This document shows, one piece after another, positions 1 to 59,541 of a stretch of DNA of 59,541 nt (positions are counted from its first letter, which is position 1; each line of letters begins with the position of its first letter). The DNA is from Dysosmobacter sp. (lineage in GTDB: Bacteria > Bacillota > Clostridia > Oscillospirales > Oscillospiraceae). The DNA lies in contig JAPFEH010000080.1 of NCBI GenBank assembly GCA_026169195.1, positions 1 to 59,541 of the forward strand, in the 5' to 3' direction. The notes below the pieces were generated by a model. It was not told the origin of the DNA. It worked only from the letters and a program-made list of their open reading frames with translations, and made no database searches. A program made the translations under genes and the position numbers.

Positions 1-355
1 AGTCTGGGCCGTATCTCAGTCCCAATGTGGCCGGTCAACCTCTCAGTCCGGCTACCCATCGTCGCCTAGGTGGGCCGTTACCCCGCCTACTAGCTAATGG
101 GACGCGAGGCCATCTTTCAGCGATAAATCTTTGATATCAAAGGGATGCCCCTCCGATATATCATGCGGTATTAGCAGTCGTTTCCAACTGTAGTCCCCCT
201 CTGAAAGGCAGGTTCCTCACGCGTTACTCACCAGTCCGCCACTAAGCATTCCTATCATTTGGCCGAAACCTCAATCAAGGGTGATCCGTACGACTTGCAT
301 GTGTTAAGCAAGCCGCCAGCGTTCGTCCTGAGCCAGGATCAAACTCTCTATAAAA
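1..355 (-). rRNA. 16S ribosomal RNA, 5' part (3' part runs off the window)
   Basis: The reverse complement begins with the conserved AGAGTTTGATCCTGGCTCAG region just inside position 348 and continues through ACATGCAAGTCG, GAGTAACGCGTGAGG and the GGACTGAGA block near E. coli position 320. About 350 bases of the gene are present; the gene is cut by the window start. The 5' end is estimated at about 355 from the spacing of the 27F site. Variable region 1 is short and the TGCTTAGTGGCGG and GACTGCTAATACCGCATGA segments resemble Oscillospiraceae (Clostridia). Family placement is by recognition, not by a database search. Confidence 0.97.
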
Positions 356-472
356 TGGTATCTAAACGACCGTATCCATTCAAATCTTTTACAGAGCTAT
401 TTGTCATAGCTTCATTTTTATAGTTACCGTTCCGCGTAATTGACTTAACCGCGTACTCGGCAACTTTTGGTT

Positions 473-490
473 ACAAGTCCTAAGACTTGT
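473..490 (-). other. stem-loop in the rRNA leader
   Basis: A perfect 7-bp stem (473-479 with 484-490) with a 4-base loop lies in the transcribed leader between the proximal rRNA promoter and the 16S 5' end. It may be a leader processing or antitermination element. No boxA was confidently identified. Confidence 0.4.
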
Positions 491-563
491 TCCCGTCTGG
501 TGCTTTCTTTTCGTTACGTTGTTTAATTTACAAGGTACACGCCGTGTCCGGCGGAACACCGCT

Positions 564-592
564 ATTATAACAAACTTCATTTCGTTTGTCAA
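564..592 (-). promoter_or_regulatory. rRNA promoter P1 (proximal, perfect consensus)
   Basis: On the minus strand TTGACA (587-592) and TATAAT (564-569) are separated by exactly 17 bases. Both hexamers match the sigma-A consensus perfectly, as expected for a very strong rRNA promoter about 200 bases upstream of the 16S gene. Confidence 0.9.
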
Positions 593-649
593 GCACTTTT
601 TTCAAAAGTTTTTGACGCCCGATCCGTTTGCCTTAGCAGCAACTTTTTT

Positions 650-678
650 AGTTTACCACAAGCTTGAAACTTTGTCAA
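650..678 (-). promoter_or_regulatory. rRNA promoter P2
   Basis: Minus-strand TTGACA (673-678), a 17-base spacer and TAAACT (650-655). The sequence just upstream of the -35 (TACTTGACAAAG) resembles the corresponding part of P1, suggesting a duplicated promoter unit. Confidence 0.7.
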
Positions 679-751
679 GTACTTTTTTCAAATCTTTCGA
701 TTTTCTTTTGCAGTTCTTTGCCGAAGCGCTTGCCTCAGCGACAGCTTTGTT

Positions 752-780
752 AGAATACCAAATCCCACCCGTTTTGTCAA
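752..780 (-). promoter_or_regulatory. rRNA promoter P3 (distal)
   Basis: Minus-strand TTGACA (775-780), a 17-base spacer and TATTCT (752-757). It is the third member of a stack of promoters about 90-100 bases apart, immediately after the putP terminator. Confidence 0.65.
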
Positions 781-802
781 TACCCAATTTCGACTTTTTT
801 CG

Positions 803-836
803 AAAAATGTATCCGCATGCCGAAGCATGCGGATAC
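803..836 (-). terminator. intrinsic terminator of the symporter gene
   Basis: On the minus strand a perfect 12-bp stem (825-836 with 809-820) closes on a UUCG tetraloop and is followed by an A then five U (803-807). It separates putP from the rRNA promoters. Confidence 0.9.
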
Positions 837-872
837 AACGGAGTTTCTATTATTATATGGTATATCTCCCGC

Positions 873-2408
873 TCACTGTTCTGCGTAAACCTCTTCAAAG
901 GTTTTGACAATTTCCTCATCAGGCTTTTTTGTCAGCAAGCTGACCACAACGATTGCAAGCGTCGCAACAGCGAAAGCAGGAAGCAGCTCATAGATATCCC
1001 ACATCCCGCCAATGGGCCGGACGCAGAACTTCCAGACAAACACCATCAAACCGCCGGCAACAAGCCCCGCCAGAATTCCCTGCCGGTTGCTCCGCTTCCA
1101 AAACAGCGCACACAGCATAGCCGGCCCAAAGGTTGCGCCAAAGCCTGCCCACGCAAAGGACACAATCTTAAATACGTTGCTGTCCGGATCGGCTGCCAGA
1201 AAAATGGAAATCACCGCGATCACCACAACGGTAAGACGGGCAATCAGCATATTCTGCTTATCAGTAAGCTTGATGCCGAATACGCATTGAACAATATTTT
1301 CAGAAAATGCCGAGGATGCCGCCAGCAGCTGGCTGTCCGCTGTGGACATGGTTGCCGCCAAAATGCCCGCCAAAATGCAGCCTGCCACAACAGCAGGGAA
1401 AATGCCATACTGAGACAGCAGGTCAGAAAGACGCACGATCACAGTTTCCGTAGCGCTTCCTTCCAAGAAAGGAATCCGTCCGGCAGCAGATACCGCATGG
1501 CCGATAAGACCGATAAACACTGCCACAGCCATGGAGATCACGACCCATACCGACGCGATCCGGCGGGACAGCTTCAGCTCTTTTTCATCTCTGATTGCCA
1601 TGAAGCGCACCAGAATATGCGGCATTCCGAAATAACCAAGGCCCCAAGCCATCATGGAAATGATGCGGATGATCCCGTAAGGCTCCGCATTCCCGGTGGA
1701 TACATTAAACGTCTGGCTAAAGCTGAGATACCCCGGCAGTGCCTGCGCATGACTCAACACCGCATCCAGACCACCAGCCTGAACGACACCGAATACCATG
1801 ATGATGCACAATGCAACCGTCATAATTACAGACTGAATCAAATCCATGGTCGCAACAGCGCTGAATCCGCCCACAGAGGTATAGCTGATGATCACAATGG
1901 CGCCGACCACCACAGCCAGCATATAATTCCATCCGAAAAGGCTGTTGAACAGCTTGCCGATGGCGGCCAATCCGGACGCCACATAGGGCACGAAGAAAAT
2001 CAGAATAATCAGCGCCGAAATACACATAATTACGGGCTTCTTCTCGTTGTACCGCTTTGAAATAAAGCTGGGAATGGTAATGGCATCCAACCGAACACTA
2101 TACCGCCGCAGCCGCTTGGCCACCAGCAGGAAATTCAGATAGGTGCCGACCGCCAATCCGATTGCCGTCCAGCTGGCATCCGCCACACCGCTGAGATATG
2201 CAAGGCCGGGAATGCCCATCAGCAAATAGCTGCTCATATCAGAAGCCTCGGCACTCATAGCGGTGACCAATGGGCCCATTCCGCGGCCACCCAAATAAAA
2301 GCCCTCCGAGCTCTTCTTGGAGCGCCGGCCGATCATAACACCGGTGACGATCACAAAACAGAGGTAGAGGATGATGGTTGCCATAATGCAGATTTGCGCA
2401 GTTGTCAT
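873..2408 (-). CDS. putP: sodium/proline symporter, SSS family
   Basis: A 511-residue integral membrane protein of the sodium:solute symporter family, most like PutP, which takes up L-proline with Na+. About 13 hydrophobic segments can be read. Family hallmarks include GGRGMGPLVTAMSAEASDMS near the N terminus and ILAGILAATMSTADSQLLAA in the region that forms the second Na+ site. ATG at 2408 is preferred because AAGGAGAG lies about 12 bases upstream; an in-frame GTG at 2429 sits inside that region. The gene is monocistronic, ending in its own terminator. The large palindrome upstream may control it. Substrate is inferred from family likeness. Confidence 0.92.
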   Translation of the reverse strand: MTTAQICIMATIILYLCFVIVTGVMIGRRSKKSSEGFYLGGRGMGPLVTAMSAEASDMSSYLLMGIPGLAYLSGVADASWTAIGLAVGTYLNFLLVAKRLRRYSVRLDAITIPSFISKRYNEKKPVIMCISALIILIFFVPYVASGLAAIGKLFNSLFGWNYMLAVVVGAIVIISYTSVGGFSAVATMDLIQSVIMTVALCIIMVFGVVQAGGLDAVLSHAQALPGYLSFSQTFNVSTGNAEPYGIIRIISMMAWGLGYFGMPHILVRFMAIRDEKELKLSRRIASVWVVISMAVAVFIGLIGHAVSAAGRIPFLEGSATETVIVRLSDLLSQYGIFPAVVAGCILAGILAATMSTADSQLLAASSAFSENIVQCVFGIKLTDKQNMLIARLTVVVIAVISIFLAADPDSNVFKIVSFAWAGFGATFGPAMLCALFWKRSNRQGILAGLVAGGLMVFVWKFCVRPIGGMWDIYELLPAFAVATLAIVVVSLLTKKPDEEIVKTFEEVYAEQ

Positions 2409-2474
2409 AAGATGTTCTCTCTCCTTCACACTTCAATGGATGATATCATACCACACTTTTTACAAGAATGAAAT

Positions 2475-2514
2475 ACAGAACGAAGTATAGAATACATTCT
2501 ATACTTCGTTCTGT
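2475..2514. promoter_or_regulatory. 40-bp palindrome, candidate operator between the TetR gene and putP
   Basis: Two perfect 19-base arms (2475-2493 and 2496-2514) surround a 2-base centre. There is no U-run on either side, so it does not look like a terminator. It sits about 70-105 bases upstream of the putP start and downstream of the TetR gene stop, upstream of a possible putP -10 (TATGAT, minus strand, near 2447-2452). Symmetry and place suit a TetR-type operator. Binding is an inference. Confidence 0.6.
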
Positions 2515-2586
2515 TGAAATCCGCAATTCCATTGTGGTGCAGATTGTTGACGCCGGACTGTTTTTGGTATGATTGCTTATCGAAAA

Positions 2587-3195
2587 TCAAGAGTCTCCCT
2601 CTGTTTGTTGTTCTGCCCGATAGCTTTCTAAAAACAGGGGCGTCACACGTTCCGTATAGGAAACCAGCGAATAATCGCCGCCGGCCAGACACCAGTCATA
2701 CAAAAGCGCCCGCTCCCACATGGCATAAGCCCGCAGAATCTCATTGACCGTCCGGTCCGTGCGCAGGCTGCCTTCCTGCTGCCCCTCTGTAATGATCTGC
2801 CTCAGCAGCTTAAAGTAAATCCGGTTGCGGTCCAGCAAGTGCTTCTCTCCCCGGGCCAGAAGCTGTGTGGACAACAGGCGTGCCAGCAGATCCATCGAGA
2901 CGCCCCCGTCGATCATGTCAAACAATTCATGATTCAAATAAACCAGCTTTTCCATCGCATCCAGCGACGGGTCCATCGTCTTCATCAACTGCTCATATTT
3001 CTCATCGAATACATAAGCAAGCGTCCCCAGCAAAGCATCCTTCCCGTCAAAATAGTGATAAAAAGATCCTTTGGAAGTCTCTGATTCAAACACGATGTCT
3101 TCTACCGTAGTATCCTCGTATCCCTGCTCATAAAACAGCTTCCATGCCGCCGAAATGATACGTCCCTTGGTATTTCTGGTATTTTTTCTTGGCAC
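2587..3195 (-). CDS. TetR/AcrR family transcriptional regulator
   Basis: A 202-residue one-component regulator. The N-terminal helix-turn-helix is clear: GRIISAAWKLFYEQGYEDTT, then VEDIVFESETSKGSFYHYFDGK, the standard TetR recognition helix with YHYF. The C-terminal ligand-binding half is helical and not assignable to a ligand. The start is GTG at 3195, with AAGGAGG eight bases upstream; earlier in-frame starts lack such a site. It is followed by the 40-bp palindrome and putP in the same direction, so control of putP and of itself is plausible but unproven. Confidence 0.9.
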   Translation of the reverse strand: MPRKNTRNTKGRIISAAWKLFYEQGYEDTTVEDIVFESETSKGSFYHYFDGKDALLGTLAYVFDEKYEQLMKTMDPSLDAMEKLVYLNHELFDMIDGGVSMDLLARLLSTQLLARGEKHLLDRNRIYFKLLRQIITEGQQEGSLRTDRTVNEILRAYAMWERALLYDWCLAGGDYSLVSYTERVTPLFLESYRAEQQTEGDS

Positions 3196-3225
3196 GTCCC
3201 GGTCCTCCTTGACGACTTTTTTTCT

Positions 3226-3254
3226 ACTATAATCGGTTGTGCCCATGAAATCAA
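3226..3254 (-). promoter_or_regulatory. promoter of the TetR gene
   Basis: Minus-strand TTGATT (3249-3254), 17-base spacer and TATAGT (3226-3231), ending about 30 bases before the GTG start. Confidence 0.6.
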
Positions 3255-3311
3255 GCTGCAGAATCCGGCTGCACCGCATTTTTTGCATGATTTTCAGCAC
3301 ATTCTCCCGTA

Positions 3312-3339
3312 TTCAAAACCTCGCATCTCCTGTTATAAT
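3312..3339 (+). promoter_or_regulatory. promoter of dapF
   Basis: TTCAAA (3312-3317), 16-base spacer and perfect TATAAT (3334-3339), about 26 bases before the dapF start. Confidence 0.65.
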
Positions 3340-3365
3340 AGTTCAAAAAGGCAAGGAGGAGCAGT

Positions 3366-4223
3366 ATGCAGTTCTGGAAAATGAACGGCGCAGGAAATGA
3401 CTTTATTGTGCTGAACAATCTGGACAATCGCCTTCCCAGAGAGATTCTTCCTCAAATCGCACGTACCCTGTGTGAGCGGCATCTGTCCATCGGCAGCGAT
3501 GGTCTGATGGTAATCGTGCCTCCCACGCAGGGCGGCGATTACCGGATGCTGTTTTATAATTCCGATGGCAGTATGGGCGAAATGTGCGGTAACGGCGCCC
3601 GATGCATCTGCCGGTACGGCTATGAAACCGGTCTGGCCGGAGAAACGCAGACCGTAGAGACCACCGCCGGCATCATAACCGGAAAGCGGATCTCTGCGCG
3701 GTCTTACAAAATCCGCCTCAACGATCCCACCAACATCCAGCTGCACTGTCCCGTGGAGGTGGGCGGCGTCATCTATGACTGCGCTTATGTGGAACTTGGA
3801 AACCCCGGCATCCCGCACGCCGTTGTCCCCTATCACGACCTGCAAAACGCTGACCAGCAGGAGCTTCGGGAGTTGGGCCGCGCCATCCGCTGGCACCCCT
3901 CCTTCCCGAAAGGTGCCAATGTCAATTTCTATGAGCTGATCGGCGAAGACCATATTTATGAACGGACTTTCGAGCGCGGCGTGGAGGATTTCACCTATGC
4001 CTGCGGCACCGGCACCGGCTCTGTGGTAACCGTCCTGACTCTGCAGGGAAAGGTCAGCGGTCATCAGGTTCAGGCCGACATGACCGGCGGACAGCTGATC
4101 GTTGATGCAGAACGGGTCAACACCCGCATTGCAGATCTCTATCTTACGGGTCCAACGAATATTGTTTGCAAGGGCGAGGTCACGGACGAGGATCTCTGCC
4201 TTTCCAAAGCATCTGTGGTGTGA
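3366..4223 (+). CDS. dapF: diaminopimelate epimerase
   Basis: A 285-residue enzyme that converts LL- to meso-diaminopimelate, the precursor of lysine and of the peptidoglycan cross-link, in the cytoplasm. It starts with the family signature FWKMNGAGNDFIV. The two catalytic cysteines are visible in EMCGNGARC (about residue 75) and YACGTGTGSV (about residue 218), each in one of the two pseudo-symmetric halves. AAGGAGGA lies just upstream of ATG 3366. It is followed 15 bases later by a transporter gene and both probably share one transcript. Length is normal for the family. Confidence 0.97.
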   Translation: MQFWKMNGAGNDFIVLNNLDNRLPREILPQIARTLCERHLSIGSDGLMVIVPPTQGGDYRMLFYNSDGSMGEMCGNGARCICRYGYETGLAGETQTVETTAGIITGKRISARSYKIRLNDPTNIQLHCPVEVGGVIYDCAYVELGNPGIPHAVVPYHDLQNADQQELRELGRAIRWHPSFPKGANVNFYELIGEDHIYERTFERGVEDFTYACGTGTGSVVTVLTLQGKVSGHQVQADMTGGQLIVDAERVNTRIADLYLTGPTNIVCKGEVTDEDLCLSKASVV

Positions 4224-4238
4224 TAAAAAGGAGGAACG

Positions 4239-5528
4239 ATGATGGAAGCGAAATCTGTTGCAAAAAATTACCGTTTTATGGCCATTATGATCGGGGCCAT
4301 GGTTCTGGGCGCCCTGCTGGGCTGGTTCTGGCCGATCGTCAAGGACGCCGACGGCAATGTGCTGAATGCCGGCGCCACCGTGCTCAAACCCATCGGCACC
4401 GTTTTTATCAATATGATGTTCTGCATTGTGGTGCCGCTGGTCTTTGCCTCAATCTCCAGCGCTGTGGCCAACATGAAAAGCCGCAAACGGGCCGGCAAGA
4501 TCATGGGAACCACTGTGGCGACCTTTGTCGTTACTGGCGCCATCGCCGCAGTAATCATGTTCGTTCTGGTCAACATCTTCCCTCCGGTTCTCTCCCCTTG
4601 GACCGAACTGCCTTCCGAGGAAATGGGTGAATATGCCTCCCTCAGTCAGATGATCGTCAACTTCTTCACTGCGGAAGATTTTGTCGGCCTGCTGAGCCGG
4701 AAGGCCATGCTGCCGTTGATCGTTTTTTCCCTGCTGTTTGGCTTTGCTGTGAATCTGAACGGCGGAAAAGAGACGATCGTTGGAAAATTTCTGGAAGACC
4801 TGACCAACGTCATGCTGAAGTTCGTCCAAATCGTTACCTACTATGCACCCATTGCATTCTTTGCCATCTTTGCCGATCTGGTCGCAACCTACGGTTCTCA
4901 GGTCATCGAGAACTACGGCCGTGCTCTGGCGCTGTATTATCCCCTGTGCTTCCTCTACATTTTCACCGCGTGGCCTTTGTTTGCCTGGTTCGGCGGTGGT
5001 AAGGGCGCAGTAAAAACCATGTTCCAGCACGTGGCAAAGCCTGCTATCGTGTCTCTGGGAACCTGTTCCTCCGTGGCTACCATTCCCGCCAATATGGAGG
5101 AAGCGCAAGCCACCGGCATTTCCAAGGACGTCTCCGACATGGTTCTGCCGCTGGGTGCCACCATGCACATGGACGGCTCCTGCTTCTCCTGCGTACTGAA
5201 GATCGCCTTCGTTCTGGGGGTATTCGGTCAGGATCTCGGTATGAATATGCTGATTCCTGTCGTGCTGGTAGCCGTCCTGTCTTCCGTTGGTATGAGCGGC
5301 GTTCCCGGCGGCGGCTACATCGGCGAATACATCATCTGCTCCATTTTCTTCCCTGAGCAGATCACCGTTGCCTTCCCCATTCTGGTTGCCATCGGTAATC
5401 TGGTGGATCCCCCTGCCACCATGATCAACGCCGCCGGCGACTATGTGGTCAGCTTCCTTGTTTCCCGTTTTGTGGACGGGAAGGACTGGCTGCAAAAGGC
5501 CATGGCTGAAAAAAAACAAGCACTTTGA
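4239..5528 (+). CDS. dicarboxylate/amino acid:cation symporter (DAACS family)
   Basis: A 429-residue member of the GltP/DctA/SstT family, which imports acidic or small neutral amino acids or C4-dicarboxylates with Na+ or H+. The re-entrant loop and transport core are recognisable: SLGTCSSVATIPA, then LPLGATMHMDGSC, a glycine-rich GVPGGGYIG, and near the C terminus GNLVDPPATMINAAGD. AGGAGG precedes two adjacent ATGs (4239 and 4242); either may be used. The gene is cotranscribed with dapF and ends at a strong hairpin. The convergent L-serine dehydratase genes make serine or a related amino acid a possible substrate, but that is only context. Confidence 0.92.
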   Translation: MMEAKSVAKNYRFMAIMIGAMVLGALLGWFWPIVKDADGNVLNAGATVLKPIGTVFINMMFCIVVPLVFASISSAVANMKSRKRAGKIMGTTVATFVVTGAIAAVIMFVLVNIFPPVLSPWTELPSEEMGEYASLSQMIVNFFTAEDFVGLLSRKAMLPLIVFSLLFGFAVNLNGGKETIVGKFLEDLTNVMLKFVQIVTYYAPIAFFAIFADLVATYGSQVIENYGRALALYYPLCFLYIFTAWPLFAWFGGGKGAVKTMFQHVAKPAIVSLGTCSSVATIPANMEEAQATGISKDVSDMVLPLGATMHMDGSCFSCVLKIAFVLGVFGQDLGMNMLIPVVLVAVLSSVGMSGVPGGGYIGEYIICSIFFPEQITVAFPILVAIGNLVDPPATMINAAGDYVVSFLVSRFVDGKDWLQKAMAEKKQAL

Positions 5529-5534
5529 TCCATC

Positions 5535-5570
5535 AAAGAGCCGCTGTTCGCAAGCGAACAGCGGCTCTTT
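5535..5570 (+). terminator. terminator between the symporter and sdaAA genes, probably bidirectional
   Basis: A 16-bp stem (5535-5550 with 5555-5570) around CAAG is followed by T-rich sequence on the plus strand and has an A/T flank for the convergent gene. Confidence 0.88.
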
Positions 5571-5588
5571 TGCTTTGTAATCCATTCA

Positions 5589-6464
5589 TCATGGATGATG
5601 CTTCATTTTTTCCTTCACATTCTGTCCGAAGGGCGTGGCAGCCAGCCCTCCCAGCGCCGTTTCCCGGAATTCCATCGGCATCCGCCTTCCCACATCTCCC
5701 ATACATTCGATCACCTCATCCACGGGGATCCGGCTGGTAATACCGGCCAATGCCATATCCGCACAACTGACTGCGTTGACCGCACCGATCACATTCCGCT
5801 TGACACACGGGACCTCCACCAGTCCGGCAACAGGATCACAAATCAATCCCATTAAATTTTTAAGTGCCATCGCCGCAGCATGCCCGATCTGCTCTGCCGA
5901 GCCGCCCCGCAATGCTGTCAGAGCACCTGACGCCATAGCGCTGGCGGAACCGATCTCCGCCTGACACCCTCCGGAAGCTCCGGCAATGCTGGCGCGATGA
6001 CCAATGACTGCGCCGATTCCGGCAGAGACATAAAGCGCTTGAATCACCGCATCCTCCTCTGCATCTCCAGTACGATACAGCGGTACCAATACCGCCGGCA
6101 GCACACCGCAGGCCCCCGCCGTGGGAGCCGCCACAATTTTGCGCATACAGGCATTGGATTCTCCCACACACAGCGCGGTGGCGATCACCTCCTGCAGATA
6201 ACTTCCGGAAAGCGCGCTTCCCGTTTCCGCATAAGCCCGCATCCGGGCGCCATCTCCGCCCACCAGACCGCTGACCGACCGGCGGCCGCCCTCATAAGAC
6301 GCTACCGACTCCAGCATGGCCCGCCACGTCGCCCGCATCTTTTCAAAGGACTCCTCCGCCGTTACCTGCCGCTCTTCCACATCCGTGTCCAGCACCACCT
6401 GCCAGAAAGGCCGATTTCTTTCCCTGCTTTGCTCAAAAATCTCCCGCATGGAATCCAGTGCCAT
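5589..6464 (-). CDS. sdaAA: L-serine dehydratase, alpha subunit (iron-sulfur)
   Basis: A 291-residue subunit of the oxygen-sensitive [4Fe-4S] L-serine dehydratase, which deaminates L-serine to pyruvate and ammonia. Cysteines that fit the cluster ligands occur in the family-typical contexts APTAGACGVLPA, LICDPVAGLVEVPCVKRN and NAVSCADMAL. ATG 6464 is chosen because AAGGAGG lies six bases upstream; longer in-frame versions run back into the beta subunit gene. It follows the beta gene by one base, a translationally coupled pair. Fermentation of serine fits an anaerobe. Confidence 0.95.
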   Translation of the reverse strand: MALDSMREIFEQSRERNRPFWQVVLDTDVEERQVTAEESFEKMRATWRAMLESVASYEGGRRSVSGLVGGDGARMRAYAETGSALSGSYLQEVIATALCVGESNACMRKIVAAPTAGACGVLPAVLVPLYRTGDAEEDAVIQALYVSAGIGAVIGHRASIAGASGGCQAEIGSASAMASGALTALRGGSAEQIGHAAAMALKNLMGLICDPVAGLVEVPCVKRNVIGAVNAVSCADMALAGITSRIPVDEVIECMGDVGRRMPMEFRETALGGLAATPFGQNVKEKMKHHP

Positions 6465-6465
6465 G

Positions 6466-7131
6466 TCAGTCCTCCTTCTCGTAATAGGTGATTCTCCTAA
6501 TACCCGGCAATCTTTCGATTCGTATCCGCGCAGCCGGCGGGATCTTTTGATCCGTTTCAATGACCGTCAGCGCATCACCGCCCCGACGGTCTCTGCACAG
6601 ATTCATATTCGCGATATTGATTCCCGCATCTGCCAGCTCCCGTGTTACGTTGGCGATTTCTCCGGCAATATCCTGATGACGGAGAATCAGTGTATTGAAT
6701 ATTCCGGTAAAACTGACCTCCACACCATTGAGTTTCTCTACCCGGATCCGTCCACCGCCCGTGGAGGCAGCCTGCATTTCCAGCCGGATCCCGTTTTGAT
6801 CCTCAACAGTCAGCACCGCTGTATTCGGATGTGCTTCCCGCAGGCGGGCTGTATAAAACGAAAAGCGAAGCCCGCGTTCCTGCGCCAGTTGAAAGCTGTG
6901 TGGAATCTCCATATCATCCGGTTTCAAGCCCAGCAAGCCTGCCACCAGTGCCCGGTCCGTGCCATGCCCTTCTCCTGTTTCCGCAAAGGAGCCGTACAAT
7001 CCGATCTCTGCCTGTACCGGCTCCTGTCCCAGCAGTGTCCGGGCCATCCGGCCAATGCGCACCGCACCTGCCGTATGAGAACTGGAGGGGCCAACCATCA
7101 CCGGCCCCAGAATATCAAAAATATCCAGCAT
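6466..7131 (-). CDS. sdaAB: L-serine dehydratase, beta subunit
   Basis: A 221-residue partner of SdaAA. The N-terminal half carries the family signature DILGPVMVGPSSSHTAGAVR; the C-terminal half (from about residue 148) is an ACT domain, FTGIFNTLILRHQDIAGEIA onward, which usually binds an amino acid effector. ATG 7131 has AAGGAG seven bases upstream; an alternative ATG at 7137 is too close to it. First gene of a two-gene operon lying after the degV terminator. Confidence 0.95.
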   Translation of the reverse strand: MLDIFDILGPVMVGPSSSHTAGAVRIGRMARTLLGQEPVQAEIGLYGSFAETGEGHGTDRALVAGLLGLKPDDMEIPHSFQLAQERGLRFSFYTARLREAHPNTAVLTVEDQNGIRLEMQAASTGGGRIRVEKLNGVEVSFTGIFNTLILRHQDIAGEIANVTRELADAGINIANMNLCRDRRGGDALTVIETDQKIPPAARIRIERLPGIRRITYYEKED

Positions 7132-7196
7132 TTGCATTCTCCTTTTCACATCTCAGGTATCACGATCCGCTTTCCAAACCGGCCTGCATTCTACGA

Positions 7197-7236
7197 AAGA
7201 AAAGGAGCCTGTATCCATCATCCATACAGGCTCCTT
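7197..7236 (-). terminator. degV terminator
   Basis: Minus-strand hairpin with 13-bp arms (7224-7236 with 7202-7214), 9-base loop, followed by a T-rich run. Confidence 0.85.
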
Positions 7237-7247
7237 GTTTTTTCATA

Positions 7248-8114
7248 TCAGTCCAGCAATTGAACCGCCGCGCCCAACACTCCGTCGCCAATGTAAACAC
7301 TGAGGGTCCCGTCGATCTCCCCCTCCCACAGATGACTGTAATCGGGCAGCGCTGCTGTCAGCTTTTCCTTAACCGTCTTCATCTCTTCGGGTACACCGCC
7401 ATTTGCCACAGCCAGATTATACTGCCGATGCCCTCCGCAGCTTCTCACCGTCATGGAAATCAGTTTATCCATCACCTGAAGCCGGCCGCGAACTTTCGCC
7501 ACCGACTGAAGCTGACCGTCACCGGCGAACGTGATGATGGGCTTGATCTGCAGCAGCGTCCCCGCCGTAGCGGTCACTTTTCCGATGCGGCCGCCTTTCA
7601 TCAGATACTCCAAGGTATCCACGGAAAAGAACGGGAAGGTATTTTCGATCAGTTTCGGGATCCGGCGCTCCGTCAGTTCTTCCCAGCCCATACCGTTTTC
7701 CAGATCCTCCGCAGCCTGCAAAACCGTCATTCCCTGCCCCAAAGAGCCGCTGAGAGAATCAAACACCCGCACTGTCAGCTTTTCTCCGCACTCCTCCGCC
7801 AACAGCCGGACCAAATTATAGGTGCCGGACAATCCGCTGGAGAGCATAATGGCAACCACGCCGTCATAGCCCTCAGCAATGATCTGCTGAAACACGCAGC
7901 CCACATCCTCCGCAGCCGGAAGCGAGGTCTGCGGCAGTTCTCCCGCCCGCAGACGCGCATAGATATCGGCGCCCCGGATGTCAACACCATCCCGGTATTC
8001 TCCATCCTGACACAAGATCCGCAGCGGCACTACAAAAATATGTTTTTCCCGGATCACCTGCGGAGAAAGATCCGCACAGGAATCCGTCAGCAGTGCAATC
8101 TTCTTTGGGTTCAT
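7248..8114 (-). CDS. DegV family fatty-acid-binding protein
   Basis: A 288-residue DegV protein. Members bind a single fatty acid and, as FakB, present it to the kinase FakA for phosphorylation and entry into phospholipid synthesis. Family marks are TDSCADL at the N terminus, MLSSGLSGTYN in the middle, the FFSVDTLEYLMKGGRIGK block and the QIKPIITF segment that follow. GGGAGAG precedes the ATG. It stands alone between a promoter with an overlapping inverted repeat and a terminator. No fakA is seen in the window. Confidence 0.93.
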   Translation of the reverse strand: MNPKKIALLTDSCADLSPQVIREKHIFVVPLRILCQDGEYRDGVDIRGADIYARLRAGELPQTSLPAAEDVGCVFQQIIAEGYDGVVAIMLSSGLSGTYNLVRLLAEECGEKLTVRVFDSLSGSLGQGMTVLQAAEDLENGMGWEELTERRIPKLIENTFPFFSVDTLEYLMKGGRIGKVTATAGTLLQIKPIITFAGDGQLQSVAKVRGRLQVMDKLISMTVRSCGGHRQYNLAVANGGVPEEMKTVKEKLTAALPDYSHLWEGEIDGTLSVYIGDGVLGAAVQLLD

Positions 8115-8143
8115 AACATTCTCTCCCGTTGTGTATTTTTTTG

Positions 8144-8172
8144 ATTATCCCACAAATTCCACAAAACTGCAA
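8144..8172 (-). promoter_or_regulatory. promoter of degV
   Basis: Minus-strand TTGCAG (8167-8172), 17-base spacer and GATAAT (8144-8149), about 30 bases before the ATG. Confidence 0.6.
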
Positions 8173-8187
8173 GAACTATCCTTGCAG
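8167..8187. repeat. inverted repeat over the degV -35 region
   Basis: CTGCAAG and CTTGCAG are perfect 7-base arms separated by 7 bases; one arm overlaps the degV -35 hexamer. This is the place a repressor would bind, but no regulator is identified. Confidence 0.45.
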
Positions 8188-8221
8188 GTCCGCGGAATTT
8201 CCAATTCGCCTGTTGACCGTC

Positions 8222-8250
8222 TTGATTTTTCTCCCGTTCCACCGTATACT
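8222..8250 (+). promoter_or_regulatory. promoter of the macrodomain gene
   Basis: TTGATT (8222-8227), 17-base spacer and TATACT (8245-8250), about 60 bases upstream of the start. Confidence 0.6.
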
Positions 8251-8309
8251 CAATCATAAAAGCATTGCTGACGCTGCTGTTTGAAAAAAATCAAACCTAG
8301 GAGGCTTTT

Positions 8310-8858
8310 ATGGAGCGATTTTCTGTGATTGTAGGCGATATCACCGCCTCACAAGTAGATGCCATTGTCAACGCCGCCAATACCTCCTTATCGGGCGGCA
8401 GAGGGGTGGACGGCGCCATCCATGCCGCTGCCGGGCCGGAGCTGCTGGCCGAATGTCGGGAACTGGGCGGCTGCGAAACCGGAAAAGCCAAAATCACAAA
8501 AGCGTATCGTCTGCCCGCATCCTATGTGATCCACACGCCGGGCCCCGTCTGGCATGGCGGTCAGGCAGATGAGGCCGCTCTGCTCGCTTCCTGTTACCGC
8601 TCCTGTCTGGAACTGGCGGCGGAGCGAAAATTCAACAGTCTGGATTTTCCCTCCATTTCCACCGGCGCCTATGGGTATCCCCTCTCTCAAGCGGCCTCTG
8701 TGGCCCTATGGGCCATTATGGACTTCCTGCGGAAGCATGATTTCCCCCGACAGGTCCGCATGGTCTGCCATACTCCGGAAGCCGCCAACGTTTACCGGCA
8801 GATCTGGAACATGTGGTTTGCCGGCACCAAAGCCGAGCGAATGGAGACCGCTGAATAG
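8310..8858 (+). CDS. macrodomain protein, probable O-acetyl-ADP-ribose deacetylase / ADP-ribosyl hydrolase
   Basis: A 182-residue stand-alone macrodomain of the MacroD/YmdB type. These bind ADP-ribose and remove O-acetyl or protein-linked ADP-ribose. The ligand loops are intact: GDITASQVDAIVNAAN at residues about 9-24, GGRGVDGAIHAAAG with the catalytic-type GGxGVDGAIH motif, and SISTGAYGYP near residue 115. AGGAGG lies seven bases before ATG. It has its own promoter and terminator and no ADP-ribosyltransferase or sirtuin gene beside it, so it appears to be a general housekeeping enzyme. Confidence 0.94.
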   Translation: MERFSVIVGDITASQVDAIVNAANTSLSGGRGVDGAIHAAAGPELLAECRELGGCETGKAKITKAYRLPASYVIHTPGPVWHGGQADEAALLASCYRSCLELAAERKFNSLDFPSISTGAYGYPLSQAASVALWAIMDFLRKHDFPRQVRMVCHTPEAANVYRQIWNMWFAGTKAERMETAE

Positions 8859-8868
8859 CGTTTACAGC

Positions 8869-8905
8869 AAAAGCAGCGTGCGCCAAATGGCGCACGCTGC
8901 TTTTT
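8869..8905 (+). terminator. bidirectional terminator
   Basis: A 16-bp GC-rich stem (8869-8884 with 8889-8904) around AAAT with A- and T-runs on both sides. It ends both the macrodomain gene and the convergent thiamine salvage operon. Confidence 0.9.
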
Positions 8906-10086
8906 CATGGTCGGAACTCCCCGCAAATGGTGTGGACCGCCATCGCGCAAAGAGCGGTCCGCTCCTGAATGGAGGAAATGGAGACATGTTCCTCAACGGT
9001 ATGGATCTCTTCTGCCACGGCGGAAAGCGCATCCACAACCGGAATCCCGTAAGACGACAGCCACGCTCCGTCTGTTGCGGCAGGGTCTTCCCCTTCACAC
9101 GCTTTCATTCCAAGGCGGTTGGCAGCTTTCTTGACACAATCGTACAGACGTCCGCTCTCCGGTGTCCACTCCATAGCCGGAAACAGCGTACGCCATGAAG
9201 CACGGACCTGACAGCCATCCACATGCACCTGCTGTTCCAGAGAAGCAAGCTGCGTTTCCACCATCTGAAAGTCCCCTCGGGACGGCAGGCCCGCCACGCA
9301 AAAATCTCCCCGCGCCTCACCTGCCACCACACCGTTGGGACGTCCGCCGGAAATCGGCGCCACATTAAAATAGATGCCCTTTTCCATGTCATTAAAGCTG
9401 TACAGCCGTATGATCTGATGCGCCAGCTCCAGCACAGCGCTGCGTCCTTCCAGATACGCCTTCCCTGCATGCGCCTCACGGCCCTGCACCTGAATCTCTC
9501 CCAATATTACACCGCGCCGCGCTGTGATCAGCCGCAGTGCGTCTCCCTGCTGCCGGCCTCCCTCAAACACCAAAGCGCCGTCAGCGGTCTCCGCCTCTTT
9601 CGCGAAAAGCTTTCTGCCTGACTGTGATCCGGTCTCCTCGTCGCAGGTAAAAAGGAACGTCAATTCCCAAGGCGGCAGCAGCCCCAGCTCCTTGAGAATC
9701 CAAACACCGAACAGGGAAACCAGAACGCCGCTTTTACAATCCCCGGCTCCCAGCCCCCAAGCCCAGTCCCCTTCGATCCGAAACGGATGCGCAGCAGTCA
9801 TCCCCGCCGGAAAAACCGTATCCAGATGCGCTGACAGCAGCAGCTTTCCTTGCGGTCTTCCATCCGGCAGGATCCTTGCAGTTACATGCGTTCCAAGTCC
9901 CGGCTCTGTCGTCTCTTCAACCCGTGCACCCAGTTCTGCAAGCACCGGCCGGAGCAGCGCAATAACCTGTCTGTTTCCCGCCGCATTTCCGGTGCCGCTG
10001 TCCACAGCGCACAGCGCCTCCAGCAGCTTCAGCATCCGCGGCAGCACTGCTTTGGATGCCCGCAAAATCGCCTGCTCCATGCTCAT
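8905..10086 (-). CDS. M20 family metallohydrolase, last gene of the thiamine salvage operon
   Basis: A 393-residue ArgE/DapE/CPG2-type metalloenzyme. Dinuclear metal ligands and catalytic residues are visible: HLDTVFP (H87, D89), GLGAGDCKSG (D116), CDEETGS (E150, E151), and HTVEE near the C terminus; GREAHAG opens the dimerisation lid. By sequence alone it resembles glutamate carboxypeptidase. By place it follows thiY with an ATGA overlap, in an operon with thiXYZ and tenA. In Bacillus the M20 protein YlmB deacylates formylaminopyrimidine imported by ThiXYZ before TenA acts, so the same role is likely here. ATG 10080 is an alternative start. Confidence 0.88.
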   Translation of the reverse strand: MSMEQAILRASKAVLPRMLKLLEALCAVDSGTGNAAGNRQVIALLRPVLAELGARVEETTEPGLGTHVTARILPDGRPQGKLLLSAHLDTVFPAGMTAAHPFRIEGDWAWGLGAGDCKSGVLVSLFGVWILKELGLLPPWELTFLFTCDEETGSQSGRKLFAKEAETADGALVFEGGRQQGDALRLITARRGVILGEIQVQGREAHAGKAYLEGRSAVLELAHQIIRLYSFNDMEKGIYFNVAPISGGRPNGVVAGEARGDFCVAGLPSRGDFQMVETQLASLEQQVHVDGCQVRASWRTLFPAMEWTPESGRLYDCVKKAANRLGMKACEGEDPAATDGAWLSSYGIPVVDALSAVAEEIHTVEEHVSISSIQERTALCAMAVHTICGEFRP

Positions 10087-11090
10087 TCTCCAGTAAGATC
10101 CACCATGACCTCTGCCGGGTCAAACACGGATGTAATCATGCCGGCTTTGTAAAGCCAGTCGATGTTTTCCTGCCATACCGCAGCGTCTTGAGATAAGAAC
10201 GCCTTTCCTTCCTGCTCCATCAGGGGCAGCAGAACTTCAAAGCTTCTCCGCTCCACGCTTTCCGTCAAGGGGAAATTCTCTGTATTCTGATTCTCCAGAA
10301 GCAGCTTCAAGCTTCCTTCCGGATCTGCCTGCATCTCATCAAATCCTTTTTCGCAGGCCCGCAGAAACCTTGTGTACTTGTCCCTGTTTTTTTCCAGCTG
10401 GCCTTCTCCTGTCACCAGCATCAGCGCATAATAATTCGGCACGCCGCAATCCGTCACATTGATGTGATCCATGGCAAATCCCTGTTCCTCCAGCGCCGGA
10501 ATTTCATGGTTGATAAAACAGCCGTAGGTGGCGTCCACGTTGCCGGTCGTCATAGCACTCATCAGATCAAAGCCCACATCGATCAGCTCCACATCCTCCA
10601 CCGTGGCGCCGACCGTTTGAAGCATCTGTGCCACCGCCAGCTCGCCGAAACGGGTGCCGGAATACCCAATGGTCTTTCCCACCAGATCAGCAGGCTTCGT
10701 AATCTCCTTTTCCTTCAAAGACGCCACCACACTGATCGGCTCCTGCACCACTGCCCCCAGCACTTTTACAGGGACGCCCTCATTGGCTTTGGCAATGATT
10801 GTATCTTCCTGATAATAAAATCCGATATCCGCCTTTCCGGCAGCGGTCATGGTCAGAGGATCCGTGGAATTGGAGGGAAACAGCAGGTTGACCTGCAGGC
10901 CCTCCTGTTCAAAATATCCCTTGTCCATGGCTTCATACAAAAACGCATGAACCGCGTTCGGGTACCAGTCCAGCACCACATCCACAGTCTCCAGTTGAGT
11001 GCCCTCCTGTCCGGCTCCGTCCTTCGCAGGCGCAGCGCCGCAGCCTGCCAGAATCATGCAGGCCAGCATACATCCGAATATCCGCTTCAT
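10083..11090 (-). CDS. thiY: ABC transporter substrate-binding lipoprotein, thiamine-precursor type (ThiY-like)
   Basis: A 335-residue lipoprotein of the NMT1/THI5-like family. The signal peptide ends in a lipobox LAGCG with the cysteine about residue 17. The mature protein begins with VDVVLDWYPNAVHAFLYEA, the THI5-type pyrimidine-binding signature, and later GYSGTRFGELA. ThiY binds formylaminopyrimidine or HMP outside the membrane and passes it to ThiX/ThiZ. Start 11090 has AAAGGA upstream; ATG 11108 would place extra residues before the signal peptide. Directly follows thiX and overlaps the M20 hydrolase gene. Confidence 0.92.
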   Translation of the reverse strand: MKRIFGCMLACMILAGCGAAPAKDGAGQEGTQLETVDVVLDWYPNAVHAFLYEAMDKGYFEQEGLQVNLLFPSNSTDPLTMTAAGKADIGFYYQEDTIIAKANEGVPVKVLGAVVQEPISVVASLKEKEITKPADLVGKTIGYSGTRFGELAVAQMLQTVGATVEDVELIDVGFDLMSAMTTGNVDATYGCFINHEIPALEEQGFAMDHINVTDCGVPNYYALMLVTGEGQLEKNRDKYTRFLRACEKGFDEMQADPEGSLKLLLENQNTENFPLTESVERRSFEVLLPLMEQEGKAFLSQDAAVWQENIDWLYKAGMITSVFDPAEVMVDLTGE

Positions 11091-11111
11091 AAATGGATTC
11101 CTTTCCATATC

Positions 11112-11867
11112 TCAAGATTCTCCCCGCCAGCGGATCAGCCGCTTTTCCAGCAGGGACACCAGTCCAACCGCCATCATCGCCGTAACCGACAGCAGCACGA
11201 TCGGCGCAAACACTCCGGCTCCGTCCAGCTGCGTCATCATCCGGCGGGAAAAGTAGCCCAACCCGCTCTGCGCCCCCAGCCATTCGCCGATGGCCGCACC
11301 GATGATGCTCATGGGAATCGCCATCTTGACCGCCGAGAAAAAATACGGCAGCGCACAGGGAACCTTCACTTTCCGGTAGATCTGCCATTGTGTAGCCCCG
11401 TAAGTCCTCAAGAGCTCTTCCATTTCCACCTTCGCCGAGCGCAGACCATCATATACCGTGATGGTAATGGGAAAAAAAGTAATCAGGATGGTCACCAGCA
11501 CCTTGCTCCAGATCCCGTAGCCAAACCACAGCACAAACAGGGGCGCAATGGTTGTCGTCGGTATCGTCTGCGATGCCACCACTACCGGATACAGCGCCTT
11601 TTGCCAAAAGGGGCTGAGGTCCATCAGCACGGCCAGTCCCAAGCCCAGAAGCAGGGAAACCGCAAGCCCGATCAGCGTCACACTCATCGTAGCAGGCAGG
11701 TGCACCGTCAGCAAACTATCCCGCAGCTCCCAGATTTTTTTCAGGATCTGCACGGGAGTCGGCAGAATGTAGGAAGCGTTCACTTTCATCGCTCCCAGCT
11801 GCCACAGCATCAGCAAGCCCAGCAAAAAGGCCAATGCCGGCAGATTTCCTCTGCACGCACGTCTCAT
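11112..11867 (-). CDS. thiX: ABC transporter permease, thiamine-precursor type (ThiX-like)
   Basis: A 251-residue inner-membrane permease with about six hydrophobic segments. The EAA-type coupling loop is visible around EELLRTYGATQWQIYRKVKV. It belongs to the SsuC/TauC-like permeases; the neighbours (ThiY-like lipoprotein, thiamine enzymes) set its substrate as a pyrimidine precursor. Its ATG overlaps the thiZ stop in ATGA, so translation is probably coupled. Confidence 0.92.
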   Translation of the reverse strand: MRRACRGNLPALAFLLGLLMLWQLGAMKVNASYILPTPVQILKKIWELRDSLLTVHLPATMSVTLIGLAVSLLLGLGLAVLMDLSPFWQKALYPVVVASQTIPTTTIAPLFVLWFGYGIWSKVLVTILITFFPITITVYDGLRSAKVEMEELLRTYGATQWQIYRKVKVPCALPYFFSAVKMAIPMSIIGAAIGEWLGAQSGLGYFSRRMMTQLDGAGVFAPIVLLSVTAMMAVGLVSLLEKRLIRWRGES

Positions 11868-12625
11868 CCGCCCACCTGCTTTCTCAGCATATCCACCAAT
11901 CCTTCCCGCAGGGCAACGATCTCCGGATTGGCCAGATCCTGTCGGGTACGGGTCTTTCCCATAGGCACCGGAATCTCCCGCAGACTCCGGATGGGCGTTT
12001 TTTCCACAACCAGCACGCTGGAGGAAAGAAAAACGGCTTCCTCGACATCATGGGTGATAAAAAGGATCGTCTTTTTGTGGCGCCGCCACTGCTCCAGCAG
12101 CCATTCCTGCATGGAAATGCGTGTCAAAAAATCCAGTGCGGAAAACGGCTCATCCAAAAGCAGCAGGTCACTGCCCGTCAGCATGGTCCGTGCAAACGCA
12201 GCCCTCTGCCGCATTCCGCCGGAAAGCTCCTGCGGCATTTTATCGCGGCATCCGGCAAGCCCCACGTCTGCCAGAGCCTCCTCCACCAGCTCCGTCTTTT
12301 CTTTTCCGGAAAAGCCCCCGCGGATCTCCAGCGGCAGCGCCAGATTTTCGCCGATGGTCCGCCACGGAAACAGCAGATCCCGCTGCGGCATATAGCCGCA
12401 GTAGTTTTTTTGCTGCGTGATCGGGATCCCGCCTACCCGAATGGTTCCGCATTTGGGCTGCAGCAGCCCGTTGGTCATCCGGAAAATCGTACTTTTTCCG
12501 CACCCGCTGATGCCGATCACACAGTGAAATGCTCCGGACTCCACCGAAAAGGACAGCTGGTCCACAATGTCAAAGTCCTCAGATGCATATTGATAGGAAA
12601 CCCGTTCAAATTCCAGAATTCTCAT
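11864..12625 (-). CDS. thiZ: ABC transporter ATPase, thiamine-precursor type (ThiZ-like)
   Basis: A 253-residue nucleotide-binding subunit. All motifs are intact: Walker A GISGCGKST, Q-loop region CGYMPQRDLLFPW, signature LSGGMRQR, Walker B LLLLDEPFSALD and switch histidine FITHDVEEA. Start 12625 is the ATG that overlaps the tenA stop (ATGA). With ThiX and ThiY it makes a complete importer. Family alone would also allow a nitrate or taurine transporter; the operon decides. Confidence 0.93.
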   Translation of the reverse strand: MRILEFERVSYQYASEDFDIVDQLSFSVESGAFHCVIGISGCGKSTIFRMTNGLLQPKCGTIRVGGIPITQQKNYCGYMPQRDLLFPWRTIGENLALPLEIRGGFSGKEKTELVEEALADVGLAGCRDKMPQELSGGMRQRAAFARTMLTGSDLLLLDEPFSALDFLTRISMQEWLLEQWRRHKKTILFITHDVEEAVFLSSSVLVVEKTPIRSLREIPVPMGKTRTRQDLANPEIVALREGLVDMLRKQVGG

Positions 12626-13290
12626 TGCCGCAATTCCCAGGCCATGTCCCAAAAGCCCAACTCATAGCGGCTGCAATTGACAAAAATCTCCGTCAATCGG
12701 GTGATCTGCTCTCCGGACATTCCGTCTGCCAAACGATCCATCAACGCAATCAGCGCCTGATTGGTGGCGGCATAGTCCGCAGAGGCATACCCGCGGATCC
12801 ACTCTCCATAGAAGGGATGCTCCACAGCTCCGGGGATCTCTGCCAGTGCCTGTCCGATCTCTGCATAACTCCAGGAGCAGGCCAGAATCGCAGCAACGAT
12901 CTCCGCCGGACCGCCGGTATGTGCCACAGAGAGCATATAGTGTGTATAAGACAAATTGTCCAGTGCCGGCTGCACTGCAAACACCTGTTCCTCCGTGATC
13001 CCAAGGCGCTCCATATAGGCCCTGTGGATCTTCATTTCTCCATGGAGAATGGCATCCACGTTTTCAGAAAAAATCCGCATCAAAGCCGGATCTCTCGCCT
13101 TCACCACGCCCAGAGCAAAGACTCTTGCATAGTCAAAGAGATATAGATAATCCTGCAGCATAAAATGCCGGAATTTTTCTCCGTCCAGCGTCCCGTCACC
13201 GATCCCCGTCACAAACGGGTGGTGCAGACACTGTTCCCACACCGGAGCTGCCGCCTGCCGCAGCATGGCGGAAACAGACTGCTTCATCAT
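12622..13290 (-). CDS. tenA: aminopyrimidine aminohydrolase (thiaminase II) TenA
   Basis: A 222-residue TenA_C-type enzyme that hydrolyses 4-amino-5-aminomethyl-2-methylpyrimidine, a thiamine breakdown product, to HMP. The catalytic cysteine is in ILACSWSYAEIG (C138), and the conserved C-terminal glutamate is in SRYELGFWDMAW (E210). GGAGG lies seven bases before ATG 13290, which overlaps the thiD stop. Gene order thiD-tenA-thiZXY-M20 matches the published formylaminopyrimidine salvage route: import, deacylation, deamination, then phosphorylation by ThiD. Confidence 0.95.
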   Translation of the reverse strand: MMKQSVSAMLRQAAAPVWEQCLHHPFVTGIGDGTLDGEKFRHFMLQDYLYLFDYARVFALGVVKARDPALMRIFSENVDAILHGEMKIHRAYMERLGITEEQVFAVQPALDNLSYTHYMLSVAHTGGPAEIVAAILACSWSYAEIGQALAEIPGAVEHPFYGEWIRGYASADYAATNQALIALMDRLADGMSGEQITRLTEIFVNCSRYELGFWDMAWELRQ

Positions 13291-14096
13291 GCTTCCGCCT
13301 CCTTCATGTAGCCGCTTTTCAAATCGAAAAGATGATCCATGGGGCCGCGGCCCTTTCCCAGATCCAGCATCGCCTCCAATGCTCCGGAAAGGTAGGCCTT
13401 CGCCCGTTCCACAGCCGTCTCCAGCGGATAGCCCTTTGCCAGATTGGAGGCAATGGCGCTGGAAAGCGTGCAGCCGGTGCCGTGCGTGTTCGGATTTGCA
13501 ATCCGGCGTCCCCGGAACCAGCGGCCGCTTCCGTTCTGCCACAGCAAATCGTTGGCATCGTTCAAATCATGCCCGCCCTTGCACAGCACCGCGCAGCCAT
13601 ACCGCTCGCTGATGATGCGGGCAGCCGTCTCCATGTCCTCCGGCGCTCTGATTTCCATTTCAGCAAGAATCTCCGCTTCCGGAATGTTGGGTGTCACAAC
13701 TGCAGCCATCGGCAAAAGCAGGTCTTGCAGGGCGCCGATGGCGTCCGGCCGCAGGAGCTTTGCTCCCGAGGTCGCCACCATCACCGGATCTACCACGATA
13801 TGGTGCGCGCCATATCGGGCAAGCCTTTCCGCAATCACCGCAATCAGTTCCGCTGAGGAAACCATACCGATTTTGACCGCATCCGGAAAAATATCGGTAA
13901 ATACGGCGTCCAGCTGTTCTGCCAAAAAGGCAGGGGTGGATTCCAAAATATCTGTAACGCCGGTCGTATTCTGGGCAGTCAGTGCCGTGATGGCACTCAT
14001 GGCATATACGCCATGAGCCGACATGGTCTTGATATCTGCCTGAATTCCGGCGCCTCCGCTGGAATCGCTTCCAGCGATCGTCAATGCTGTTTTCAT
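13287..14096 (-). CDS. thiD: hydroxymethylpyrimidine kinase / phosphomethylpyrimidine kinase
   Basis: A 269-residue ribokinase-fold enzyme that phosphorylates HMP twice to HMP-PP. Family signatures are AGSDSSGGAGIQADIKT at the N terminus, VVDPVMVATSG in the middle and NTHGTGCTLSSAIA near the C terminus, containing the catalytic Cys loop. AAGGAGAT precedes ATG 14096. Followed by tenA with an ATGA overlap. Confidence 0.97.
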   Translation of the reverse strand: MKTALTIAGSDSSGGAGIQADIKTMSAHGVYAMSAITALTAQNTTGVTDILESTPAFLAEQLDAVFTDIFPDAVKIGMVSSAELIAVIAERLARYGAHHIVVDPVMVATSGAKLLRPDAIGALQDLLLPMAAVVTPNIPEAEILAEMEIRAPEDMETAARIISERYGCAVLCKGGHDLNDANDLLWQNGSGRWFRGRRIANPNTHGTGCTLSSAIASNLAKGYPLETAVERAKAYLSGALEAMLDLGKGRGPMDHLFDLKSGYMKEAEA

Positions 14097-14198
14097 AAAC
14101 GATCTCCTTTCCATTTACAGCATCACTTTTATAAAGCGACAGCAAGGTGGTGCCCCCAATGCAGCCGCTGAAAAAACGGTGTTTTCCTGTACCCTGTC

Positions 14199-14498
14199 TC
14201 AGTGCCGGTGCTTGGTGATTTTCTCATCAATGGTCAGGATTTCCCCTTCCGGTTCAAAAACCGTCCGGATATAGGAGGACACCTTCGATGCTCCGCTCCG
14301 GATTGCCACATGCTGACATTCCAGCGCAACGTTCATCAGCTGATCGATGCTGTCTCCCTCGATCGCCGTTTCGAAGGGACCGACTTCATACCGCAATCCG
14401 GTGCTCCTGATATAAGCGATCACCTCATCAACAATCCGAACCAGTTCCCGCTTGTCTGTCGTTTCCGGTAAAATCTGAATGGCAATGCTGGCTTTCAT
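14199..14498 (-). CDS. MTH1187/YkoF-family thiamine-binding protein
   Basis: A 99-residue protein of the small ferredoxin-like family once called DUF77. Its opening (MKASIAIQILPET) and GLRYEVGPFETAIEGD segment are typical. Homologues bind thiamine or HMP-like ligands and often sit in thiamine operons or fused in YkoF. It may chaperone or sense the pyrimidine; the exact role is not established. GGGGAGAG precedes the ATG. About 100 bases without a gene follow before thiD, the largest internal gap of the operon. Confidence 0.85.
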   Translation of the reverse strand: MKASIAIQILPETTDKRELVRIVDEVIAYIRSTGLRYEVGPFETAIEGDSIDQLMNVALECQHVAIRSGASKVSSYIRTVFEPEGEILTIDEKITKHRH

Positions 14499-14522
14499 CG
14501 TGTACTCTCCCCTTTTTCAAAT

Positions 14523-15173
14523 TCAGATGGTTTCCGAGGCTTCCTGCCAGTTCCGGATCGTCTCGTCGGTCAGAGCGCTCAATTGCTCCCACCGGCCTCC
14601 GGCGCTGTCATCCCAGACTCCCACCGTATAGAATCCCGCGCGTTTTGCTGTCTGCGCAGCAAAGAACGCATCCTCATAAACTGCGATCTTCTCCGGAGCC
14701 TGTCCCAACCGGCGGGCTGCCTCCAAGAAAACATCCGGCCGGTCTTTTCCCGCAGAAACCGCATCGCAGCTGAGGACAAACCGGAACCGGTCCAAAATTC
14801 CCAATCGCGCCAGACACTCCCGTGCCAGCGGTTCCGGTGTGGCAGTCGCCACACACATCTGCACCCCTTGCGCGTTCAGTGCGGACAAATACGCTGCCGC
14901 GCCGGATTTCAGCGGAATATCATTCCGGTAATGGCGCTCCATCACGGCGTTCATTTCCTCAGCCACGCGCTCCGGCGGGCCCGGAATGCCGAACTGCTCA
15001 ATGAACAGCGCGGCGGATTCCACCATGGTCATAGCCTTGATCCGCTCCAGTACTGCTTCTACGTGTTCCGTGATCCCCCGGGCTGCCAGATACTCCCGCC
15101 CCAGCCGCTGCCAGTACATCATGGAATCCACCAAGGTCCCATCCATGTCAAAAATAGCAAACCCTTTATTCAC
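14523..15173 (-). CDS. HAD-family phosphatase in the thiamine operon
   Basis: A 216-residue HAD subfamily IA hydrolase. Motif I is FDMDGTLVDS, motif II VATATPEPL, motif III lysine in SAGKDRPDVF, and motif IV YEDAFFAAQTAKRAG. An alpha-helical cap lies between motifs I and II. The start is a GTG at 15173 that overlaps the thiE stop; this avoids a long, unmatched N-terminal extension. HAD sequence does not fix the substrate. In plant TH2, TenA is fused to a HAD domain that dephosphorylates thiamine monophosphate, so TMP is a reasonable candidate here. No thiL is seen in the window. Confidence 0.88.
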   Translation of the reverse strand: MNKGFAIFDMDGTLVDSMMYWQRLGREYLAARGITEHVEAVLERIKAMTMVESAALFIEQFGIPGPPERVAEEMNAVMERHYRNDIPLKSGAAAYLSALNAQGVQMCVATATPEPLARECLARLGILDRFRFVLSCDAVSAGKDRPDVFLEAARRLGQAPEKIAVYEDAFFAAQTAKRAGFYTVGVWDDSAGGRWEQLSALTDETIRNWQEASETI

Positions 15174-15828
15174 AGGCCGCCACCATTTGTTCTGAAAGCG
15201 TCCGGAGCTCGGCTGCGGCACGGCCCGGATCTTCCGCCCCGAAAATCGCGGACACCACAGCCACGCCATCTACCCCGCTTCCCGCAAGCTGCATCAGATT
15301 TTCCGCCGTAATCCCTCCGATGGCCACAGCCGGAATGGACACGGCGCCGCAGATCCGCCGCAGCTGCTCCAGATCCATGGATCTGGCATTTTTCTTGGTG
15401 CTGGTGGGAAACACCGCACCAACGCCGATATAATCCGCGCCGGCCTGCTCCGCGGCCACCGCCTCTTCCACCGTTCCGGCGGAGATTCCCAGAATCTTAT
15501 CCGGACCGATGATGGAGCGGATATCCCGACCGCGAATATCGCTCTGCCCCACGTGGACGCCGTCCGCTCCGCACTGCATGGCAATTTCTACGCTGTCATT
15601 GACGACAAAAGGCACCCGATAGCGTTGACACAGTCTTTTCAGCTGTTCTGCCTCCTCTTCAAAATGCACGGCATCCAAATCCTTCTCCCGGATTTGCAGA
15701 AACGTGGCGCCGTTTTTCAGCACGGTTTCCGCCACAGATACCAGACTTTCCCCCTCCTTGAGCCACATCCGGTCTGTTACGGCATACAGCAGCATGGAAG
15801 TCCGCAGCTCATCCTTGGTAATGTTCAT
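15166..15828 (-). CDS. thiE: thiamine-phosphate synthase
   Basis: A 220-residue TIM-barrel enzyme that joins HMP-PP and thiazole phosphate to thiamine monophosphate. Recognisable motifs are LYAVTDR at strand 1, FLQIREKDL, VNDSVEIA, ADGVHVGQSD, IGVGAVFPTSTK and AIGGI near the phosphate site. The gene overlaps the upstream thiM by 20 bases. GGAGGAG lies before the ATG. Confidence 0.97.
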   Translation of the reverse strand: MNITKDELRTSMLLYAVTDRMWLKEGESLVSVAETVLKNGATFLQIREKDLDAVHFEEEAEQLKRLCQRYRVPFVVNDSVEIAMQCGADGVHVGQSDIRGRDIRSIIGPDKILGISAGTVEEAVAAEQAGADYIGVGAVFPTSTKKNARSMDLEQLRRICGAVSIPAVAIGGITAENLMQLAGSGVDGVAVVSAIFGAEDPGRAAAELRTLSEQMVAACE

Positions 15829-16636
15829 ATCGCACTCCTCCGTTCAATTCTTCTTCCGTCAAATTAAAAACCGCGTCGATCAGATCCGTCCGGAATGTCG
15901 CGTTTCCTGTGCCGTTTTTGATCCGGCGCACTTCCGCCGCTTCTCCCGCAACCCCCATCGCCGCCATTGCGCCGCAGGCCGCTTCAAAGGGATGCAGGGG
16001 ATCGGCGCCGCAGAAAGCGCCCAGCAGCGCTGTCAACATACATCCGCTGCCGGTGATCCGCGCCATGGTCGCGCACCCGTTGCGCAAAAGCGCCGTCCGG
16101 TCCCCGTCCGTTAAGATGTCGATCGGACCCGAGACCGCCACCACCGCGCCGGTCCGGCACGCCAGCAGACGGGCGGTCTCTACTGCGCGCGGGAGGCTCT
16201 CTTCCGTTACGGCATCCTCGCCGCTGACGTCAACGCCGCTTCCGGTGCGCTCCTGCATTGCCAGCGCCCGGATCTCCGACGCATTTCCCCGAATCACAGA
16301 AAACCGGACCTCTGCCAGCAGCCGTGCGCATTCCCGCCGCCGCAGCTCCGTGTTTCCGGCAGCCACGGGATCCAAAATCACCGGCCTGCCCAGTGCGTTC
16401 GCTTCTTTTCCTGCCGAAAGCATGGATGCTACCGCACCTACCGCCCCCAGATTGCACACCAGCGCCGCAGCGCTCTGGACGGCTTCTGCCGCCTCCCGTA
16501 CATCCTGCGCCATGGTGGGGGAGCCGCCGGCTGCCAGCACCATATTGGCGCAGTCGTTTACCGTGACAACATTGGTGATGCACTGAACCAGAGGCGCCCG
16601 CTCCCGCACCAGACGCAGCTGTTTTCCAAATTCCAT
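15809..16636 (-). CDS. thiM: hydroxyethylthiazole kinase
   Basis: A 275-residue ribokinase-like kinase that phosphorylates the thiazole half (THZ). The opening is strongly family-like: VQCITNVVTVNDCANMVLA then GGSPTMA. The anion-hole region RITGSGCMLTALLGAF is near residue 195. GGGAGG lies six bases before ATG. It begins 14 bases after thiW and overlaps thiE, so these genes form one coupled unit for rescuing thiazole. Confidence 0.97.
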   Translation of the reverse strand: MEFGKQLRLVRERAPLVQCITNVVTVNDCANMVLAAGGSPTMAQDVREAAEAVQSAAALVCNLGAVGAVASMLSAGKEANALGRPVILDPVAAGNTELRRRECARLLAEVRFSVIRGNASEIRALAMQERTGSGVDVSGEDAVTEESLPRAVETARLLACRTGAVVAVSGPIDILTDGDRTALLRNGCATMARITGSGCMLTALLGAFCGADPLHPFEAACGAMAAMGVAGEAAEVRRIKNGTGNATFRTDLIDAVFNLTEEELNGGVRYEHYQG

Positions 16637-16649
16637 TTCCGTCCTCCCC

Positions 16650-17189
16650 TCAGCGTTCCAGTTCCCGCTGCATCCGGCTCAGCATGCCGGTGCGCTTCAA
16701 GATCAGGACAACGGCCACCCCCATGCAGCCGCCTACCACGGCAGAGGGCGTGTAAAAGGGAATATAATAAAAGGGAGATTGCGCGTCCAGCCCGTAAAAC
16801 AGCTTCATCAGCGGATACGCTGTCATTGCCCCCAGCACGCCGGTACCGATGATCTCTCCTGCCAGCACCGCCCAGACACTATGGGTCTTGCGGTACAGCA
16901 GACCGCCCAGAACAGGGCCGAACACAGCGCCCACGACCGCCTGAATGGTACGGCCGCTGAGCATCCGCAAAATTCCGCACAAAAATGCCGCTGCACACCC
17001 GTACCACGGTCCCAGCAGCACCGCCGCCACCACATCCACAAAGTGCTGAAAGGGCGCCATAGAGGGGAAATAAACAAATGTATTCAGCACAAAGGCAAGA
17101 CACGCCAGCATTCCCGTCAGCACCAGCTTCCGGGTACGAATCCCTCTGGAGCGACTCAGCACCGCTTCTTCTCTTCCCTGTTGGACCAT
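16650..17189 (-). CDS. thiW: ThiW family membrane protein, probable thiazole ECF substrate-binding subunit
   Basis: A 179-residue membrane protein with about five hydrophobic segments, of the ThiW S-component family thought to bring in the thiazole precursor through the energy-coupling factor transporter. The family-like parts are FVYFPSMAPFQHFVDVVAAVLLG and SGRTIQAVVGAVFGPVLGG. No ATPase or T component is encoded nearby, as usual for S components that share one module. ATG 17189 has GGAGG eight bases upstream; an earlier start would run into the riboswitch terminator. First gene after the TPP riboswitch. Confidence 0.9.
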   Translation of the reverse strand: MVQQGREEAVLSRSRGIRTRKLVLTGMLACLAFVLNTFVYFPSMAPFQHFVDVVAAVLLGPWYGCAAAFLCGILRMLSGRTIQAVVGAVFGPVLGGLLYRKTHSVWAVLAGEIIGTGVLGAMTAYPLMKLFYGLDAQSPFYYIPFYTPSAVVGGCMGVAVVLILKRTGMLSRMQRELER

Positions 17190-17225
17190 TTCACAATCCT
17201 CCCGCTTTCCATTCCAAATTTGCAG

Positions 17226-17264
17226 CAAAAAAGCGGGAGGCCGCCTGTTTGGCAGCTTCCCGCT
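17226..17264 (-). terminator. riboswitch-controlled terminator before thiW
   Basis: Minus-strand hairpin (17258-17264 with 17232-17238 plus inner pairs) is followed by six U (17226-17231). It lies between the TPP aptamer and the thiW ribosome-binding site, so TPP binding is expected to cause early termination. Confidence 0.85.
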
Positions 17265-17275
17265 ATGCTCATACA

Positions 17276-17368
17276 ATTGTGCATCCCTACGTTGGCATTA
17301 TCCAAATCAGGTTTCAGGGTCGAAAGTCCTACTTTCCTCTCAGCCTGTTTTACAAGCTCCCCCGCTAT
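17276..17368 (-). ncRNA. TPP riboswitch (THI element)
   Basis: The minus strand carries the full THI-box pattern in order: GGGGAGC, ACAGGCTGAGAGGAAAGTAGG, ACCCTGAAACCTGAT, then GGATAATGCCAACGTAGGGA. The CTGAGA and the ACCTGATCTGGATAATGCC-like block form the pyrimidine and pyrophosphate sensor arms. It controls the thiamine salvage operon through the downstream hairpin. Confidence 0.97.
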
Positions 17369-17381
17369 TCACTTGTCGGAG

Positions 17382-20300
17382 TCATTGTACTCCCTCGGTC
17401 TCGCGATTGCAAGTATTTTTTCTTCTTTTTTTCAAAATCAGCACTGCAAGGCCGCACACCAGTACAAGGGCCGCAATTACCCAGACGCCCGCCGCAGACT
17501 CTGCCTTTACCAGACAGATTTCCGCCGCGTCTGCCGAAAGCTCTACCCGCAGATAGCGTCCCTCCTGCGTCTCAGGCAGGCGCTGCCAGTTTCCGCCTTC
17601 CATCCGGTACCACAGCTCCGCCTTTCGCACATCGTCCGGCTGCCGGACTCTCAGCGCGGTAAATCCGGCGTTTCCATTGATCTGAACCATGCGGTGCAGC
17701 AGCATTTCTTTTCCTGCCGGTCCTTCGCCATCCGCCGCGGAAACTGAAAGCACCGCGTCCGGCGCGAAGGTTCCTTCCGCCAGAATCAATCCGCTTTCAT
17801 CCGACAGGGTCGTGACCCACGGTGTATAGACTGCCTTGATTTTCTCATCAAAGGTCAGCGCCGTCCGGTCAAATTCCTCCCACGCTCCATGGAATCCCTC
17901 TTTCTCCGGAACAGCCGGAATCGCCTCTTCGGAAATTCCATGTCCATAAACAAAGGGAACCTCCTTTACAATCCGGTCTTCTGCCATGAATGTCAGGGAA
18001 AATACAGAAAATTCCCGCGGCGCTTCCGGTGCGATCAGTGTCTGATAGTCCACCGGCTCTGCCTGCCCGGAATAGCTGATGCCATCGACTCCACCCAGTT
18101 CTTCACTGACAAAGCAATTATCTTTCAGCGTTCCCTGCGCTTCACCGGCAAACGCGCCGCAGTACGGCACCTGCCCGCTCCGCACCAGAGCCCGGCATCC
18201 GGTCAAATCCTCCGCCGAACCCGCAATGCCGCCCACATAGCTTTCACCGGTCAGATCACATTTCGCCCAGCACTTCCGAAGGGGAACCGAGGAGCGTCCT
18301 GCAATTCCCCCCACATAGGAACCGCCGGTGCTTTCTGCGCTTCCATACCCTTCACACCCAAGGACTGCACCAACCTCAGCCTTGCCGACCACACTGCCGA
18401 CACAGTCTTTCCGTCCGGTCACCGCCCCATGGTTGACACTGTCCCGCAGCACCGCATGGGTCAAATACTGGAAATCAGCAGACAGGTCTCCATCCTGACT
18501 GATATCGTCCTCAGGGTCAAAATCCAGTTCCACCGCCATGGAGCCTGTCACACCGCCGGTGTTGACATCGCCCTCCACGGTTCCGCGGTTGCTGCAATCC
18601 GCAGCTGTCCCCATGGTGATAGAATCATCCTCCTCTGAAGTATCCACCACCCGGTCCTGATCTTCTTCACCGCTGTCCCGCAGCAGGTTGGAGATCACGC
18701 TAAACTGATTGTTGACCCGCCGCAGCGATCCGCTCAAGGTATCGCCGGCAGTGTCAACCGTAGAATGCATGGACCTCAACTCCTGCGAGAGCTGGTCGAA
18801 TGTGGCGCTGAGGCTGTCTTCCTTTTCGTGAAACGCACTGTCCAGTTTTGGAAATTCCAGAGTCGGCTCATCTGCCTGTTCCTCCAGCAGATCTTTCAGT
18901 TCTCCCAGCGCATCCGTGATCAATGCCGCGCTGTCTGCCATGGCGCTCAGTGCCTTTTTGAAGGACTTGCTGCCGTCTCCGGCTTCACCCAGCGCCTCTG
19001 CCAGACTCTCTCCGGCATCCCGAAGATACCGCAGGGCATCTCCGAAAGACCTGCCGGATTGAAACAGTTTCCCAACCGCTTCTCCCAGCATCTTCCACGC
19101 TTTTTTCAGCGCTTCCTGATTTTGCATGTTTTCTCCGGCCAGCGCTTCCTTCAAAAGCGTTATGGCATTCTGAACATCACCGTTCAAAATCTCCGCCATG
19201 GCCGCCAGCGCTTCCCGCACCTGTGCAAGCTCCTCCTGAACCTGCGCATCATCCCAGTTCCAGTCCGGCAGCTGCTCAAGCCCGCCTAAGGCATCCATCA
19301 AATCCCCTACGGCTCCGGCTGTTGTTCCCAAAGCCTTTCCCAGCTTGAAAAGGGCGGATGCCAGCTGCACCAAAGCAGCCCGCGTTTCCTCGCTCAGTCC
19401 CACAGATCCCCGCAGCAGTTCCAGTGCCTCGGATACATCAGCCGCGGCATCCCTGATCTGGCCATTGGCCTGTCTCAAGGCCTCCATGGCTTTGCTGAAC
19501 GCACGCAGGGCTTCCGAACCGGGACCGCCGGCTTCCTCCAATGATTCCACGGTCTCTTCCAAGCGGGAAAGCGCTGTATCCAGCTTTCCGGTTCCCCGCT
19601 CCAAATTTTCTACAACCGGCACCGCATCATCCAGCACTCTGGAAATTCTGGCGCTGAGGTCGTTGACTGTATCTATGGTGCCATCTCCCAGATTCTCCAG
19701 ATCCTCCAGCAGACCGCTCACGTCTCCCCGTGCGCTGTCTGTCAGGTCTCCGATGGCTGTCAAATGGCCGGACAGCTGCTTTCGGGACTGGTCCGTATGA
19801 TCCAGTGTATCCTCCATCAAGCCCCATAGCACCGACAGCTCCTCGCCCAGCTGCTGCAGGGTATCCTTCTGAAAGCGCAGCTGCGTATACGGCTCCATCT
19901 GTCCAATGATGCCGCCGACTTCTTTCCGGCCCTGAATGGTGCCGTGGTTGGTGCAGTCGGTGACATACCCTGCCTGCCGTCCTGCAATTCCCCCCACATT
20001 ATAGCCGATATGGGGATAACCGACTTCACCAAAGTTCACACAGCCACGCAGCACGCCTTTGGAATATCCCGCGATCCCGCCGGTATCAGTACAGGCCGGG
20101 ATATTTTCCGTACTGTTCAGTTTGCTCCAGTCAATGTCATCCAGTTCCGGAGAGATCTCCCCGCTGCGGGTATTGACGGATGCCTGATTGGTACATTGGA
20201 TCACGCTGCCATAGTTTTCTCCCGCCACGCCTCCGGTAAAGTGCTCTCCTGAGACCACTCCGGAAACGGAACAGTTGATGATCTCTCCGGCAGCCTCATT

Positions 20301-20792
20301 GATTCCCGCAATCCCGCCTGTGCGGTCCGGTGCATCCACAACGCCGCTGAAACTGCACTGCGCAATGGTCCCGCGGTTGACTCCGGCGATTCCGCCGAAG
20401 CCTTTTCCGTTTCCTGATACGCTGACCGCTCCGGATACATTCAGGTTCTTTACGACGGCGCCTTCCTGAACATAGCGGAACAATCCGAAATGAGAGCCTG
20501 CTGCCTCCAGCCTCCATCCCCGGATCGTATGTCCCTGTCCATTAAAGGTTCCCCCGAACGTAGGAATTTCTGTTTCTCCTGTCAGGTCCAGATCACAGTC
20601 CAGCACAACGGTCTTTTCTTGCGACCACGTATCCAGACGGCAGTCACGCGCCAGTTTCTTCCAGTCTTCCACGGAGCGGATATGGATCACTCCGTCCGCC
20701 GCCAGAGCGCAGGGCGCCAGACAGCCTGCCAGCAGACAGAGACTCAGCATCCCCGCTGTCAGACGGCGCAAATGCTTATGGATTTGTTTCAC
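17382..20792 (-). CDS. large surface-anchored GLUG-repeat protein with central helical stalk
   Basis: A 1136-residue protein, not assignable to a named function. A signal peptide (residues about 1-32) precedes a beta-solenoid block with many GLUG-type repeats such as GGIAGVNRGTIAQCS and GGIAGYSKG (about 110-320). Residues about 330-740 are strongly helical and rich in Leu, Glu and Ala, with long heptad-like stretches. A second GLUG block follows (about 750-930), then Ig-like beta sequence, then one membrane helix (about 1102-1124) and a basic tail LKKRRKN. GTG 20792 has GGAGG upstream and overlaps the RND gene by 17 bases, so the two are made together. A stalk or adaptor for the transporter is an inference. 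Confidence 0.85.
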   Translation of the reverse strand: MKQIHKHLRRLTAGMLSLCLLAGCLAPCALAADGVIHIRSVEDWKKLARDCRLDTWSQEKTVVLDCDLDLTGETEIPTFGGTFNGQGHTIRGWRLEAAGSHFGLFRYVQEGAVVKNLNVSGAVSVSGNGKGFGGIAGVNRGTIAQCSFSGVVDAPDRTGGIAGINEAAGEIINCSVSGVVSGEHFTGGVAGENYGSVIQCTNQASVNTRSGEISPELDDIDWSKLNSTENIPACTDTGGIAGYSKGVLRGCVNFGEVGYPHIGYNVGGIAGRQAGYVTDCTNHGTIQGRKEVGGIIGQMEPYTQLRFQKDTLQQLGEELSVLWGLMEDTLDHTDQSRKQLSGHLTAIGDLTDSARGDVSGLLEDLENLGDGTIDTVNDLSARISRVLDDAVPVVENLERGTGKLDTALSRLEETVESLEEAGGPGSEALRAFSKAMEALRQANGQIRDAAADVSEALELLRGSVGLSEETRAALVQLASALFKLGKALGTTAGAVGDLMDALGGLEQLPDWNWDDAQVQEELAQVREALAAMAEILNGDVQNAITLLKEALAGENMQNQEALKKAWKMLGEAVGKLFQSGRSFGDALRYLRDAGESLAEALGEAGDGSKSFKKALSAMADSAALITDALGELKDLLEEQADEPTLEFPKLDSAFHEKEDSLSATFDQLSQELRSMHSTVDTAGDTLSGSLRRVNNQFSVISNLLRDSGEEDQDRVVDTSEEDDSITMGTAADCSNRGTVEGDVNTGGVTGSMAVELDFDPEDDISQDGDLSADFQYLTHAVLRDSVNHGAVTGRKDCVGSVVGKAEVGAVLGCEGYGSAESTGGSYVGGIAGRSSVPLRKCWAKCDLTGESYVGGIAGSAEDLTGCRALVRSGQVPYCGAFAGEAQGTLKDNCFVSEELGGVDGISYSGQAEPVDYQTLIAPEAPREFSVFSLTFMAEDRIVKEVPFVYGHGISEEAIPAVPEKEGFHGAWEEFDRTALTFDEKIKAVYTPWVTTLSDESGLILAEGTFAPDAVLSVSAADGEGPAGKEMLLHRMVQINGNAGFTALRVRQPDDVRKAELWYRMEGGNWQRLPETQEGRYLRVELSADAAEICLVKAESAAGVWVIAALVLVCGLAVLILKKRRKNTCNRETEGVQ
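17384..17412 (-). promoter_or_regulatory. promoter of the thiamine operon
   Basis: Minus-strand TTGCAA (17407-17412), 17-base spacer and TACAAT (17384-17389). It lies inside the last codons of the upstream surface-protein gene; the predicted start point is a few bases before the TPP aptamer. Confidence 0.75.
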
Positions 20793-23241
20793 GGGGAACC
20801 ACCTCCTCTGTCTGTTCTTTCACAACTCCCGTGTCTACCACAGCAGACAAGGTTCCATGGATGACACCGGTCATCTCTGCATCTACCACACCGTTGATAT
20901 ATCCGCGGACGCGTCCATGCACCGCCATGCTGCCCTGCCGCTCCGTGCGCTGCGGCAGCGGCACCTTCAGCGCGAAGGCAGTCTTTTCGATAATGGTATC
21001 TCCCAGCAGCAGGATCTGCGGGAGCACGCCCATGACCAGCAGCATGGAAATCAGAGTTCCGCGTCCCAGACATTCCCCGATCGCCGTAATGGCTGCCTCC
21101 GAGGTCAGGAAATAAATCAAAGTACCTGCCGCCGCCAGAATGCTGCCGGAGGTCACAATGGTAGGAAATGCAAGGTTCAGCGATTCTATCACAGCCTCTC
21201 GGCAGCTCATACGCTGTTTCAGTTCCATATACCGGCTGGAAATCACAATGGCATAGTCGATGTTGGCACCCATCTGGATGGAGCTGACGATCAAGTAGCT
21301 CATGAAAAACAGGTTCTTTTCCATCAAATAGGGGAACGAGAAGTTGATCCAGATACTGCCTTGAATCACCAGAATCAGCAGCACCGGCAGTCCTGCGGAC
21401 CGGAAGGTAAAAATCAGCACGATGATCACAAACAGCGCGGAAAGCACACTGATCAGGACATTGTCCCCCTCAAAAGACGATGCCAGATCATAATCGCTGG
21501 TGGAATTTCCAACCAGATATACCTGATCGTAGTACCGTTCTCCGATTTCATGGAGCGTGCCCAGATAGTCAAAGGTCTCCTGACTCTCCTCTGGAAGATT
21601 CAGATACACCAGAAAACGGCTGTAATGCTCTCCCGCCAGCTGCGCTTTGGCATCCGTCAGCTGCTGATACATATCATCCAGATCTTCCGCCATGTCCCCT
21701 TCCAGCGTGATGTACCCTTCCTCCTTTTGCTCATAAAGGAAATCGACCATATCAATGAGAGGAATGCTGTATTGGTCCAAATTGTTGACAATGTGCCCAT
21801 AGTCCTCCTGATCCGCGGCATAGGCACCATACAGCAGTTTGACCACTTCATAATCCATATTCAGGGTTTCCGCCAGCTGACGCGGCGTCAGGGCGTCCGT
21901 CAGCATATATCCGTCCATGGCTTCAACGTTGCCAAGGCCCAATGTACTTTTCACCTGCGGCTGCCGCTCCAGTTCCGCCAGCAGAGCCTGCTCTTTTTCA
22001 TAATCTCCAGCCGGCACCAGCATCGCCATCATATTGGTGCCGCCAAAGGTCTCCCGAATCGTCTGCTCGGCGATCTGATTGTCACTCTGCTTGAAGGTTG
22101 TCAAGGTCGAATAACCGTAAACGTAGGGGCAGCGGTTGGACAGCAGGAAAGACACCACCAGCACCACCAAAAAAATCGGCGGCACAAGGTAGCGGCTTTT
22201 GACCACCAGTTTTCCCCATGCGGTGATTTTGGGAACAAAGCTTTTATGCTGAGTCTTATCCATCCATTTGGAAAAGAGCATCAAAAGTCCCGGCATCAGG
22301 GTAAACACAGACAACAGGCTGAAGAAAATTGCCTTAATCAGCACAATCCCCATATCGTAACCGATCCGGAACCGCATAAATGTCATGGCAACCAGACCCG
22401 AAATGGTGGTAAGGCTGGAACCTGCGATCTCCGGAATCGATTTGCTCAATGCCGCAATGCAGGCTTCCCGCGCCTGCCGGCATTCCCGTTCCTCCGTAAA
22501 GCGATGGCACAGAATGATGGCATAGTCAATTGCAAGCGCCAGCTGCAGCACCACCGCCACCGATTTTGTGATAAAAGAAATCTCACCCAGCAGATAGTTG
22601 GTTCCCATGTTCAGCAGGGCAGCTACACCGAATGTCAGCATCAGCACGGGAATTTCCATATAAGTTTTGGATGTAAACAGCAATACCAGCAGAATGATGG
22701 CCACTGCCACCAGCATGACGATTTTCATTTCTCCGCCGATCGTATCGTTGATATCGCTGCCTACCTCACTGCTGATATAAAAATCAAAATCGCTCAGGCT
22801 CTGCCGCAGCCCCTCCATGGCAGTATTGCAGATCTCATCTCCGTTTTCACCGTCAAACGTCACACTGAACAGGGCCGCTGCCCCCCGATAGTACTCCGTC
22901 AAATCGGCATCTTCCTGTTCAGGGTCATAAAAATCCACAGAGGTCACGCCCTCAACGTTCTCCAATACCTCCTGCAAAGCCAAGGCACGGTCCAGCGTAA
23001 TATTGTCCACCATAACCTGCGCTGTGGCATATGTAGTAAATTCCTCTTCCATCAGTGTCAAACCTTGACGGGTTTCCGTCTCGGCGGGCAAATAGTCCGT
23101 CAGGTCACTGTTGGTCTGCACCCATCCGGAGGCAATCACGCAAAATATACATGCCGCCAAAAAAAACAGGAAGAAGATGTTGCGCTTATCCACAATAAAT
23201 GTGGCGATCTTCTCCCAGAAAGTCTGTTGTTTTGTTTCCAT
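20776..23241 (-). CDS. MMPL/RND-family transporter
   Basis: An 821-residue membrane protein with the two-fold RND layout: a first transmembrane helix, an external domain, five or six helices, then the same again from about residue 355. The core segments with conserved acidic and glycine residues are QLALAIDYAIILCHRF and SIQMGANIDYAIVISSRY. Family members export lipids, siderophores or drugs using the proton gradient; the substrate here is unknown. The C-terminal tail after the last helix is unusual, a short beta repeat (VHGRVRGYINGVV, then MTGVIHGTL). ATG 23241 has GGAG eight bases upstream. Confidence 0.9.
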   Translation of the reverse strand: METKQQTFWEKIATFIVDKRNIFFLFFLAACIFCVIASGWVQTNSDLTDYLPAETETRQGLTLMEEEFTTYATAQVMVDNITLDRALALQEVLENVEGVTSVDFYDPEQEDADLTEYYRGAAALFSVTFDGENGDEICNTAMEGLRQSLSDFDFYISSEVGSDINDTIGGEMKIVMLVAVAIILLVLLFTSKTYMEIPVLMLTFGVAALLNMGTNYLLGEISFITKSVAVVLQLALAIDYAIILCHRFTEERECRQAREACIAALSKSIPEIAGSSLTTISGLVAMTFMRFRIGYDMGIVLIKAIFFSLLSVFTLMPGLLMLFSKWMDKTQHKSFVPKITAWGKLVVKSRYLVPPIFLVVLVVSFLLSNRCPYVYGYSTLTTFKQSDNQIAEQTIRETFGGTNMMAMLVPAGDYEKEQALLAELERQPQVKSTLGLGNVEAMDGYMLTDALTPRQLAETLNMDYEVVKLLYGAYAADQEDYGHIVNNLDQYSIPLIDMVDFLYEQKEEGYITLEGDMAEDLDDMYQQLTDAKAQLAGEHYSRFLVYLNLPEESQETFDYLGTLHEIGERYYDQVYLVGNSTSDYDLASSFEGDNVLISVLSALFVIIVLIFTFRSAGLPVLLILVIQGSIWINFSFPYLMEKNLFFMSYLIVSSIQMGANIDYAIVISSRYMELKQRMSCREAVIESLNLAFPTIVTSGSILAAAGTLIYFLTSEAAITAIGECLGRGTLISMLLVMGVLPQILLLGDTIIEKTAFALKVPLPQRTERQGSMAVHGRVRGYINGVVDAEMTGVIHGTLSAVVDTGVVKEQTEEVVPRETNP

Positions 23242-23246
23242 ACCCT

Positions 23247-23537
23247 TCACTCCGTCCCGTCTGCACGCGATCCCGTCAGGCGCATATCTCCCTTTCCTGT
23301 ATGGACCATGCTGTCAAAGGCTCCCTTCCGAATGACCAGTTCCGCCCGCAGTTCAATCTTTCCCATGACAGAGTCCATCTGTCCCGTGAGGCGAATACGC
23401 TCTGCATCCAGCCTTTCCGCCTTTAACGGACTGCGGAACCCCAGCAGTTCCACGACTGCGCGGCCATCCCCCGAAAGCTCCAGCGTTCCCCGGCGGGGCC
23501 CCATCGGACTGTGCAGGGTAATTTGATACCGCTCCAT
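23247..23537 (-). CDS. small beta-rich protein of unknown family, first gene of the RND cassette
   Basis: A 96-residue soluble protein without signal peptide or cysteines. Short alternating hydrophobic stretches (YQITLHSPMG, GTLELSGDGRAVVELLG, RIRLTGQMDSVMGKIELRAELVI) suggest an all-beta fold. I do not recognise the family. ATG 23537 is favoured because GAGGAGG lies seven bases upstream; the ATG six bases earlier is too close. It ends six bases before the RND start, so a role with the transporter is likely. Confidence 0.7.
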   Translation of the reverse strand: MERYQITLHSPMGPRRGTLELSGDGRAVVELLGFRSPLKAERLDAERIRLTGQMDSVMGKIELRAELVIRKGAFDSMVHTGKGDMRLTGSRADGTE

Positions 23538-23691
23538 ATCCATACCTCCTCATAATCAAATTTAATATACGCACAAATCCTCACTTTTTCCATAGACAAT
23601 CCGGCTGCATTTGTCGCATTATCCGGAACTTCACAAAAAATTTACAGTTCCCCCTTTCACAGTCTGTTATACTGGCACTTGAGGTGATATC

Positions 23692-24330
23692 ATGGAGGAC
23701 TCCATCCGCGCTGACCAGACAAAACATCTTCTAACAGACTCTCTGAAGCGGTTGATGGCGCAAAAGCCACTGAATAAAATATCAATCCGTGAAATCACAG
23801 AAGGCTGCGGGGTCAACCGCCAGACCTTTTATTATCATTTTGAGGATATTTACGATCAAATCCGCTGGATGTACCGTCAGGAAGCCCTGAAGCTTCTGGA
23901 CCAGCAGGAAGGCGTTTTGGTCTGGCAGGATGGCTTGCTGCAGCTGTTCCATTATCTGGAGGAAAATTATGCTGTCTGCCGGTGCGTCCTGCATTCGATG
24001 GGGCATGAACATCTGCGCAGCTTTTTTAAGACTGACATCTACGAAATCGTTCATAAGGTCATCCAATATATGACGTCAGACCTGAATATCTGTGAAACAG
24101 AAAAAGATATCCTGACTCATTTTTACGTCTCCGCCCTGTCCGGAATTGTGGAAAACTGGCTGATGGGAGAGCTTCCTTATACACCGGAAACGCTGGTCAG
24201 CACCGCAGACCGCATCATTCAGGCCCATTTGCTCGGCGCTTTATCAGCCCCCCCTCAGCCGCCGGACAAAGGAACTCCTCCCAACCAAGAACTTCATCAT
24301 AAACGCAAAAACTCCGCTGCACCAAAATAG
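23692..24330 (+). CDS. TetR family regulator, DhaS-like
   Basis: A 212-residue regulator with a clear TetR DNA-binding head: LTDSLKRLMAQKPLNKISIREITEGCGVNRQTFYYHFEDIYD read in segments, with YYHF in the recognition helix. The C-terminal half is of the short DhaS-like type often found beside transport genes. It is transcribed away from the small protein-RND-GLUG operon, separated by about 150 bases, so it probably represses that operon. GAGGTGATATC precedes the ATG. The tail (about 25 residues) is proline- and lysine-rich and its last codons form half of a terminator stem. Confidence 0.9.
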   Translation: MEDSIRADQTKHLLTDSLKRLMAQKPLNKISIREITEGCGVNRQTFYYHFEDIYDQIRWMYRQEALKLLDQQEGVLVWQDGLLQLFHYLEENYAVCRCVLHSMGHEHLRSFFKTDIYEIVHKVIQYMTSDLNICETEKDILTHFYVSALSGIVENWLMGELPYTPETLVSTADRIIQAHLLGALSAPPQPPDKGTPPNQELHHKRKNSAAPK

Positions 24331-24344
24331 ATGCAGCGGAGTTT
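24309..24344 (+). terminator. bidirectional terminator overlapping the TetR gene stop
   Basis: A perfect 13-bp stem (24309-24321 with 24332-24344) flanked by A- and T-runs. Its left arm is inside the TetR coding region and the stop codon (24328-24330) is in the loop. It also serves the convergent HIT gene operon. Confidence 0.9.
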
Positions 24345-24375
24345 TTCCTTGATTATTTGTCTATTCCGGAAGCAA

Positions 24376-24714
24376 TCAGCCCGGAGGCCAGGTCATATCC
24401 CGACCGGAAAGCACATGGAAGTGCAGGTGAAACACACTCTGTCCAGCCTGCTCGCCGATATTGGAAACCACCCGGTAGCTCTCCAGTCCCAGCTCCCGTG
24501 CCAGTTTGGCAATCACCTCAAAAATATGCGCCACAACCGCGCTGTTATCTGCCGTTACAGCGGATACAGACCCGATGTGTTCTTTGGGGATCACCAAAAA
24601 ATGGGTAGGCGCCTGCGGTGCAATATCATTGAACGCATAGCACAGCTCGTCCTCATAGACCTTGCTGCTGGGGATCTCCCCTGCGATAATCTTGCAGAAT
24701 AAGCAATCAGACAT
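24376..24714 (-). CDS. HIT family nucleotide hydrolase (HinT type)
   Basis: A 112-residue histidine-triad protein that hydrolyses AMP-lysine and similar phosphoramidates. The start MSDCLFCKIIAGEIPS and the catalytic triad SVFHLHFHVL are both classical. The zinc-type CxxC of HinT relatives is present. AGGAGG lies seven bases before ATG. It is the last gene of a run alaS-cupin-hypothetical-HIT. Confidence 0.95.
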   Translation of the reverse strand: MSDCLFCKIIAGEIPSSKVYEDELCYAFNDIAPQAPTHFLVIPKEHIGSVSAVTADNSAVVAHIFEVIAKLARELGLESYRVVSNIGEQAGQSVFHLHFHVLSGRDMTWPPG

Positions 24715-24716
24715 AT

Positions 24717-25331
24717 TTAAGCCTCCTGTTCGTATTCAACCAGACAAACCTCTGCCGGACAGCATGCCCTGTCATTCCCGCAGCTTTCTGCCGCAGCAGT
24801 CTGCCAAGGCGGGACAAGGCCCAGTACCTCGTAATATTCCTCGGAAAAGTGCAGCGTTTCAGGATCGAACGCCGCCTGCTGCGCCTTGACCGCCTGAAAC
24901 GGATCCAGCGGTTGGATGTGAAAGGTCTCTGCCAAAAGCTCCAGCACCCTGTCCCGCTTTTGCAGGAATGCACCGCAGTCCGGCCAGACCTGCTCCGAGT
25001 TTTCTCTCAGCAGCGCCCGAAACTGCGCCTCCTCCAATCCAGCGATCTGGGCCAGAGGGCTGGTGCATTTACAATAGAGCAGGTAAGAAAGGAATTCCCG
25101 AAAATCCCGCCCAACCGGCAATACGAACGATCCTTCCTCCATCTCCGGCTCCACGCAGTACACGGCATCTTCCTCAGGAAGCAGTATAAAGTGGATGCCG
25201 TTCAGCCATCCGATGATCTCCGCTCCCTCCGGTGTGCAGAAATATGGCTCGCCACTCCCCTGTTCCAGTTCGATCAGGGCCCCGTCCACAGGCAGCTTCC
25301 TGAAGATCTGCACATCCTCCCGGCTGTTCAT
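24717..25331 (-). CDS. hypothetical protein, possible SMI1/KNR4-like fold
   Basis: A 204-residue cytoplasmic protein of unknown function. The middle (GIHFILLPEEDAVYCVEPE and DFREFLSYLLYCKC) weakly recalls the SUKH (SMI1/KNR4) pattern of a strand pair followed by an aromatic FxxFL helix; this is a hint only. The C-terminal third contains five cysteines, with ESCGNDRACCPAEVC. ATG 25331 overlaps the cupin stop (ATGA) and has AGGGG upstream. It lies two bases before the HIT gene, so they are cotranscribed. Confidence 0.7.
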   Translation of the reverse strand: MNSREDVQIFRKLPVDGALIELEQGSGEPYFCTPEGAEIIGWLNGIHFILLPEEDAVYCVEPEMEEGSFVLPVGRDFREFLSYLLYCKCTSPLAQIAGLEEAQFRALLRENSEQVWPDCGAFLQKRDRVLELLAETFHIQPLDPFQAVKAQQAAFDPETLHFSEEYYEVLGLVPPWQTAAAESCGNDRACCPAEVCLVEYEQEA

Positions 25332-25672
25332 TTCCCCTGTCCTCCATGCTGCGGCACGATGGCAAAGAAGATCAAATCCTCGCTGCCGCAGTTCATCAGG
25401 CTGTGTGCGTGCCCTCTGGGGCAATAGTGGCAGGAGCCGGCAGACAGCGGCTCGCAGCCATCGTCATACAGGATCTTTCCCGTACCGGAGAGCACATAAA
25501 TCGTCTCGCTGTCTGTTTCATGGGTGTGGAAACCCACGGTAGCACCGGGAATCAGCCGGCCCCGCATAATCTTGCACATGCCGTCATCGTAGATCCGCAT
25601 GGCAGCTTCCTTTTCCCCTCCACGCATATGGGGAATGATCTGCTCATCCATCGCGTTGAAATCAATCAACAT
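25328..25672 (-). CDS. small cupin-domain protein
   Basis: A 114-residue single-domain cupin. The metal-binding motif 1 is GFHTHETDSETIYVLSGTGK (two His and Glu), motif 2 CPRGHAHSLMN. Such proteins bind a divalent metal; reaction unknown. The start ATG 25672 has AAAGGAGG nine bases upstream, and the Shine-Dalgarno is right after the alaS stop. It could be a sugar isomerase-like or regulatory cupin. Confidence 0.88.
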   Translation of the reverse strand: MLIDFNAMDEQIIPHMRGGEKEAAMRIYDDGMCKIMRGRLIPGATVGFHTHETDSETIYVLSGTGKILYDDGCEPLSAGSCHYCPRGHAHSLMNCGSEDLIFFAIVPQHGGQGK

Positions 25673-25689
25673 GGGAAAGCGCCTCCTTT

Positions 25690-28332
25690 TCAGTTCAGTT
25701 TGGATGCCACAAAGTCGTCCACGGAGGCCAGCGCATCGTCCAGCTTCAAAAGGTCGCTGCCGCCGCCCATGGCGCTGTCGGGCTTGCCGCCACCCTTGCC
25801 GCCGCAGATGGCGCACACACTTTTTACCAGATCGCCGGCCTTGACACCTTTTTTCACAGCCTCAGGTCCGCAGACTGCCAGGAAGGTGATCTTCTCGCCG
25901 TTGACGGCAGACAAAACCGCTACCACAGCAGGCTCCTTGTCCCGCAGGAAATCGCCCATCTGCCGCAGCGCAGCGGCATCCATCCCGTTGCGGACAGCCG
26001 TAAGGACCTTAAGTCCCCCCACATTCTTGGCAGACATGAGGAACTGACGGGCCTCTCCAAGAGAGGCTTCTGCCTGAAACTTCTCCAAGGCGTGCCGCAT
26101 CTCTTTCATTTCATTGAGCTGCTGGTCGATCTTGTTCTCCAATTCGCCGGGATTGGTCTTGAGCATCTGGGCCGCGTGGAAAAGCACCTGCTGGTTGCGG
26201 TTCACCGTGTCCAGCGTCAGCTTACCCACAGTCGCCTCGATCCGGCGGACACCGGAAGCAATGGATGCTTCGGACTTAATGCGGAAAGGACCGGCCTTGG
26301 CAGTATTGTCGAGATGCGTGCCGCCGCAGAACTCCATGGAAAAGCTTCCCATCTCCACTACGCGGACCGTGTCGCCGTACTTTTCTCCAAAGACCGCCAC
26401 AGCGCCCTTCTTCTTGGCTTCCTCAATGGGAAGGACTTCCGTCACCACGGGATAGCCCTCCAAAATCGCATCGTTCACCAGCCGGTCGATTTCGGCGAGC
26501 TGGCTGGGCGTAATGGCTTCAAAATGCGTGAAGTCGAAGCGCAGACGGTCCGGCTCTACCAGAGAGCCCGCCTGATGGACGTGGTCTCCCAGCACCTTTT
26601 TCAGCGCGGCATCCAGCAGATGGGTCGCGCTGTGCGCCCGCATCACCGCCTTGCGGCGTTCTGTATCAATGGCCGCGGTAACCGTCTGTCCCACCTGAAA
26701 TTCGCCGGAAAGAACCTTGCCATAATGCATGAACTTGCCGCCCTTGTTCTTCAGAACATTGTTGACCTCAAATTTTGCCTCTCCGAAGGCGATCACACCA
26801 TGGTCCGCCACCTGACCGCCCATTTCAGCATAAAAAGGCGTCTGATCCAGCACCAGAATGGCATCAGCACCGGCAGCGACCTCATTCCGCAGCTCCTCGT
26901 CGGCAACGATCGCCAGCACCCTGCCTTCCGCTTCTGCGCAGTCATATCCCAAAAACTCTGTGGCAGGCATATCAGAGCCGAACTCAATTCCGGCCCAGCC
27001 AAGATCGCCCAGCGCCTCACGGGCCTTCCGCGCGCGGACCCGCTGCTCCTCCATTTCCTGATCGAAGCCCGCGCGATCCAGCGTCATCCCCTCGTCTTCC
27101 ACCATTTCAACAGTCAGGTCGATGGGGAATCCATAGGTATCATACAGCTTAAAGGCATCGGCGCCGGAGAACACCGTCTCCCCCTTTGCCTTGTGGTCCG
27201 CCAGCAGCTGATCGAAAATCTTCATGCCGCCGTCAATGGTCTTGGCAAAGTTCTCCTCTTCCGTGCGCACCACTTTGGTAATATAGGTCTGCTTCTCCCG
27301 AAGATCCGGATACGCCGTTTCATTTTCGTGGATCACCGTTTCCACGACTTCATAAAGGAACGGTTTGTTGACTCCCAGCAGCTTGCCGTGACGGGCAGCA
27401 CGGCGCAGCAGGCGGCGCAGCACATAGCCGCGTCCCTCGTTTGAAGGCAGGATGCCGTCGCAAATCATCATCACGGAAGACCGGATATGGTCTGTGATGA
27501 CCCGCAGGCTCACGTCCTTTCTGGCATCTTCCTTGTAATTGGCTCCGGTAATGCGGCTGACATGCTTTGTGATATTCATCACGGTATCCACTTCAAAGAG
27601 GGAACCCACGTTCTGGCATACGCAGGCCAGACGCTCCAGACCCATACCGGTGTCAATGTTCTTATTCTGCATCTCCGTATAATTGCCCTCACCGTCATTG
27701 ACAAACTGGGAGAACACATTGTTCCACACTTCGATATAGCGGTCGCACTCGCAGCCTACGGTACAGCCGGGCTTTCCGCAGCCGTGCTCGATGCCGCGGT
27801 CATAATAGACCTCAGAGCAGGGACCGCAGGGACCGGCGCCATGCTCCCAGAAGTTGTCCTCCTTGCCAAAGCGGAAAATATTCTCGGCAGGGATCCCGAT
27901 GACCTTGTTCCAGATTTCAAACGCTTCATCATCGTCCAGATAAATGGAGGGATACAGCCGGTCCTTCTCCAGTCCGACCACTTCCGTCAAAAATTCCCAG
28001 CAGAAGGGGATCGCTTCCTTTTTGAAGTAATCGCCAAAGGAAAAGTTACCCAGCATCTCAAAATAGGTACCATGGCGGTCCGTTTTGCCGATGTTTTCAA
28101 TATCACCGGTGCGGATGCACTTCTGGCAGGTGGTAACACGGTTGCGGGGAGGTTCCTCCTCGCGGGTGAACCATGTTTTCATGGGAGCCATGCCGGAGTT
28201 GATCAGCAGCAGAGACTTGTCGTTCGCGGGGGGGATCAGGGAAAAACTGGGCAGACGCAGATGCCCTTTGCTTTCAAAGTAGCTCAGAAACATCTCCCGC
28301 AGTTCGTTCAGCCCGTAATAGGGGTGTGCCAT
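25690..28332 (-). CDS. alaS: alanyl-tRNA synthetase
   Basis: An 880-residue class II synthetase. The catalytic core starts with NELREMFLSYFESKGH and PSFSLIPPANDKSLLLINSGMA in segments. The editing domain zinc ligands are present, HSATH near residue 560 and CGGTH near residue 660. A DHHA1 C-terminal domain with GKGGGKPDSAMGG is complete. The cytoplasmic enzyme charges tRNA-Ala and clears Ser-tRNA-Ala. ATG 28332 has AGGAGG nine bases upstream. Expression is under the T-box leader. Confidence 0.98.
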   Translation of the reverse strand: MAHPYYGLNELREMFLSYFESKGHLRLPSFSLIPPANDKSLLLINSGMAPMKTWFTREEEPPRNRVTTCQKCIRTGDIENIGKTDRHGTYFEMLGNFSFGDYFKKEAIPFCWEFLTEVVGLEKDRLYPSIYLDDDEAFEIWNKVIGIPAENIFRFGKEDNFWEHGAGPCGPCSEVYYDRGIEHGCGKPGCTVGCECDRYIEVWNNVFSQFVNDGEGNYTEMQNKNIDTGMGLERLACVCQNVGSLFEVDTVMNITKHVSRITGANYKEDARKDVSLRVITDHIRSSVMMICDGILPSNEGRGYVLRRLLRRAARHGKLLGVNKPFLYEVVETVIHENETAYPDLREKQTYITKVVRTEEENFAKTIDGGMKIFDQLLADHKAKGETVFSGADAFKLYDTYGFPIDLTVEMVEDEGMTLDRAGFDQEMEEQRVRARKAREALGDLGWAGIEFGSDMPATEFLGYDCAEAEGRVLAIVADEELRNEVAAGADAILVLDQTPFYAEMGGQVADHGVIAFGEAKFEVNNVLKNKGGKFMHYGKVLSGEFQVGQTVTAAIDTERRKAVMRAHSATHLLDAALKKVLGDHVHQAGSLVEPDRLRFDFTHFEAITPSQLAEIDRLVNDAILEGYPVVTEVLPIEEAKKKGAVAVFGEKYGDTVRVVEMGSFSMEFCGGTHLDNTAKAGPFRIKSEASIASGVRRIEATVGKLTLDTVNRNQQVLFHAAQMLKTNPGELENKIDQQLNEMKEMRHALEKFQAEASLGEARQFLMSAKNVGGLKVLTAVRNGMDAAALRQMGDFLRDKEPAVVAVLSAVNGEKITFLAVCGPEAVKKGVKAGDLVKSVCAICGGKGGGKPDSAMGGGSDLLKLDDALASVDDFVASKLN

Positions 28333-28445
28333 CGTCTTGTTCCTCCTAAAAAAAGTTTGATCAGTCAGTTCATAAATGTGCATTTCCTGCCGCATATCTC
28401 CGGCAGCAGCTGCACACCCGTCCGTGTGAAAGCCTTTCTCTGTAA

Positions 28446-28682
28446 GAAAAAAAGCCTCCGCCCCTCAATGTTAGGGGCGAAGGCCTGCTTCACGGTACCA
28501 CCCTAATTATCCCCCTTACAGGGGCATCTTAGTCATCCGGTAACGGGGATGAACCGTTCCGTTCCTCACGGACCGCTCCAAAGTGGCTGCCCTGCGGCGA
28601 TGGCAAGGGGCTTCCACCGTTCCCCTCTCGCTCCGGCCGATTCCACAAGGCTGGCTTTGTCACAGCATTTCTCAGATTTGAC
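28446..28682 (-). ncRNA. T-box leader of alaS
   Basis: The T-box core AGGGTGGTACCGTG is read on the minus strand at 28504-28491. It is followed by a terminator hairpin (28484-28454) and eight U (28446-28453). The T-box part can instead pair with the 5' arm to form the antiterminator when uncharged tRNA binds. Upstream of it lie stem I-type helices. The specifier codon was not assigned with confidence; Ala is inferred from the gene. Confidence 0.93.
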
Positions 28683-28688
28683 AAAAAT

Positions 28689-28716
28689 ATTATATCTTGT
28701 TTCCGTGATTTGTCAA
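28689..28716 (-). promoter_or_regulatory. promoter of the alaS operon
   Basis: Perfect TTGACA (28711-28716) and TATAAT (28689-28694) on the minus strand with 16-base spacer, just before the T-box leader. The -35 overlaps the last codons of the upstream Cys-rich protein gene. Confidence 0.88.
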
Positions 28717-28895
28717 GCCGGGTCCTCCCCTTTTTTCGAGGATTTTTTCTTAATCATCACACATTCCCCTGCCCGAACGCACTGTCCGCAGCCGCAGCAG
28801 GAAACAGCTCCGCTGCGGTCATGATGGATCCAGTACCACAGAACACCAACTCCGCAAAAGGTCAAAAGCAGCACTGCCAACGTTCCCCACTCCAT
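28713..28895 (-). CDS. small Cys-rich membrane protein, FeoB-associated type
   Basis: A 60-residue protein with one membrane helix (LAVLLLTFCGVGVLWYWI), then a cysteine cluster CCGCGQC...GEC and a lysine-rich tail. This is the layout of the FeoB-associated Cys-rich membrane family, which usually accompanies ferrous iron transport. No feoA or feoB is in the window, so its job here is open. AGGAGG lies seven bases before ATG. It follows the hypothetical gene at 29363-28929 by 33 bases. Confidence 0.75.
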   Translation of the reverse strand: MEWGTLAVLLLTFCGVGVLWYWIHHDRSGAVSCCGCGQCVRAGECVMIKKKSSKKGEDPA

Positions 28896-28928
28896 CTTAC
28901 TACCTCCTAAAGAGATGATGGAAAAACA

Positions 28929-29363
28929 TTACCACAGCGCATTCAATTCCGTCAATGGGATTTGCAACAGCCGCAGCCCCAGCAGCGGCAGCATCTGTTC
29001 CGGCGGCAGCGGCAGATTTTGCAGCGGGATCTCTCGCGGTTCGATCACGCCGCCGTCCGGTCGCACCAGTGTGCGCTGGATGCACAGCACCGGCTCCCGC
29101 AGGCTGGAAAACGTCAAGGTATCCCGATGCGACAATCCATAGGTGATCACGCAAGGCGCCGTGACCATGTGCAGCAGCGCCGTCGGGCAGCATCCTTCCA
29201 CCAGCAGACATCGGCAGGACACCGGCGCGGTCAGCTCTGCCGTCACCGGCAGCAGCAGCGTTCCCCAATCCTGCTGTGATAACTCCGTCCCCGTCCACAG
29301 CCTTTTTGTCTCCGGAGGAAGCCACTGTTCCCAGACAGGCGGGCATGACAGCACTGCGTCCAT
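28929..29363 (-). CDS. hypothetical protein
   Basis: A 144-residue protein I do not recognise. It is rich in Leu, Pro and Cys (five Cys, with SCRCLLVEGCC in the centre), and has no signal peptide or membrane helix. GGTGAGGGA is just before the ATG. It sits upstream of the Cys-rich membrane gene, probably in one transcript starting at a weak minus-strand promoter (TTGCAT and GATACT, 18 apart, near 29387-29452). It could be involved with the same metal or redox task, but this is guesswork. Confidence 0.6.
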   Translation of the reverse strand: MDAVLSCPPVWEQWLPPETKRLWTGTELSQQDWGTLLLPVTAELTAPVSCRCLLVEGCCPTALLHMVTAPCVITYGLSHRDTLTFSSLREPVLCIQRTLVRPDGGVIEPREIPLQNLPLPPEQMLPLLGLRLLQIPLTELNALW

Positions 29364-29481
29364 TCCCTCACCACCTCTCTGCTAGTATCTGCCTGCCCCG
29401 GATTTCCATGCAAAGTTTTTCTCGTCTTTTTCCGGATGTTATGTTATACTGAAAAGCAGTTTGAAAATCGAGGTGACTGCC

Positions 29482-30015
29482 TTGCATGTCTGGGGCCATT
29501 TAAAAACTGTTCATCATCACCGGAAGCTGGTTCGGCAGTATTGCTTTCGCTTGGGGCTGTACTGGCAGGGACTGACCCATGATCTTTCCAAGTATTCTCC
29601 GGTGGAATTTTTCGCCGGAGCCAAATATTTTCAGGGGGATCGCAGTCCCAACGACGCCCAGCGGACCGCCCACGGATACAGCGCCTCTTGGATGCACCAT
29701 AAGGGCCGCAACCGTCACCATTTTGAATTCTGGACAGATTACGCCACCGACGGCTCCGGCATCGCCGGTGTGGAAATGCCTCCCCGATACGTAGCAGAAA
29801 TGTTTTGCGACCGGCTGGCTGCCAGCAAAACGTATCGGGGCGACCAGTTTGACCCCGGCGACCCCTACCGGTTCTTTCTCCGTGGCAAGGACCGGCGGCT
29901 GCTGCTTCATCCCAAAACAGCGTCGCTTCTGGAAACGATTCTGCTGAAGCTGAAAGATGAGGGCGAGGACGCAGCGTTTGCATTTGTGCGGCACGAAGTA
30001 CTCGGCAGACCTTAA
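29482..30015 (+). CDS. DUF5662 family protein
   Basis: A 177-residue protein of a family common in Clostridia, function unknown. The conserved block HHHRKLVRQYCFRLGLYWQGL then THDLSKYSPVEF, and WMHHKGRNRHHFEFW, contains many histidines and aspartates reminiscent of a metal-dependent HD-like fold. The preferred start is TTG 29482 with GAGGTGA five bases upstream; TTG 29461 is another option but lacks such a site. Ends in a terminator that shares the stop codon. Confidence 0.8.
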   Translation: MHVWGHLKTVHHHRKLVRQYCFRLGLYWQGLTHDLSKYSPVEFFAGAKYFQGDRSPNDAQRTAHGYSASWMHHKGRNRHHFEFWTDYATDGSGIAGVEMPPRYVAEMFCDRLAASKTYRGDQFDPGDPYRFFLRGKDRRLLLHPKTASLLETILLKLKDEGEDAAFAFVRHEVLGRP

Positions 30016-30033
30016 CGGTCTGCCGGTTTTTTT
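30004..30033 (+). terminator. terminator overlapping the DUF5662 stop
   Basis: An 8-bp stem (30004-30011 with 30017-30024) with the stop codon in its loop, followed by GG and seven T. Confidence 0.85.
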
Positions 30034-30034
30034 A

Positions 30035-30469
30035 TCATTCATCTCTTTGTTTTTTGATGTACGCATACAAATTACCTGTTACCCATACCATGCTAATCAC
30101 AGTAATAATCAAATAAAATAACGCCCAAGAATTTCCTCTAACAATTGCCACTCCGTAAAACGGAGTCAAAAAAACAACAGAAAAAGGAATGATAACTAAT
30201 CCGAAAGATAACTCATACAACGCAATCACACCGGCTATTATCGCAGTAATAAAGGTTGCTCCACTCCAGACAAGAGCGAATAACCTTGTTTTTTTGCCCA
30301 TTGGAAAAAAGCAACCTGCCGTAACCAGCATTATATAAACACCTGTTGCGGTTATGTTAAAAGCATCAGCCGGAGAACCCATAAGAAAGTTATTAAAATT
30401 AATTAATATGGCGATAAGCCATATGAGCAGTACACTAGGCAGGAACCAAATGCCAACCCGCTTTTTCAT
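30035..30469 (-). CDS. small integral membrane protein of unknown function
   Basis: A 144-residue protein with four hydrophobic segments (about 8-28, 40-62, 70-92 and 108-132) and a short charged tail YIKKQRDE. ATG 30469 has GGAGG eight bases upstream. The gene is visibly more AT-rich and uses A/T-ending codons far more than its neighbours, which suggests a later arrival. No family recognised. Confidence 0.7.
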   Translation of the reverse strand: MKKRVGIWFLPSVLLIWLIAILINFNNFLMGSPADAFNITATGVYIMLVTAGCFFPMGKKTRLFALVWSGATFITAIIAGVIALYELSFGLVIIPFSVVFLTPFYGVAIVRGNSWALFYLIITVISMVWVTGNLYAYIKKQRDE

Positions 30470-30544
30470 ATTCAAAACCTCCGCCTTTATGAAATCACTC
30501 TGCATTTCTTTAAATCAAAAATATGTTGATGATATTTTCTCATA

Positions 30545-30920
30545 GAAACATGAATTTTTCAACCACTTTTACTATGTGGGAATTGCAAACCTCGTCAATG
30601 GTCAAGATGAAGGAGCTTCGCCCGCCGCCCGTAAGTACGCCTGTCCCCGCTGATGTGCCAGACAAGAGGGTGAAAGCAAAGAGCGCTTTTGCTCTCGAAT
30701 AGTATGAGATCCCCTTATATCTGACCGTATCGTTTTATATCACCACAGGAAATCTGGACACCATTTTGGCACCAAAGCGTCAAAAATGATTGTTGTTTTG
30801 AGTATCTTAGTCTACGGGAATGCGCAGACGGTCTTTTTGATTTATGAACATTTCGTTAAAAATTCGAAAACTTTTATTTCCTCCACCCCGGATTTTTGTG
30901 AATCTTTTAATATCCCGTCC
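30545..30920. other. gene-free, AT-rich stretch, possible integration scar
   Basis: No protein-coding gene of convincing length was found. A 34-codon frame (30595-30699, MVKMKELRPPP... in the plus frame) ends in a stop and looks like a fragment. A pair of similar hexamers lies at about 30750-30775 (GGACACCATTTTGGCACCA), a pattern often seen in arm-type sites of tyrosine recombinases. Together with the low-GC membrane gene this suggests the remnant of an element. Confidence 0.35.
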
Positions 30921-30922
30921 TC

Positions 30923-30950
30923 TTGCAGACCTCAAAAAAGATGCTACAAT
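30923..30950 (+). promoter_or_regulatory. possible promoter of cstA
   Basis: TTGCAG (30923-30928), 16-base spacer and TACAAT (30945-30950). The leader to the ATG at 31049 is about 90 bases. Confidence 0.5.
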
Positions 30951-31048
30951 AATTGGCGAGCGTTGTTCCGTCTCTCAAAGACGGTTCGATTGCATTCCGT
31001 TTTCCACACAGGAACACGGAAGATACATCTGGATTAGGAGGCTTTTCT

Positions 31049-32512
31049 ATGATTACATTTTTCATCTGTCTGGCCCTTCTGATCGTCGGTTTCTTCACCT
31101 ACAGCAAGCTGGTGGAGAAGGTATTCCATATTGACGATCGCCAGACTCCTGCTGTGGTTCACCCAGACGGGGTGGACTATGTTCCCATGAAGACATGGCG
31201 TGTCTTTCTGGTGCAGCTTCTGAACATCGCGGGACTGGGACCCATTTATGGTGCTCTGTCCGGCGCCTGCTGGGGTCCCTCCGTGTATCTGTGGATCGTG
31301 TTCGGTACCATTCTGGGCGGCGGCGTTCATGACTTTCTCTCCGGCATGATGTCCGAGCGCAATGATGGAAAGTCCATCTCCGAAGTGGTGGGTCTGTATA
31401 TGGGCAAAGTCATCACCTTCATCATGCGGATATTCTCCGTGGTCCTGCTGGTGATGGTGGGCGTCAACTTCTCTGTCGGCCCTGCCGGACTGCTGGCCAA
31501 GCTGACTCCCGAATCTCTGAGCACGATGTTCTGGCTGGTGGTCATCATGGTTTATTATCTGGTGGCAACCTTCCTGCCCATTGATAAGATTATTGGCAAG
31601 CTCTATCCCGTCTTCGGTGCCTGCCTCATCATCATGGCCGTGGGCATTGCCGGCGCCACCATCCTGATGCATGGCTCCGACATGCCGGAGCTGACGCTGT
31701 CTGCGCTGACTGCCGTCCATCCCAACAGCCTGCCCAAGTGGTCCATGATGTTTGTCACCGTGGCCTGCGGCGCTATTTCCGGCTTCCATGCAACACAGTC
31801 TCCCATGATGGCCCGCTGCATTACCAGCGAAAAGCAGGGCCGCACCGTCTTCTACGGCGCAATGGTCGCCGAAGGCGTCATCGCTTTGATCTGGGCTTCT
31901 GCTGGTGTGACCTTCTACACCAACCACGGTTCTTTGCTGGATGGTATGCAGGGTCTGACCGATGCCATTGCCGCCGGCGGCGCCGGTACTGTGGTGTATG
32001 AGATCTCCACTTCCCTGCTGGGCCCCGTAGGCGGCGTCTTGGCTATGATCGGCGTCATCGCCTGCCCCATTACTTCCGGCGATACCGCTTACCGTTCTGC
32101 CCGTCTGACCATTGCCGACTGGTTCCATATTGACCAGTCCAGCACCTCGAAGCGTGCCGCACTGTCTGTACCTCTGCTGGCTGTTGGCGCTTTCATCGCT
32201 CTGGCTCTGCCTTGGGATGTCCTGTGGCGGTATTTCTCTTGGGCCAACCAGACGCTGGCTATGATCGTGCTGTGGACCGGCGCTGTGTTCCTGTTCAAGT
32301 ACGGCTATCCCCCCATTGCCTGCATGATGGCCGCTCTGCCCGCAACCTTCATGACCGCGGTCTCCGTCACTTATTTCTTCCAAGCTCCCGAATGTCTGGG
32401 CCTGTCCACCTCCATTGCCTATCCTGTGGGTCTGGTTGTGGCTGCCGCCTTCTTCGTGCTGTTCTGTGTCCAGACCTTTGTCCGGAACCGCCATACCGCG
32501 GGGAACCTGTAA
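31049..32512 (+). CDS. cstA: CstA family carbon starvation protein / pyruvate or peptide transporter
   Basis: A 487-residue membrane protein of the CstA family (shorter than the 700-residue E. coli form, as usual in Clostridia). At least a dozen hydrophobic segments. Conserved motifs: NIAGLGPIYGALSGACWGP, GGGVHDFLSGMMSERNDGKS and SGFHATQSPMMARC. E. coli relatives take up pyruvate or peptides. ATG 31049 has AGGAGG seven bases upstream. It stands alone, ended by a strong hairpin. Confidence 0.93.
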   Translation: MITFFICLALLIVGFFTYSKLVEKVFHIDDRQTPAVVHPDGVDYVPMKTWRVFLVQLLNIAGLGPIYGALSGACWGPSVYLWIVFGTILGGGVHDFLSGMMSERNDGKSISEVVGLYMGKVITFIMRIFSVVLLVMVGVNFSVGPAGLLAKLTPESLSTMFWLVVIMVYYLVATFLPIDKIIGKLYPVFGACLIIMAVGIAGATILMHGSDMPELTLSALTAVHPNSLPKWSMMFVTVACGAISGFHATQSPMMARCITSEKQGRTVFYGAMVAEGVIALIWASAGVTFYTNHGSLLDGMQGLTDAIAAGGAGTVVYEISTSLLGPVGGVLAMIGVIACPITSGDTAYRSARLTIADWFHIDQSSTSKRAALSVPLLAVGAFIALALPWDVLWRYFSWANQTLAMIVLWTGAVFLFKYGYPPIACMMAALPATFMTAVSVTYFFQAPECLGLSTSIAYPVGLVVAAAFFVLFCVQTFVRNRHTAGNL

Positions 32513-32533
32513 CCGTTCACCTCTTTCAATTTT

Positions 32534-32577
32534 AAAAAAGCTCACGGAACAGATGGATCTGTTCCGTGAGCTTTTTT
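32534..32577 (+). terminator. bidirectional terminator between cstA and the V-ATPase operon
   Basis: A 20-bp perfect stem (32534-32553 with 32558-32577) with A-run at its start and T-run at its end, effective for both converging transcripts. Confidence 0.92.
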
Positions 32578-32646
32578 GCTGCATGTTTTGATTCTTTCCG
32601 CTTCCACATTTCCTCAGAAGCGGCAGCCGCACTGGAAAATCACCCT

Positions 32647-33360
32647 TTACACCTCTTGATGTGCTTCTTCCGAAGCGCCAAATGCCTTCACAGCTCTGGC
32701 GTCCTCTTCTCTGCGGTCCTCGATCGCTTCCTTCAGAAGCATATCCTTCACCTTCATAAGGCGCGTGGTGGTTGCGCGGTCATTTTCGTCCAGCTTCATG
32801 GTAATATACCGGATGGTCTCCTCTGTATCGGGGATCACCACATACTCCAGTGCATTGACCCGACGGCGGGTTTTCTCGATCTCCTCCGCCATCAGCTGGG
32901 CAGATTTTTCGATCTCCGCCAGCTTCAGCATTTTTTGAAAGACATGGCCCAGCGCATCCACCGCTGTATCCAGCTCACCGGACGTTGCTGCAAAACCATA
33001 GGGGTAAATATCAGAATCTGATTTGGTTTTGGTCTGGAAATGATAAACCGGGACATTGACTGACATGATATTCCGGCTGCTCATGGTAAGCTCCACACTC
33101 TGTTTGGGATACACGAGAGCCTGCTCCAAAGCTTCAGAGCTCATCAACGCCGAAGCCACCGTGAAGGACTTATGAACCGTCATCAGCTCTTCCTCCACTT
33201 CAGTCCGGAGAGAGCGAACCTCCCGAACCGTTTCCAGAAACTGCTTCATCAAGCCATCCCGCTTATCCTTCAGCAGCTTATGGCCCCGGCGGGCTGTTTT
33301 CAGTTTTCCCTTGAGTCTGGTCAGTTCCATGCGGGTCGGGGTCACCGTGATATTGGCCAT
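32647..33360 (-). CDS. ntpD: V-type ATPase subunit D (central stalk)
   Basis: A 237-residue rotor-axle subunit. It has the two long antiparallel helices expected: TPTRMELTRLKGKLKTARRG near the N terminus with the D-subunit signature (KLKTARRGHKLLKDKRDGL) and a helical C-terminal part. AAGGAGGGG precedes the ATG. Last gene of the operon. Confidence 0.96.
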   Translation of the reverse strand: MANITVTPTRMELTRLKGKLKTARRGHKLLKDKRDGLMKQFLETVREVRSLRTEVEEELMTVHKSFTVASALMSSEALEQALVYPKQSVELTMSSRNIMSVNVPVYHFQTKTKSDSDIYPYGFAATSGELDTAVDALGHVFQKMLKLAEIEKSAQLMAEEIEKTRRRVNALEYVVIPDTEETIRYITMKLDENDRATTTRLMKVKDMLLKEAIEDRREEDARAVKAFGASEEAHQEV

Positions 33361-33373
33361 GGTTCACCCCTCC

Positions 33374-34759
33374 TTATTCCGTGTCTTTTTTCGGCCAGTA
33401 TTTTTCAATATACTCAGGTTTGATCCGTTTCAGCTCGCTCTTGGGCAAAATGCTCAGCAGTTCCCAGCCGAGATCCAGCGTCTCTTCAATCGACCGGTTT
33501 TCCTCATACCCTTGGTTCACATACCGCCGCTCAAATTCATCGGCAAATTTGGCATAGAGCAGATCCGTCGGCGTCAGGGCCGCTTCACCCAGAATGGACA
33601 TCAATTCCTTATTGTCCTTGCCGGTGGCATAGGCCGCAAAGAGCTGGTTCATGGTGCCGGAATGATCCTCCCGGGTCTTTCCCTCACCGATGCCTTTATC
33701 CTTCAGACGGCTCAAGGACGGCAGTACATCCACGGGGGGATGGATCCCCTGACGGTACAGAGCACGGGAGAGAATGATCTGTCCCTCTGTAATATAGCCG
33801 GTCAGGTCCGGAATGGGATGGGTCTTGTCATCTTCCGGCATGGTCAGAATCGGGATCAGGGTGATGGAACCCGGATTGCCCAGCTTCCGTCCGGCACGCT
33901 CATACAGCGTTGCCAGATCGGTATACAGATAACCGGGATATCCGCGCCGCCCCGGAACCTCCTTCTTAGCCGCGGAAACTTCCCGCAGAGCCTCGGCGTA
34001 ATTGGTGATGTCGGTCATAATGACCAGAACGTGCATTCCCTTTTCAAACGCCAGATATTCGGCGGCAGTCAATGCCATCCGGGGGGTTGAGATCCGCTCG
34101 ACCGCCGGATCGTTGGCAAGGTTTGAAAACATCACCGTCCGGTCGATGGCGCCGGTGCGCTTGAACTCGCTGACGAAGAATTCGGATTCCTCAAACGTGA
34201 TGCCGATGGCAGCAAAGACCACGGCGAAGTTGGCCGCTTCATCTCCCCGCACCTTCGCCTGCCGGGCGATCTGCGCAGCCAGATTGGCATGGGGCAGACC
34301 GGAACCGGAGAAAATCGGCAGCTTCTGGCCGCGAACCAGCGTATTCAAGCCGTCAATGGTGGAAACGCCGGTTTGAATAAACTCATTGGGATAATCCCGG
34401 GCGGCAGGATTCATCGGCAGGCCGTTGATGTCCCGATACTCCTCCGCCAGAATCTCGGGACCGCCGTCGATGGGACGCCCCATACCGTTGAATACCCGCC
34501 CCAGCATATCACCGGAGACGCCCAGCTGCAGGGGATGCCCCAAAAAACGGACCTTAGCATTCGCCAGATTGATCCCTGCGGCAGATTCAAAGAGCTGCAC
34601 CACCGCGGCATCGCCATTGACCTCCAGCACCTTGCCGCGGCGGATGGAACCGTCATGGAGCTGGATCTCCACCAGCTCGTCATAGGTGACATTCTCCACC
34701 ATGCGAACCATCATCAGAGGGCCGGAGATCTCCTCCACTGTTTTATATTCACGGATCAT
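33374..34759 (-). CDS. ntpB: V-type ATPase subunit B
   Basis: A 461-residue non-catalytic subunit. It lacks a full P-loop ([18 protein letters not shown] instead), which is the B-subunit hallmark; it also has [21 protein letters not shown] and [21 protein letters not shown]. Its ATG overlaps the ntpA stop (ATGA), giving the expected 1:1 production with A. The A3B3 head lies on the cytoplasmic face of the membrane. Confidence 0.97.
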
Positions 34760-36528
34760 ACCTGCTCACCTCCCTGCGATGCGACCTCATTGATCTGCTG
34801 TTCCATGTCAGCCTGCATCTGCGCATAGGCCCGATCATACTCTTCCGCGGGAACGCTCTTGGCACGTCCGATCTGCTCTCGAACCGGCACAGCAAACAGC
34901 TTGCCCGCCTCGGCGCCCCGGCCGATGGCGGCCCGGCACAAGGTTTCGTAATTCAGGATCAGCGCCAGCAGCTTCGCCTGCCGGTCATAGCTGGAATATC
35001 CGTCTACGTCTGTAAACGCGTTTTGCTGCAAAAAGTCCTCGCGGATCATGCGGGCTACCTCTAGCGTCAGCTGGTCGCCCGGAGACAACGCATCCTTGCC
35101 CACCAGCTGGACGATCTCATTGAGGCTTGCCTCGTTTTGCAGAATGCTCATGGCCTGTGTGCGGCTGCGCATAAACTCCTCGCCGAAGTTCTCGTCAAAC
35201 CACGGCTTCAGCGTGTCCAGATACAGGGAATAGGAATTCAGCCAGTTGATCGCGGGGAAATGGCGCTTATATGCCAGAGAAGAGTCCAGAGACCAAAAGA
35301 CCTTGACGATCCGCATGGTCGCCTGCGATACCGGCTCGGACAGGTCGCCGCCCGGAGGGGAAACAGCGCCCACTGCGGTCAAACTGCCGCGACGTTCATC
35401 AGAGCCGATGCATTCCACGCTGCCGGCACGTTCATAGAACTGTGCCAGCCGGGAGGCAAGGTAGGCAGGATAGCCCTCCTCGCCGGGCATTTCCTCCAAA
35501 CGGCCGGACATTTCGCGAAGCGCCTCCGCCCAGCGGGAAGTGGAGTCTGCAATCACCGCCACATCATATCCCATATCACGGAAATACTCCGCAATGGTGA
35601 TGCCGGTATAAACGCTGGCTTCACGGGCCGCCACGGGCATATCCGACGTGTTGGCGATCAGCACGGTCCGCTTCATGAGAGATTCTCCCGTGCGGGGGTC
35701 CTTCAATTCCGGAAACTCCCGCAGCACATCGGTCATCTCGTTGCCACGTTCGCCGCAGCCAATGTAGACCACAATATCCACATCAGACCATTTCGCCAAT
35801 TGATGCTGCACCACCGTCTTTCCGGAACCAAAGGGACCGGGCACAGCCGCCGTGCCGCCCTTGGCAATGGGAAACATGGTGTCAATGATCCGCTGACCGG
35901 AACACAGCGGGCGCTTCGGCGGATATTTATGGCTGTACGGACGCCCCACACGAACCGGCCACTTTTGTGTCATGGTAAGCGGGACTTCCCTGCCATCCTC
36001 CGTCTTCAGCGTGGCAATGGTCTCCGTCACATTAAAGGATCCGCTTTTGATATCGACAATGGTTCCTCGCAGCTTGGGCGGCACCATGATCTTGTGGAGC
36101 ACCACAGGGGTCTCCGGCACAGTGCCGATGATATCGCCGCCGATCACCGCATCTCCGACCTTGGCGGTGGCGGTGAAGTCCCATTTTTTCTCATGGTCCA
36201 AAGCAGGCACTTCCACGCCACGGGCAATATTGGCGCCTACTTTTTCCACGATTTTTTCCAGCGGACGCTGGATTCCGTCATAGATGCCCTCGATCATACC
36301 GGGTCCCAGTTCCACGCTCATGGGGGCGCCGGTGGTCTCCACCACAGCGCCGGGGCCCAGACCGGAGGTCTCCTCATAGACCTGAATGGATGCAGAATCT
36401 CCCTTCATGGTCAGAATCTCACCGATCAGACGCTGGGGACCCACACGGACCACGTCGGACATGTTGGCATCCGACAATCCTGTGGCCACCACCAGCGGTC
36501 CGGATACTTTCACAACTTTACCGCTCAA
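34756..36528 (-). CDS. ntpA: V-type ATPase catalytic subunit A
   Basis: A 590-residue catalytic subunit. The P-loop is [10 protein letters not shown] (231-240) and the family site GCGERGNEM follows. The non-homologous bulge typical of A subunits is present (about 95-190). The start is a TTG at 36528 since the protein begins [14 protein letters not shown]; a Shine-Dalgarno-like AAGGT lies 8-10 bases upstream. Direction of ATP use (synthesis or pumping) cannot be read. Confidence 0.97.
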
Positions 36529-36597
36529 ATCAGCATACCTTCTTCCTTGGAAAATCCTCTCCGAGGTGATTCATCTTGTTTCTTCAGTCCCGTGACT

Positions 36598-36915
36598 TTA
36601 CAGAATATCCGCCCCGACCGCACGTTCAATTGCCTTTTGAATATGATCCCTGCCGAGACCGAAGGCGCCCTCCCGTCCCGGGATCAGGATGATCGCCGGT
36701 GTCAATTCATCCTTATATCGGGCGAGTACGTCCTCCATATCCTTTCCCAGCGTTTCCGTCAGATAGATCACCGCGCAGTTGCTTTTTGCCAGCCGGTGCA
36801 CAGTTTCCCGCGCCTCCTCCACAGAAGTCACAGGATAGGCGTCCAGCCCCAAAGCGCGAAAACCCATCACAGATTCCCAATCGCCGATCACGGCGATCTG
36901 ATACGTTGCTGCCAT
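36598..36915 (-). CDS. ntpG: V-type ATPase subunit F
   Basis: A 105-residue small central-stalk subunit with the Rossmann-like F fold: IAVIGDWESVMGFRALGLDA at the N terminus, and CAVIYLTETLGKD in the middle. AAGGCGGTG precedes the ATG. It lies between the C and A subunit genes. Confidence 0.93.
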   Translation of the reverse strand: MAATYQIAVIGDWESVMGFRALGLDAYPVTSVEEARETVHRLAKSNCAVIYLTETLGKDMEDVLARYKDELTPAIILIPGREGAFGLGRDHIQKAIERAVGADIL

Positions 36916-36927
36916 CGTTACACCGCC

Positions 36928-37932
36928 TTATAAAAAGCCGTCCCGCAAGCGGGTACGGATCACATCCGCCGGCAGGCCTGCGGCGTGGCCCAGCAGCAGA
37001 ATGCGGAGATTCGTGTACTCCGTCTCTCTGGCAGCCAAATAGGCCAGCAGCGGCGCCTCACCGAATGCCACTGCCTGCGCACCGGAAAGATACTCTCCCA
37101 CCGCGTCATCGCAGAGCTTTTCAAACCGAGTCATGGCTCCGCCCTGCAGGATCTCGCTGCCGGCCTCTGCCGCCTCCTGAAAGCGGGTAGGCCCGTACAG
37201 CTCCGTCAATCCGCTGCCATGGTCGGCACCGACCTTCAAAACCGCATCCGCGCTGATCTCGCCGCCTTCAAACAGGACTCCCCGCAGGAATTCCGCGTTT
37301 TTCCCCATTCGAATGGCACGAACCAGCGCCCGCAGATTGGCTGCGTCGATCTGTGTCTTTACATAGCCCTGTAAAAACGCACTGCCGGTGGTCTGTGCCA
37401 CTGCGACCATATCCCGATAGTACCAGCGGTCCAGCACAAGATCACAAAGCTGGGGATCCCGCGTGGTCTCCAGCACTTCCCGGGCTTCCACCGCAGCAGA
37501 TGCCAGAGAAGCAGGCAGCTCCTGCATATCTCCGCTCCGCAGCGCTTCCCGCAGCGTCCCCGTATCCACTCTGCCCATATTCATCAGCATATGGGCAGGG
37601 TCGGTGTTCATGGCTTCCGCTTTCAGGATCGCCTTGACGTTATGATAGTCGTATTTCACTTTGAAAACATCGATATATCCGGGATCCGGCACACTGTCAG
37701 CCAAATCAGCCAGCGTTTCCTCCCGCACAGCGGTCAGAGCCGCGTCCATTACCTCAGGACGGGAGGGATCCAGCTCCGGATAGCCGCACTCCCGCAGGAT
37801 TTTCACAGCTTCTTCATCGCTGCGGGCCTCCAGCACCTGTTCCATCCGCTCCCGGGTCAGCAGCCCGGTTTCCAGAGCCCGGATGCGGGCGGAGATCGCC
37901 AGATAATCGGTGTCCTTGATTTTTTTGCGCAA
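36928..37932 (-). CDS. ntpC: V-type ATPase subunit C
   Basis: A 334-residue subunit linking the central stalk to the membrane ring (V-ATPase d-like). It begins RKKIKDTDYLAISARIRALE, the usual opening. The ATG-like start is TTG at 37932 with GGGGG seven bases upstream; longer versions would extend into ntpE. It follows ntpE with a 17-base gap. Confidence 0.93.
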   Translation of the reverse strand: MRKKIKDTDYLAISARIRALETGLLTRERMEQVLEARSDEEAVKILRECGYPELDPSRPEVMDAALTAVREETLADLADSVPDPGYIDVFKVKYDYHNVKAILKAEAMNTDPAHMLMNMGRVDTGTLREALRSGDMQELPASLASAAVEAREVLETTRDPQLCDLVLDRWYYRDMVAVAQTTGSAFLQGYVKTQIDAANLRALVRAIRMGKNAEFLRGVLFEGGEISADAVLKVGADHGSGLTELYGPTRFQEAAEAGSEILQGGAMTRFEKLCDDAVGEYLSGAQAVAFGEAPLLAYLAARETEYTNLRILLLGHAAGLPADVIRTRLRDGFL

Positions 37933-37949
37933 GATACTTCCCCCTTCCC

Positions 37950-38540
37950 TCACTTTTCCGGAAACAGTATCTTTGCCACCGCTCCCGCGGTCTCCGCTTT
38001 CTCCAGCCGTACCAATGTGTCGAAGGTACAATTGACCTCCACATTTCCGCTTCGAAGGATAAATCCTCCCTGAATCGGCAGCGTCTCCTGTGAAAGAGTC
38101 AAGTGCCTGCCGGAAGCGGCATTTGCTCTCTCCACAGCAATGCGGCCCACGCGCTCACGGTCTTCCGGCGAAAAAACAGCCTCCTCCGTACCATCGGAGG
38201 ACGCCTGCACCAGCAGCTCCGACAACACATTCGCATAGGATTCCGCATCCATGGCGCAAAGCTTCTCCTGCGCCCGGATGTATGCCTTCTCCACCATCTC
38301 CTGTTTGGCGGCCAGCAGGATCTTACGGGCCTCCATCTGTGCCGCGCTTATCAGGCGCTCCTCCCGTTCAGCGGCAGCTTTTTCATATTTGGCGGTCAGC
38401 TCCGCCCTCTCTGTTTCGGCACAGGCCTCCGCGCGGTCTTTCTCGGCCTCCGCCGCCCGGCGGGCATCCTCCAGAACGCGGTCGATCTCCGTCTGCGCAT
38501 CTGTCCGGATCAATTCCGTGATCTTTTCGATTCCGTTCAT
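37950..38540 (-). CDS. ntpE: V-type ATPase subunit E (peripheral stalk)
   Basis: A 196-residue stator subunit. The N-terminal half is a charged coiled coil (Ala/Glu/Arg heptads up to about residue 100), the C-terminal half globular with GGFILRSGNVEVNCTFDTLV, the conserved E-subunit motif. AAGGGGA lies before the ATG. Confidence 0.94.
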   Translation of the reverse strand: MNGIEKITELIRTDAQTEIDRVLEDARRAAEAEKDRAEACAETERAELTAKYEKAAAEREERLISAAQMEARKILLAAKQEMVEKAYIRAQEKLCAMDAESYANVLSELLVQASSDGTEEAVFSPEDRERVGRIAVERANAASGRHLTLSQETLPIQGGFILRSGNVEVNCTFDTLVRLEKAETAGAVAKILFPEK

Positions 38541-38562
38541 GTCAAATCCCCTTTCTGTGGGG

Positions 38563-41038
<2,476 letters not shown>

Positions 41039-41039
41039 C

Positions 41040-41354
41040 TCAGTGTCTCACAACCCTTCCGACAATAAACGCCGCGGCCTCCTCCAGTTTTTTGTCCGCA
41101 GTCTCCCGCAGGGCAACGCTTTCCTGTTCTGCCGCGCTCCGGATTCCGGCAGCCTGACGGGCTGCCCGTTCCTCCGCTTCCTTCAAAAGCTTCCGTCCGT
41201 GCTCCGCTGCCTCCGTACGTGTTTTCTCCACCAGCGCACGGCCTTCGCGTTCCGCCTCCGCCGTCATCCGGCGGGCTTCCGCTTCTGCGGCAGCCTTCCG
41301 CTCCCGCATCCGTGCTTCCATCTCCGTGACCTTCTCAATTGCTTCCAGAGACAT
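41040..41354 (-). CDS. ntpF: V-type ATPase peripheral-stalk subunit (G/H type)
   Basis: A 104-residue fully helical, highly charged protein (Ala/Glu/Arg), heptads across residues 10-95. This is the short stalk subunit (AhaH/NtpF) that pairs with E. GGTGAAC-like site before ATG. First gene of the ATPase operon, 1 base before ntpI. Confidence 0.85.
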   Translation of the reverse strand: MSLEAIEKVTEMEARMRERKAAAEAEARRMTAEAEREGRALVEKTRTEAAEHGRKLLKEAEERAARQAAGIRSAAEQESVALRETADKKLEEAAAFIVGRVVRH

Positions 41355-41460
41355 GCTTGTTCACCTCTTTCCCTCTTTGACCATCTGAATCCCACGTCTT
41401 TTCTCATACCTTCGCACGAAAACGCGAACATGCTGCGCATTCTCTTTGGTATATTTACAC

Positions 41461-41489
41461 AGTATAGGCGTACCTTTCTGGTAATGCAA
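41461..41489 (-). promoter_or_regulatory. promoter of the V-ATPase operon
   Basis: Minus-strand TTGCAT (41484-41489), 17-base spacer and TATACT (41461-41466). It gives a leader of about 100 bases before ntpF. Confidence 0.7.
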
Positions 41490-41505
41490 GGAAATCTTCA
41501 AAAAA

Positions 41506-41519
41506 TGGAAGCGCTTTCT
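41506..41519 (-). promoter_or_regulatory. candidate CcpA (cre) site upstream of the V-ATPase promoter
   Basis: TGGAAGCGCTTTCT fits the catabolite-responsive element consensus at 12 of 14 positions. It lies 17 bases upstream of the -35, a place from which CcpA may activate. The rest of 41355-41740 is AT-rich and shows no gene. Confidence 0.45.
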
Positions 41520-41740
41520 TCTTTTTGCACAATCAGCCCTCCTTTTTTTATACATTTCACCAATACACCATCTTCTTTTGTTAGAATTTGCACAATTTTT
41601 CGTTAAAATTCAGACTTTCTTTCTATTTTTCCACCTCAGCATCATTTCATCCAGTCAATGATCTTCTTTTATCAATCTATGATACTGGCTTTCTGTTTTC
41701 CATTTTACTCTCTGAGATTTATTTTTCATATAGACAAAAC

Positions 41741-41773
41741 GGCGCCGGTGTCCGGAATCCGGACATCGGCGCC
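41741..41773 (-). terminator. glmS terminator
   Basis: A 15-bp stem with one wobble pair (41759-41773 with 41741-41755), 3-base loop, then GTTTTGT on the minus strand. Confidence 0.85.
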
Positions 41774-41792
41774 TCTTTTGTATAAGATATTT

Positions 41793-43631
41793 TTATTCTA
41801 CGGTTACGCTTTTCGCCAGATTTCTGGGTTTATCAATATCGCATCCCCGCTGCAGCGCCACATAATAGGCAAACAGCTGCAAAGGAACCACACCCAGAGA
41901 AGGCTGGAGTACAGGGTGCGTCTCCGGCACCACCAGAACGGCATCTGCCGTTTTCTCCATTTTCTCAGAAAACCGTCCGGTCGTGACCGCAAGAACTTCC
42001 GCCCCCCGTGCCTTCACTTCTACCACGTTGCTCATGGCCTTGTCGAACAAGGCTCCATACGTACTCAAAGCCACCACCAGCGTTCCGGGTTCGATCAGGG
42101 AGATGGTACCATGCTTCAGCTCTCCGGAAGCATAGGCCTCCGAATGGATGTAGCTGATCTCCTTGAGTTTCAGAGAACCCTCCAGTCCCATGGCGTAGTC
42201 CAGATTCCGTCCGATGAAAAACACCGAATCATGGTGGAAATAGTGAGACGCGAAATACTGCACGTCCTGCACATGTTCCAAAATCCTCCGCATCTGCTCC
42301 GGCAAAGACAAAACGGCGCTTACAATGGCGTCATACTCCTCTCCTGTCACAGTCCCCAGCAATTCTGCCAAGTACAGGCCGATGAGATCCATCAGCACCA
42401 GCTGGGTGGAGTACGCCTTCGTGGTCGCTACGGCAATTTCCGGCCCCGCCCATGTGTAAAGCACATCGTCCGCCTCCCGTGCGATGGAACTGCCCACTAC
42501 GTTCACCACGGCCAGTGTTCTCGCTCCGCGGCGTTTGGCCTCCCGCATGGCGGCCATCGTATCCAGCGTTTCTCCGGACTGGCTGATGACCACTACCAGA
42601 CTTTTCTCATCCACCAAAGGATCGCTGTACCGGAATTCCGAGGCCAGCTCTACTTGGACCGGTCTCCGCAGCAGTCTTTCCCAATTGTATTTACTGACCT
42701 GCCCCACATGATAGCTGGAGCCGCAGGCAATGAGAAAAATCCGGGAAATCCCACGGGCATACTCTGCTGTGAAATGCACGTCGTCCAGCACGACCCGCCC
42801 TTCCCGGATTCGGGGAGAAACGGTTTTTGCAACCGCTTCCGGCTGCTCCATAATCTCCTTGAACATGAAGTGGGCATATCCGCCCTTTTCTGCGGCAGAT
42901 ACGTCCCAATCCACCGTACTGTGTCTGGCTTCCAGCGGCAGCATCTCATCATCAAACAGGTCTACGCTGTCTGCTGTCAGTACGGCGATCTGTCCATCCT
43001 CCATGTAAATCACATCCCGGGTATACCGGATGATGGCCGTTGCGTCAGATGCCACAAAGTTCCCCGTCTCTCCGCAGCCGATGATGAGGGGACTGTCCTT
43101 TCTGGCGGCGATCAGGGCATTCGGATAATCCGCGCAGATAATGCCAAGGGCATAAGAGCCTTCAATGCGGCGCAGAACGCGCCCCACCGCTTCCAGCATG
43201 TTTCCGCATTCCCGATAGTGAAATTCCAACAGCTGTGCTACCACTTCAGAGTCCGTTTCAGAGGTAAATTGAACTCCCTGCCTGATCAAATGCTCCTTCA
43301 ATTCCAGATAATTTTCAATGATCCCGTTATGAACCAAGGCAATCCGCCCGTTTTCACTGACATGGGGATGGGCGTTGAGATCATTCGGCTCCCCGTGGGT
43401 TGCCCAGCGCGTATGGCCGATCCCCAGCGTTCCCTTCAGGTCCCTGCCTCCGCAGGTCCGTTCAGCCAGAACCTTCAGCCTCCCCTTGCATTTCCGCACC
43501 TGTAAGCCCTTCGTCTCAGAGCGTACCGCAATGCCGGCGGAATCATAACCGCGGTATTCCATGCGCTCCAGTCCATCCAGCAAAACAGGGGCCGCTTCTT
43601 CGCGACCCACAAATCCAATAATTCCGCACAT
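41793..43631 (-). CDS. glmS: glutamine-fructose-6-phosphate aminotransferase (isomerizing)
   Basis: A 612-residue enzyme that makes glucosamine-6-phosphate, the first step to UDP-GlcNAc and cell wall. It has an N-terminal Ntn amidotransferase (MCGIIGFVG with catalytic Cys2; later TRWATHG) and two SIS domains, CGSSYHVGQV and SEFRYSDP, then ISQSGETLDT. ATG 43631 is fixed by the need for Cys2; AGGAGG is 13 bases upstream, a little far. Control is by the ribozyme in its leader. Confidence 0.97.
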   Translation of the reverse strand: MCGIIGFVGREEAAPVLLDGLERMEYRGYDSAGIAVRSETKGLQVRKCKGRLKVLAERTCGGRDLKGTLGIGHTRWATHGEPNDLNAHPHVSENGRIALVHNGIIENYLELKEHLIRQGVQFTSETDSEVVAQLLEFHYRECGNMLEAVGRVLRRIEGSYALGIICADYPNALIAARKDSPLIIGCGETGNFVASDATAIIRYTRDVIYMEDGQIAVLTADSVDLFDDEMLPLEARHSTVDWDVSAAEKGGYAHFMFKEIMEQPEAVAKTVSPRIREGRVVLDDVHFTAEYARGISRIFLIACGSSYHVGQVSKYNWERLLRRPVQVELASEFRYSDPLVDEKSLVVVISQSGETLDTMAAMREAKRRGARTLAVVNVVGSSIAREADDVLYTWAGPEIAVATTKAYSTQLVLMDLIGLYLAELLGTVTGEEYDAIVSAVLSLPEQMRRILEHVQDVQYFASHYFHHDSVFFIGRNLDYAMGLEGSLKLKEISYIHSEAYASGELKHGTISLIEPGTLVVALSTYGALFDKAMSNVVEVKARGAEVLAVTTGRFSEKMEKTADAVLVVPETHPVLQPSLGVVPLQLFAYYVALQRGCDIDKPRNLAKSVTVE

Positions 43632-43711
43632 AAATCGTCTCGTTCCTCCTGAATCGAATCTCATTCAAAAGGACAAACGCGCAGTCATTTGCCGCTTTTC
43701 CCGTGGTCACA

Positions 43712-43872
43712 GCCGCTCTGTTCCGCAGTCGCCTGCGTATTTACAGCCTGTGTCACATGCCCACGGACACGGAGGGGCATCCGCCGAAATCTTCGATTGC
43801 AGAGCCATCGGCTCTGACGCTCCCCTCTCCTCGTCATCCCGTAAAGTCACCGCTTTCCGGGCACTGGCGCTT
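43712..43872 (-). ncRNA. glmS ribozyme (GlcN6P-sensing self-cleaving riboswitch)
   Basis: On the minus strand the leader of glmS shows the ribozyme core in order: AAAAGCGCC (cleavage expected between 43871 and 43870), GATGACGAGG, ATCGAAGATTTCGGCGGATG, CCCCTCCG, then CTGTAAATACGCAGGCGACT and its pairing arm. P2.1/P2.2 pseudoknot and P3-P4 domain can be recognised. High glucosamine-6-phosphate induces self-cleavage and mRNA loss. A 61-codon frame with AGGAGG in this interval is a shadow of the RNA. Confidence 0.95.
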
Positions 43873-44008
43873 TTGATGGGCCTGCCGCCCATAATCCTCC
43901 TTTCACCTCTGCGATTTCATAAAACTCTATGATCATGCTCCCTATGGAAGCCGGATCCGCATAAAATTTTTCCTGCCGGCACACACTGCCCTTTGGGGAG
44001 GAATGCCT

Positions 44009-44692
44009 ATGATGACCGCTTTTGCCCGCACTGTGATTTTATACTTTCTCATTATGCTGGGCCTCAGACTCATGGGGAAACGCCAGATCGGTCAATTAGA
44101 GCCCAGCGAACTGGTACTGACCATGATGATCTCCGATCTGGCAACGGTCCCCATGCAGGATTTCGGGATCCCCCTGTTGGCGGGGGTCATCCCCATCTTG
44201 ACGCTGCTGTCGCTTTCCATGCTGCTCAGTCAGATTTCTCTTTCCAATCTCCGGTTCCGGGCTCTGGTCTGCGGACGACCCGCAGTCCTCATCCGGAGGG
44301 GCCGGCTGGAGCAGGAAGCCATGCGAAAAAACCGCTACACGCTGGATGAGCTGCTGGAAGAATTGCGTGCGCACGGGTATTCCTGTATCAGTGAGGTAAA
44401 ATACGCCGTTCTGGAAAACTCCGGACAGCTGTCCATTCTCCCATGGCCGTCTCAGCAGCCCCTCACCGCCGCACAGCTCAATCTGAATCCGGCGGACACC
44501 GTCACGCTGCCGGTGATCCTGATCAATGACGGGCGCATCCTTCAGCGGCATCTGGATGCCTGCGGAAAAGATGAAGCGTGGCTCCGGCAGGCTTTGCAGA
44601 AAGAAGGGCTCTCCTCTCCTCAGGAAGCCTTTCTTCTCACGCTGGATGAACAAGATCAGGTGTTCTGCGTGAAAAAGGAGGCGCTTTCATGA
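44009..44692 (+). CDS. DUF421 (YetF-like) membrane protein
   Basis: A 227-residue protein with three N-terminal helices, then a cytoplasmic domain typical of DUF421/YetF. The family block is GLRLMGKRQIGQLEPSELVLT and later GRLEQEAMRKNRYTLDELLEELRAHGY. Function is poorly known; members occur in spore formers. ATG 44009 is chosen with GGAGG seven bases upstream; the ATG at 44003 overlaps that site. Followed by the DUF4363 gene with an ATGA overlap. Confidence 0.9.
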   Translation: MMTAFARTVILYFLIMLGLRLMGKRQIGQLEPSELVLTMMISDLATVPMQDFGIPLLAGVIPILTLLSLSMLLSQISLSNLRFRALVCGRPAVLIRRGRLEQEAMRKNRYTLDELLEELRAHGYSCISEVKYAVLENSGQLSILPWPSQQPLTAAQLNLNPADTVTLPVILINDGRILQRHLDACGKDEAWLRQALQKEGLSSPQEAFLLTLDEQDQVFCVKKEALS

Positions 44693-45072
44693 AAAAAGCT
44701 CTTCTGCCGCCCTTGGCCGTTCTTGCCGCTGTCTTGATTCTGTCCCTATGGAACAGCCATGCCATGTCTGCATCTGCCGGCCGCTGGCAGGCCCAGCTGG
44801 AGCAAGCCGGCCGGTTCGCACAGACAGACTGCTGGCAGGATGCCGAAGCCGCTCTCCTCATCAGCTATCAGGACTGGTCCAACGCTCAGATCTGGCTCCA
44901 CATCGTTACGGAGCACGAAGCTGTGGATGATGCCGAAGCCATGTACCGCAGAGCCATGGCGTTTGCCGCCGCCAGAGAACCCAGCGAGCTGCGGGCCGAA
45001 CTGGCTGACCTGCGGGATCAGCTGCGGCTGCTGGCAGAAATGGAGCGGTTTGACATCAAAAATGTCCTGTGA
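44689..45072 (+). CDS. DUF4363 family small membrane-anchored protein
   Basis: A 127-residue protein with one N-terminal membrane helix (LLPPLAVLAAVLILSLW) and a helical outer part. DUF4363 proteins are regular neighbours of DUF421. AAGGAGG lies eight bases before ATG. Ends two bases before the convergent nrdR stop. Confidence 0.82.
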   Translation: MKKALLPPLAVLAAVLILSLWNSHAMSASAGRWQAQLEQAGRFAQTDCWQDAEAALLISYQDWSNAQIWLHIVTEHEAVDDAEAMYRRAMAFAAAREPSELRAELADLRDQLRLLAEMERFDIKNVL

Positions 45073-45074
45073 CT

Positions 45075-45530
45075 TTATTTCTCCGCCAGCAGCTTATTCA
45101 GTTCTGCCATAAACGTATCAATATCTTTGAACTGCCGGTAAACGGACGCAAACCGCACATAAGCCACCTGATCCACACGCCGCAGGCGGTCCATGACCTT
45201 TTCCCCGATGTCCTCTGTGCTGATCTCCCGCTCCATGGAGTTTTGCAGATCCTGCTCGATCTCTTCGGCGATCTTCTCCAGTTCTGCCAGAGGCACCGGA
45301 CGCTTTTCACAGGCACGGATCATGCCGCCCAGTACCTTTTGCCGGTCAAAGCTCTGGCGGCTGCCGTCCTTCTTCACCACCACCATGGGCAGGCTCTCCA
45401 CCGTCTCATACGTGGTGAAGCGCTTTCCGCAGGAAAGGCACTCCCGTCTGCGCCGGATGCTGGTTCCCTCTTCCGCCGGTCGGGAATCGATGACTTTGCT
45501 TTCGCCATAACCGCAAAACGGACATTTCAT
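45075..45530 (-). CDS. nrdR: transcriptional repressor NrdR
   Basis: A 151-residue regulator of ribonucleotide reductase genes. It has the N-terminal zinc ribbon (MKCPFCG at the start, [12 protein letters not shown] at about 31-42) and an ATP-cone (about 49-139) that senses dATP and ATP. GGGAGGA lies before ATG. No nrd genes are in the window. Confidence 0.97.
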
Positions 45531-45677
45531 AAACGTTCCTCCCGTTTTCCGCCGAGGATACGGCGGTATAATCAGGGTTATTATACCACGCGTCCCCTAA
45601 ATATGGTATCAATTTTTTGGGAATTTTCAGTTTTTTCCCATCCGCAGAGGGCGCAGCTCCTTCCCCTTCAAAAACGC

Positions 45678-46199
45678 TCAGATGAATACGGGCCAGTCCT
45701 TTTCATCAAAGGCAAAGGCAGCGTAAATTCCGGTTCCGATCCGAAGAATTCTGGCAAAGCAAAACAACGCAGGAAGCGGGAACGGCGCCGCGGCGTCATA
45801 TGGGATTGCCAGAATCCGCACGGAGGATTCCTTCCGCAGCAAGGCATTCTTTGTTCCCCGCAGCTGCCTTTTCAGCCACAAGGTCTGAAACAGCTGCTCC
45901 GGATGCTCCACCGGCTTCCACCGCTCCGGCCGGCAGACCGTTCCCCGCAGTTCCCCCCGCAGCAGCGTTCCCACCGGTACCGTCATCCGGTCAGAAAACC
46001 GGCGGCGGATCCCTGCGTGGTCCCCTGCCGGCTCCAGCACACCGATCCGCAGTTCTCCTTCCGTTCCCACTGCCCAGACGCACCAGAGTCCCGGTTCCGG
46101 CAGGCGGCACCGCGCCGAAAACCAAGTATACAGCGCCTCCCTCTCCGTTGCCAGCTCCCCCACAGGCGTTCCTTCCCACAGCAACGGAAACTTGTCCAT
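45678..46199 (-). CDS. hypothetical protein
   Basis: A 173-residue soluble protein of unknown family. Patterns such as WEGTPVGELATEREALYTWFSARC and GELRIGVLEPAGD suggest a beta-rich domain. ATG 46199 has AGGAGG eight bases upstream. It lies between the terminator of an exported-protein gene and nrdR. Confidence 0.65.
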   Translation of the reverse strand: MDKFPLLWEGTPVGELATEREALYTWFSARCRLPEPGLWCVWAVGTEGELRIGVLEPAGDHAGIRRRFSDRMTVPVGTLLRGELRGTVCRPERWKPVEHPEQLFQTLWLKRQLRGTKNALLRKESSVRILAIPYDAAAPFPLPALFCFARILRIGTGIYAAFAFDEKDWPVFI

Positions 46200-46216
46200 A
46201 TCCCTTTCCTCCTCAC

Positions 46217-46263
46217 AAAAAAAAGATCCCGTCTGCACGATTGTATGTGCAGACGGGATCTTT
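46217..46263 (-). terminator. terminator of the exported-protein gene
   Basis: A perfect 17-bp stem (46247-46263 with 46222-46238), 8-base loop, then an A/T-run on the minus strand. Confidence 0.9.
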
Positions 46264-46270
46264 CATGCCG

Positions 46271-46762
46271 TCAAAGAATCGTATAACTCCCCCGTACCAA
46301 CAGCTTCGTGGTGGCAGAAGAGGCCCGGACGCCCCGTCCTTCAATGGTCATCATATAGAGGTGATTTTGTACCAGTGCGCCTCCATGGTTCAATGTGGAC
46401 GCACTGCTCTCGTCGATCAGCCCCGGTGCAGACGAGGACACGCACACCGCCGAACCGACCCGCAGCATCACCTCACAGCCGATCGCTCCCTGCAGCGTCT
46501 GTCCGCTGCTGAGGGTCACAACGTGAAAGGTATCCGCCGCGCCGCTGCCGCCGGACTGTCCGCCCAGCTGCCGGTTTCTCTCGGCGATCTTCTGATCCAC
46601 CCGGTCCATCACTTCCTGCAAAAAGGTATCCTGCAGATAGCTGAGTGTTACCAGCGGATCTTTCTCAGAACCGGGATCCGCTGCCAGAGCCACCGACATA
46701 CTCAGCAGCCCGCAAAAAATCGTTACAATCAAGATCCGTGGAATCCATCTGTTTTTTTTCAT
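46271..46762 (-). CDS. exported protein of unknown function
   Basis: A 163-residue protein with a clear signal peptide (about 1-27, ending ALAADPG). The mature part starts DPLVTLSYLQDTF, a phrase that recurs in clostridial exported proteins, followed by a short helix and a beta-rich C-terminal domain. GGGGGT lies ten bases before ATG 46762. It is transcribed after mazF, possibly by readthrough. Confidence 0.65.
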   Translation of the reverse strand: MKKNRWIPRILIVTIFCGLLSMSVALAADPGSEKDPLVTLSYLQDTFLQEVMDRVDQKIAERNRQLGGQSGGSGAADTFHVVTLSSGQTLQGAIGCEVMLRVGSAVCVSSSAPGLIDESSASTLNHGGALVQNHLYMMTIEGRGVRASSATTKLLVRGSYTIL

Positions 46763-46792
46763 GGAACTATGTACCCCCATATCTTTTGTTCC

Positions 46793-46823
46793 GGTCCCTC
46801 CCGAAAAATTCTTGGGAGGGACC
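46793..46823 (-). repeat. inverted repeat between mazF and the exported-protein gene
   Basis: Perfect 10-base arms (46793-46802 with 46814-46823) around an 11-base A/T loop. No U-run follows on either strand, so it may be a processing or regulatory hairpin rather than a terminator. Confidence 0.55.
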
Positions 46824-46856
46824 ATGGCATTCATGCCGCCCCGCAGCCGGCACGTT

Positions 46857-47225
46857 TCATACCAGCTGATCGTGCGGCAGCCCGAAGCTCACCGCAATCG
46901 CCGTATCGACTTTGTTCATCACCCGTTCCTCCACGTGCCCCATCCGCTCCCGCAGGCGCTTTTTATCCAAAGTCCGCACCTGCTCCAGAAGCACCACGGA
47001 ATCCCTGCTCAAACCGCAGTTTTGTTCAACGGGAAGGTCGATATGTGTCGGCAGCCGGGCTTTCCCCGTCTGAGAAGTAATGGCTGCCGCAATCACGGTA
47101 GGACTGTAACGGTTGCCGGTATCATTCTGAATGATCAAAACCGGACGGACACCGCCCTGCTCACTGCCCACCACCGGGGAGAGATCGGCATAATAAATAT
47201 CACCGCGCTTGACACTTGTATCCAC
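46857..47225 (-). CDS. mazF: MazF/PemK family mRNA interferase
   Basis: A 122-residue sequence-specific endoribonuclease (NdoA type). The core is well conserved: [30 protein letters not shown] (read in parts), then [16 protein letters not shown] and [14 protein letters not shown]. The start is a GTG at 47225, ten bases after GGAG; GTG 47234 is close to that site. No antitoxin gene is found between it and alr. Confidence 0.93.
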
Positions 47226-47416
47226 AAAGTTCACACTCCGCCGAAAGAAGTACCCGTCACCGAACGTTCTTCGGTGAGGCCACTTTCATTCTCCCACGCA
47301 GTTCCGCAATTTATACGCTCATGGAAAAATTCCGGAGTTGCCGCCCCGCAGCATTCTATGCGCCAGAGGCCGCAGGGGTGAACCTTGGTTCGCTCTCCCC
47401 ATCCCGCAGGCCCGCT

Positions 47417-48589
47417 TCACAGCAGCCGCAGGCTCCGCTCCACGACCGCTCCATTTTCCAGATACAGCCGCGGCACCCGCTTGCTGACAGCGCAGGTCAG
47501 CTCGTAAGGAATGGTTCCCAGCAGCTCCGCCAGCGTATCCACCCGCTGGCAGGGGCCGAACAGTTCTACCGCATCACCCACATGAACCTCCGGTTTCTCT
47601 GTCAGATCCACCATGGTCATATCCATGCAGATCCGCCCGCGAACGGGGGCAGGCCCCTGCGCTGTCTGCACTGACATCCGGTTGGACAGCCCCCGAAACA
47701 GCCCGTCGGCATAACCGATCGGCAGTACTCCGATGCGGGTTTTCTCCGCAGTACGGAAGGTCCGCCCATAGCTGATCTCCGTCTCCGGATCAAAGATCTT
47801 AATGGTGGACACACAGGATTTCAGCGCCATGACCGGCCGCAGATCCAGCCGTTCCGCATCGGCGCCGGCCCCATAGAGCGCAATGCCCGGACGGACCATG
47901 TCCAGATACATCTCCGGATACCGGGCCAGAGCTCCGCTGTTGGCACAATGCCGGATCGCAAACCTCCGCCCCTGAGCGGACAGCGCCTCCAAAACCCGGC
48001 AAAACAGCGAAAACTGCCGGCGGGTGTATGCCTCGCAGTCCGGACCGTCCTCGTCTGCCGCGGCAAAATGCGTGAAAATTCCCTCCGCGTCCAGATTGGG
48101 AAGTGCGCAGGACCTTGCGATGGCGGCCACGCCGCCTTCAAAATGCTCTCCCCGCACCAGAAAACCCAAGCGGGACATTCCGGTATCCACCTTGATATGC
48201 ACCTTCAGCGTGCCGCCGCAGCTGACAGCCGCCGCGCTGTATGCCTCTGCCTTGGACCACGCTGACACGGTTTGTGTGATCCGGTAACGGATCAGCTCCG
48301 GAACCATCTCAGGAGGGGTGTGCCCCAGAATCAGCACCGGCGCTTTGACCCCGCCATGCCGCAGCTCCCGCGCCTCATCCAAACTGGATACCGCCAGATA
48401 ATCCGCGCCCAGAGTCTCCAGCTTTCGGGCCACCTGCACCGCCCCGTGCCCGTAAGCGTCCGCCTTTACCACACCCAGATATTTTACTGCCGGACCGGTC
48501 AGCTGCCGGGCACGGCGGTAATTGTGCTCCAATGCGTTCAAGTCGATCTCGGCCCAAGTGCGCCGCAGAATCGCATCTTCCCTCTCCAT
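47417..48589 (-). CDS. alr: alanine racemase
   Basis: A 390-residue PLP enzyme that makes D-alanine for peptidoglycan. PLP lysine is in GVVKADAYGHGA (about residue 43), catalytic tyrosine in ISYGRTFRT (about 265), and PGIALYGAG lines the active site. AAGGAG precedes ATG 48589. The gene follows a lipoprotein gene and precedes mazF, the order known in Bacilli. Confidence 0.97.
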   Translation of the reverse strand: MEREDAILRRTWAEIDLNALEHNYRRARQLTGPAVKYLGVVKADAYGHGAVQVARKLETLGADYLAVSSLDEARELRHGGVKAPVLILGHTPPEMVPELIRYRITQTVSAWSKAEAYSAAAVSCGGTLKVHIKVDTGMSRLGFLVRGEHFEGGVAAIARSCALPNLDAEGIFTHFAAADEDGPDCEAYTRRQFSLFCRVLEALSAQGRRFAIRHCANSGALARYPEMYLDMVRPGIALYGAGADAERLDLRPVMALKSCVSTIKIFDPETEISYGRTFRTAEKTRIGVLPIGYADGLFRGLSNRMSVQTAQGPAPVRGRICMDMTMVDLTEKPEVHVGDAVELFGPCQRVDTLAELLGTIPYELTCAVSKRVPRLYLENGAVVERSLRLL

Positions 48590-48613
48590 GGGTCTCCTTC
48601 TTTCGCAAAGCGT

Positions 48614-49216
48614 TCAGCTGTTTTGAGAATTGATTATATCATAAAAGGAAAAGTCCGTAAACTCCGCCGTTAAAATTATTTCTTCGTCCAACGCGATCTC
48701 GCCCCGCAGCGGCGCTCCATCCGCCTGCCGCAGCCAGATGGTTGAGAGGAGCCTTCTTTCTTCCGGACCGCTCTGATCCAAAGAAAGGCGCACGCACGGA
48801 ACCTCTCCCCACTTCTCCTCGTTTTCTTCCAAAAGCCATCCGTCCCGCAGTGCGCTCATCAGCTGCGGCAGGCACAACGCAGGACTGGGCACACCAGCCC
48901 CGACCGCACCGGCATTGAGCCGTTCCCCCTCATATTCCAGCTGCCATTCCCCGGCCTTCATCACCGCTTTCACTCCGGCAATCAATTCCGGCTCCAGCAC
49001 TTCCACCACAGTCTCGCCCTCCGGAACATAGTCACACCGCAGCAGCGCCTCCCACGCAAGGCCTTCCTGTTCACAAGTGACCACGGCTTCCATCGAGCAG
49101 CCCGTCATTGCGCTGTACCGCTCCCGCAGGCCGATGGTCACTTCCTCTCCCGTGCCGCCGCAGGCCGTCAGCAGCAGACACAGGGCTATCATTGGTGCGC
49201 AGAGCTTCTTACGCAC
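48614..49216 (-). CDS. lipoprotein (YdcC-like position)
   Basis: A 200-residue lipoprotein; the signal peptide ends in a lipobox LLTACGG (Cys about 19). The mature part shows repeated amphipathic strands similar in style to LolA-like fold (VVEVLEPELIAGV, EWQLEYEGE, LRGEIALDEEIILTAEFTDF). In Bacillus a comparable lipoprotein gene (ydcC) precedes alr. Start is GTG 49216 with GGAGG six bases upstream. Confidence 0.8.
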   Translation of the reverse strand: MRKKLCAPMIALCLLLTACGGTGEEVTIGLRERYSAMTGCSMEAVVTCEQEGLAWEALLRCDYVPEGETVVEVLEPELIAGVKAVMKAGEWQLEYEGERLNAGAVGAGVPSPALCLPQLMSALRDGWLLEENEEKWGEVPCVRLSLDQSGPEERRLLSTIWLRQADGAPLRGEIALDEEIILTAEFTDFSFYDIINSQNS

Positions 49217-49227
49217 CCAACTCCTCC

Positions 49228-50775
49228 TTACTCTCCCAATATTTCCAAAAAGGCCGCAGGCAGTTCCGCTGTTACATCCTCCGGCATCATGGCATATGCG
49301 GTCAGCCGCCGCGCCGCCAGATCACCCGCACGCCCATGGAGCCAGACGCCCAGTGCCGATGCCTGTACAGGGGTGCAGCCCTGTGCCAGCAGGGAAGCAA
49401 TGATTCCTGTCAGCACATCGCCGCTGCCGCCTTTGGCAAGTCCGGAATTTCCGGTGGTATTGACCAGCGCGTTGCCCGTGGGGCCCACGGTGATCGTCCG
49501 GTGTCCTTTGAGCACCAGAACGCATCCGTGGGCTGCCGCAAACGCCCGTGCCGCTCCGATCCGGTCTCCGCCGGACAAATCCCCTCCGATCCGTTCAAAT
49601 TCTCCATCATGGGGCGTTAAAACCGTAACACGGCCTTTCCTGTGATCCAATATATCCATATGTCCCTGCAGCGCATTTATGCCGTCGGCATCCAGAACGA
49701 CCGGCTGCGCCGTATGCTCCAGCAGCGCAAGCGTCAGACGCTCCGTATGAGGACTGCGCCCCAGTCCGGGTCCCAATGCCAGCACATCGCAGCGCTCCAT
49801 TTTTTCTTGAATCCGCCGGAACGCGTCATCCCCCAGCATCCCGGCTTCCTCCGGCAGAGGAAACGGCATGGCAGAGGTGCATTTTGCCGCTTCGATTGCC
49901 CAAATGGATTGCGGAACGCCAAGGTATACCAAGCCGCAGCCGGTGCGGCCGGCGGCGGCTGCCGTCAAATAAGGCGCGCCGGTAAATCCCACGGAACCGC
50001 CCACGACCAGAAGTTTCCCGAAGGTCCCTTTGTGTCCGTCATCCGGTCTTGGCGGGAGAGCTTCTCTGGCAAAACCGGCTTCCACCGTCTGCGCAGTACA
50101 AACCAGCCCTGCCTTCAGATCCTCTGGAATTCCGATGTCCCAGACCGTTACCTCACCGGATAGCAGCGCCCCCTGTCCCACGGCCTGACCTGCTTTTTTA
50201 CAGGTAAAGGTGACGGTCCTGTCTGCACGAACCGCACAGCCCAATACCCGTCCGGTATCTGCCTCTACGCCGCTGGAGATGTCCGCCGATACCACCTTGC
50301 CGCCGCAGCGGTTGATCAATCCAATAGAGGAGGCAAAGGGCGAATCCGGTGCAATTTCCCGGGAAAGCCCCACGCCGAAAATGGCGTCGATCACCACGTG
50401 ACTGGCCAGTACCCAGCGTTCCTGCTCCCGGCAGGACGGGTCAAACGGCTCCAGCTCCACCCCGCATTCACTGAGCCGGCGGGTTTCCTCCAGCGCATCT
50501 TCCATCAGTTTTTCATAGTTTCCCACCAAAAACACCCGCAGCCGGACACCGCGGAGAAACAGCAGCCGCGCGGCGGCGATCCCGTCTCCTCCATTATTGC
50601 CGGTACCGCAGAATACAGACACCCGGCATTTGCCGATCCGAGCCGGCAGCAGAGACAGCACAGCCTCCGCCACGCCTTCCGCAGCCCGCTCCACAAGGTC
50701 TATCGAAGCGATCCCCGGTTCTTGAATCGCCTGCCGGTCCAATTCCCGCATTTGTTCTGCTGTTGCCAGTTTCAT
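49228..50775 (-). CDS. nnr: bifunctional NAD(P)HX epimerase / ADP-dependent dehydratase
   Basis: A 515-residue fused repair enzyme. The N-terminal epimerase (YjeF_N) has GTGNNGGDGIAAARLL. The C-terminal ribokinase-like dehydratase has GTFGKLLVVGGS, GPGLG, VLDADGIN, TPHDGEF, and NTTGNSGLAKGGSGDVLTG in parts. It restores hydrated NADH and NADPH. ATG 50775 has AAGGAG eight bases upstream. Confidence 0.96.
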   Translation of the reverse strand: MKLATAEQMRELDRQAIQEPGIASIDLVERAAEGVAEAVLSLLPARIGKCRVSVFCGTGNNGGDGIAAARLLFLRGVRLRVFLVGNYEKLMEDALEETRRLSECGVELEPFDPSCREQERWVLASHVVIDAIFGVGLSREIAPDSPFASSIGLINRCGGKVVSADISSGVEADTGRVLGCAVRADRTVTFTCKKAGQAVGQGALLSGEVTVWDIGIPEDLKAGLVCTAQTVEAGFAREALPPRPDDGHKGTFGKLLVVGGSVGFTGAPYLTAAAAGRTGCGLVYLGVPQSIWAIEAAKCTSAMPFPLPEEAGMLGDDAFRRIQEKMERCDVLALGPGLGRSPHTERLTLALLEHTAQPVVLDADGINALQGHMDILDHRKGRVTVLTPHDGEFERIGGDLSGGDRIGAARAFAAAHGCVLVLKGHRTITVGPTGNALVNTTGNSGLAKGGSGDVLTGIIASLLAQGCTPVQASALGVWLHGRAGDLAARRLTAYAMMPEDVTAELPAAFLEILGE

Positions 50776-50814
50776 CGCTCTGTCTCCTTTGGTCTGGTTC
50801 TCTTTTATCATACT

Positions 50815-50843
50815 ATTATAAAAGAGTCTCTTTCTTAATGCAA
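50815..50843 (-). promoter_or_regulatory. promoter of the nnr-lipoprotein-alr run
   Basis: Minus-strand TTGCAT (50838-50843), 17-base spacer and perfect TATAAT (50815-50820). Confidence 0.72.
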
Positions 50844-50897
50844 TTTCATTTTTCCGCATGGCAAAATACCGTCAGCGCCGGAATTCGGATTTTTCTC

Positions 50898-50926
50898 TTG
50901 CGTTTCAGGTGCTTTTATGATATAAA
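50898..50926 (+). promoter_or_regulatory. promoter of pheST
   Basis: TTGCGT (50898-50903), 17-base spacer and TATAAA (50921-50926), just before the T-box leader. Confidence 0.6.
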
Positions 50927-50932
50927 TAATAA

Positions 50933-51170
50933 CTGATATCAGCAATGAACGGGAAAATAACCATGCACGCTGCCAAGAGAGGTCTGGTCACCGGCTGCAA
51001 GCCAGACCGCATACCGTCTGGTTTGGTTCGCCCGGGAGCCGCCGTGGAAACACGGCCGGATGCCCCTCCGTTATCAAGGGTTCAAGTGCGCACTTTGTGC
51101 AACAGTGCGAATTTGGGTGGTACCGCGGAAGGAATGGCCTTTCGTCCCAAGACGGGACGGGAGGTCTTTT
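50933..51170 (+). ncRNA. T-box leader of pheST
   Basis: The T-box GGGTGGTACCGCGG is at 51115-51128, followed by a hairpin (51137-51165) and a T-rich run. Stem I-type elements (AGAGAGG, 50978 on) lie upstream. A UUC in GGTTCGCCC (about 51025-51033) is a possible Phe specifier, low confidence. A long frame that continues pheS upstream into this RNA is not protein. Confidence 0.92.
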
Positions 51171-51211
51171 GTTTTGCCGAAACAACATTATACTATATAA
51201 GGAGCATCACT

Positions 51212-52237
51212 ATGAAAGCACAACTGGAAGCAATCCGCAGTGCGGCGCTGGACGCCATTGGCAGCACCCGGACAACAGCGGAGCTGGACACCGTCCGTGT
51301 GCAGTATCTTGGCAAAAAAGGCGAATTGACCGCCGTATTGAAGCAGATGGGAAAGCTCAGTCCCGAGGAACGGCCCGTGATGGGACAAATGGCCAACGAG
51401 GTCCGTTCGGTCTTGGAGTCCGCCATAGAGGCCCAGTCCGTCCGTCTTGCAGAGAAAGCGCTGGCGGACAAGCTTGCCGCCGAAACGCTGGACGTGACCA
51501 TTCCCGGCAAGACCGTAAAAATCGGTCATAAGCATCCGATGTATCTGGCTTTGGACGAGATCAAGGATATCTTTGTCGGGATGGGCTTTACCGTTCTGGA
51601 CGGTCCCGAGGTGGAACTGGCTGTCAACAACTTTGACCGCCTCAACGCCGAAGAGGGCCATCCCTCCCGGGATTGGTCCGATACGTTCTATTTCGATCAG
51701 GATTCCCGCGTGATGCTGCGTTCCCAGACCTCCCCCATGCAGGTCCGTGCCATGGATTCCATGGAGCTGCCCATCCGGATTCTGGCCCCCGGCCGGGTAT
51801 ACCGCAAGGATGAGGTGGACGCCACCCACTCTCCCATGTTCCATCAGGTAGAGGGCATGGTCATTGACAAAAACGTCACCATGGCCGATTTGAAGGGCAC
51901 GCTGAACACCGTGATGAAAAAGCTCTACGGCGAGCACACCGTCACCCGCTTCCGGCCGCATCACTTCCCCTTCACCGAGCCCTCCTGTGAGATGGATGTG
52001 CAGTGCCACAAGTGCGGCGGCGTCGGATGCCCCACCTGCAAGGGCGAGGGCTGGATCGAAGTTCTGGGCGCCGGTATGATCCATCCCCGGGTTCTGGAAA
52101 TGGCCGGCATTGATCCGGAAGTCTACTCCGGCTGGGCCTTCGGCATGGGCTTGGAGCGTATGGCCATGCGCCGCTTCAAAATTGCCGACCTGCGGCTGAT
52201 CTTCGAAAATGACGTGCGCTTCTTGGAGCAATTCTAA
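51212..52237 (+). CDS. pheS: phenylalanyl-tRNA synthetase alpha subunit
   Basis: A 341-residue catalytic subunit. The N-terminal coiled coil ends at about residue 90; class II motifs are visible in SDTFYFDQDSRVMLRSQTSP, GRVYRKDEVDATHSPMFHQV and FRPHHFPFTEPSCEMDV. The CxKC region before the C-terminal GAGMIHPRVL and GMGLERM are typical. ATG 51212 has AAGGAG seven bases upstream. Confidence 0.98.
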   Translation: MKAQLEAIRSAALDAIGSTRTTAELDTVRVQYLGKKGELTAVLKQMGKLSPEERPVMGQMANEVRSVLESAIEAQSVRLAEKALADKLAAETLDVTIPGKTVKIGHKHPMYLALDEIKDIFVGMGFTVLDGPEVELAVNNFDRLNAEEGHPSRDWSDTFYFDQDSRVMLRSQTSPMQVRAMDSMELPIRILAPGRVYRKDEVDATHSPMFHQVEGMVIDKNVTMADLKGTLNTVMKKLYGEHTVTRFRPHHFPFTEPSCEMDVQCHKCGGVGCPTCKGEGWIEVLGAGMIHPRVLEMAGIDPEVYSGWAFGMGLERMAMRRFKIADLRLIFENDVRFLEQF

Positions 52238-52305
52238 CTTTATCACTGAGAACATCCCGCGGAGCGTCCGCTTCGCTTTCCCGATCAAAATAGGAGGAGC
52301 ATCAT

Positions 52306-54996
52306 ATGAATTTAAGCAGAAAATGGCTCAACGAGTTTGTTAGCGTTGACGCCAATGATAAAGATTTCGCAGAAGCCATGACCCTGTCCGGTTCCAAGGT
52401 GGAAACCACGGCGGATCTCGGGGCGGAAATCTCCAACGTGGTCGTCGGCAGGATTTTGTCCATGGAACGCCATCCGGATTCCGACCATATGTGGATCTGC
52501 CGGATCGATGCAGCCGGAGAAGAACCGGTGCAGATCGTCACCGGCGCATGGAACATTCATCCCGGCGATCTTGTTCCCGTCGCGCTCCACAAGTCCACTC
52601 TTCCCGGCGGCGTGAAAATCGAAAAAGGCAGGCTGCGGGGCGTGGTCTCCAACGGTATGCTCTGCGGTCTCAGCGAGCTGGGACTGGACGAGCGGGATTT
52701 CCCCTACGCCGTCATCACCCCTGCCGCCATTCTGGGAGACTACCATCCTCTGGACAAGAACAAGCCCTCCATCCCTGCCGGCATTCAGGCAGGCGACAAG
52801 GTCTTCGGCCCTGTGGTGTGCGCAGGGATCACCGCTGTGGAACCTGCCGGCGTGAATCGCTGGACCGTCACTCTGGATCTGGGCGGCGGACACACTGCTG
52901 ACCACAATACCGCCTGCGCCAACCTCCACGCCGGCGATCTGGTGGCTTACAATACAGATCAAGCCTTCATCTGCACGCTGGCCGACCTCCATGCTCAGCA
53001 GGCAGAATTCCCCCACTGCATTCCGGATGGCATTTTTGTTCTGCAGGAGGACTGCGCTCCCGGCGACGACATCAAATCCGTGATCGGCGCTGACGACCAT
53101 GTTGTGGAATTTGAGATCACGCCCAACCGGCCGGACTGCCTGAGCGTGATCGGTCTTGCACGGGAGGCCGCCGCGACCTTCGACGCGGAGCTGCGCCTTC
53201 ATACACCGGTGGTCAAAGGCGGTGCAGAGGGCAATCTGGCAGAATTGCTGGATGTGGAAACCCCTGCCGCAGATCTTTGCCCCCGGTATACCGCCCGTAT
53301 GGTGCGCAACGTGAAGATCGGCCCTTCTCCCAAGTGGATGCGGGAGCGTCTGCGGGCCATGGGCGTCCGTCCCATCAACAACATTGTGGATATTACCAAC
53401 TATGTCATGCTGGAATACGGACAGCCCATGCACGCTTTTGACTACCGCTATGTAAAAGGCGGCAGGATCATCGTCCGCCGGGCCGAGGAGGGCGAGGTGC
53501 TCACCACACTGGACGGCAAAGAGCACACCCTGACCCATGACCATCTGGTCATTGCCGATGACACCCGTGCCGTTGGTCTGGCCGGTATCATGGGCGGTCT
53601 CAACAGCGAGATTGTGGATGACACGGTGGACGTGGTCTTTGAATCCGCCAATTTCAACGGCACCTGTATCCGCAAAGGCGCTCTGGCGCTTGGTATGCGA
53701 ACGGAGGCTTCCGCGAAATTCGAAAAGGGGCTGGATATCCTCAACACGCTGCCCGCCGTCAACCGCGCCTGCGAACTGGTGGAGCTGCTGGGTGCCGGCG
53801 AGGTCGTTGACGGAGTCATTGATATTCTGAACTTTGTTCCCCAGCCCACCGTGCTGAAGCTGGAACCGGAAAAGATCAACGCCTTGCTGGGCACCCGTGT
53901 TCCTGCCGGCGAGATGGTCAGCATTCTGCAAAAGCTGGACTTCCAGATCGACGGCGATCAGGTGACGGTTCCCTCCTGGCGCGGCGATGTCCTGCGGATG
54001 GCCGACCTGGCAGAAGAAGTCGCACGGTTCCACGGCTATGACAACATTCCCTGCACGCTGGTCTCCGGCGAAACCACACAGGGCGGATACTCCCCTGCTC
54101 AAAAACTGGAACAGCTCTTGGGCAGCGTCTGCCGCACCTGCGGATATGACGAGATCATCACGTACTCTTTCATTTCCCCGTCCTACTATGATAAGATCCG
54201 CTGGCCGGAGGACACCCCCAGCAGAAAGAGCCTCAAAATCCTCAATCCGCTGGGAGAGGACACCTCCATCATGCGCACCACAGTACTGCCCTCTATGCTG
54301 GAGATCCTGACCAGAAATTATAACTTCCGCAACAAATCCGCCAAGCTCTATGAGATCGGCAGGATCTATCTCCCCGGCGGTGAAGACGGGCTTGCCGTGG
54401 AGTCCAAGATTCTCTCCATGGGCGCCTACGGGGAAGAGATGGACTTTTTCGCCATGAAGGGCGCCATTGAAGCCGTTTTGACGGAGATCCGCGCGCAGGA
54501 TATCCGCTTTGAACCCTGCACAGACAATCCCTCCTACCATCCCGGCCGCTGTGCCACAGTCTGGGCCGGCAGCGACTGTCTGGGCGTATTCGGCGAGATC
54601 CATCCTCTGGTGGCACAAAATTACGGGGTAGATGCCCGGTTCTGCTGTGCCGAGCTCAGCTTTGATGAACTGATGCTCTCCCGCGGCGCCGATCCTGAGT
54701 ATGTGCCGCTGCCCAAGTTCCCCGCCGTTACCCGTGATATCGCCGTCGTCTGCGATGAATCCACCACCGTGGGCGCACTGGAAGACTGTATCCGCCGGGG
54801 TGCCAAGGGACTTTTGAAGGACGTGGCTCTGTTCGATATTTACACCGGAACCGGGATCCCCGCAGGAAAGAAAAGCGTGGCGTTCAATCTGACCCTGCGG
54901 GCTGACGACCGCAGTCTGACTGCACAGGAAGCCGACGAGGACGTTCAGAGCATTCTGACTCTGCTGGCTTCCGAGCTGCATGCTGTTCTGCGGTAA
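52306..54996 (+). CDS. pheT: phenylalanyl-tRNA synthetase beta subunit, with extra OB-like domain
   Basis: An 896-residue subunit, about 90-100 longer than usual. Normal parts: EMAP-type tRNA-binding domain (about 40-125), B3/B4 editing part with EITPNRPDCLSVIGLA and YVMLEYGQPMHAFD, B5 domain, catalytic-like core, and C-terminal anticodon domain. The extra segment (about 136-236) resembles the first OB domain: both have a GI/VxxxExxxxxxxW pattern and end NxHxGDLV. It appears as a second, degenerate OB copy. ATG has AGGAGG upstream. Confidence 0.96.
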   Translation: MNLSRKWLNEFVSVDANDKDFAEAMTLSGSKVETTADLGAEISNVVVGRILSMERHPDSDHMWICRIDAAGEEPVQIVTGAWNIHPGDLVPVALHKSTLPGGVKIEKGRLRGVVSNGMLCGLSELGLDERDFPYAVITPAAILGDYHPLDKNKPSIPAGIQAGDKVFGPVVCAGITAVEPAGVNRWTVTLDLGGGHTADHNTACANLHAGDLVAYNTDQAFICTLADLHAQQAEFPHCIPDGIFVLQEDCAPGDDIKSVIGADDHVVEFEITPNRPDCLSVIGLAREAAATFDAELRLHTPVVKGGAEGNLAELLDVETPAADLCPRYTARMVRNVKIGPSPKWMRERLRAMGVRPINNIVDITNYVMLEYGQPMHAFDYRYVKGGRIIVRRAEEGEVLTTLDGKEHTLTHDHLVIADDTRAVGLAGIMGGLNSEIVDDTVDVVFESANFNGTCIRKGALALGMRTEASAKFEKGLDILNTLPAVNRACELVELLGAGEVVDGVIDILNFVPQPTVLKLEPEKINALLGTRVPAGEMVSILQKLDFQIDGDQVTVPSWRGDVLRMADLAEEVARFHGYDNIPCTLVSGETTQGGYSPAQKLEQLLGSVCRTCGYDEIITYSFISPSYYDKIRWPEDTPSRKSLKILNPLGEDTSIMRTTVLPSMLEILTRNYNFRNKSAKLYEIGRIYLPGGEDGLAVESKILSMGAYGEEMDFFAMKGAIEAVLTEIRAQDIRFEPCTDNPSYHPGRCATVWAGSDCLGVFGEIHPLVAQNYGVDARFCCAELSFDELMLSRGADPEYVPLPKFPAVTRDIAVVCDESTTVGALEDCIRRGAKGLLKDVALFDIYTGTGIPAGKKSVAFNLTLRADDRSLTAQEADEDVQSILTLLASELHAVLR

Positions 54997-55061
54997 GGCT
55001 GCCCTTGCCCTCTGTCCCTCAGCCACCCGCAAAAATTTTTCGGTTTTTCTCTATCAAGGGC

Positions 55062-55090
55062 TTTACAGTTTTTAAATAAACGAGTATACT
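55062..55090 (+). promoter_or_regulatory. promoter of ireB
   Basis: TTTACA (55062-55067), 17-base spacer and TATACT (55085-55090). Confidence 0.75.
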
Positions 55091-55129
55091 AGACGTGTAT
55101 TTTCAAATTGGGAAAAAGGTGGTGTCTGT

Positions 55130-55384
55130 ATGGACAACTTGGATAACTATACCCGGAAGTTCAAAATCGCCATAGATAAGGATGCGGAGATCCACCAGAT
55201 CCTCACAACTGTCTATCAGGCATTGGAAGAAAAGGGTTACAACCCCATTAACCAGATCGTGGGGTATATCCTTTCCGAGGATCCCACCTATATCACCAAT
55301 CACAACAATGCCCGTACCCTGATCCGGAAAATCGACCGGGACGAATTATTGCAGGTACTGGTACGCCGGTATCTGGGACAATGA
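55130..55384 (+). CDS. ireB: IreB family regulatory phosphoprotein (UPF0297)
   Basis: An 84-residue protein. In Enterococcus IreB is phosphorylated by the Ser/Thr kinase IreK and modulates cephalosporin tolerance. Conserved text: [20 protein letters not shown] and [21 protein letters not shown] lies before ATG. It has its own promoter and terminator. Confidence 0.95.
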
Positions 55385-55391
55385 TCTGTTT

Positions 55392-55421
55392 CCCCCGAAG
55401 GCAAACGCCTTCGGGGGATTT
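55392..55421 (+). terminator. ireB terminator
   Basis: An 11-bp stem (55392-55402 with 55407-55417) around AAAC, then ATTTCTTT. Confidence 0.88.
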
Positions 55422-55473
55422 CTTTCTCGTTTTCTTTTACAAAAAGGAGCTTTCCGGCTCTTTCTCGAAAAGA

Positions 55474-55502
55474 TTGACAATTCGGAAAAAATGTGTTACA
55501 AT
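55474..55502 (+). promoter_or_regulatory. promoter of the small unknown gene
   Basis: Perfect TTGACA (55474-55479), 17-base spacer and TACAAT (55497-55502). Confidence 0.8.
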
Positions 55503-55532
55503 TTGGTTACAATTTTTTAAAGGAGTGTTTCC

Positions 55533-55835
55533 ATGGCAGAACCCAAACACACAAAAACCGAAGGTCTGATGTATAAGGGTCACCCCCTTCGTCGGATCGA
55601 CAATTTGATTTATTACGGAACAATGGCCGAAAAATATATTATCATGATGCAGATTCTGGAAACAAAAAAAGAACAGGATCTGGATGTCGCTACCAAGGTC
55701 TCCATTCAGCTGCAGCTGACGGACCCCGACCTGAAGTCCCGTGATCGCGTGGTAAAGAGGAGCGAAAAAGACAGTCTCTACGCCGCGATGGACATTTCAG
55801 CCATTTGGCTGGAACGGGCCTTAAAAGAGAAGTAA
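55533..55835 (+). CDS. hypothetical protein
   Basis: A 100-residue cytoplasmic protein without recognised family. Charged N terminus with MYKGHPLRRIDNLIYYGTMAEKYI, a mixed middle (TKVSIQLQLTDPD) and helical C terminus (AAMDISAIWLERALKEK). AAAGGAG lies before ATG. A strong own promoter suggests good expression. It precedes the NlpC/P60 gene by 42 bases. Confidence 0.75.
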   Translation: MAEPKHTKTEGLMYKGHPLRRIDNLIYYGTMAEKYIIMMQILETKKEQDLDVATKVSIQLQLTDPDLKSRDRVVKRSEKDSLYAAMDISAIWLERALKEK

Positions 55836-55877
55836 TTCCCCTCTTTCTACCAAAGATCAACGAAAGGACGTACACTC

Positions 55878-56777
55878 ATGACATTTTTTGCAGGTAAGAC
55901 GGCCCGTATGCTCCTGCTGTCCACTCTTGCTGTATTGCTGCTGATCGTTTCCGCCGCAGCTGCGGAATCTGAACAGGCCATCTCCGTCGGCGCCACAACC
56001 GGCTCCTCCCTGCGGCTGCGGGAAGGACCCTCCACCAGCGACGCCGTCGTTACCACGCTGAATAAGAGCGTTGCTGTGGCTGTTCTCGACGACAACGTCG
56101 ACGGATGGTACAAAATCGCATACAATGGTAAGAGCGGCTATGTTTCCGCTGATTATCTGGTCATCGATCAGGATAATATTTTTTCCACGTATGGGCGCAC
56201 CAATGACAATGGTGTCAACGTCCGTTCCGCTCCTTCCACGGATGCCGAAGTCTTGGCCAGTGTGGAGGCCGGCACGGTCGTAACCGTCAACGGCTTCGTA
56301 GACGGTTGGTATGACGTCACCTGTGAATACGGCACAGAAGGGTACATCCGCAGTGATTATCTGGATCTGACTGCTTCTGATGCTTCTTCCTCCGGCGGAG
56401 CCATTGTGGATACCGCCATGGAGCACCTTGGAACCCGCTATGTATACGGCGGCGCTTCTCCCAAGGGATTTGACTGCTCCGGTTTTACCATGTATGTCTA
56501 TCAGCAATACGGTTATTCCCTGCCGCATACCGCCACCGGTCAATGGAAAAGCGGTGTGGGGGACCGGGTCTATTCCATCAGTGAGCTGCAGCCCGGTGAC
56601 TTGGTGTTTTTCAACGATCCCAGCCGCAATGCCGGGAAAGCCTGCTCCCATGCCGGCATCTATATCGGCAACGGCCAGCACATTCACGCCTCTTCCTCCC
56701 GCAGCAACGGCGTGATCATCAGCGACCTGACCAGCGGTTATTACAACACCTATTTCGTGGGCGGAATCCACGTCTGA
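55878..56777 (+). CDS. SH3-domain NlpC/P60 peptidoglycan endopeptidase
   Basis: A 299-residue secreted wall hydrolase. Signal peptide (about 1-28), two bacterial SH3 domains (about 35-95 and 103-165; each with SLRLREGPS or NVRSAPSTD and GWY), then NlpC/P60. Catalytic residues: Cys in GFDCSGF (about 195), His in CSHAGIYIG, third in HIHASS. It cuts D-Glu-diamino acid bonds in stem peptides. Confidence 0.95.
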   Translation: MTFFAGKTARMLLLSTLAVLLLIVSAAAAESEQAISVGATTGSSLRLREGPSTSDAVVTTLNKSVAVAVLDDNVDGWYKIAYNGKSGYVSADYLVIDQDNIFSTYGRTNDNGVNVRSAPSTDAEVLASVEAGTVVTVNGFVDGWYDVTCEYGTEGYIRSDYLDLTASDASSSGGAIVDTAMEHLGTRYVYGGASPKGFDCSGFTMYVYQQYGYSLPHTATGQWKSGVGDRVYSISELQPGDLVFFNDPSRNAGKACSHAGIYIGNGQHIHASSSRSNGVIISDLTSGYYNTYFVGGIHV

Positions 56778-56795
56778 GTCATACATAACGCACAG

Positions 56796-56827
56796 AAAGC
56801 GGCACGCCTTATGGCGTGCCGCTTTTT
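56796..56827 (+). terminator. terminator of the NlpC/P60 gene
   Basis: A 13-bp stem (56796-56808 with 56813-56825) around TTAT, followed by T. Confidence 0.9.
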
Positions 56828-56899
56828 GACCGGAAATCGCTTTCCATCTTACAGCTCGTTCTGTTCCGCACAAACAGGCAGTATTACAGGCTGTTTTCC

Positions 56900-56928
56900 T
56901 TGCTATTTCCGGATTTTCCTGCTATAAT
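56900..56928 (+). promoter_or_regulatory. promoter of the methionine gamma-lyase-like gene
   Basis: TTGCTA (56900-56905), 17-base spacer and perfect TATAAT (56923-56928). Confidence 0.75.
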
Positions 56929-56967
56929 CAGCACTTGTGCAAGAAATTACGAAAAAGGAAGGGTATT

Positions 56968-58257
56968 ATGGAAATCGAAACAATTTATCAGCAGCTGGGC
57001 GTCAGCCGCGCTGTTTATGAATATGGCGAAATGGTTTTGAAAAATCTGAGAAACCGCTTTGACGCCATTGATCAGACGGCCGAATACAATCAGGGGAAAG
57101 TTCTGGCAGCCATGCAGAAAAACCGCGTCAATGCCACCCACTTTGCCGCTACGACCGGATATGGCTATGATGATGCAGGCCGCGATAATCTGGAGCGTGT
57201 CTATGCGGATGTCTTTCATACCGAAGCCGCGCTGGTACGTCCGCAGATCACCTGCGGTACCCACGCTTTGACCGTGGCGCTCTCTGCCAATCTGCTGCCC
57301 GGGGATGAGCTGCTCTCTCCGGTGGGCGCCCCTTATGATACGCTGGAAGAAGTCATCGGTATCCGGGAGAGCACCTGCTCACTCAAAGAATACGGCGTTA
57401 CCTATGCGCAGGCAGACCTGAAGCCCGACGGCAGCTTTGACTATGACGCCATCCGGGCAGCGATCAATGACCGCACCAAACTCATCACGATCCAGCGCTC
57501 CAAGGGCTATGCCACCCGCCCCTCCTTCTCTGTGGAGCAGATCGGAGAACTGATCGCCTTCTGCAAATCCGTAAAACCGGATGTCAAGGTGATGGTCGAT
57601 AACTGCTACGGCGAATTTGTAGAGCGGATAGAGCCTTCTGATCTGGGCGCGGATATGGTAGTGGGCAGCCTGATCAAAAATCCCGGCGGCGGTCTGGCTC
57701 CCATCGGCGGCTACATCTGCGGAACCAAAGAATGTGTGGAACGGTGCGCCTACCGTCTTTCCGCCCCCGGTCTTGGTCAGGAGGTCGGCGCCAATCTGGG
57801 ATTGATGCCCGCCTTTTATCAGGGACTCTTCCTCTCCCCGACTGTGGTGGCCGGTGCGCTGAAGGGCGCAGTCTTTGCTGCCAACATCTATGAAGCGCTG
57901 GGCTTTTCCTGCGTTCCCAACGCCACAGAAAGCCGTCATGACATTATTCAGGCCGTCACTTTGGGCAGCCGTGAAGCAATGATGGCCTTCTGCCGCGGTA
58001 TTCAGGCTGCCGCACCTGTGGACAGCTATGTGACTCCGGAGCCTTGGGCCATGCCCGGTTATGACAGTGAAGTCATCATGGCAGCGGGCGCCTTTGTGCA
58101 GGGCAGCAGCATTGAGCTTTCTGCCGATGGTCCTATCCGGGAGCCCTACGCAGTCTACTTCCAAGGCGGCCTCACTTGGTATCATGCCAAGCTCGGCATC
58201 CTGATGAGCCTGCAGAAGCTGGTGGAGGCGGGAATCGTAACGCTCCCCCGCGCGTAA
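56968..58257 (+). CDS. methionine gamma-lyase family PLP enzyme (YnbB / aluminium resistance type)
   Basis: A 429-residue PLP-dependent fold-type I protein of the Met_gamma_lyase family (once called aluminium resistance protein). The PLP lysine is in GSLIKNPGGGLAPIGGYICG, and the PLP-stacking region ITCGTHALTVALSANLLPGDE. Reaction not proven for most members. ATG 56968 is used with AAAGGAAGG upstream; an earlier ATG (56935) lacks a site. Confidence 0.9.
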   Translation: MEIETIYQQLGVSRAVYEYGEMVLKNLRNRFDAIDQTAEYNQGKVLAAMQKNRVNATHFAATTGYGYDDAGRDNLERVYADVFHTEAALVRPQITCGTHALTVALSANLLPGDELLSPVGAPYDTLEEVIGIRESTCSLKEYGVTYAQADLKPDGSFDYDAIRAAINDRTKLITIQRSKGYATRPSFSVEQIGELIAFCKSVKPDVKVMVDNCYGEFVERIEPSDLGADMVVGSLIKNPGGGLAPIGGYICGTKECVERCAYRLSAPGLGQEVGANLGLMPAFYQGLFLSPTVVAGALKGAVFAANIYEALGFSCVPNATESRHDIIQAVTLGSREAMMAFCRGIQAAAPVDSYVTPEPWAMPGYDSEVIMAAGAFVQGSSIELSADGPIREPYAVYFQGGLTWYHAKLGILMSLQKLVEAGIVTLPRA

Positions 58258-58339
58258 CAACCGTTTGACCGGTCTGTCAAATTAAAAAACACGGATTTCC
58301 AAAGGTTTTCCGGTTACAAGGAAGTATATTTTTCAATTA

Positions 58340-58372
58340 GGCGGTATAGCCCCGTTCAAGGGCTATGCCGTC
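58340..58372. terminator. hairpin at the end of the recombinase gene
   Basis: A 13-bp stem with one mismatch and a wobble (58340-58352 with 58360-58372). It has a T-run on the plus strand (TCTTTTCC) and none on the minus strand. It overlaps the recombinase stop. The chromosomal-element junction is expected between 58258 and 58340. Confidence 0.55.
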
Positions 58373-59409
58373 TTTTCCTGTTTATCGGTTTCTTTTTGTT
58401 CCGTCTGCGGGTCAGTCGGCAAATGGATTTCTCCCACGAAGTTAAAGATAATATCCACTTTCTGAAAACGCTTGCCGTCTATCTTCTCCGGCGCATGGAC
58501 AACGATTTTCTTTATAAACTCATTGACGATAGTGGGAGTTAATTCGGTTATTCCCACATACTTGCGGATAATGGCGGCGAAGCTGTCAAAATCTCTTTTA
58601 TTCTGTTCGTAGGTATCGACTTCCTGTTGTTCTGCCTTTACCTTTTCCGTCAGCTCTTTTTGTTCTGCTTCATACTCTGCGGACAGCTTCAAAAATCGCT
58701 CATGGCTGATTGTGCCGTTGATGTCGTCCTCATAAATCCGCTTGAAAATCCGGTCAAGTTCTGCAATCCGTTTTCTTGCCTGCCTTACTTCACGCTGCTT
58801 GCGTTTCATATCCTTTTCCGCTTCATCAAACCGCTGTTTCTGTATCAGTTCCATAAAAGCAGTGATGTCCTCATAGAACATGGCAGTTACGGCAAATATC
58901 CGATTGAGAACGATTTTCCGCAGGACTTCTTCTCTGATGAAGTGTGCCGTACAATTTCCTGTATTGCTTTTATATCTTGCACAGCGGTAGTTGTCTTGTG
59001 AACCGTCAAAACTTTTGCAGGTAGCGAAGTGCAGTTTACTTCCACAATCCGCACAAAATACCAAGCCGGAAAACATTCCCTGCCGCTCTGCCTTTGTGGG
59101 GCGGCGTTTATTTGCCCTTAATTCCTGTACCCGTTCAAAGACAGCTTCCTCAACGATTGTGTCATGTGTATTGCGGAAAATCGCCTGCTGTTCCTTTGTG
59201 GTGGGAATACGCTTTTTCAACTTGTGGGATTTGGAATAGCTTTTGAAGTTTACCGTATGTCCGCAGTAGTCCATACGCTCCAAAACTGCTACAATCGTAC
59301 TTTCATTCCAACTGTACGGATTATCGGGAAGTGATTTTCCTTTCTGCTTTGCATAATGGGCGCGTGTTGTCAGCACTTTATCAGCTTTCAAAATTTTTGC
59401 TATTTGCAT
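58363..59409 (-). pseudogene. large serine recombinase, C-terminal half only (TndX/TnpX type)
   Basis: A 348-residue remnant. It starts in the middle of the recombinase domain (MQIAKILKADKVLTTRAHYA), has a zinc-ribbon region (CADCGSKLHF and later CARYKSNTGNC), a long coiled coil (about 185-270) and a C-terminal DUF4368-like block VDIIFNFVGEI. The N-terminal resolvase domain with the catalytic serine is missing. AGGAGTTAATCAT lies just before the ATG and a stop in frame further up (about 59443). It is less GC-rich than the neighbours. Probably the relic of an integrative element. Confidence 0.85.
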
Positions 59410-59451
59410 ATGATTAACTCCTATTAGGAAAACACACTGTCAAAGGGGTAT

Positions 59452-59473
59452 GTAGCGGGGGTTAGCCCGCTAC
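59452..59473 (-). repeat. inverted repeat upstream of the recombinase remnant
   Basis: Perfect 8-base arms (59452-59459 and 59466-59473) around a 6-base loop. It overlaps the end of the upstream fragment gene. No U-run. Confidence 0.5.
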
Positions 59474-59541
59474 TGCGGGTTTTGTGGTGTTGATTTCAAT
59501 GTATTCTGCTATGCGTCTAAATTCATCCGCAAACTTAAATC
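59462..59541 (-). CDS. C-terminal fragment of an upstream element gene
   Basis: A frame open from the window edge to TAA at 59464-59462 gives about 25 residues (FKFADEFRRIAEYIEINTTK, then a short end). It is probably the end of a small gene of the mobile element. Family not recognised. Confidence 0.4.
   Translation of the reverse strand, partial: FKFADEFRRIAEYIEINTTKPAVAG

Follow-up and report, generated by a model that had tools for sequence, protein, structure and literature searches.

The locus described here raises the question of why an RND pump in an apparently monoderm gut bacterium would be encoded together with a very large, membrane-anchored surface protein. Most of what is understood about RND pumps comes from cells that have an outer membrane and whose pump partners bridge two membranes, and to our knowledge the need of monoderm RND pumps for long extracytoplasmic parts has been little studied. 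The window, that is, the whole stretch of DNA analysed, comprises positions 1 to 59,541 of the forward strand of contig JAPFEH010000080.1 from Dysosmobacter sp. (assembly GCA_026169195.1).

The locus and its pump

The stalk gene (17382–20792, minus strand) encodes 1136 aa from a GTG start and lies directly behind an MMPL/RND pump gene (20776–23250, minus strand; 824 aa, GTG start), the two open reading frames sharing 17 nt (20776–20792, minus strand), an overlap that would be expected to couple their translation. Upstream, a small gene (23247–23543, minus strand; 98 aa) overlaps the pump gene by 4 nt according to the ORF coordinates; its internal ATG at 23537, 7 nt behind AGGAGG, is probably the true start, as had been proposed. 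A TetR-family regulator gene (23692–24330, plus strand; 212 aa), with TetR_N and TetR_C_8 matches over the Pfam cut-offs, diverges from these three. All open reading frames, the divergent orientation of the regulator and the 17-nt overlap were found as given in the initial annotation, and since many genomes hold full-length relatives, the set is not due to chance. A TPP riboswitch (17267–17372, minus strand) between the stalk gene and thiamine genes suggests that the stalk gene is the last one of the module.

No Omp85 match was found in the genome of origin, which is 95.6% complete (control matches in 7 of 14), and two sortase matches were present, so the cell looks monoderm, in line with the earlier claim that it has no outer membrane. 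The same Omp85 result speaks against a tripartite efflux system, which is defined by an outer membrane and an outer-membrane factor.

The pump matches the Pfam family MMPL (PF03176) over two stretches with 160.1 bits against a cut-off of 20.5 (E = 8.9e-47) and stays below the curated NCBIfam cut-offs for HAE3 (TIGR00921; 121.6 vs 351.9 bits) and actII (TIGR00833; 148.8 vs 874.7 bits). A simple hydropathy scan gave 9 separated peaks and two large loops (12 TM helices being the MMPL expectation), and the protein ends in a cytoplasmic tail. The solved structures nearest to it by sequence are MmpL5 and MmpL4, with Dispatched among the weaker relatives. Its second extracytoplasmic loop (about residues 373–597, about 225 residues) contains one 78-aa helical unit and lacks the long coiled-coil insertion of MmpL5 type; the coiled-coil-like part sits in a separate protein. 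Among pumps without the 78-aa unit, 26 of 29 adjoin another coiled-coil-like protein, and none of the six pumps with expanded loops has a coiled-coil-like neighbour.

Each half of the pump carries an Asp-Tyr pair, D242-Y243 (AIDYAI) and D665-Y666 (NIDYAI), whose relay role is known from MmpL3. Both pairs are present in 105 of the 109 scorable stalk-linked pump entries, a count that includes repeats and leaves 10 partial entries unscored; three of the other four have lost both pairs, and one has Asn-Tyr in the second.

Pairing of pump and stalk across genomes

The genome of origin and 39 relatives either encode both pump and stalk (17 of 40) or neither (23 of 40). In the order sample (295 genomes), a pump scoring at least 897 occurred in 22 genomes, with an adjoining stalk in every one. 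In the class sample (391 genomes), 45 genomes had a pump at E ≤ 1e-150; a stalk at E ≤ 1e-60 was detected in 31 of them, and the remaining 14 had a divergent stalk directly downstream of the pump. The module is carried by 15 families of this sample. Searching from the stalk alone, 79 of 80 loci had a pump match upstream, and in 72 of the 79 no more than 200 nt separated it from the stalk residue at which the match began; the 80th has 17 nt upstream. Free separation of the genes in related genomes had been named as the observation that would speak against a joint system. Across the two samples, the stalk is kept in 65 of 68 genomes with a pump at E ≤ 1e-150. The exceptions are three pumps of one family in the order sample (G043, G100 and G154; loci L103–L105; E = 5.5e-215 to 2.5e-206), beside which no stalk was found. 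A further 73 of the 98 genomes with pump-profile matches at E ≤ 1e-40 have weaker matches only, and dependence on the stalk is thus limited to a close group. All 109 distinct stalks have a pump upstream, the genes overlapping by 1–41 nt in 102 of them. Within the close group, the pump is coupled to the stalk, and these data support a near-obligate pairing.

The two genes also occur as one open frame of 1916–2016 aa in four genomes of one genus, and a fifth such frame of the same genus is cut by a contig end. Given that a signal peptide, complete with an AxA-type site, is retained in the single-frame form, its product may be cut, and the form therefore documents co-production rather than fusion. 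The pump and stalk trees are partly congruent, with 44 of 102 splits common to both; of the well-supported splits, 32 of 52 from the pump tree recur in that of the stalk, and 31 of 64 from the stalk tree recur in that of the pump. Covariation between the proteins over 105 pairs revealed no preferred block. The near-constant partnering in close relatives suggests that the two proteins form one machine at the cell wall.

The small gene, which appears to encode a beta-type protein on inspection, does not belong to this unit. It is present in only 17 of 120 pump-stalk loci, with a TetR gene beside it in 16 and no room for one in the 17th, and a TetR gene also adjoins it at all five fetched sites away from any pump. 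Since the small gene tracks TetR and not the pump, a three-gene complex that includes its product was ruled out, and the proposed coupling of three genes stands only for pump and stalk. The protein has no family match in Pfam or NCBIfam and no TM peak in the hydropathy scan and pairs with TetR, and so does not look MmpS-like; it is probably regulatory. TetR-type genes are the most recurrent neighbours, and a three-sequence alignment of the TetR/small-gene intergenic region yielded nothing informative. The conserved unit is pump plus stalk, not the three-gene-plus-TetR layout.

Architecture of the stalk

The 1136-residue protein has a hydrophobic N terminus with a signal peptide, followed by an N-terminal GLUG part (about 36–302), a helical part (303–715), a C-terminal GLUG part (about 716–925), a beta domain (about 926–1097) and a C-terminal TM helix as anchor (1101–1122; hydrophobic stretch at 1102–1120). 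It passes the Pfam Glug threshold (PF07581; 21.3 vs 20.5 bits), and the anchored GLUG-helical-GLUG arrangement first described is borne out. Coiled-coil-type Pfam matches between the GLUG parts are all under cut-off; matches to MCE, SMC, Zorya and the exonuclease VII small subunit, likewise under the family cut-offs, and to myosin- and tape-measure-type PDB entries were set aside as compositional. No adaptor family of HlyD/AcrA type appeared among the 19 Pfam and 23 NCBIfam families matched up to E = 1. A lipoprotein, considered because of an LAGC in the signal sequence, was ruled out, as the cysteine is not conserved.

Heptad periodicity of the helical part is 5.9 against 1.0 after shuffling. 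Couplings between its flanks peak at i+j = 1019–1025 (z = 8.1); the best parallel diagonal reaches 5.3 and a secondary peak at i+j 1036–1042 reaches 6.1. Row permutations (n = 46; 6 + 40) gave z of at most 4.1; they strip out phylogeny, and they too show a slight bias to this i+j place, that of the main peak. The AlphaFold model (mean pLDDT 83.2) places a turn at 508–514, around which helix breaks are mirrored (333–337/680–683, 421–425/601–604 and 464–466/553–558), with a further break at 642–651 that has no mirror. The selection of central prolines in a separate analysis was biased to the centre. The covariation supports a predicted antiparallel hairpin turning near 510, and the modelled breaks fit it, although they would suit a straight hairpin and a folded head alike. 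The long extracytoplasmic helical stalk initially proposed thus gains backing, and this membrane-anchored surface protein probably folds into a hairpin.

Across stalks, the GLUG ends are well conserved, and the helical part varies in sequence and in length, from 135 to 684 residues, a spread that would seem odd if a fixed wall had to be spanned. The V-shaped conservation profile, also seen in the other coiled-coil partner family, is weak evidence by itself because such a V tends to arise wherever conserved domains are joined by a variable linker. The two partner families were not found to be homologous, as profile comparison aligned their signal peptides only. A signal peptide was assigned to 27 of 27 partners, a figure biased by start codons picked with a score that rewards signal peptides.

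Interpretation and known systems

On balance, we consider it an even call that the module is a monoderm two-component RND exporter in which an anchored protein of its own provides the coiled-coil extension and works as the built-in one of MmpL5 does. The MMPL/HAE3-like pump, proton-driven to judge from its motifs, would move a small molecule, probably hydrophobic, from the membrane to its own extracytoplasmic domains. The stalk would be secreted by the Sec route and held by its C-terminal TM helix; its two GLUG beta domains would lie close to the membrane, presumably in contact with the pump, and its long antiparallel hairpin would project into the cell wall. It would thus supply in trans the extension that MmpL5 has in cis, probably guiding or shielding the substrate through the wall, or fixing the pump there. 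Where TetR is linked, with or without the small protein, the substrate probably induces expression.

A stalk that carries no substrate and serves as an anchor or sensor, tying the pump to the wall, or sensing substrate or the state of the envelope and gating the pump, is less probable, though a serious contender. It would accord with conserved GLUG ends flanking a variable helical part, and with one clade, awkward for the exporter reading, in which the pump has lost both Asp-Tyr pairs and the stalk is kept. There, dN/dS estimates (stalk 0.05–0.09, pump 0.17–0.20) indicate that both proteins remain under purifying selection, the stalk more strongly, whereas three ordinary pairs from the same genus show the opposite order (stalk 0.25–0.37, pump 0.11–0.23). 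An anchor or sensor, however, leaves unexplained, when taken alone, why the loop-expanded pumps examined lack a coiled-coil neighbour and most short-loop pumps have one. The same reversal could be taken to mean that the stalk is the effector, an adhesin or ligand-binding surface protein that the pump serves, for instance by loading or extracting lipid. Dispatched, which serves Hedgehog in a lipid loading or extraction type of role, offers a precedent among the pump's weaker structural relatives, but the stalk has a signal peptide and a TM anchor of its own and so should not depend on an RND pump for export, and the lipobox-like cysteine of the stalk in the window is not conserved; we judge this improbable. 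That the locus encodes an ordinary drug-efflux pump beside an unrelated stalk gene deserves hardly any credence: TetR linkage, MMPL membership and the three fairly close pumps without a stalk would suit it, whereas the near-obligate linkage, the gene overlap and the single-frame form would not.

Beyond the exporter reading, we tentatively propose, as something short of an even prospect, that monoderms possess a wall-crossing RND class of their own, the coiled-coil conduit being a hairpin protein made separately and anchored in the membrane. The MMPL pumps of Firmicutes would gain their extension in three interchangeable ways, by a GLUG-hairpin partner, by an unrelated secreted coiled-coil partner or by tandem expansion of their own loop, and in one lineage the pump would now be a relay-less scaffold for the stalk. 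The module in 15 families, the single-frame form and the relay-less lineage make the question of monoderm RND pumps testable, and an answer would hint at what many coiled-coil and GLUG surface proteins that lack annotation do in gut bacteria.

The initial annotation knew of no described system of this shape. We found no description of an MMPL pump combined with a GLUG stalk in the literature searched, though MmpL5 is a clear functional parallel. The BstA-type sterol transporter resembles the module, as far as its summaries go, in being an RND transporter with dedicated extracytoplasmic proteins; it belongs to a Gram-negative methanotroph, its partners are soluble sterol-binding proteins, and we know of no hairpin stalk in it. 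Periplasmic adaptor proteins of tripartite pumps, as outlined in the literature searched, are likewise pump partners with a long helical coiled coil; they link the pump with a channel in the outer membrane, whereas the stalk matched no adaptor family and the genome showed no Omp85. FarE/FarR of Staphylococcus aureus likewise combines an RND pump of a Gram-positive cell with a regulator of the TetR family, and it confers inducible resistance to an antimicrobial fatty acid; it differs in that its abstracts mention no stalk partner. Closest by sequence among solved structures is the pump of MmpS5-MmpL5 of Mycobacterium tuberculosis, an MMPL-type RND pump with an antiparallel coiled-coil extracytoplasmic extension. 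In the account consulted, the second loop of MmpL5, which works with MmpS5, holds this coiled coil as a 196-aa insertion; in a trimer the coiled coils are predicted to make up a tube of 13 nm, and deleting the coiled coil abolishes efflux (PMC12501195). Unlike in that system, no MmpS-like TM protein was seen here, the cell looks monoderm, and the helical part, flanked by GLUG domains, resides in an anchored protein that is separate and larger.

Pump and stalk as a two-gene module

All four genes of the initial annotation were confirmed as ORFs at their positions, including the 17 nt by which the pump gene (20776–23250, minus strand) overlaps the stalk gene (17382–20792, minus strand). The pump passes the Pfam cut-off as MMPL, and the stalk barely exceeds that for GLUG. 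The small gene (23247–23543, minus strand), which overlaps the pump gene by 4 nt, probably starts at 23537, as first proposed, with AGGAGG 7 nt ahead. The stalk gene is followed immediately by a TPP riboswitch (17267–17372) and then by genes of thiW type and for hydroxyethylthiazole kinase; given that these thiamine genes have their own riboswitch, the stalk gene is probably the last of the module. The pump tail carries a G-x-V-x-G pattern (20821–20934) that 14 of the 17 pumps aligned share and that may recall short beta-helix proteins (a putative bactofilin likeness).

Among 40 genomes (the window's own and 39 relatives, several incomplete), 17 contained a close pump with a full or contig-cut stalk and 23 contained neither: matches there came from proteins with GLUG alone or from more distant pumps. 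In the genus, another 17 pump loci were seen, and each runs into a stalk. In an order-level sample of 295 genomes, the pump profile matched at E≤1e-40 in 98 and reached at least 897 bits in 22 (23 loci, own genome included), with an adjoining stalk in all 22; a stalk search at E≤1e-30 returned the same 22 genomes and three with N-terminal GLUG matches only. Three fairly close pumps from one family (L103–L105, from G043, G100 and G154) scored 684–714 bits (E<1e-200) and their fetched loci gave no match to the stalk at E≤1e-3; the pumps of L106 (656 bits) and L107 (392 bits) likewise lacked a stalk. Behind the L103 pump the genes lie on the opposite strand; the pump itself lies behind putative sporulation genes (SpoVAC/SpoVAD type, by inspection). 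In a class-level sample of 391 genomes, 45 had a pump at E≤1e-150, and the 31 with a stalk at E≤1e-60 all fell within those 45, adjacency being taken from coordinates only for most of the 31. The 14 apparent exceptions gave 15 fetched loci, with a divergent stalk immediately downstream in 14; the remaining locus, L242, runs off its contig, and the same genome has a second pump with a stalk (L243). Across both samples, 65 of the 68 genomes with a pump at E≤1e-150 carry a stalk, the total being 68 because the samples have the own genome and G102 in common. Pump and stalk, two of the three genes whose co-occurrence the initial annotation had proposed checking, are a real, widespread and near-obligate two-component module.

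Searching by the stalk alone (tblastn, E≤1e-3) gave at least 565 matching stretches, which at this threshold may include other GLUG proteins. The best 80 of these at least 565 included loci labelled Oscillibacter, Flavonifractor, Evtepia, Anaerotignum, Acidaminobacter and Dielma, and 79 had an upstream pump match, at most 200 nt from the first matched stalk residue in 72, 202–713 nt away in six and as a run-on in one; the 80th has just 17 nt of upstream sequence. A score and N-terminus filter kept 118 of 120 stalk loci, which with the window made 109 distinct sequences. The pump lay upstream in all 109 and overlapped the stalk by 1–41 nt in 102 (starts picked by script). In six of the other seven the offset was +1 (two loci), +16 (one) or +118 to +695 (three); in the seventh the frame runs on. 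At L045/L175 the pump frame extends to 1138 aa, past the stalk start, possibly through a frame error in the assembly.

In four genomes of one genus, a single open frame of 1916–2016 aa comprises pump and stalk, and in a fifth such a frame is cut by the contig end (L226–L230). Given that the junction still has an AxA-type site and a stretch resembling a signal peptide, signal peptidase may cut the product; even then, pump and stalk would be made one-to-one.

Predicted shape of the stalk

Across 113 aligned stalks (the window's and 112 relatives, repeats included), mean conservation was 0.62 and 0.59 in the GLUG parts and 0.34 in the helical part. The latter is 135–684 residues long (median 407; 413 in the window's stalk) and shows strong heptad periodicity (5.9 versus 1.0 shuffled). 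Indels cluster at 463–582. Couplings between the flanks of the helical part peaked on an antidiagonal at i+j = 1019–1025 (z 8.1), with a secondary rise at 1036–1042 (6.1) and a best parallel diagonal of 5.3; 46 row permutations (6 + 40) gave at most 4.1, a lenient test because permutation removes phylogeny.

An AlphaFold model (57 sequences, mean pLDDT 83.2, pTM 0.60) has a signal helix and another helix at 1101–1122, with GLUG domains rich in beta structure and a second beta block. Helices span 309–709, broken at 508–514; of the further breaks, six form three mirrored pairs and one (642–651) has no counterpart. Ten-residue pLDDT means were 54–90 over 301–700 and 49 for 701–710. As the model was read from confidence and secondary structure, the predicted antiparallel hairpin is not taken from coordinates. 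Each arm, of about 195–200 residues, would be roughly 30 nm long if straight (1.5 Å per residue). The L087 and L100 stalks have about 400–500 additional residues behind the TM anchor, with another hydrophobic stretch.

Pump variants, small gene and regulator

The window pump has both Asp-Tyr pairs, as do 105 stalk-linked pump entries; four entries lack a pair, and ten partial ones were unscorable. In three of the four, all from one clade of the genus (L041, 6782–9064; L042, 9258–11537; L043, 2949–5219), both pairs are gone, as is the conserved tail. In this clade dN/dS is 0.17–0.20 for the pump and 0.05–0.09 for the stalk; for three ordinary pairs within the genus, dS being high in some, the values were 0.11–0.23 and 0.25–0.37. 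Judging from these ratios, purifying selection persists on the pump and constrains the stalk even more, which decay would not readily explain and which suggests an altered role, possibly without transport.

The small gene, which the initial annotation had coupled to the other two, was found in 17 of 120 pump–stalk loci (repeats included). A divergent TetR gene adjoins it in 16 (two TetR genes are split), and the 17th locus has no room. Six sites away from the module were found, and at all five fetched (L221–L225) a TetR gene was adjacent, with no pump match; the small, putatively beta-type protein is possibly an undescribed regulator-associated protein. Around the 109 loci, a TetR-type cluster occurred in 34, another TetR-type in 6, and ABC-type (20) and MATE-type (10) genes in mixed positions; a 13-locus cluster resembles antisense frames. 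These labels were assigned by reading sequences, that of the window's TetR (23692–24330, plus strand) alone by Pfam.

Possible helical extensions of MMPL pumps

By sequence, the nearest solved structures to the window pump are MmpL5 and MmpL4. We hand-picked 40 further pump loci, the own genome's paralogue included (29 short, 6 expanded and 5 intermediate), and scored neighbouring ORFs as coiled-coil-like by a home-made heuristic (a run of 50 or more residues). Among the 29 pumps without the 78-aa second-loop helical unit, 26 had such a neighbour, the exceptions being L212 (a run of 37), L211 (at a contig end) and L114 (none). None was found beside the six expanded-loop pumps (L115–L120; insertions totalling 236–657 residues) or the five intermediate ones. 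In L116–L118 the extra length can be read as a roughly 80-aa helical unit repeated in tandem about nine times (permissive iterated profile). Profile comparison of the coiled-coil-like neighbours, a second partner family, with the GLUG stalk gave no match outside the signal peptide. These data suggest that several exchangeable routes give MMPL pumps a helical extension. At L049 of the own genome (6980–11677, contig C15), a second MMPL pump adjoins an 856-aa secreted coiled-coil-like protein with no family above cut-off.

The absence of an outer membrane assumed initially is consistent with our searches: the own genome gave no Omp85 match (the control hit 7 of 14) and two sortase matches, as would fit a monoderm cell. 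In the open-licence literature, no paper linked GLUG with MMPL, RND or transporters, and the passages and listings covered on RND, MMPL and Gram-positive systems (PMC12501195 and PMC8277102 included) gave no description of the pair, in line with the earlier remark that no system of such shape was known. The stalk may act as a conduit, an anchor or a sensor. The module is a variant of the RND theme in which the predicted coiled coil is supplied in trans.
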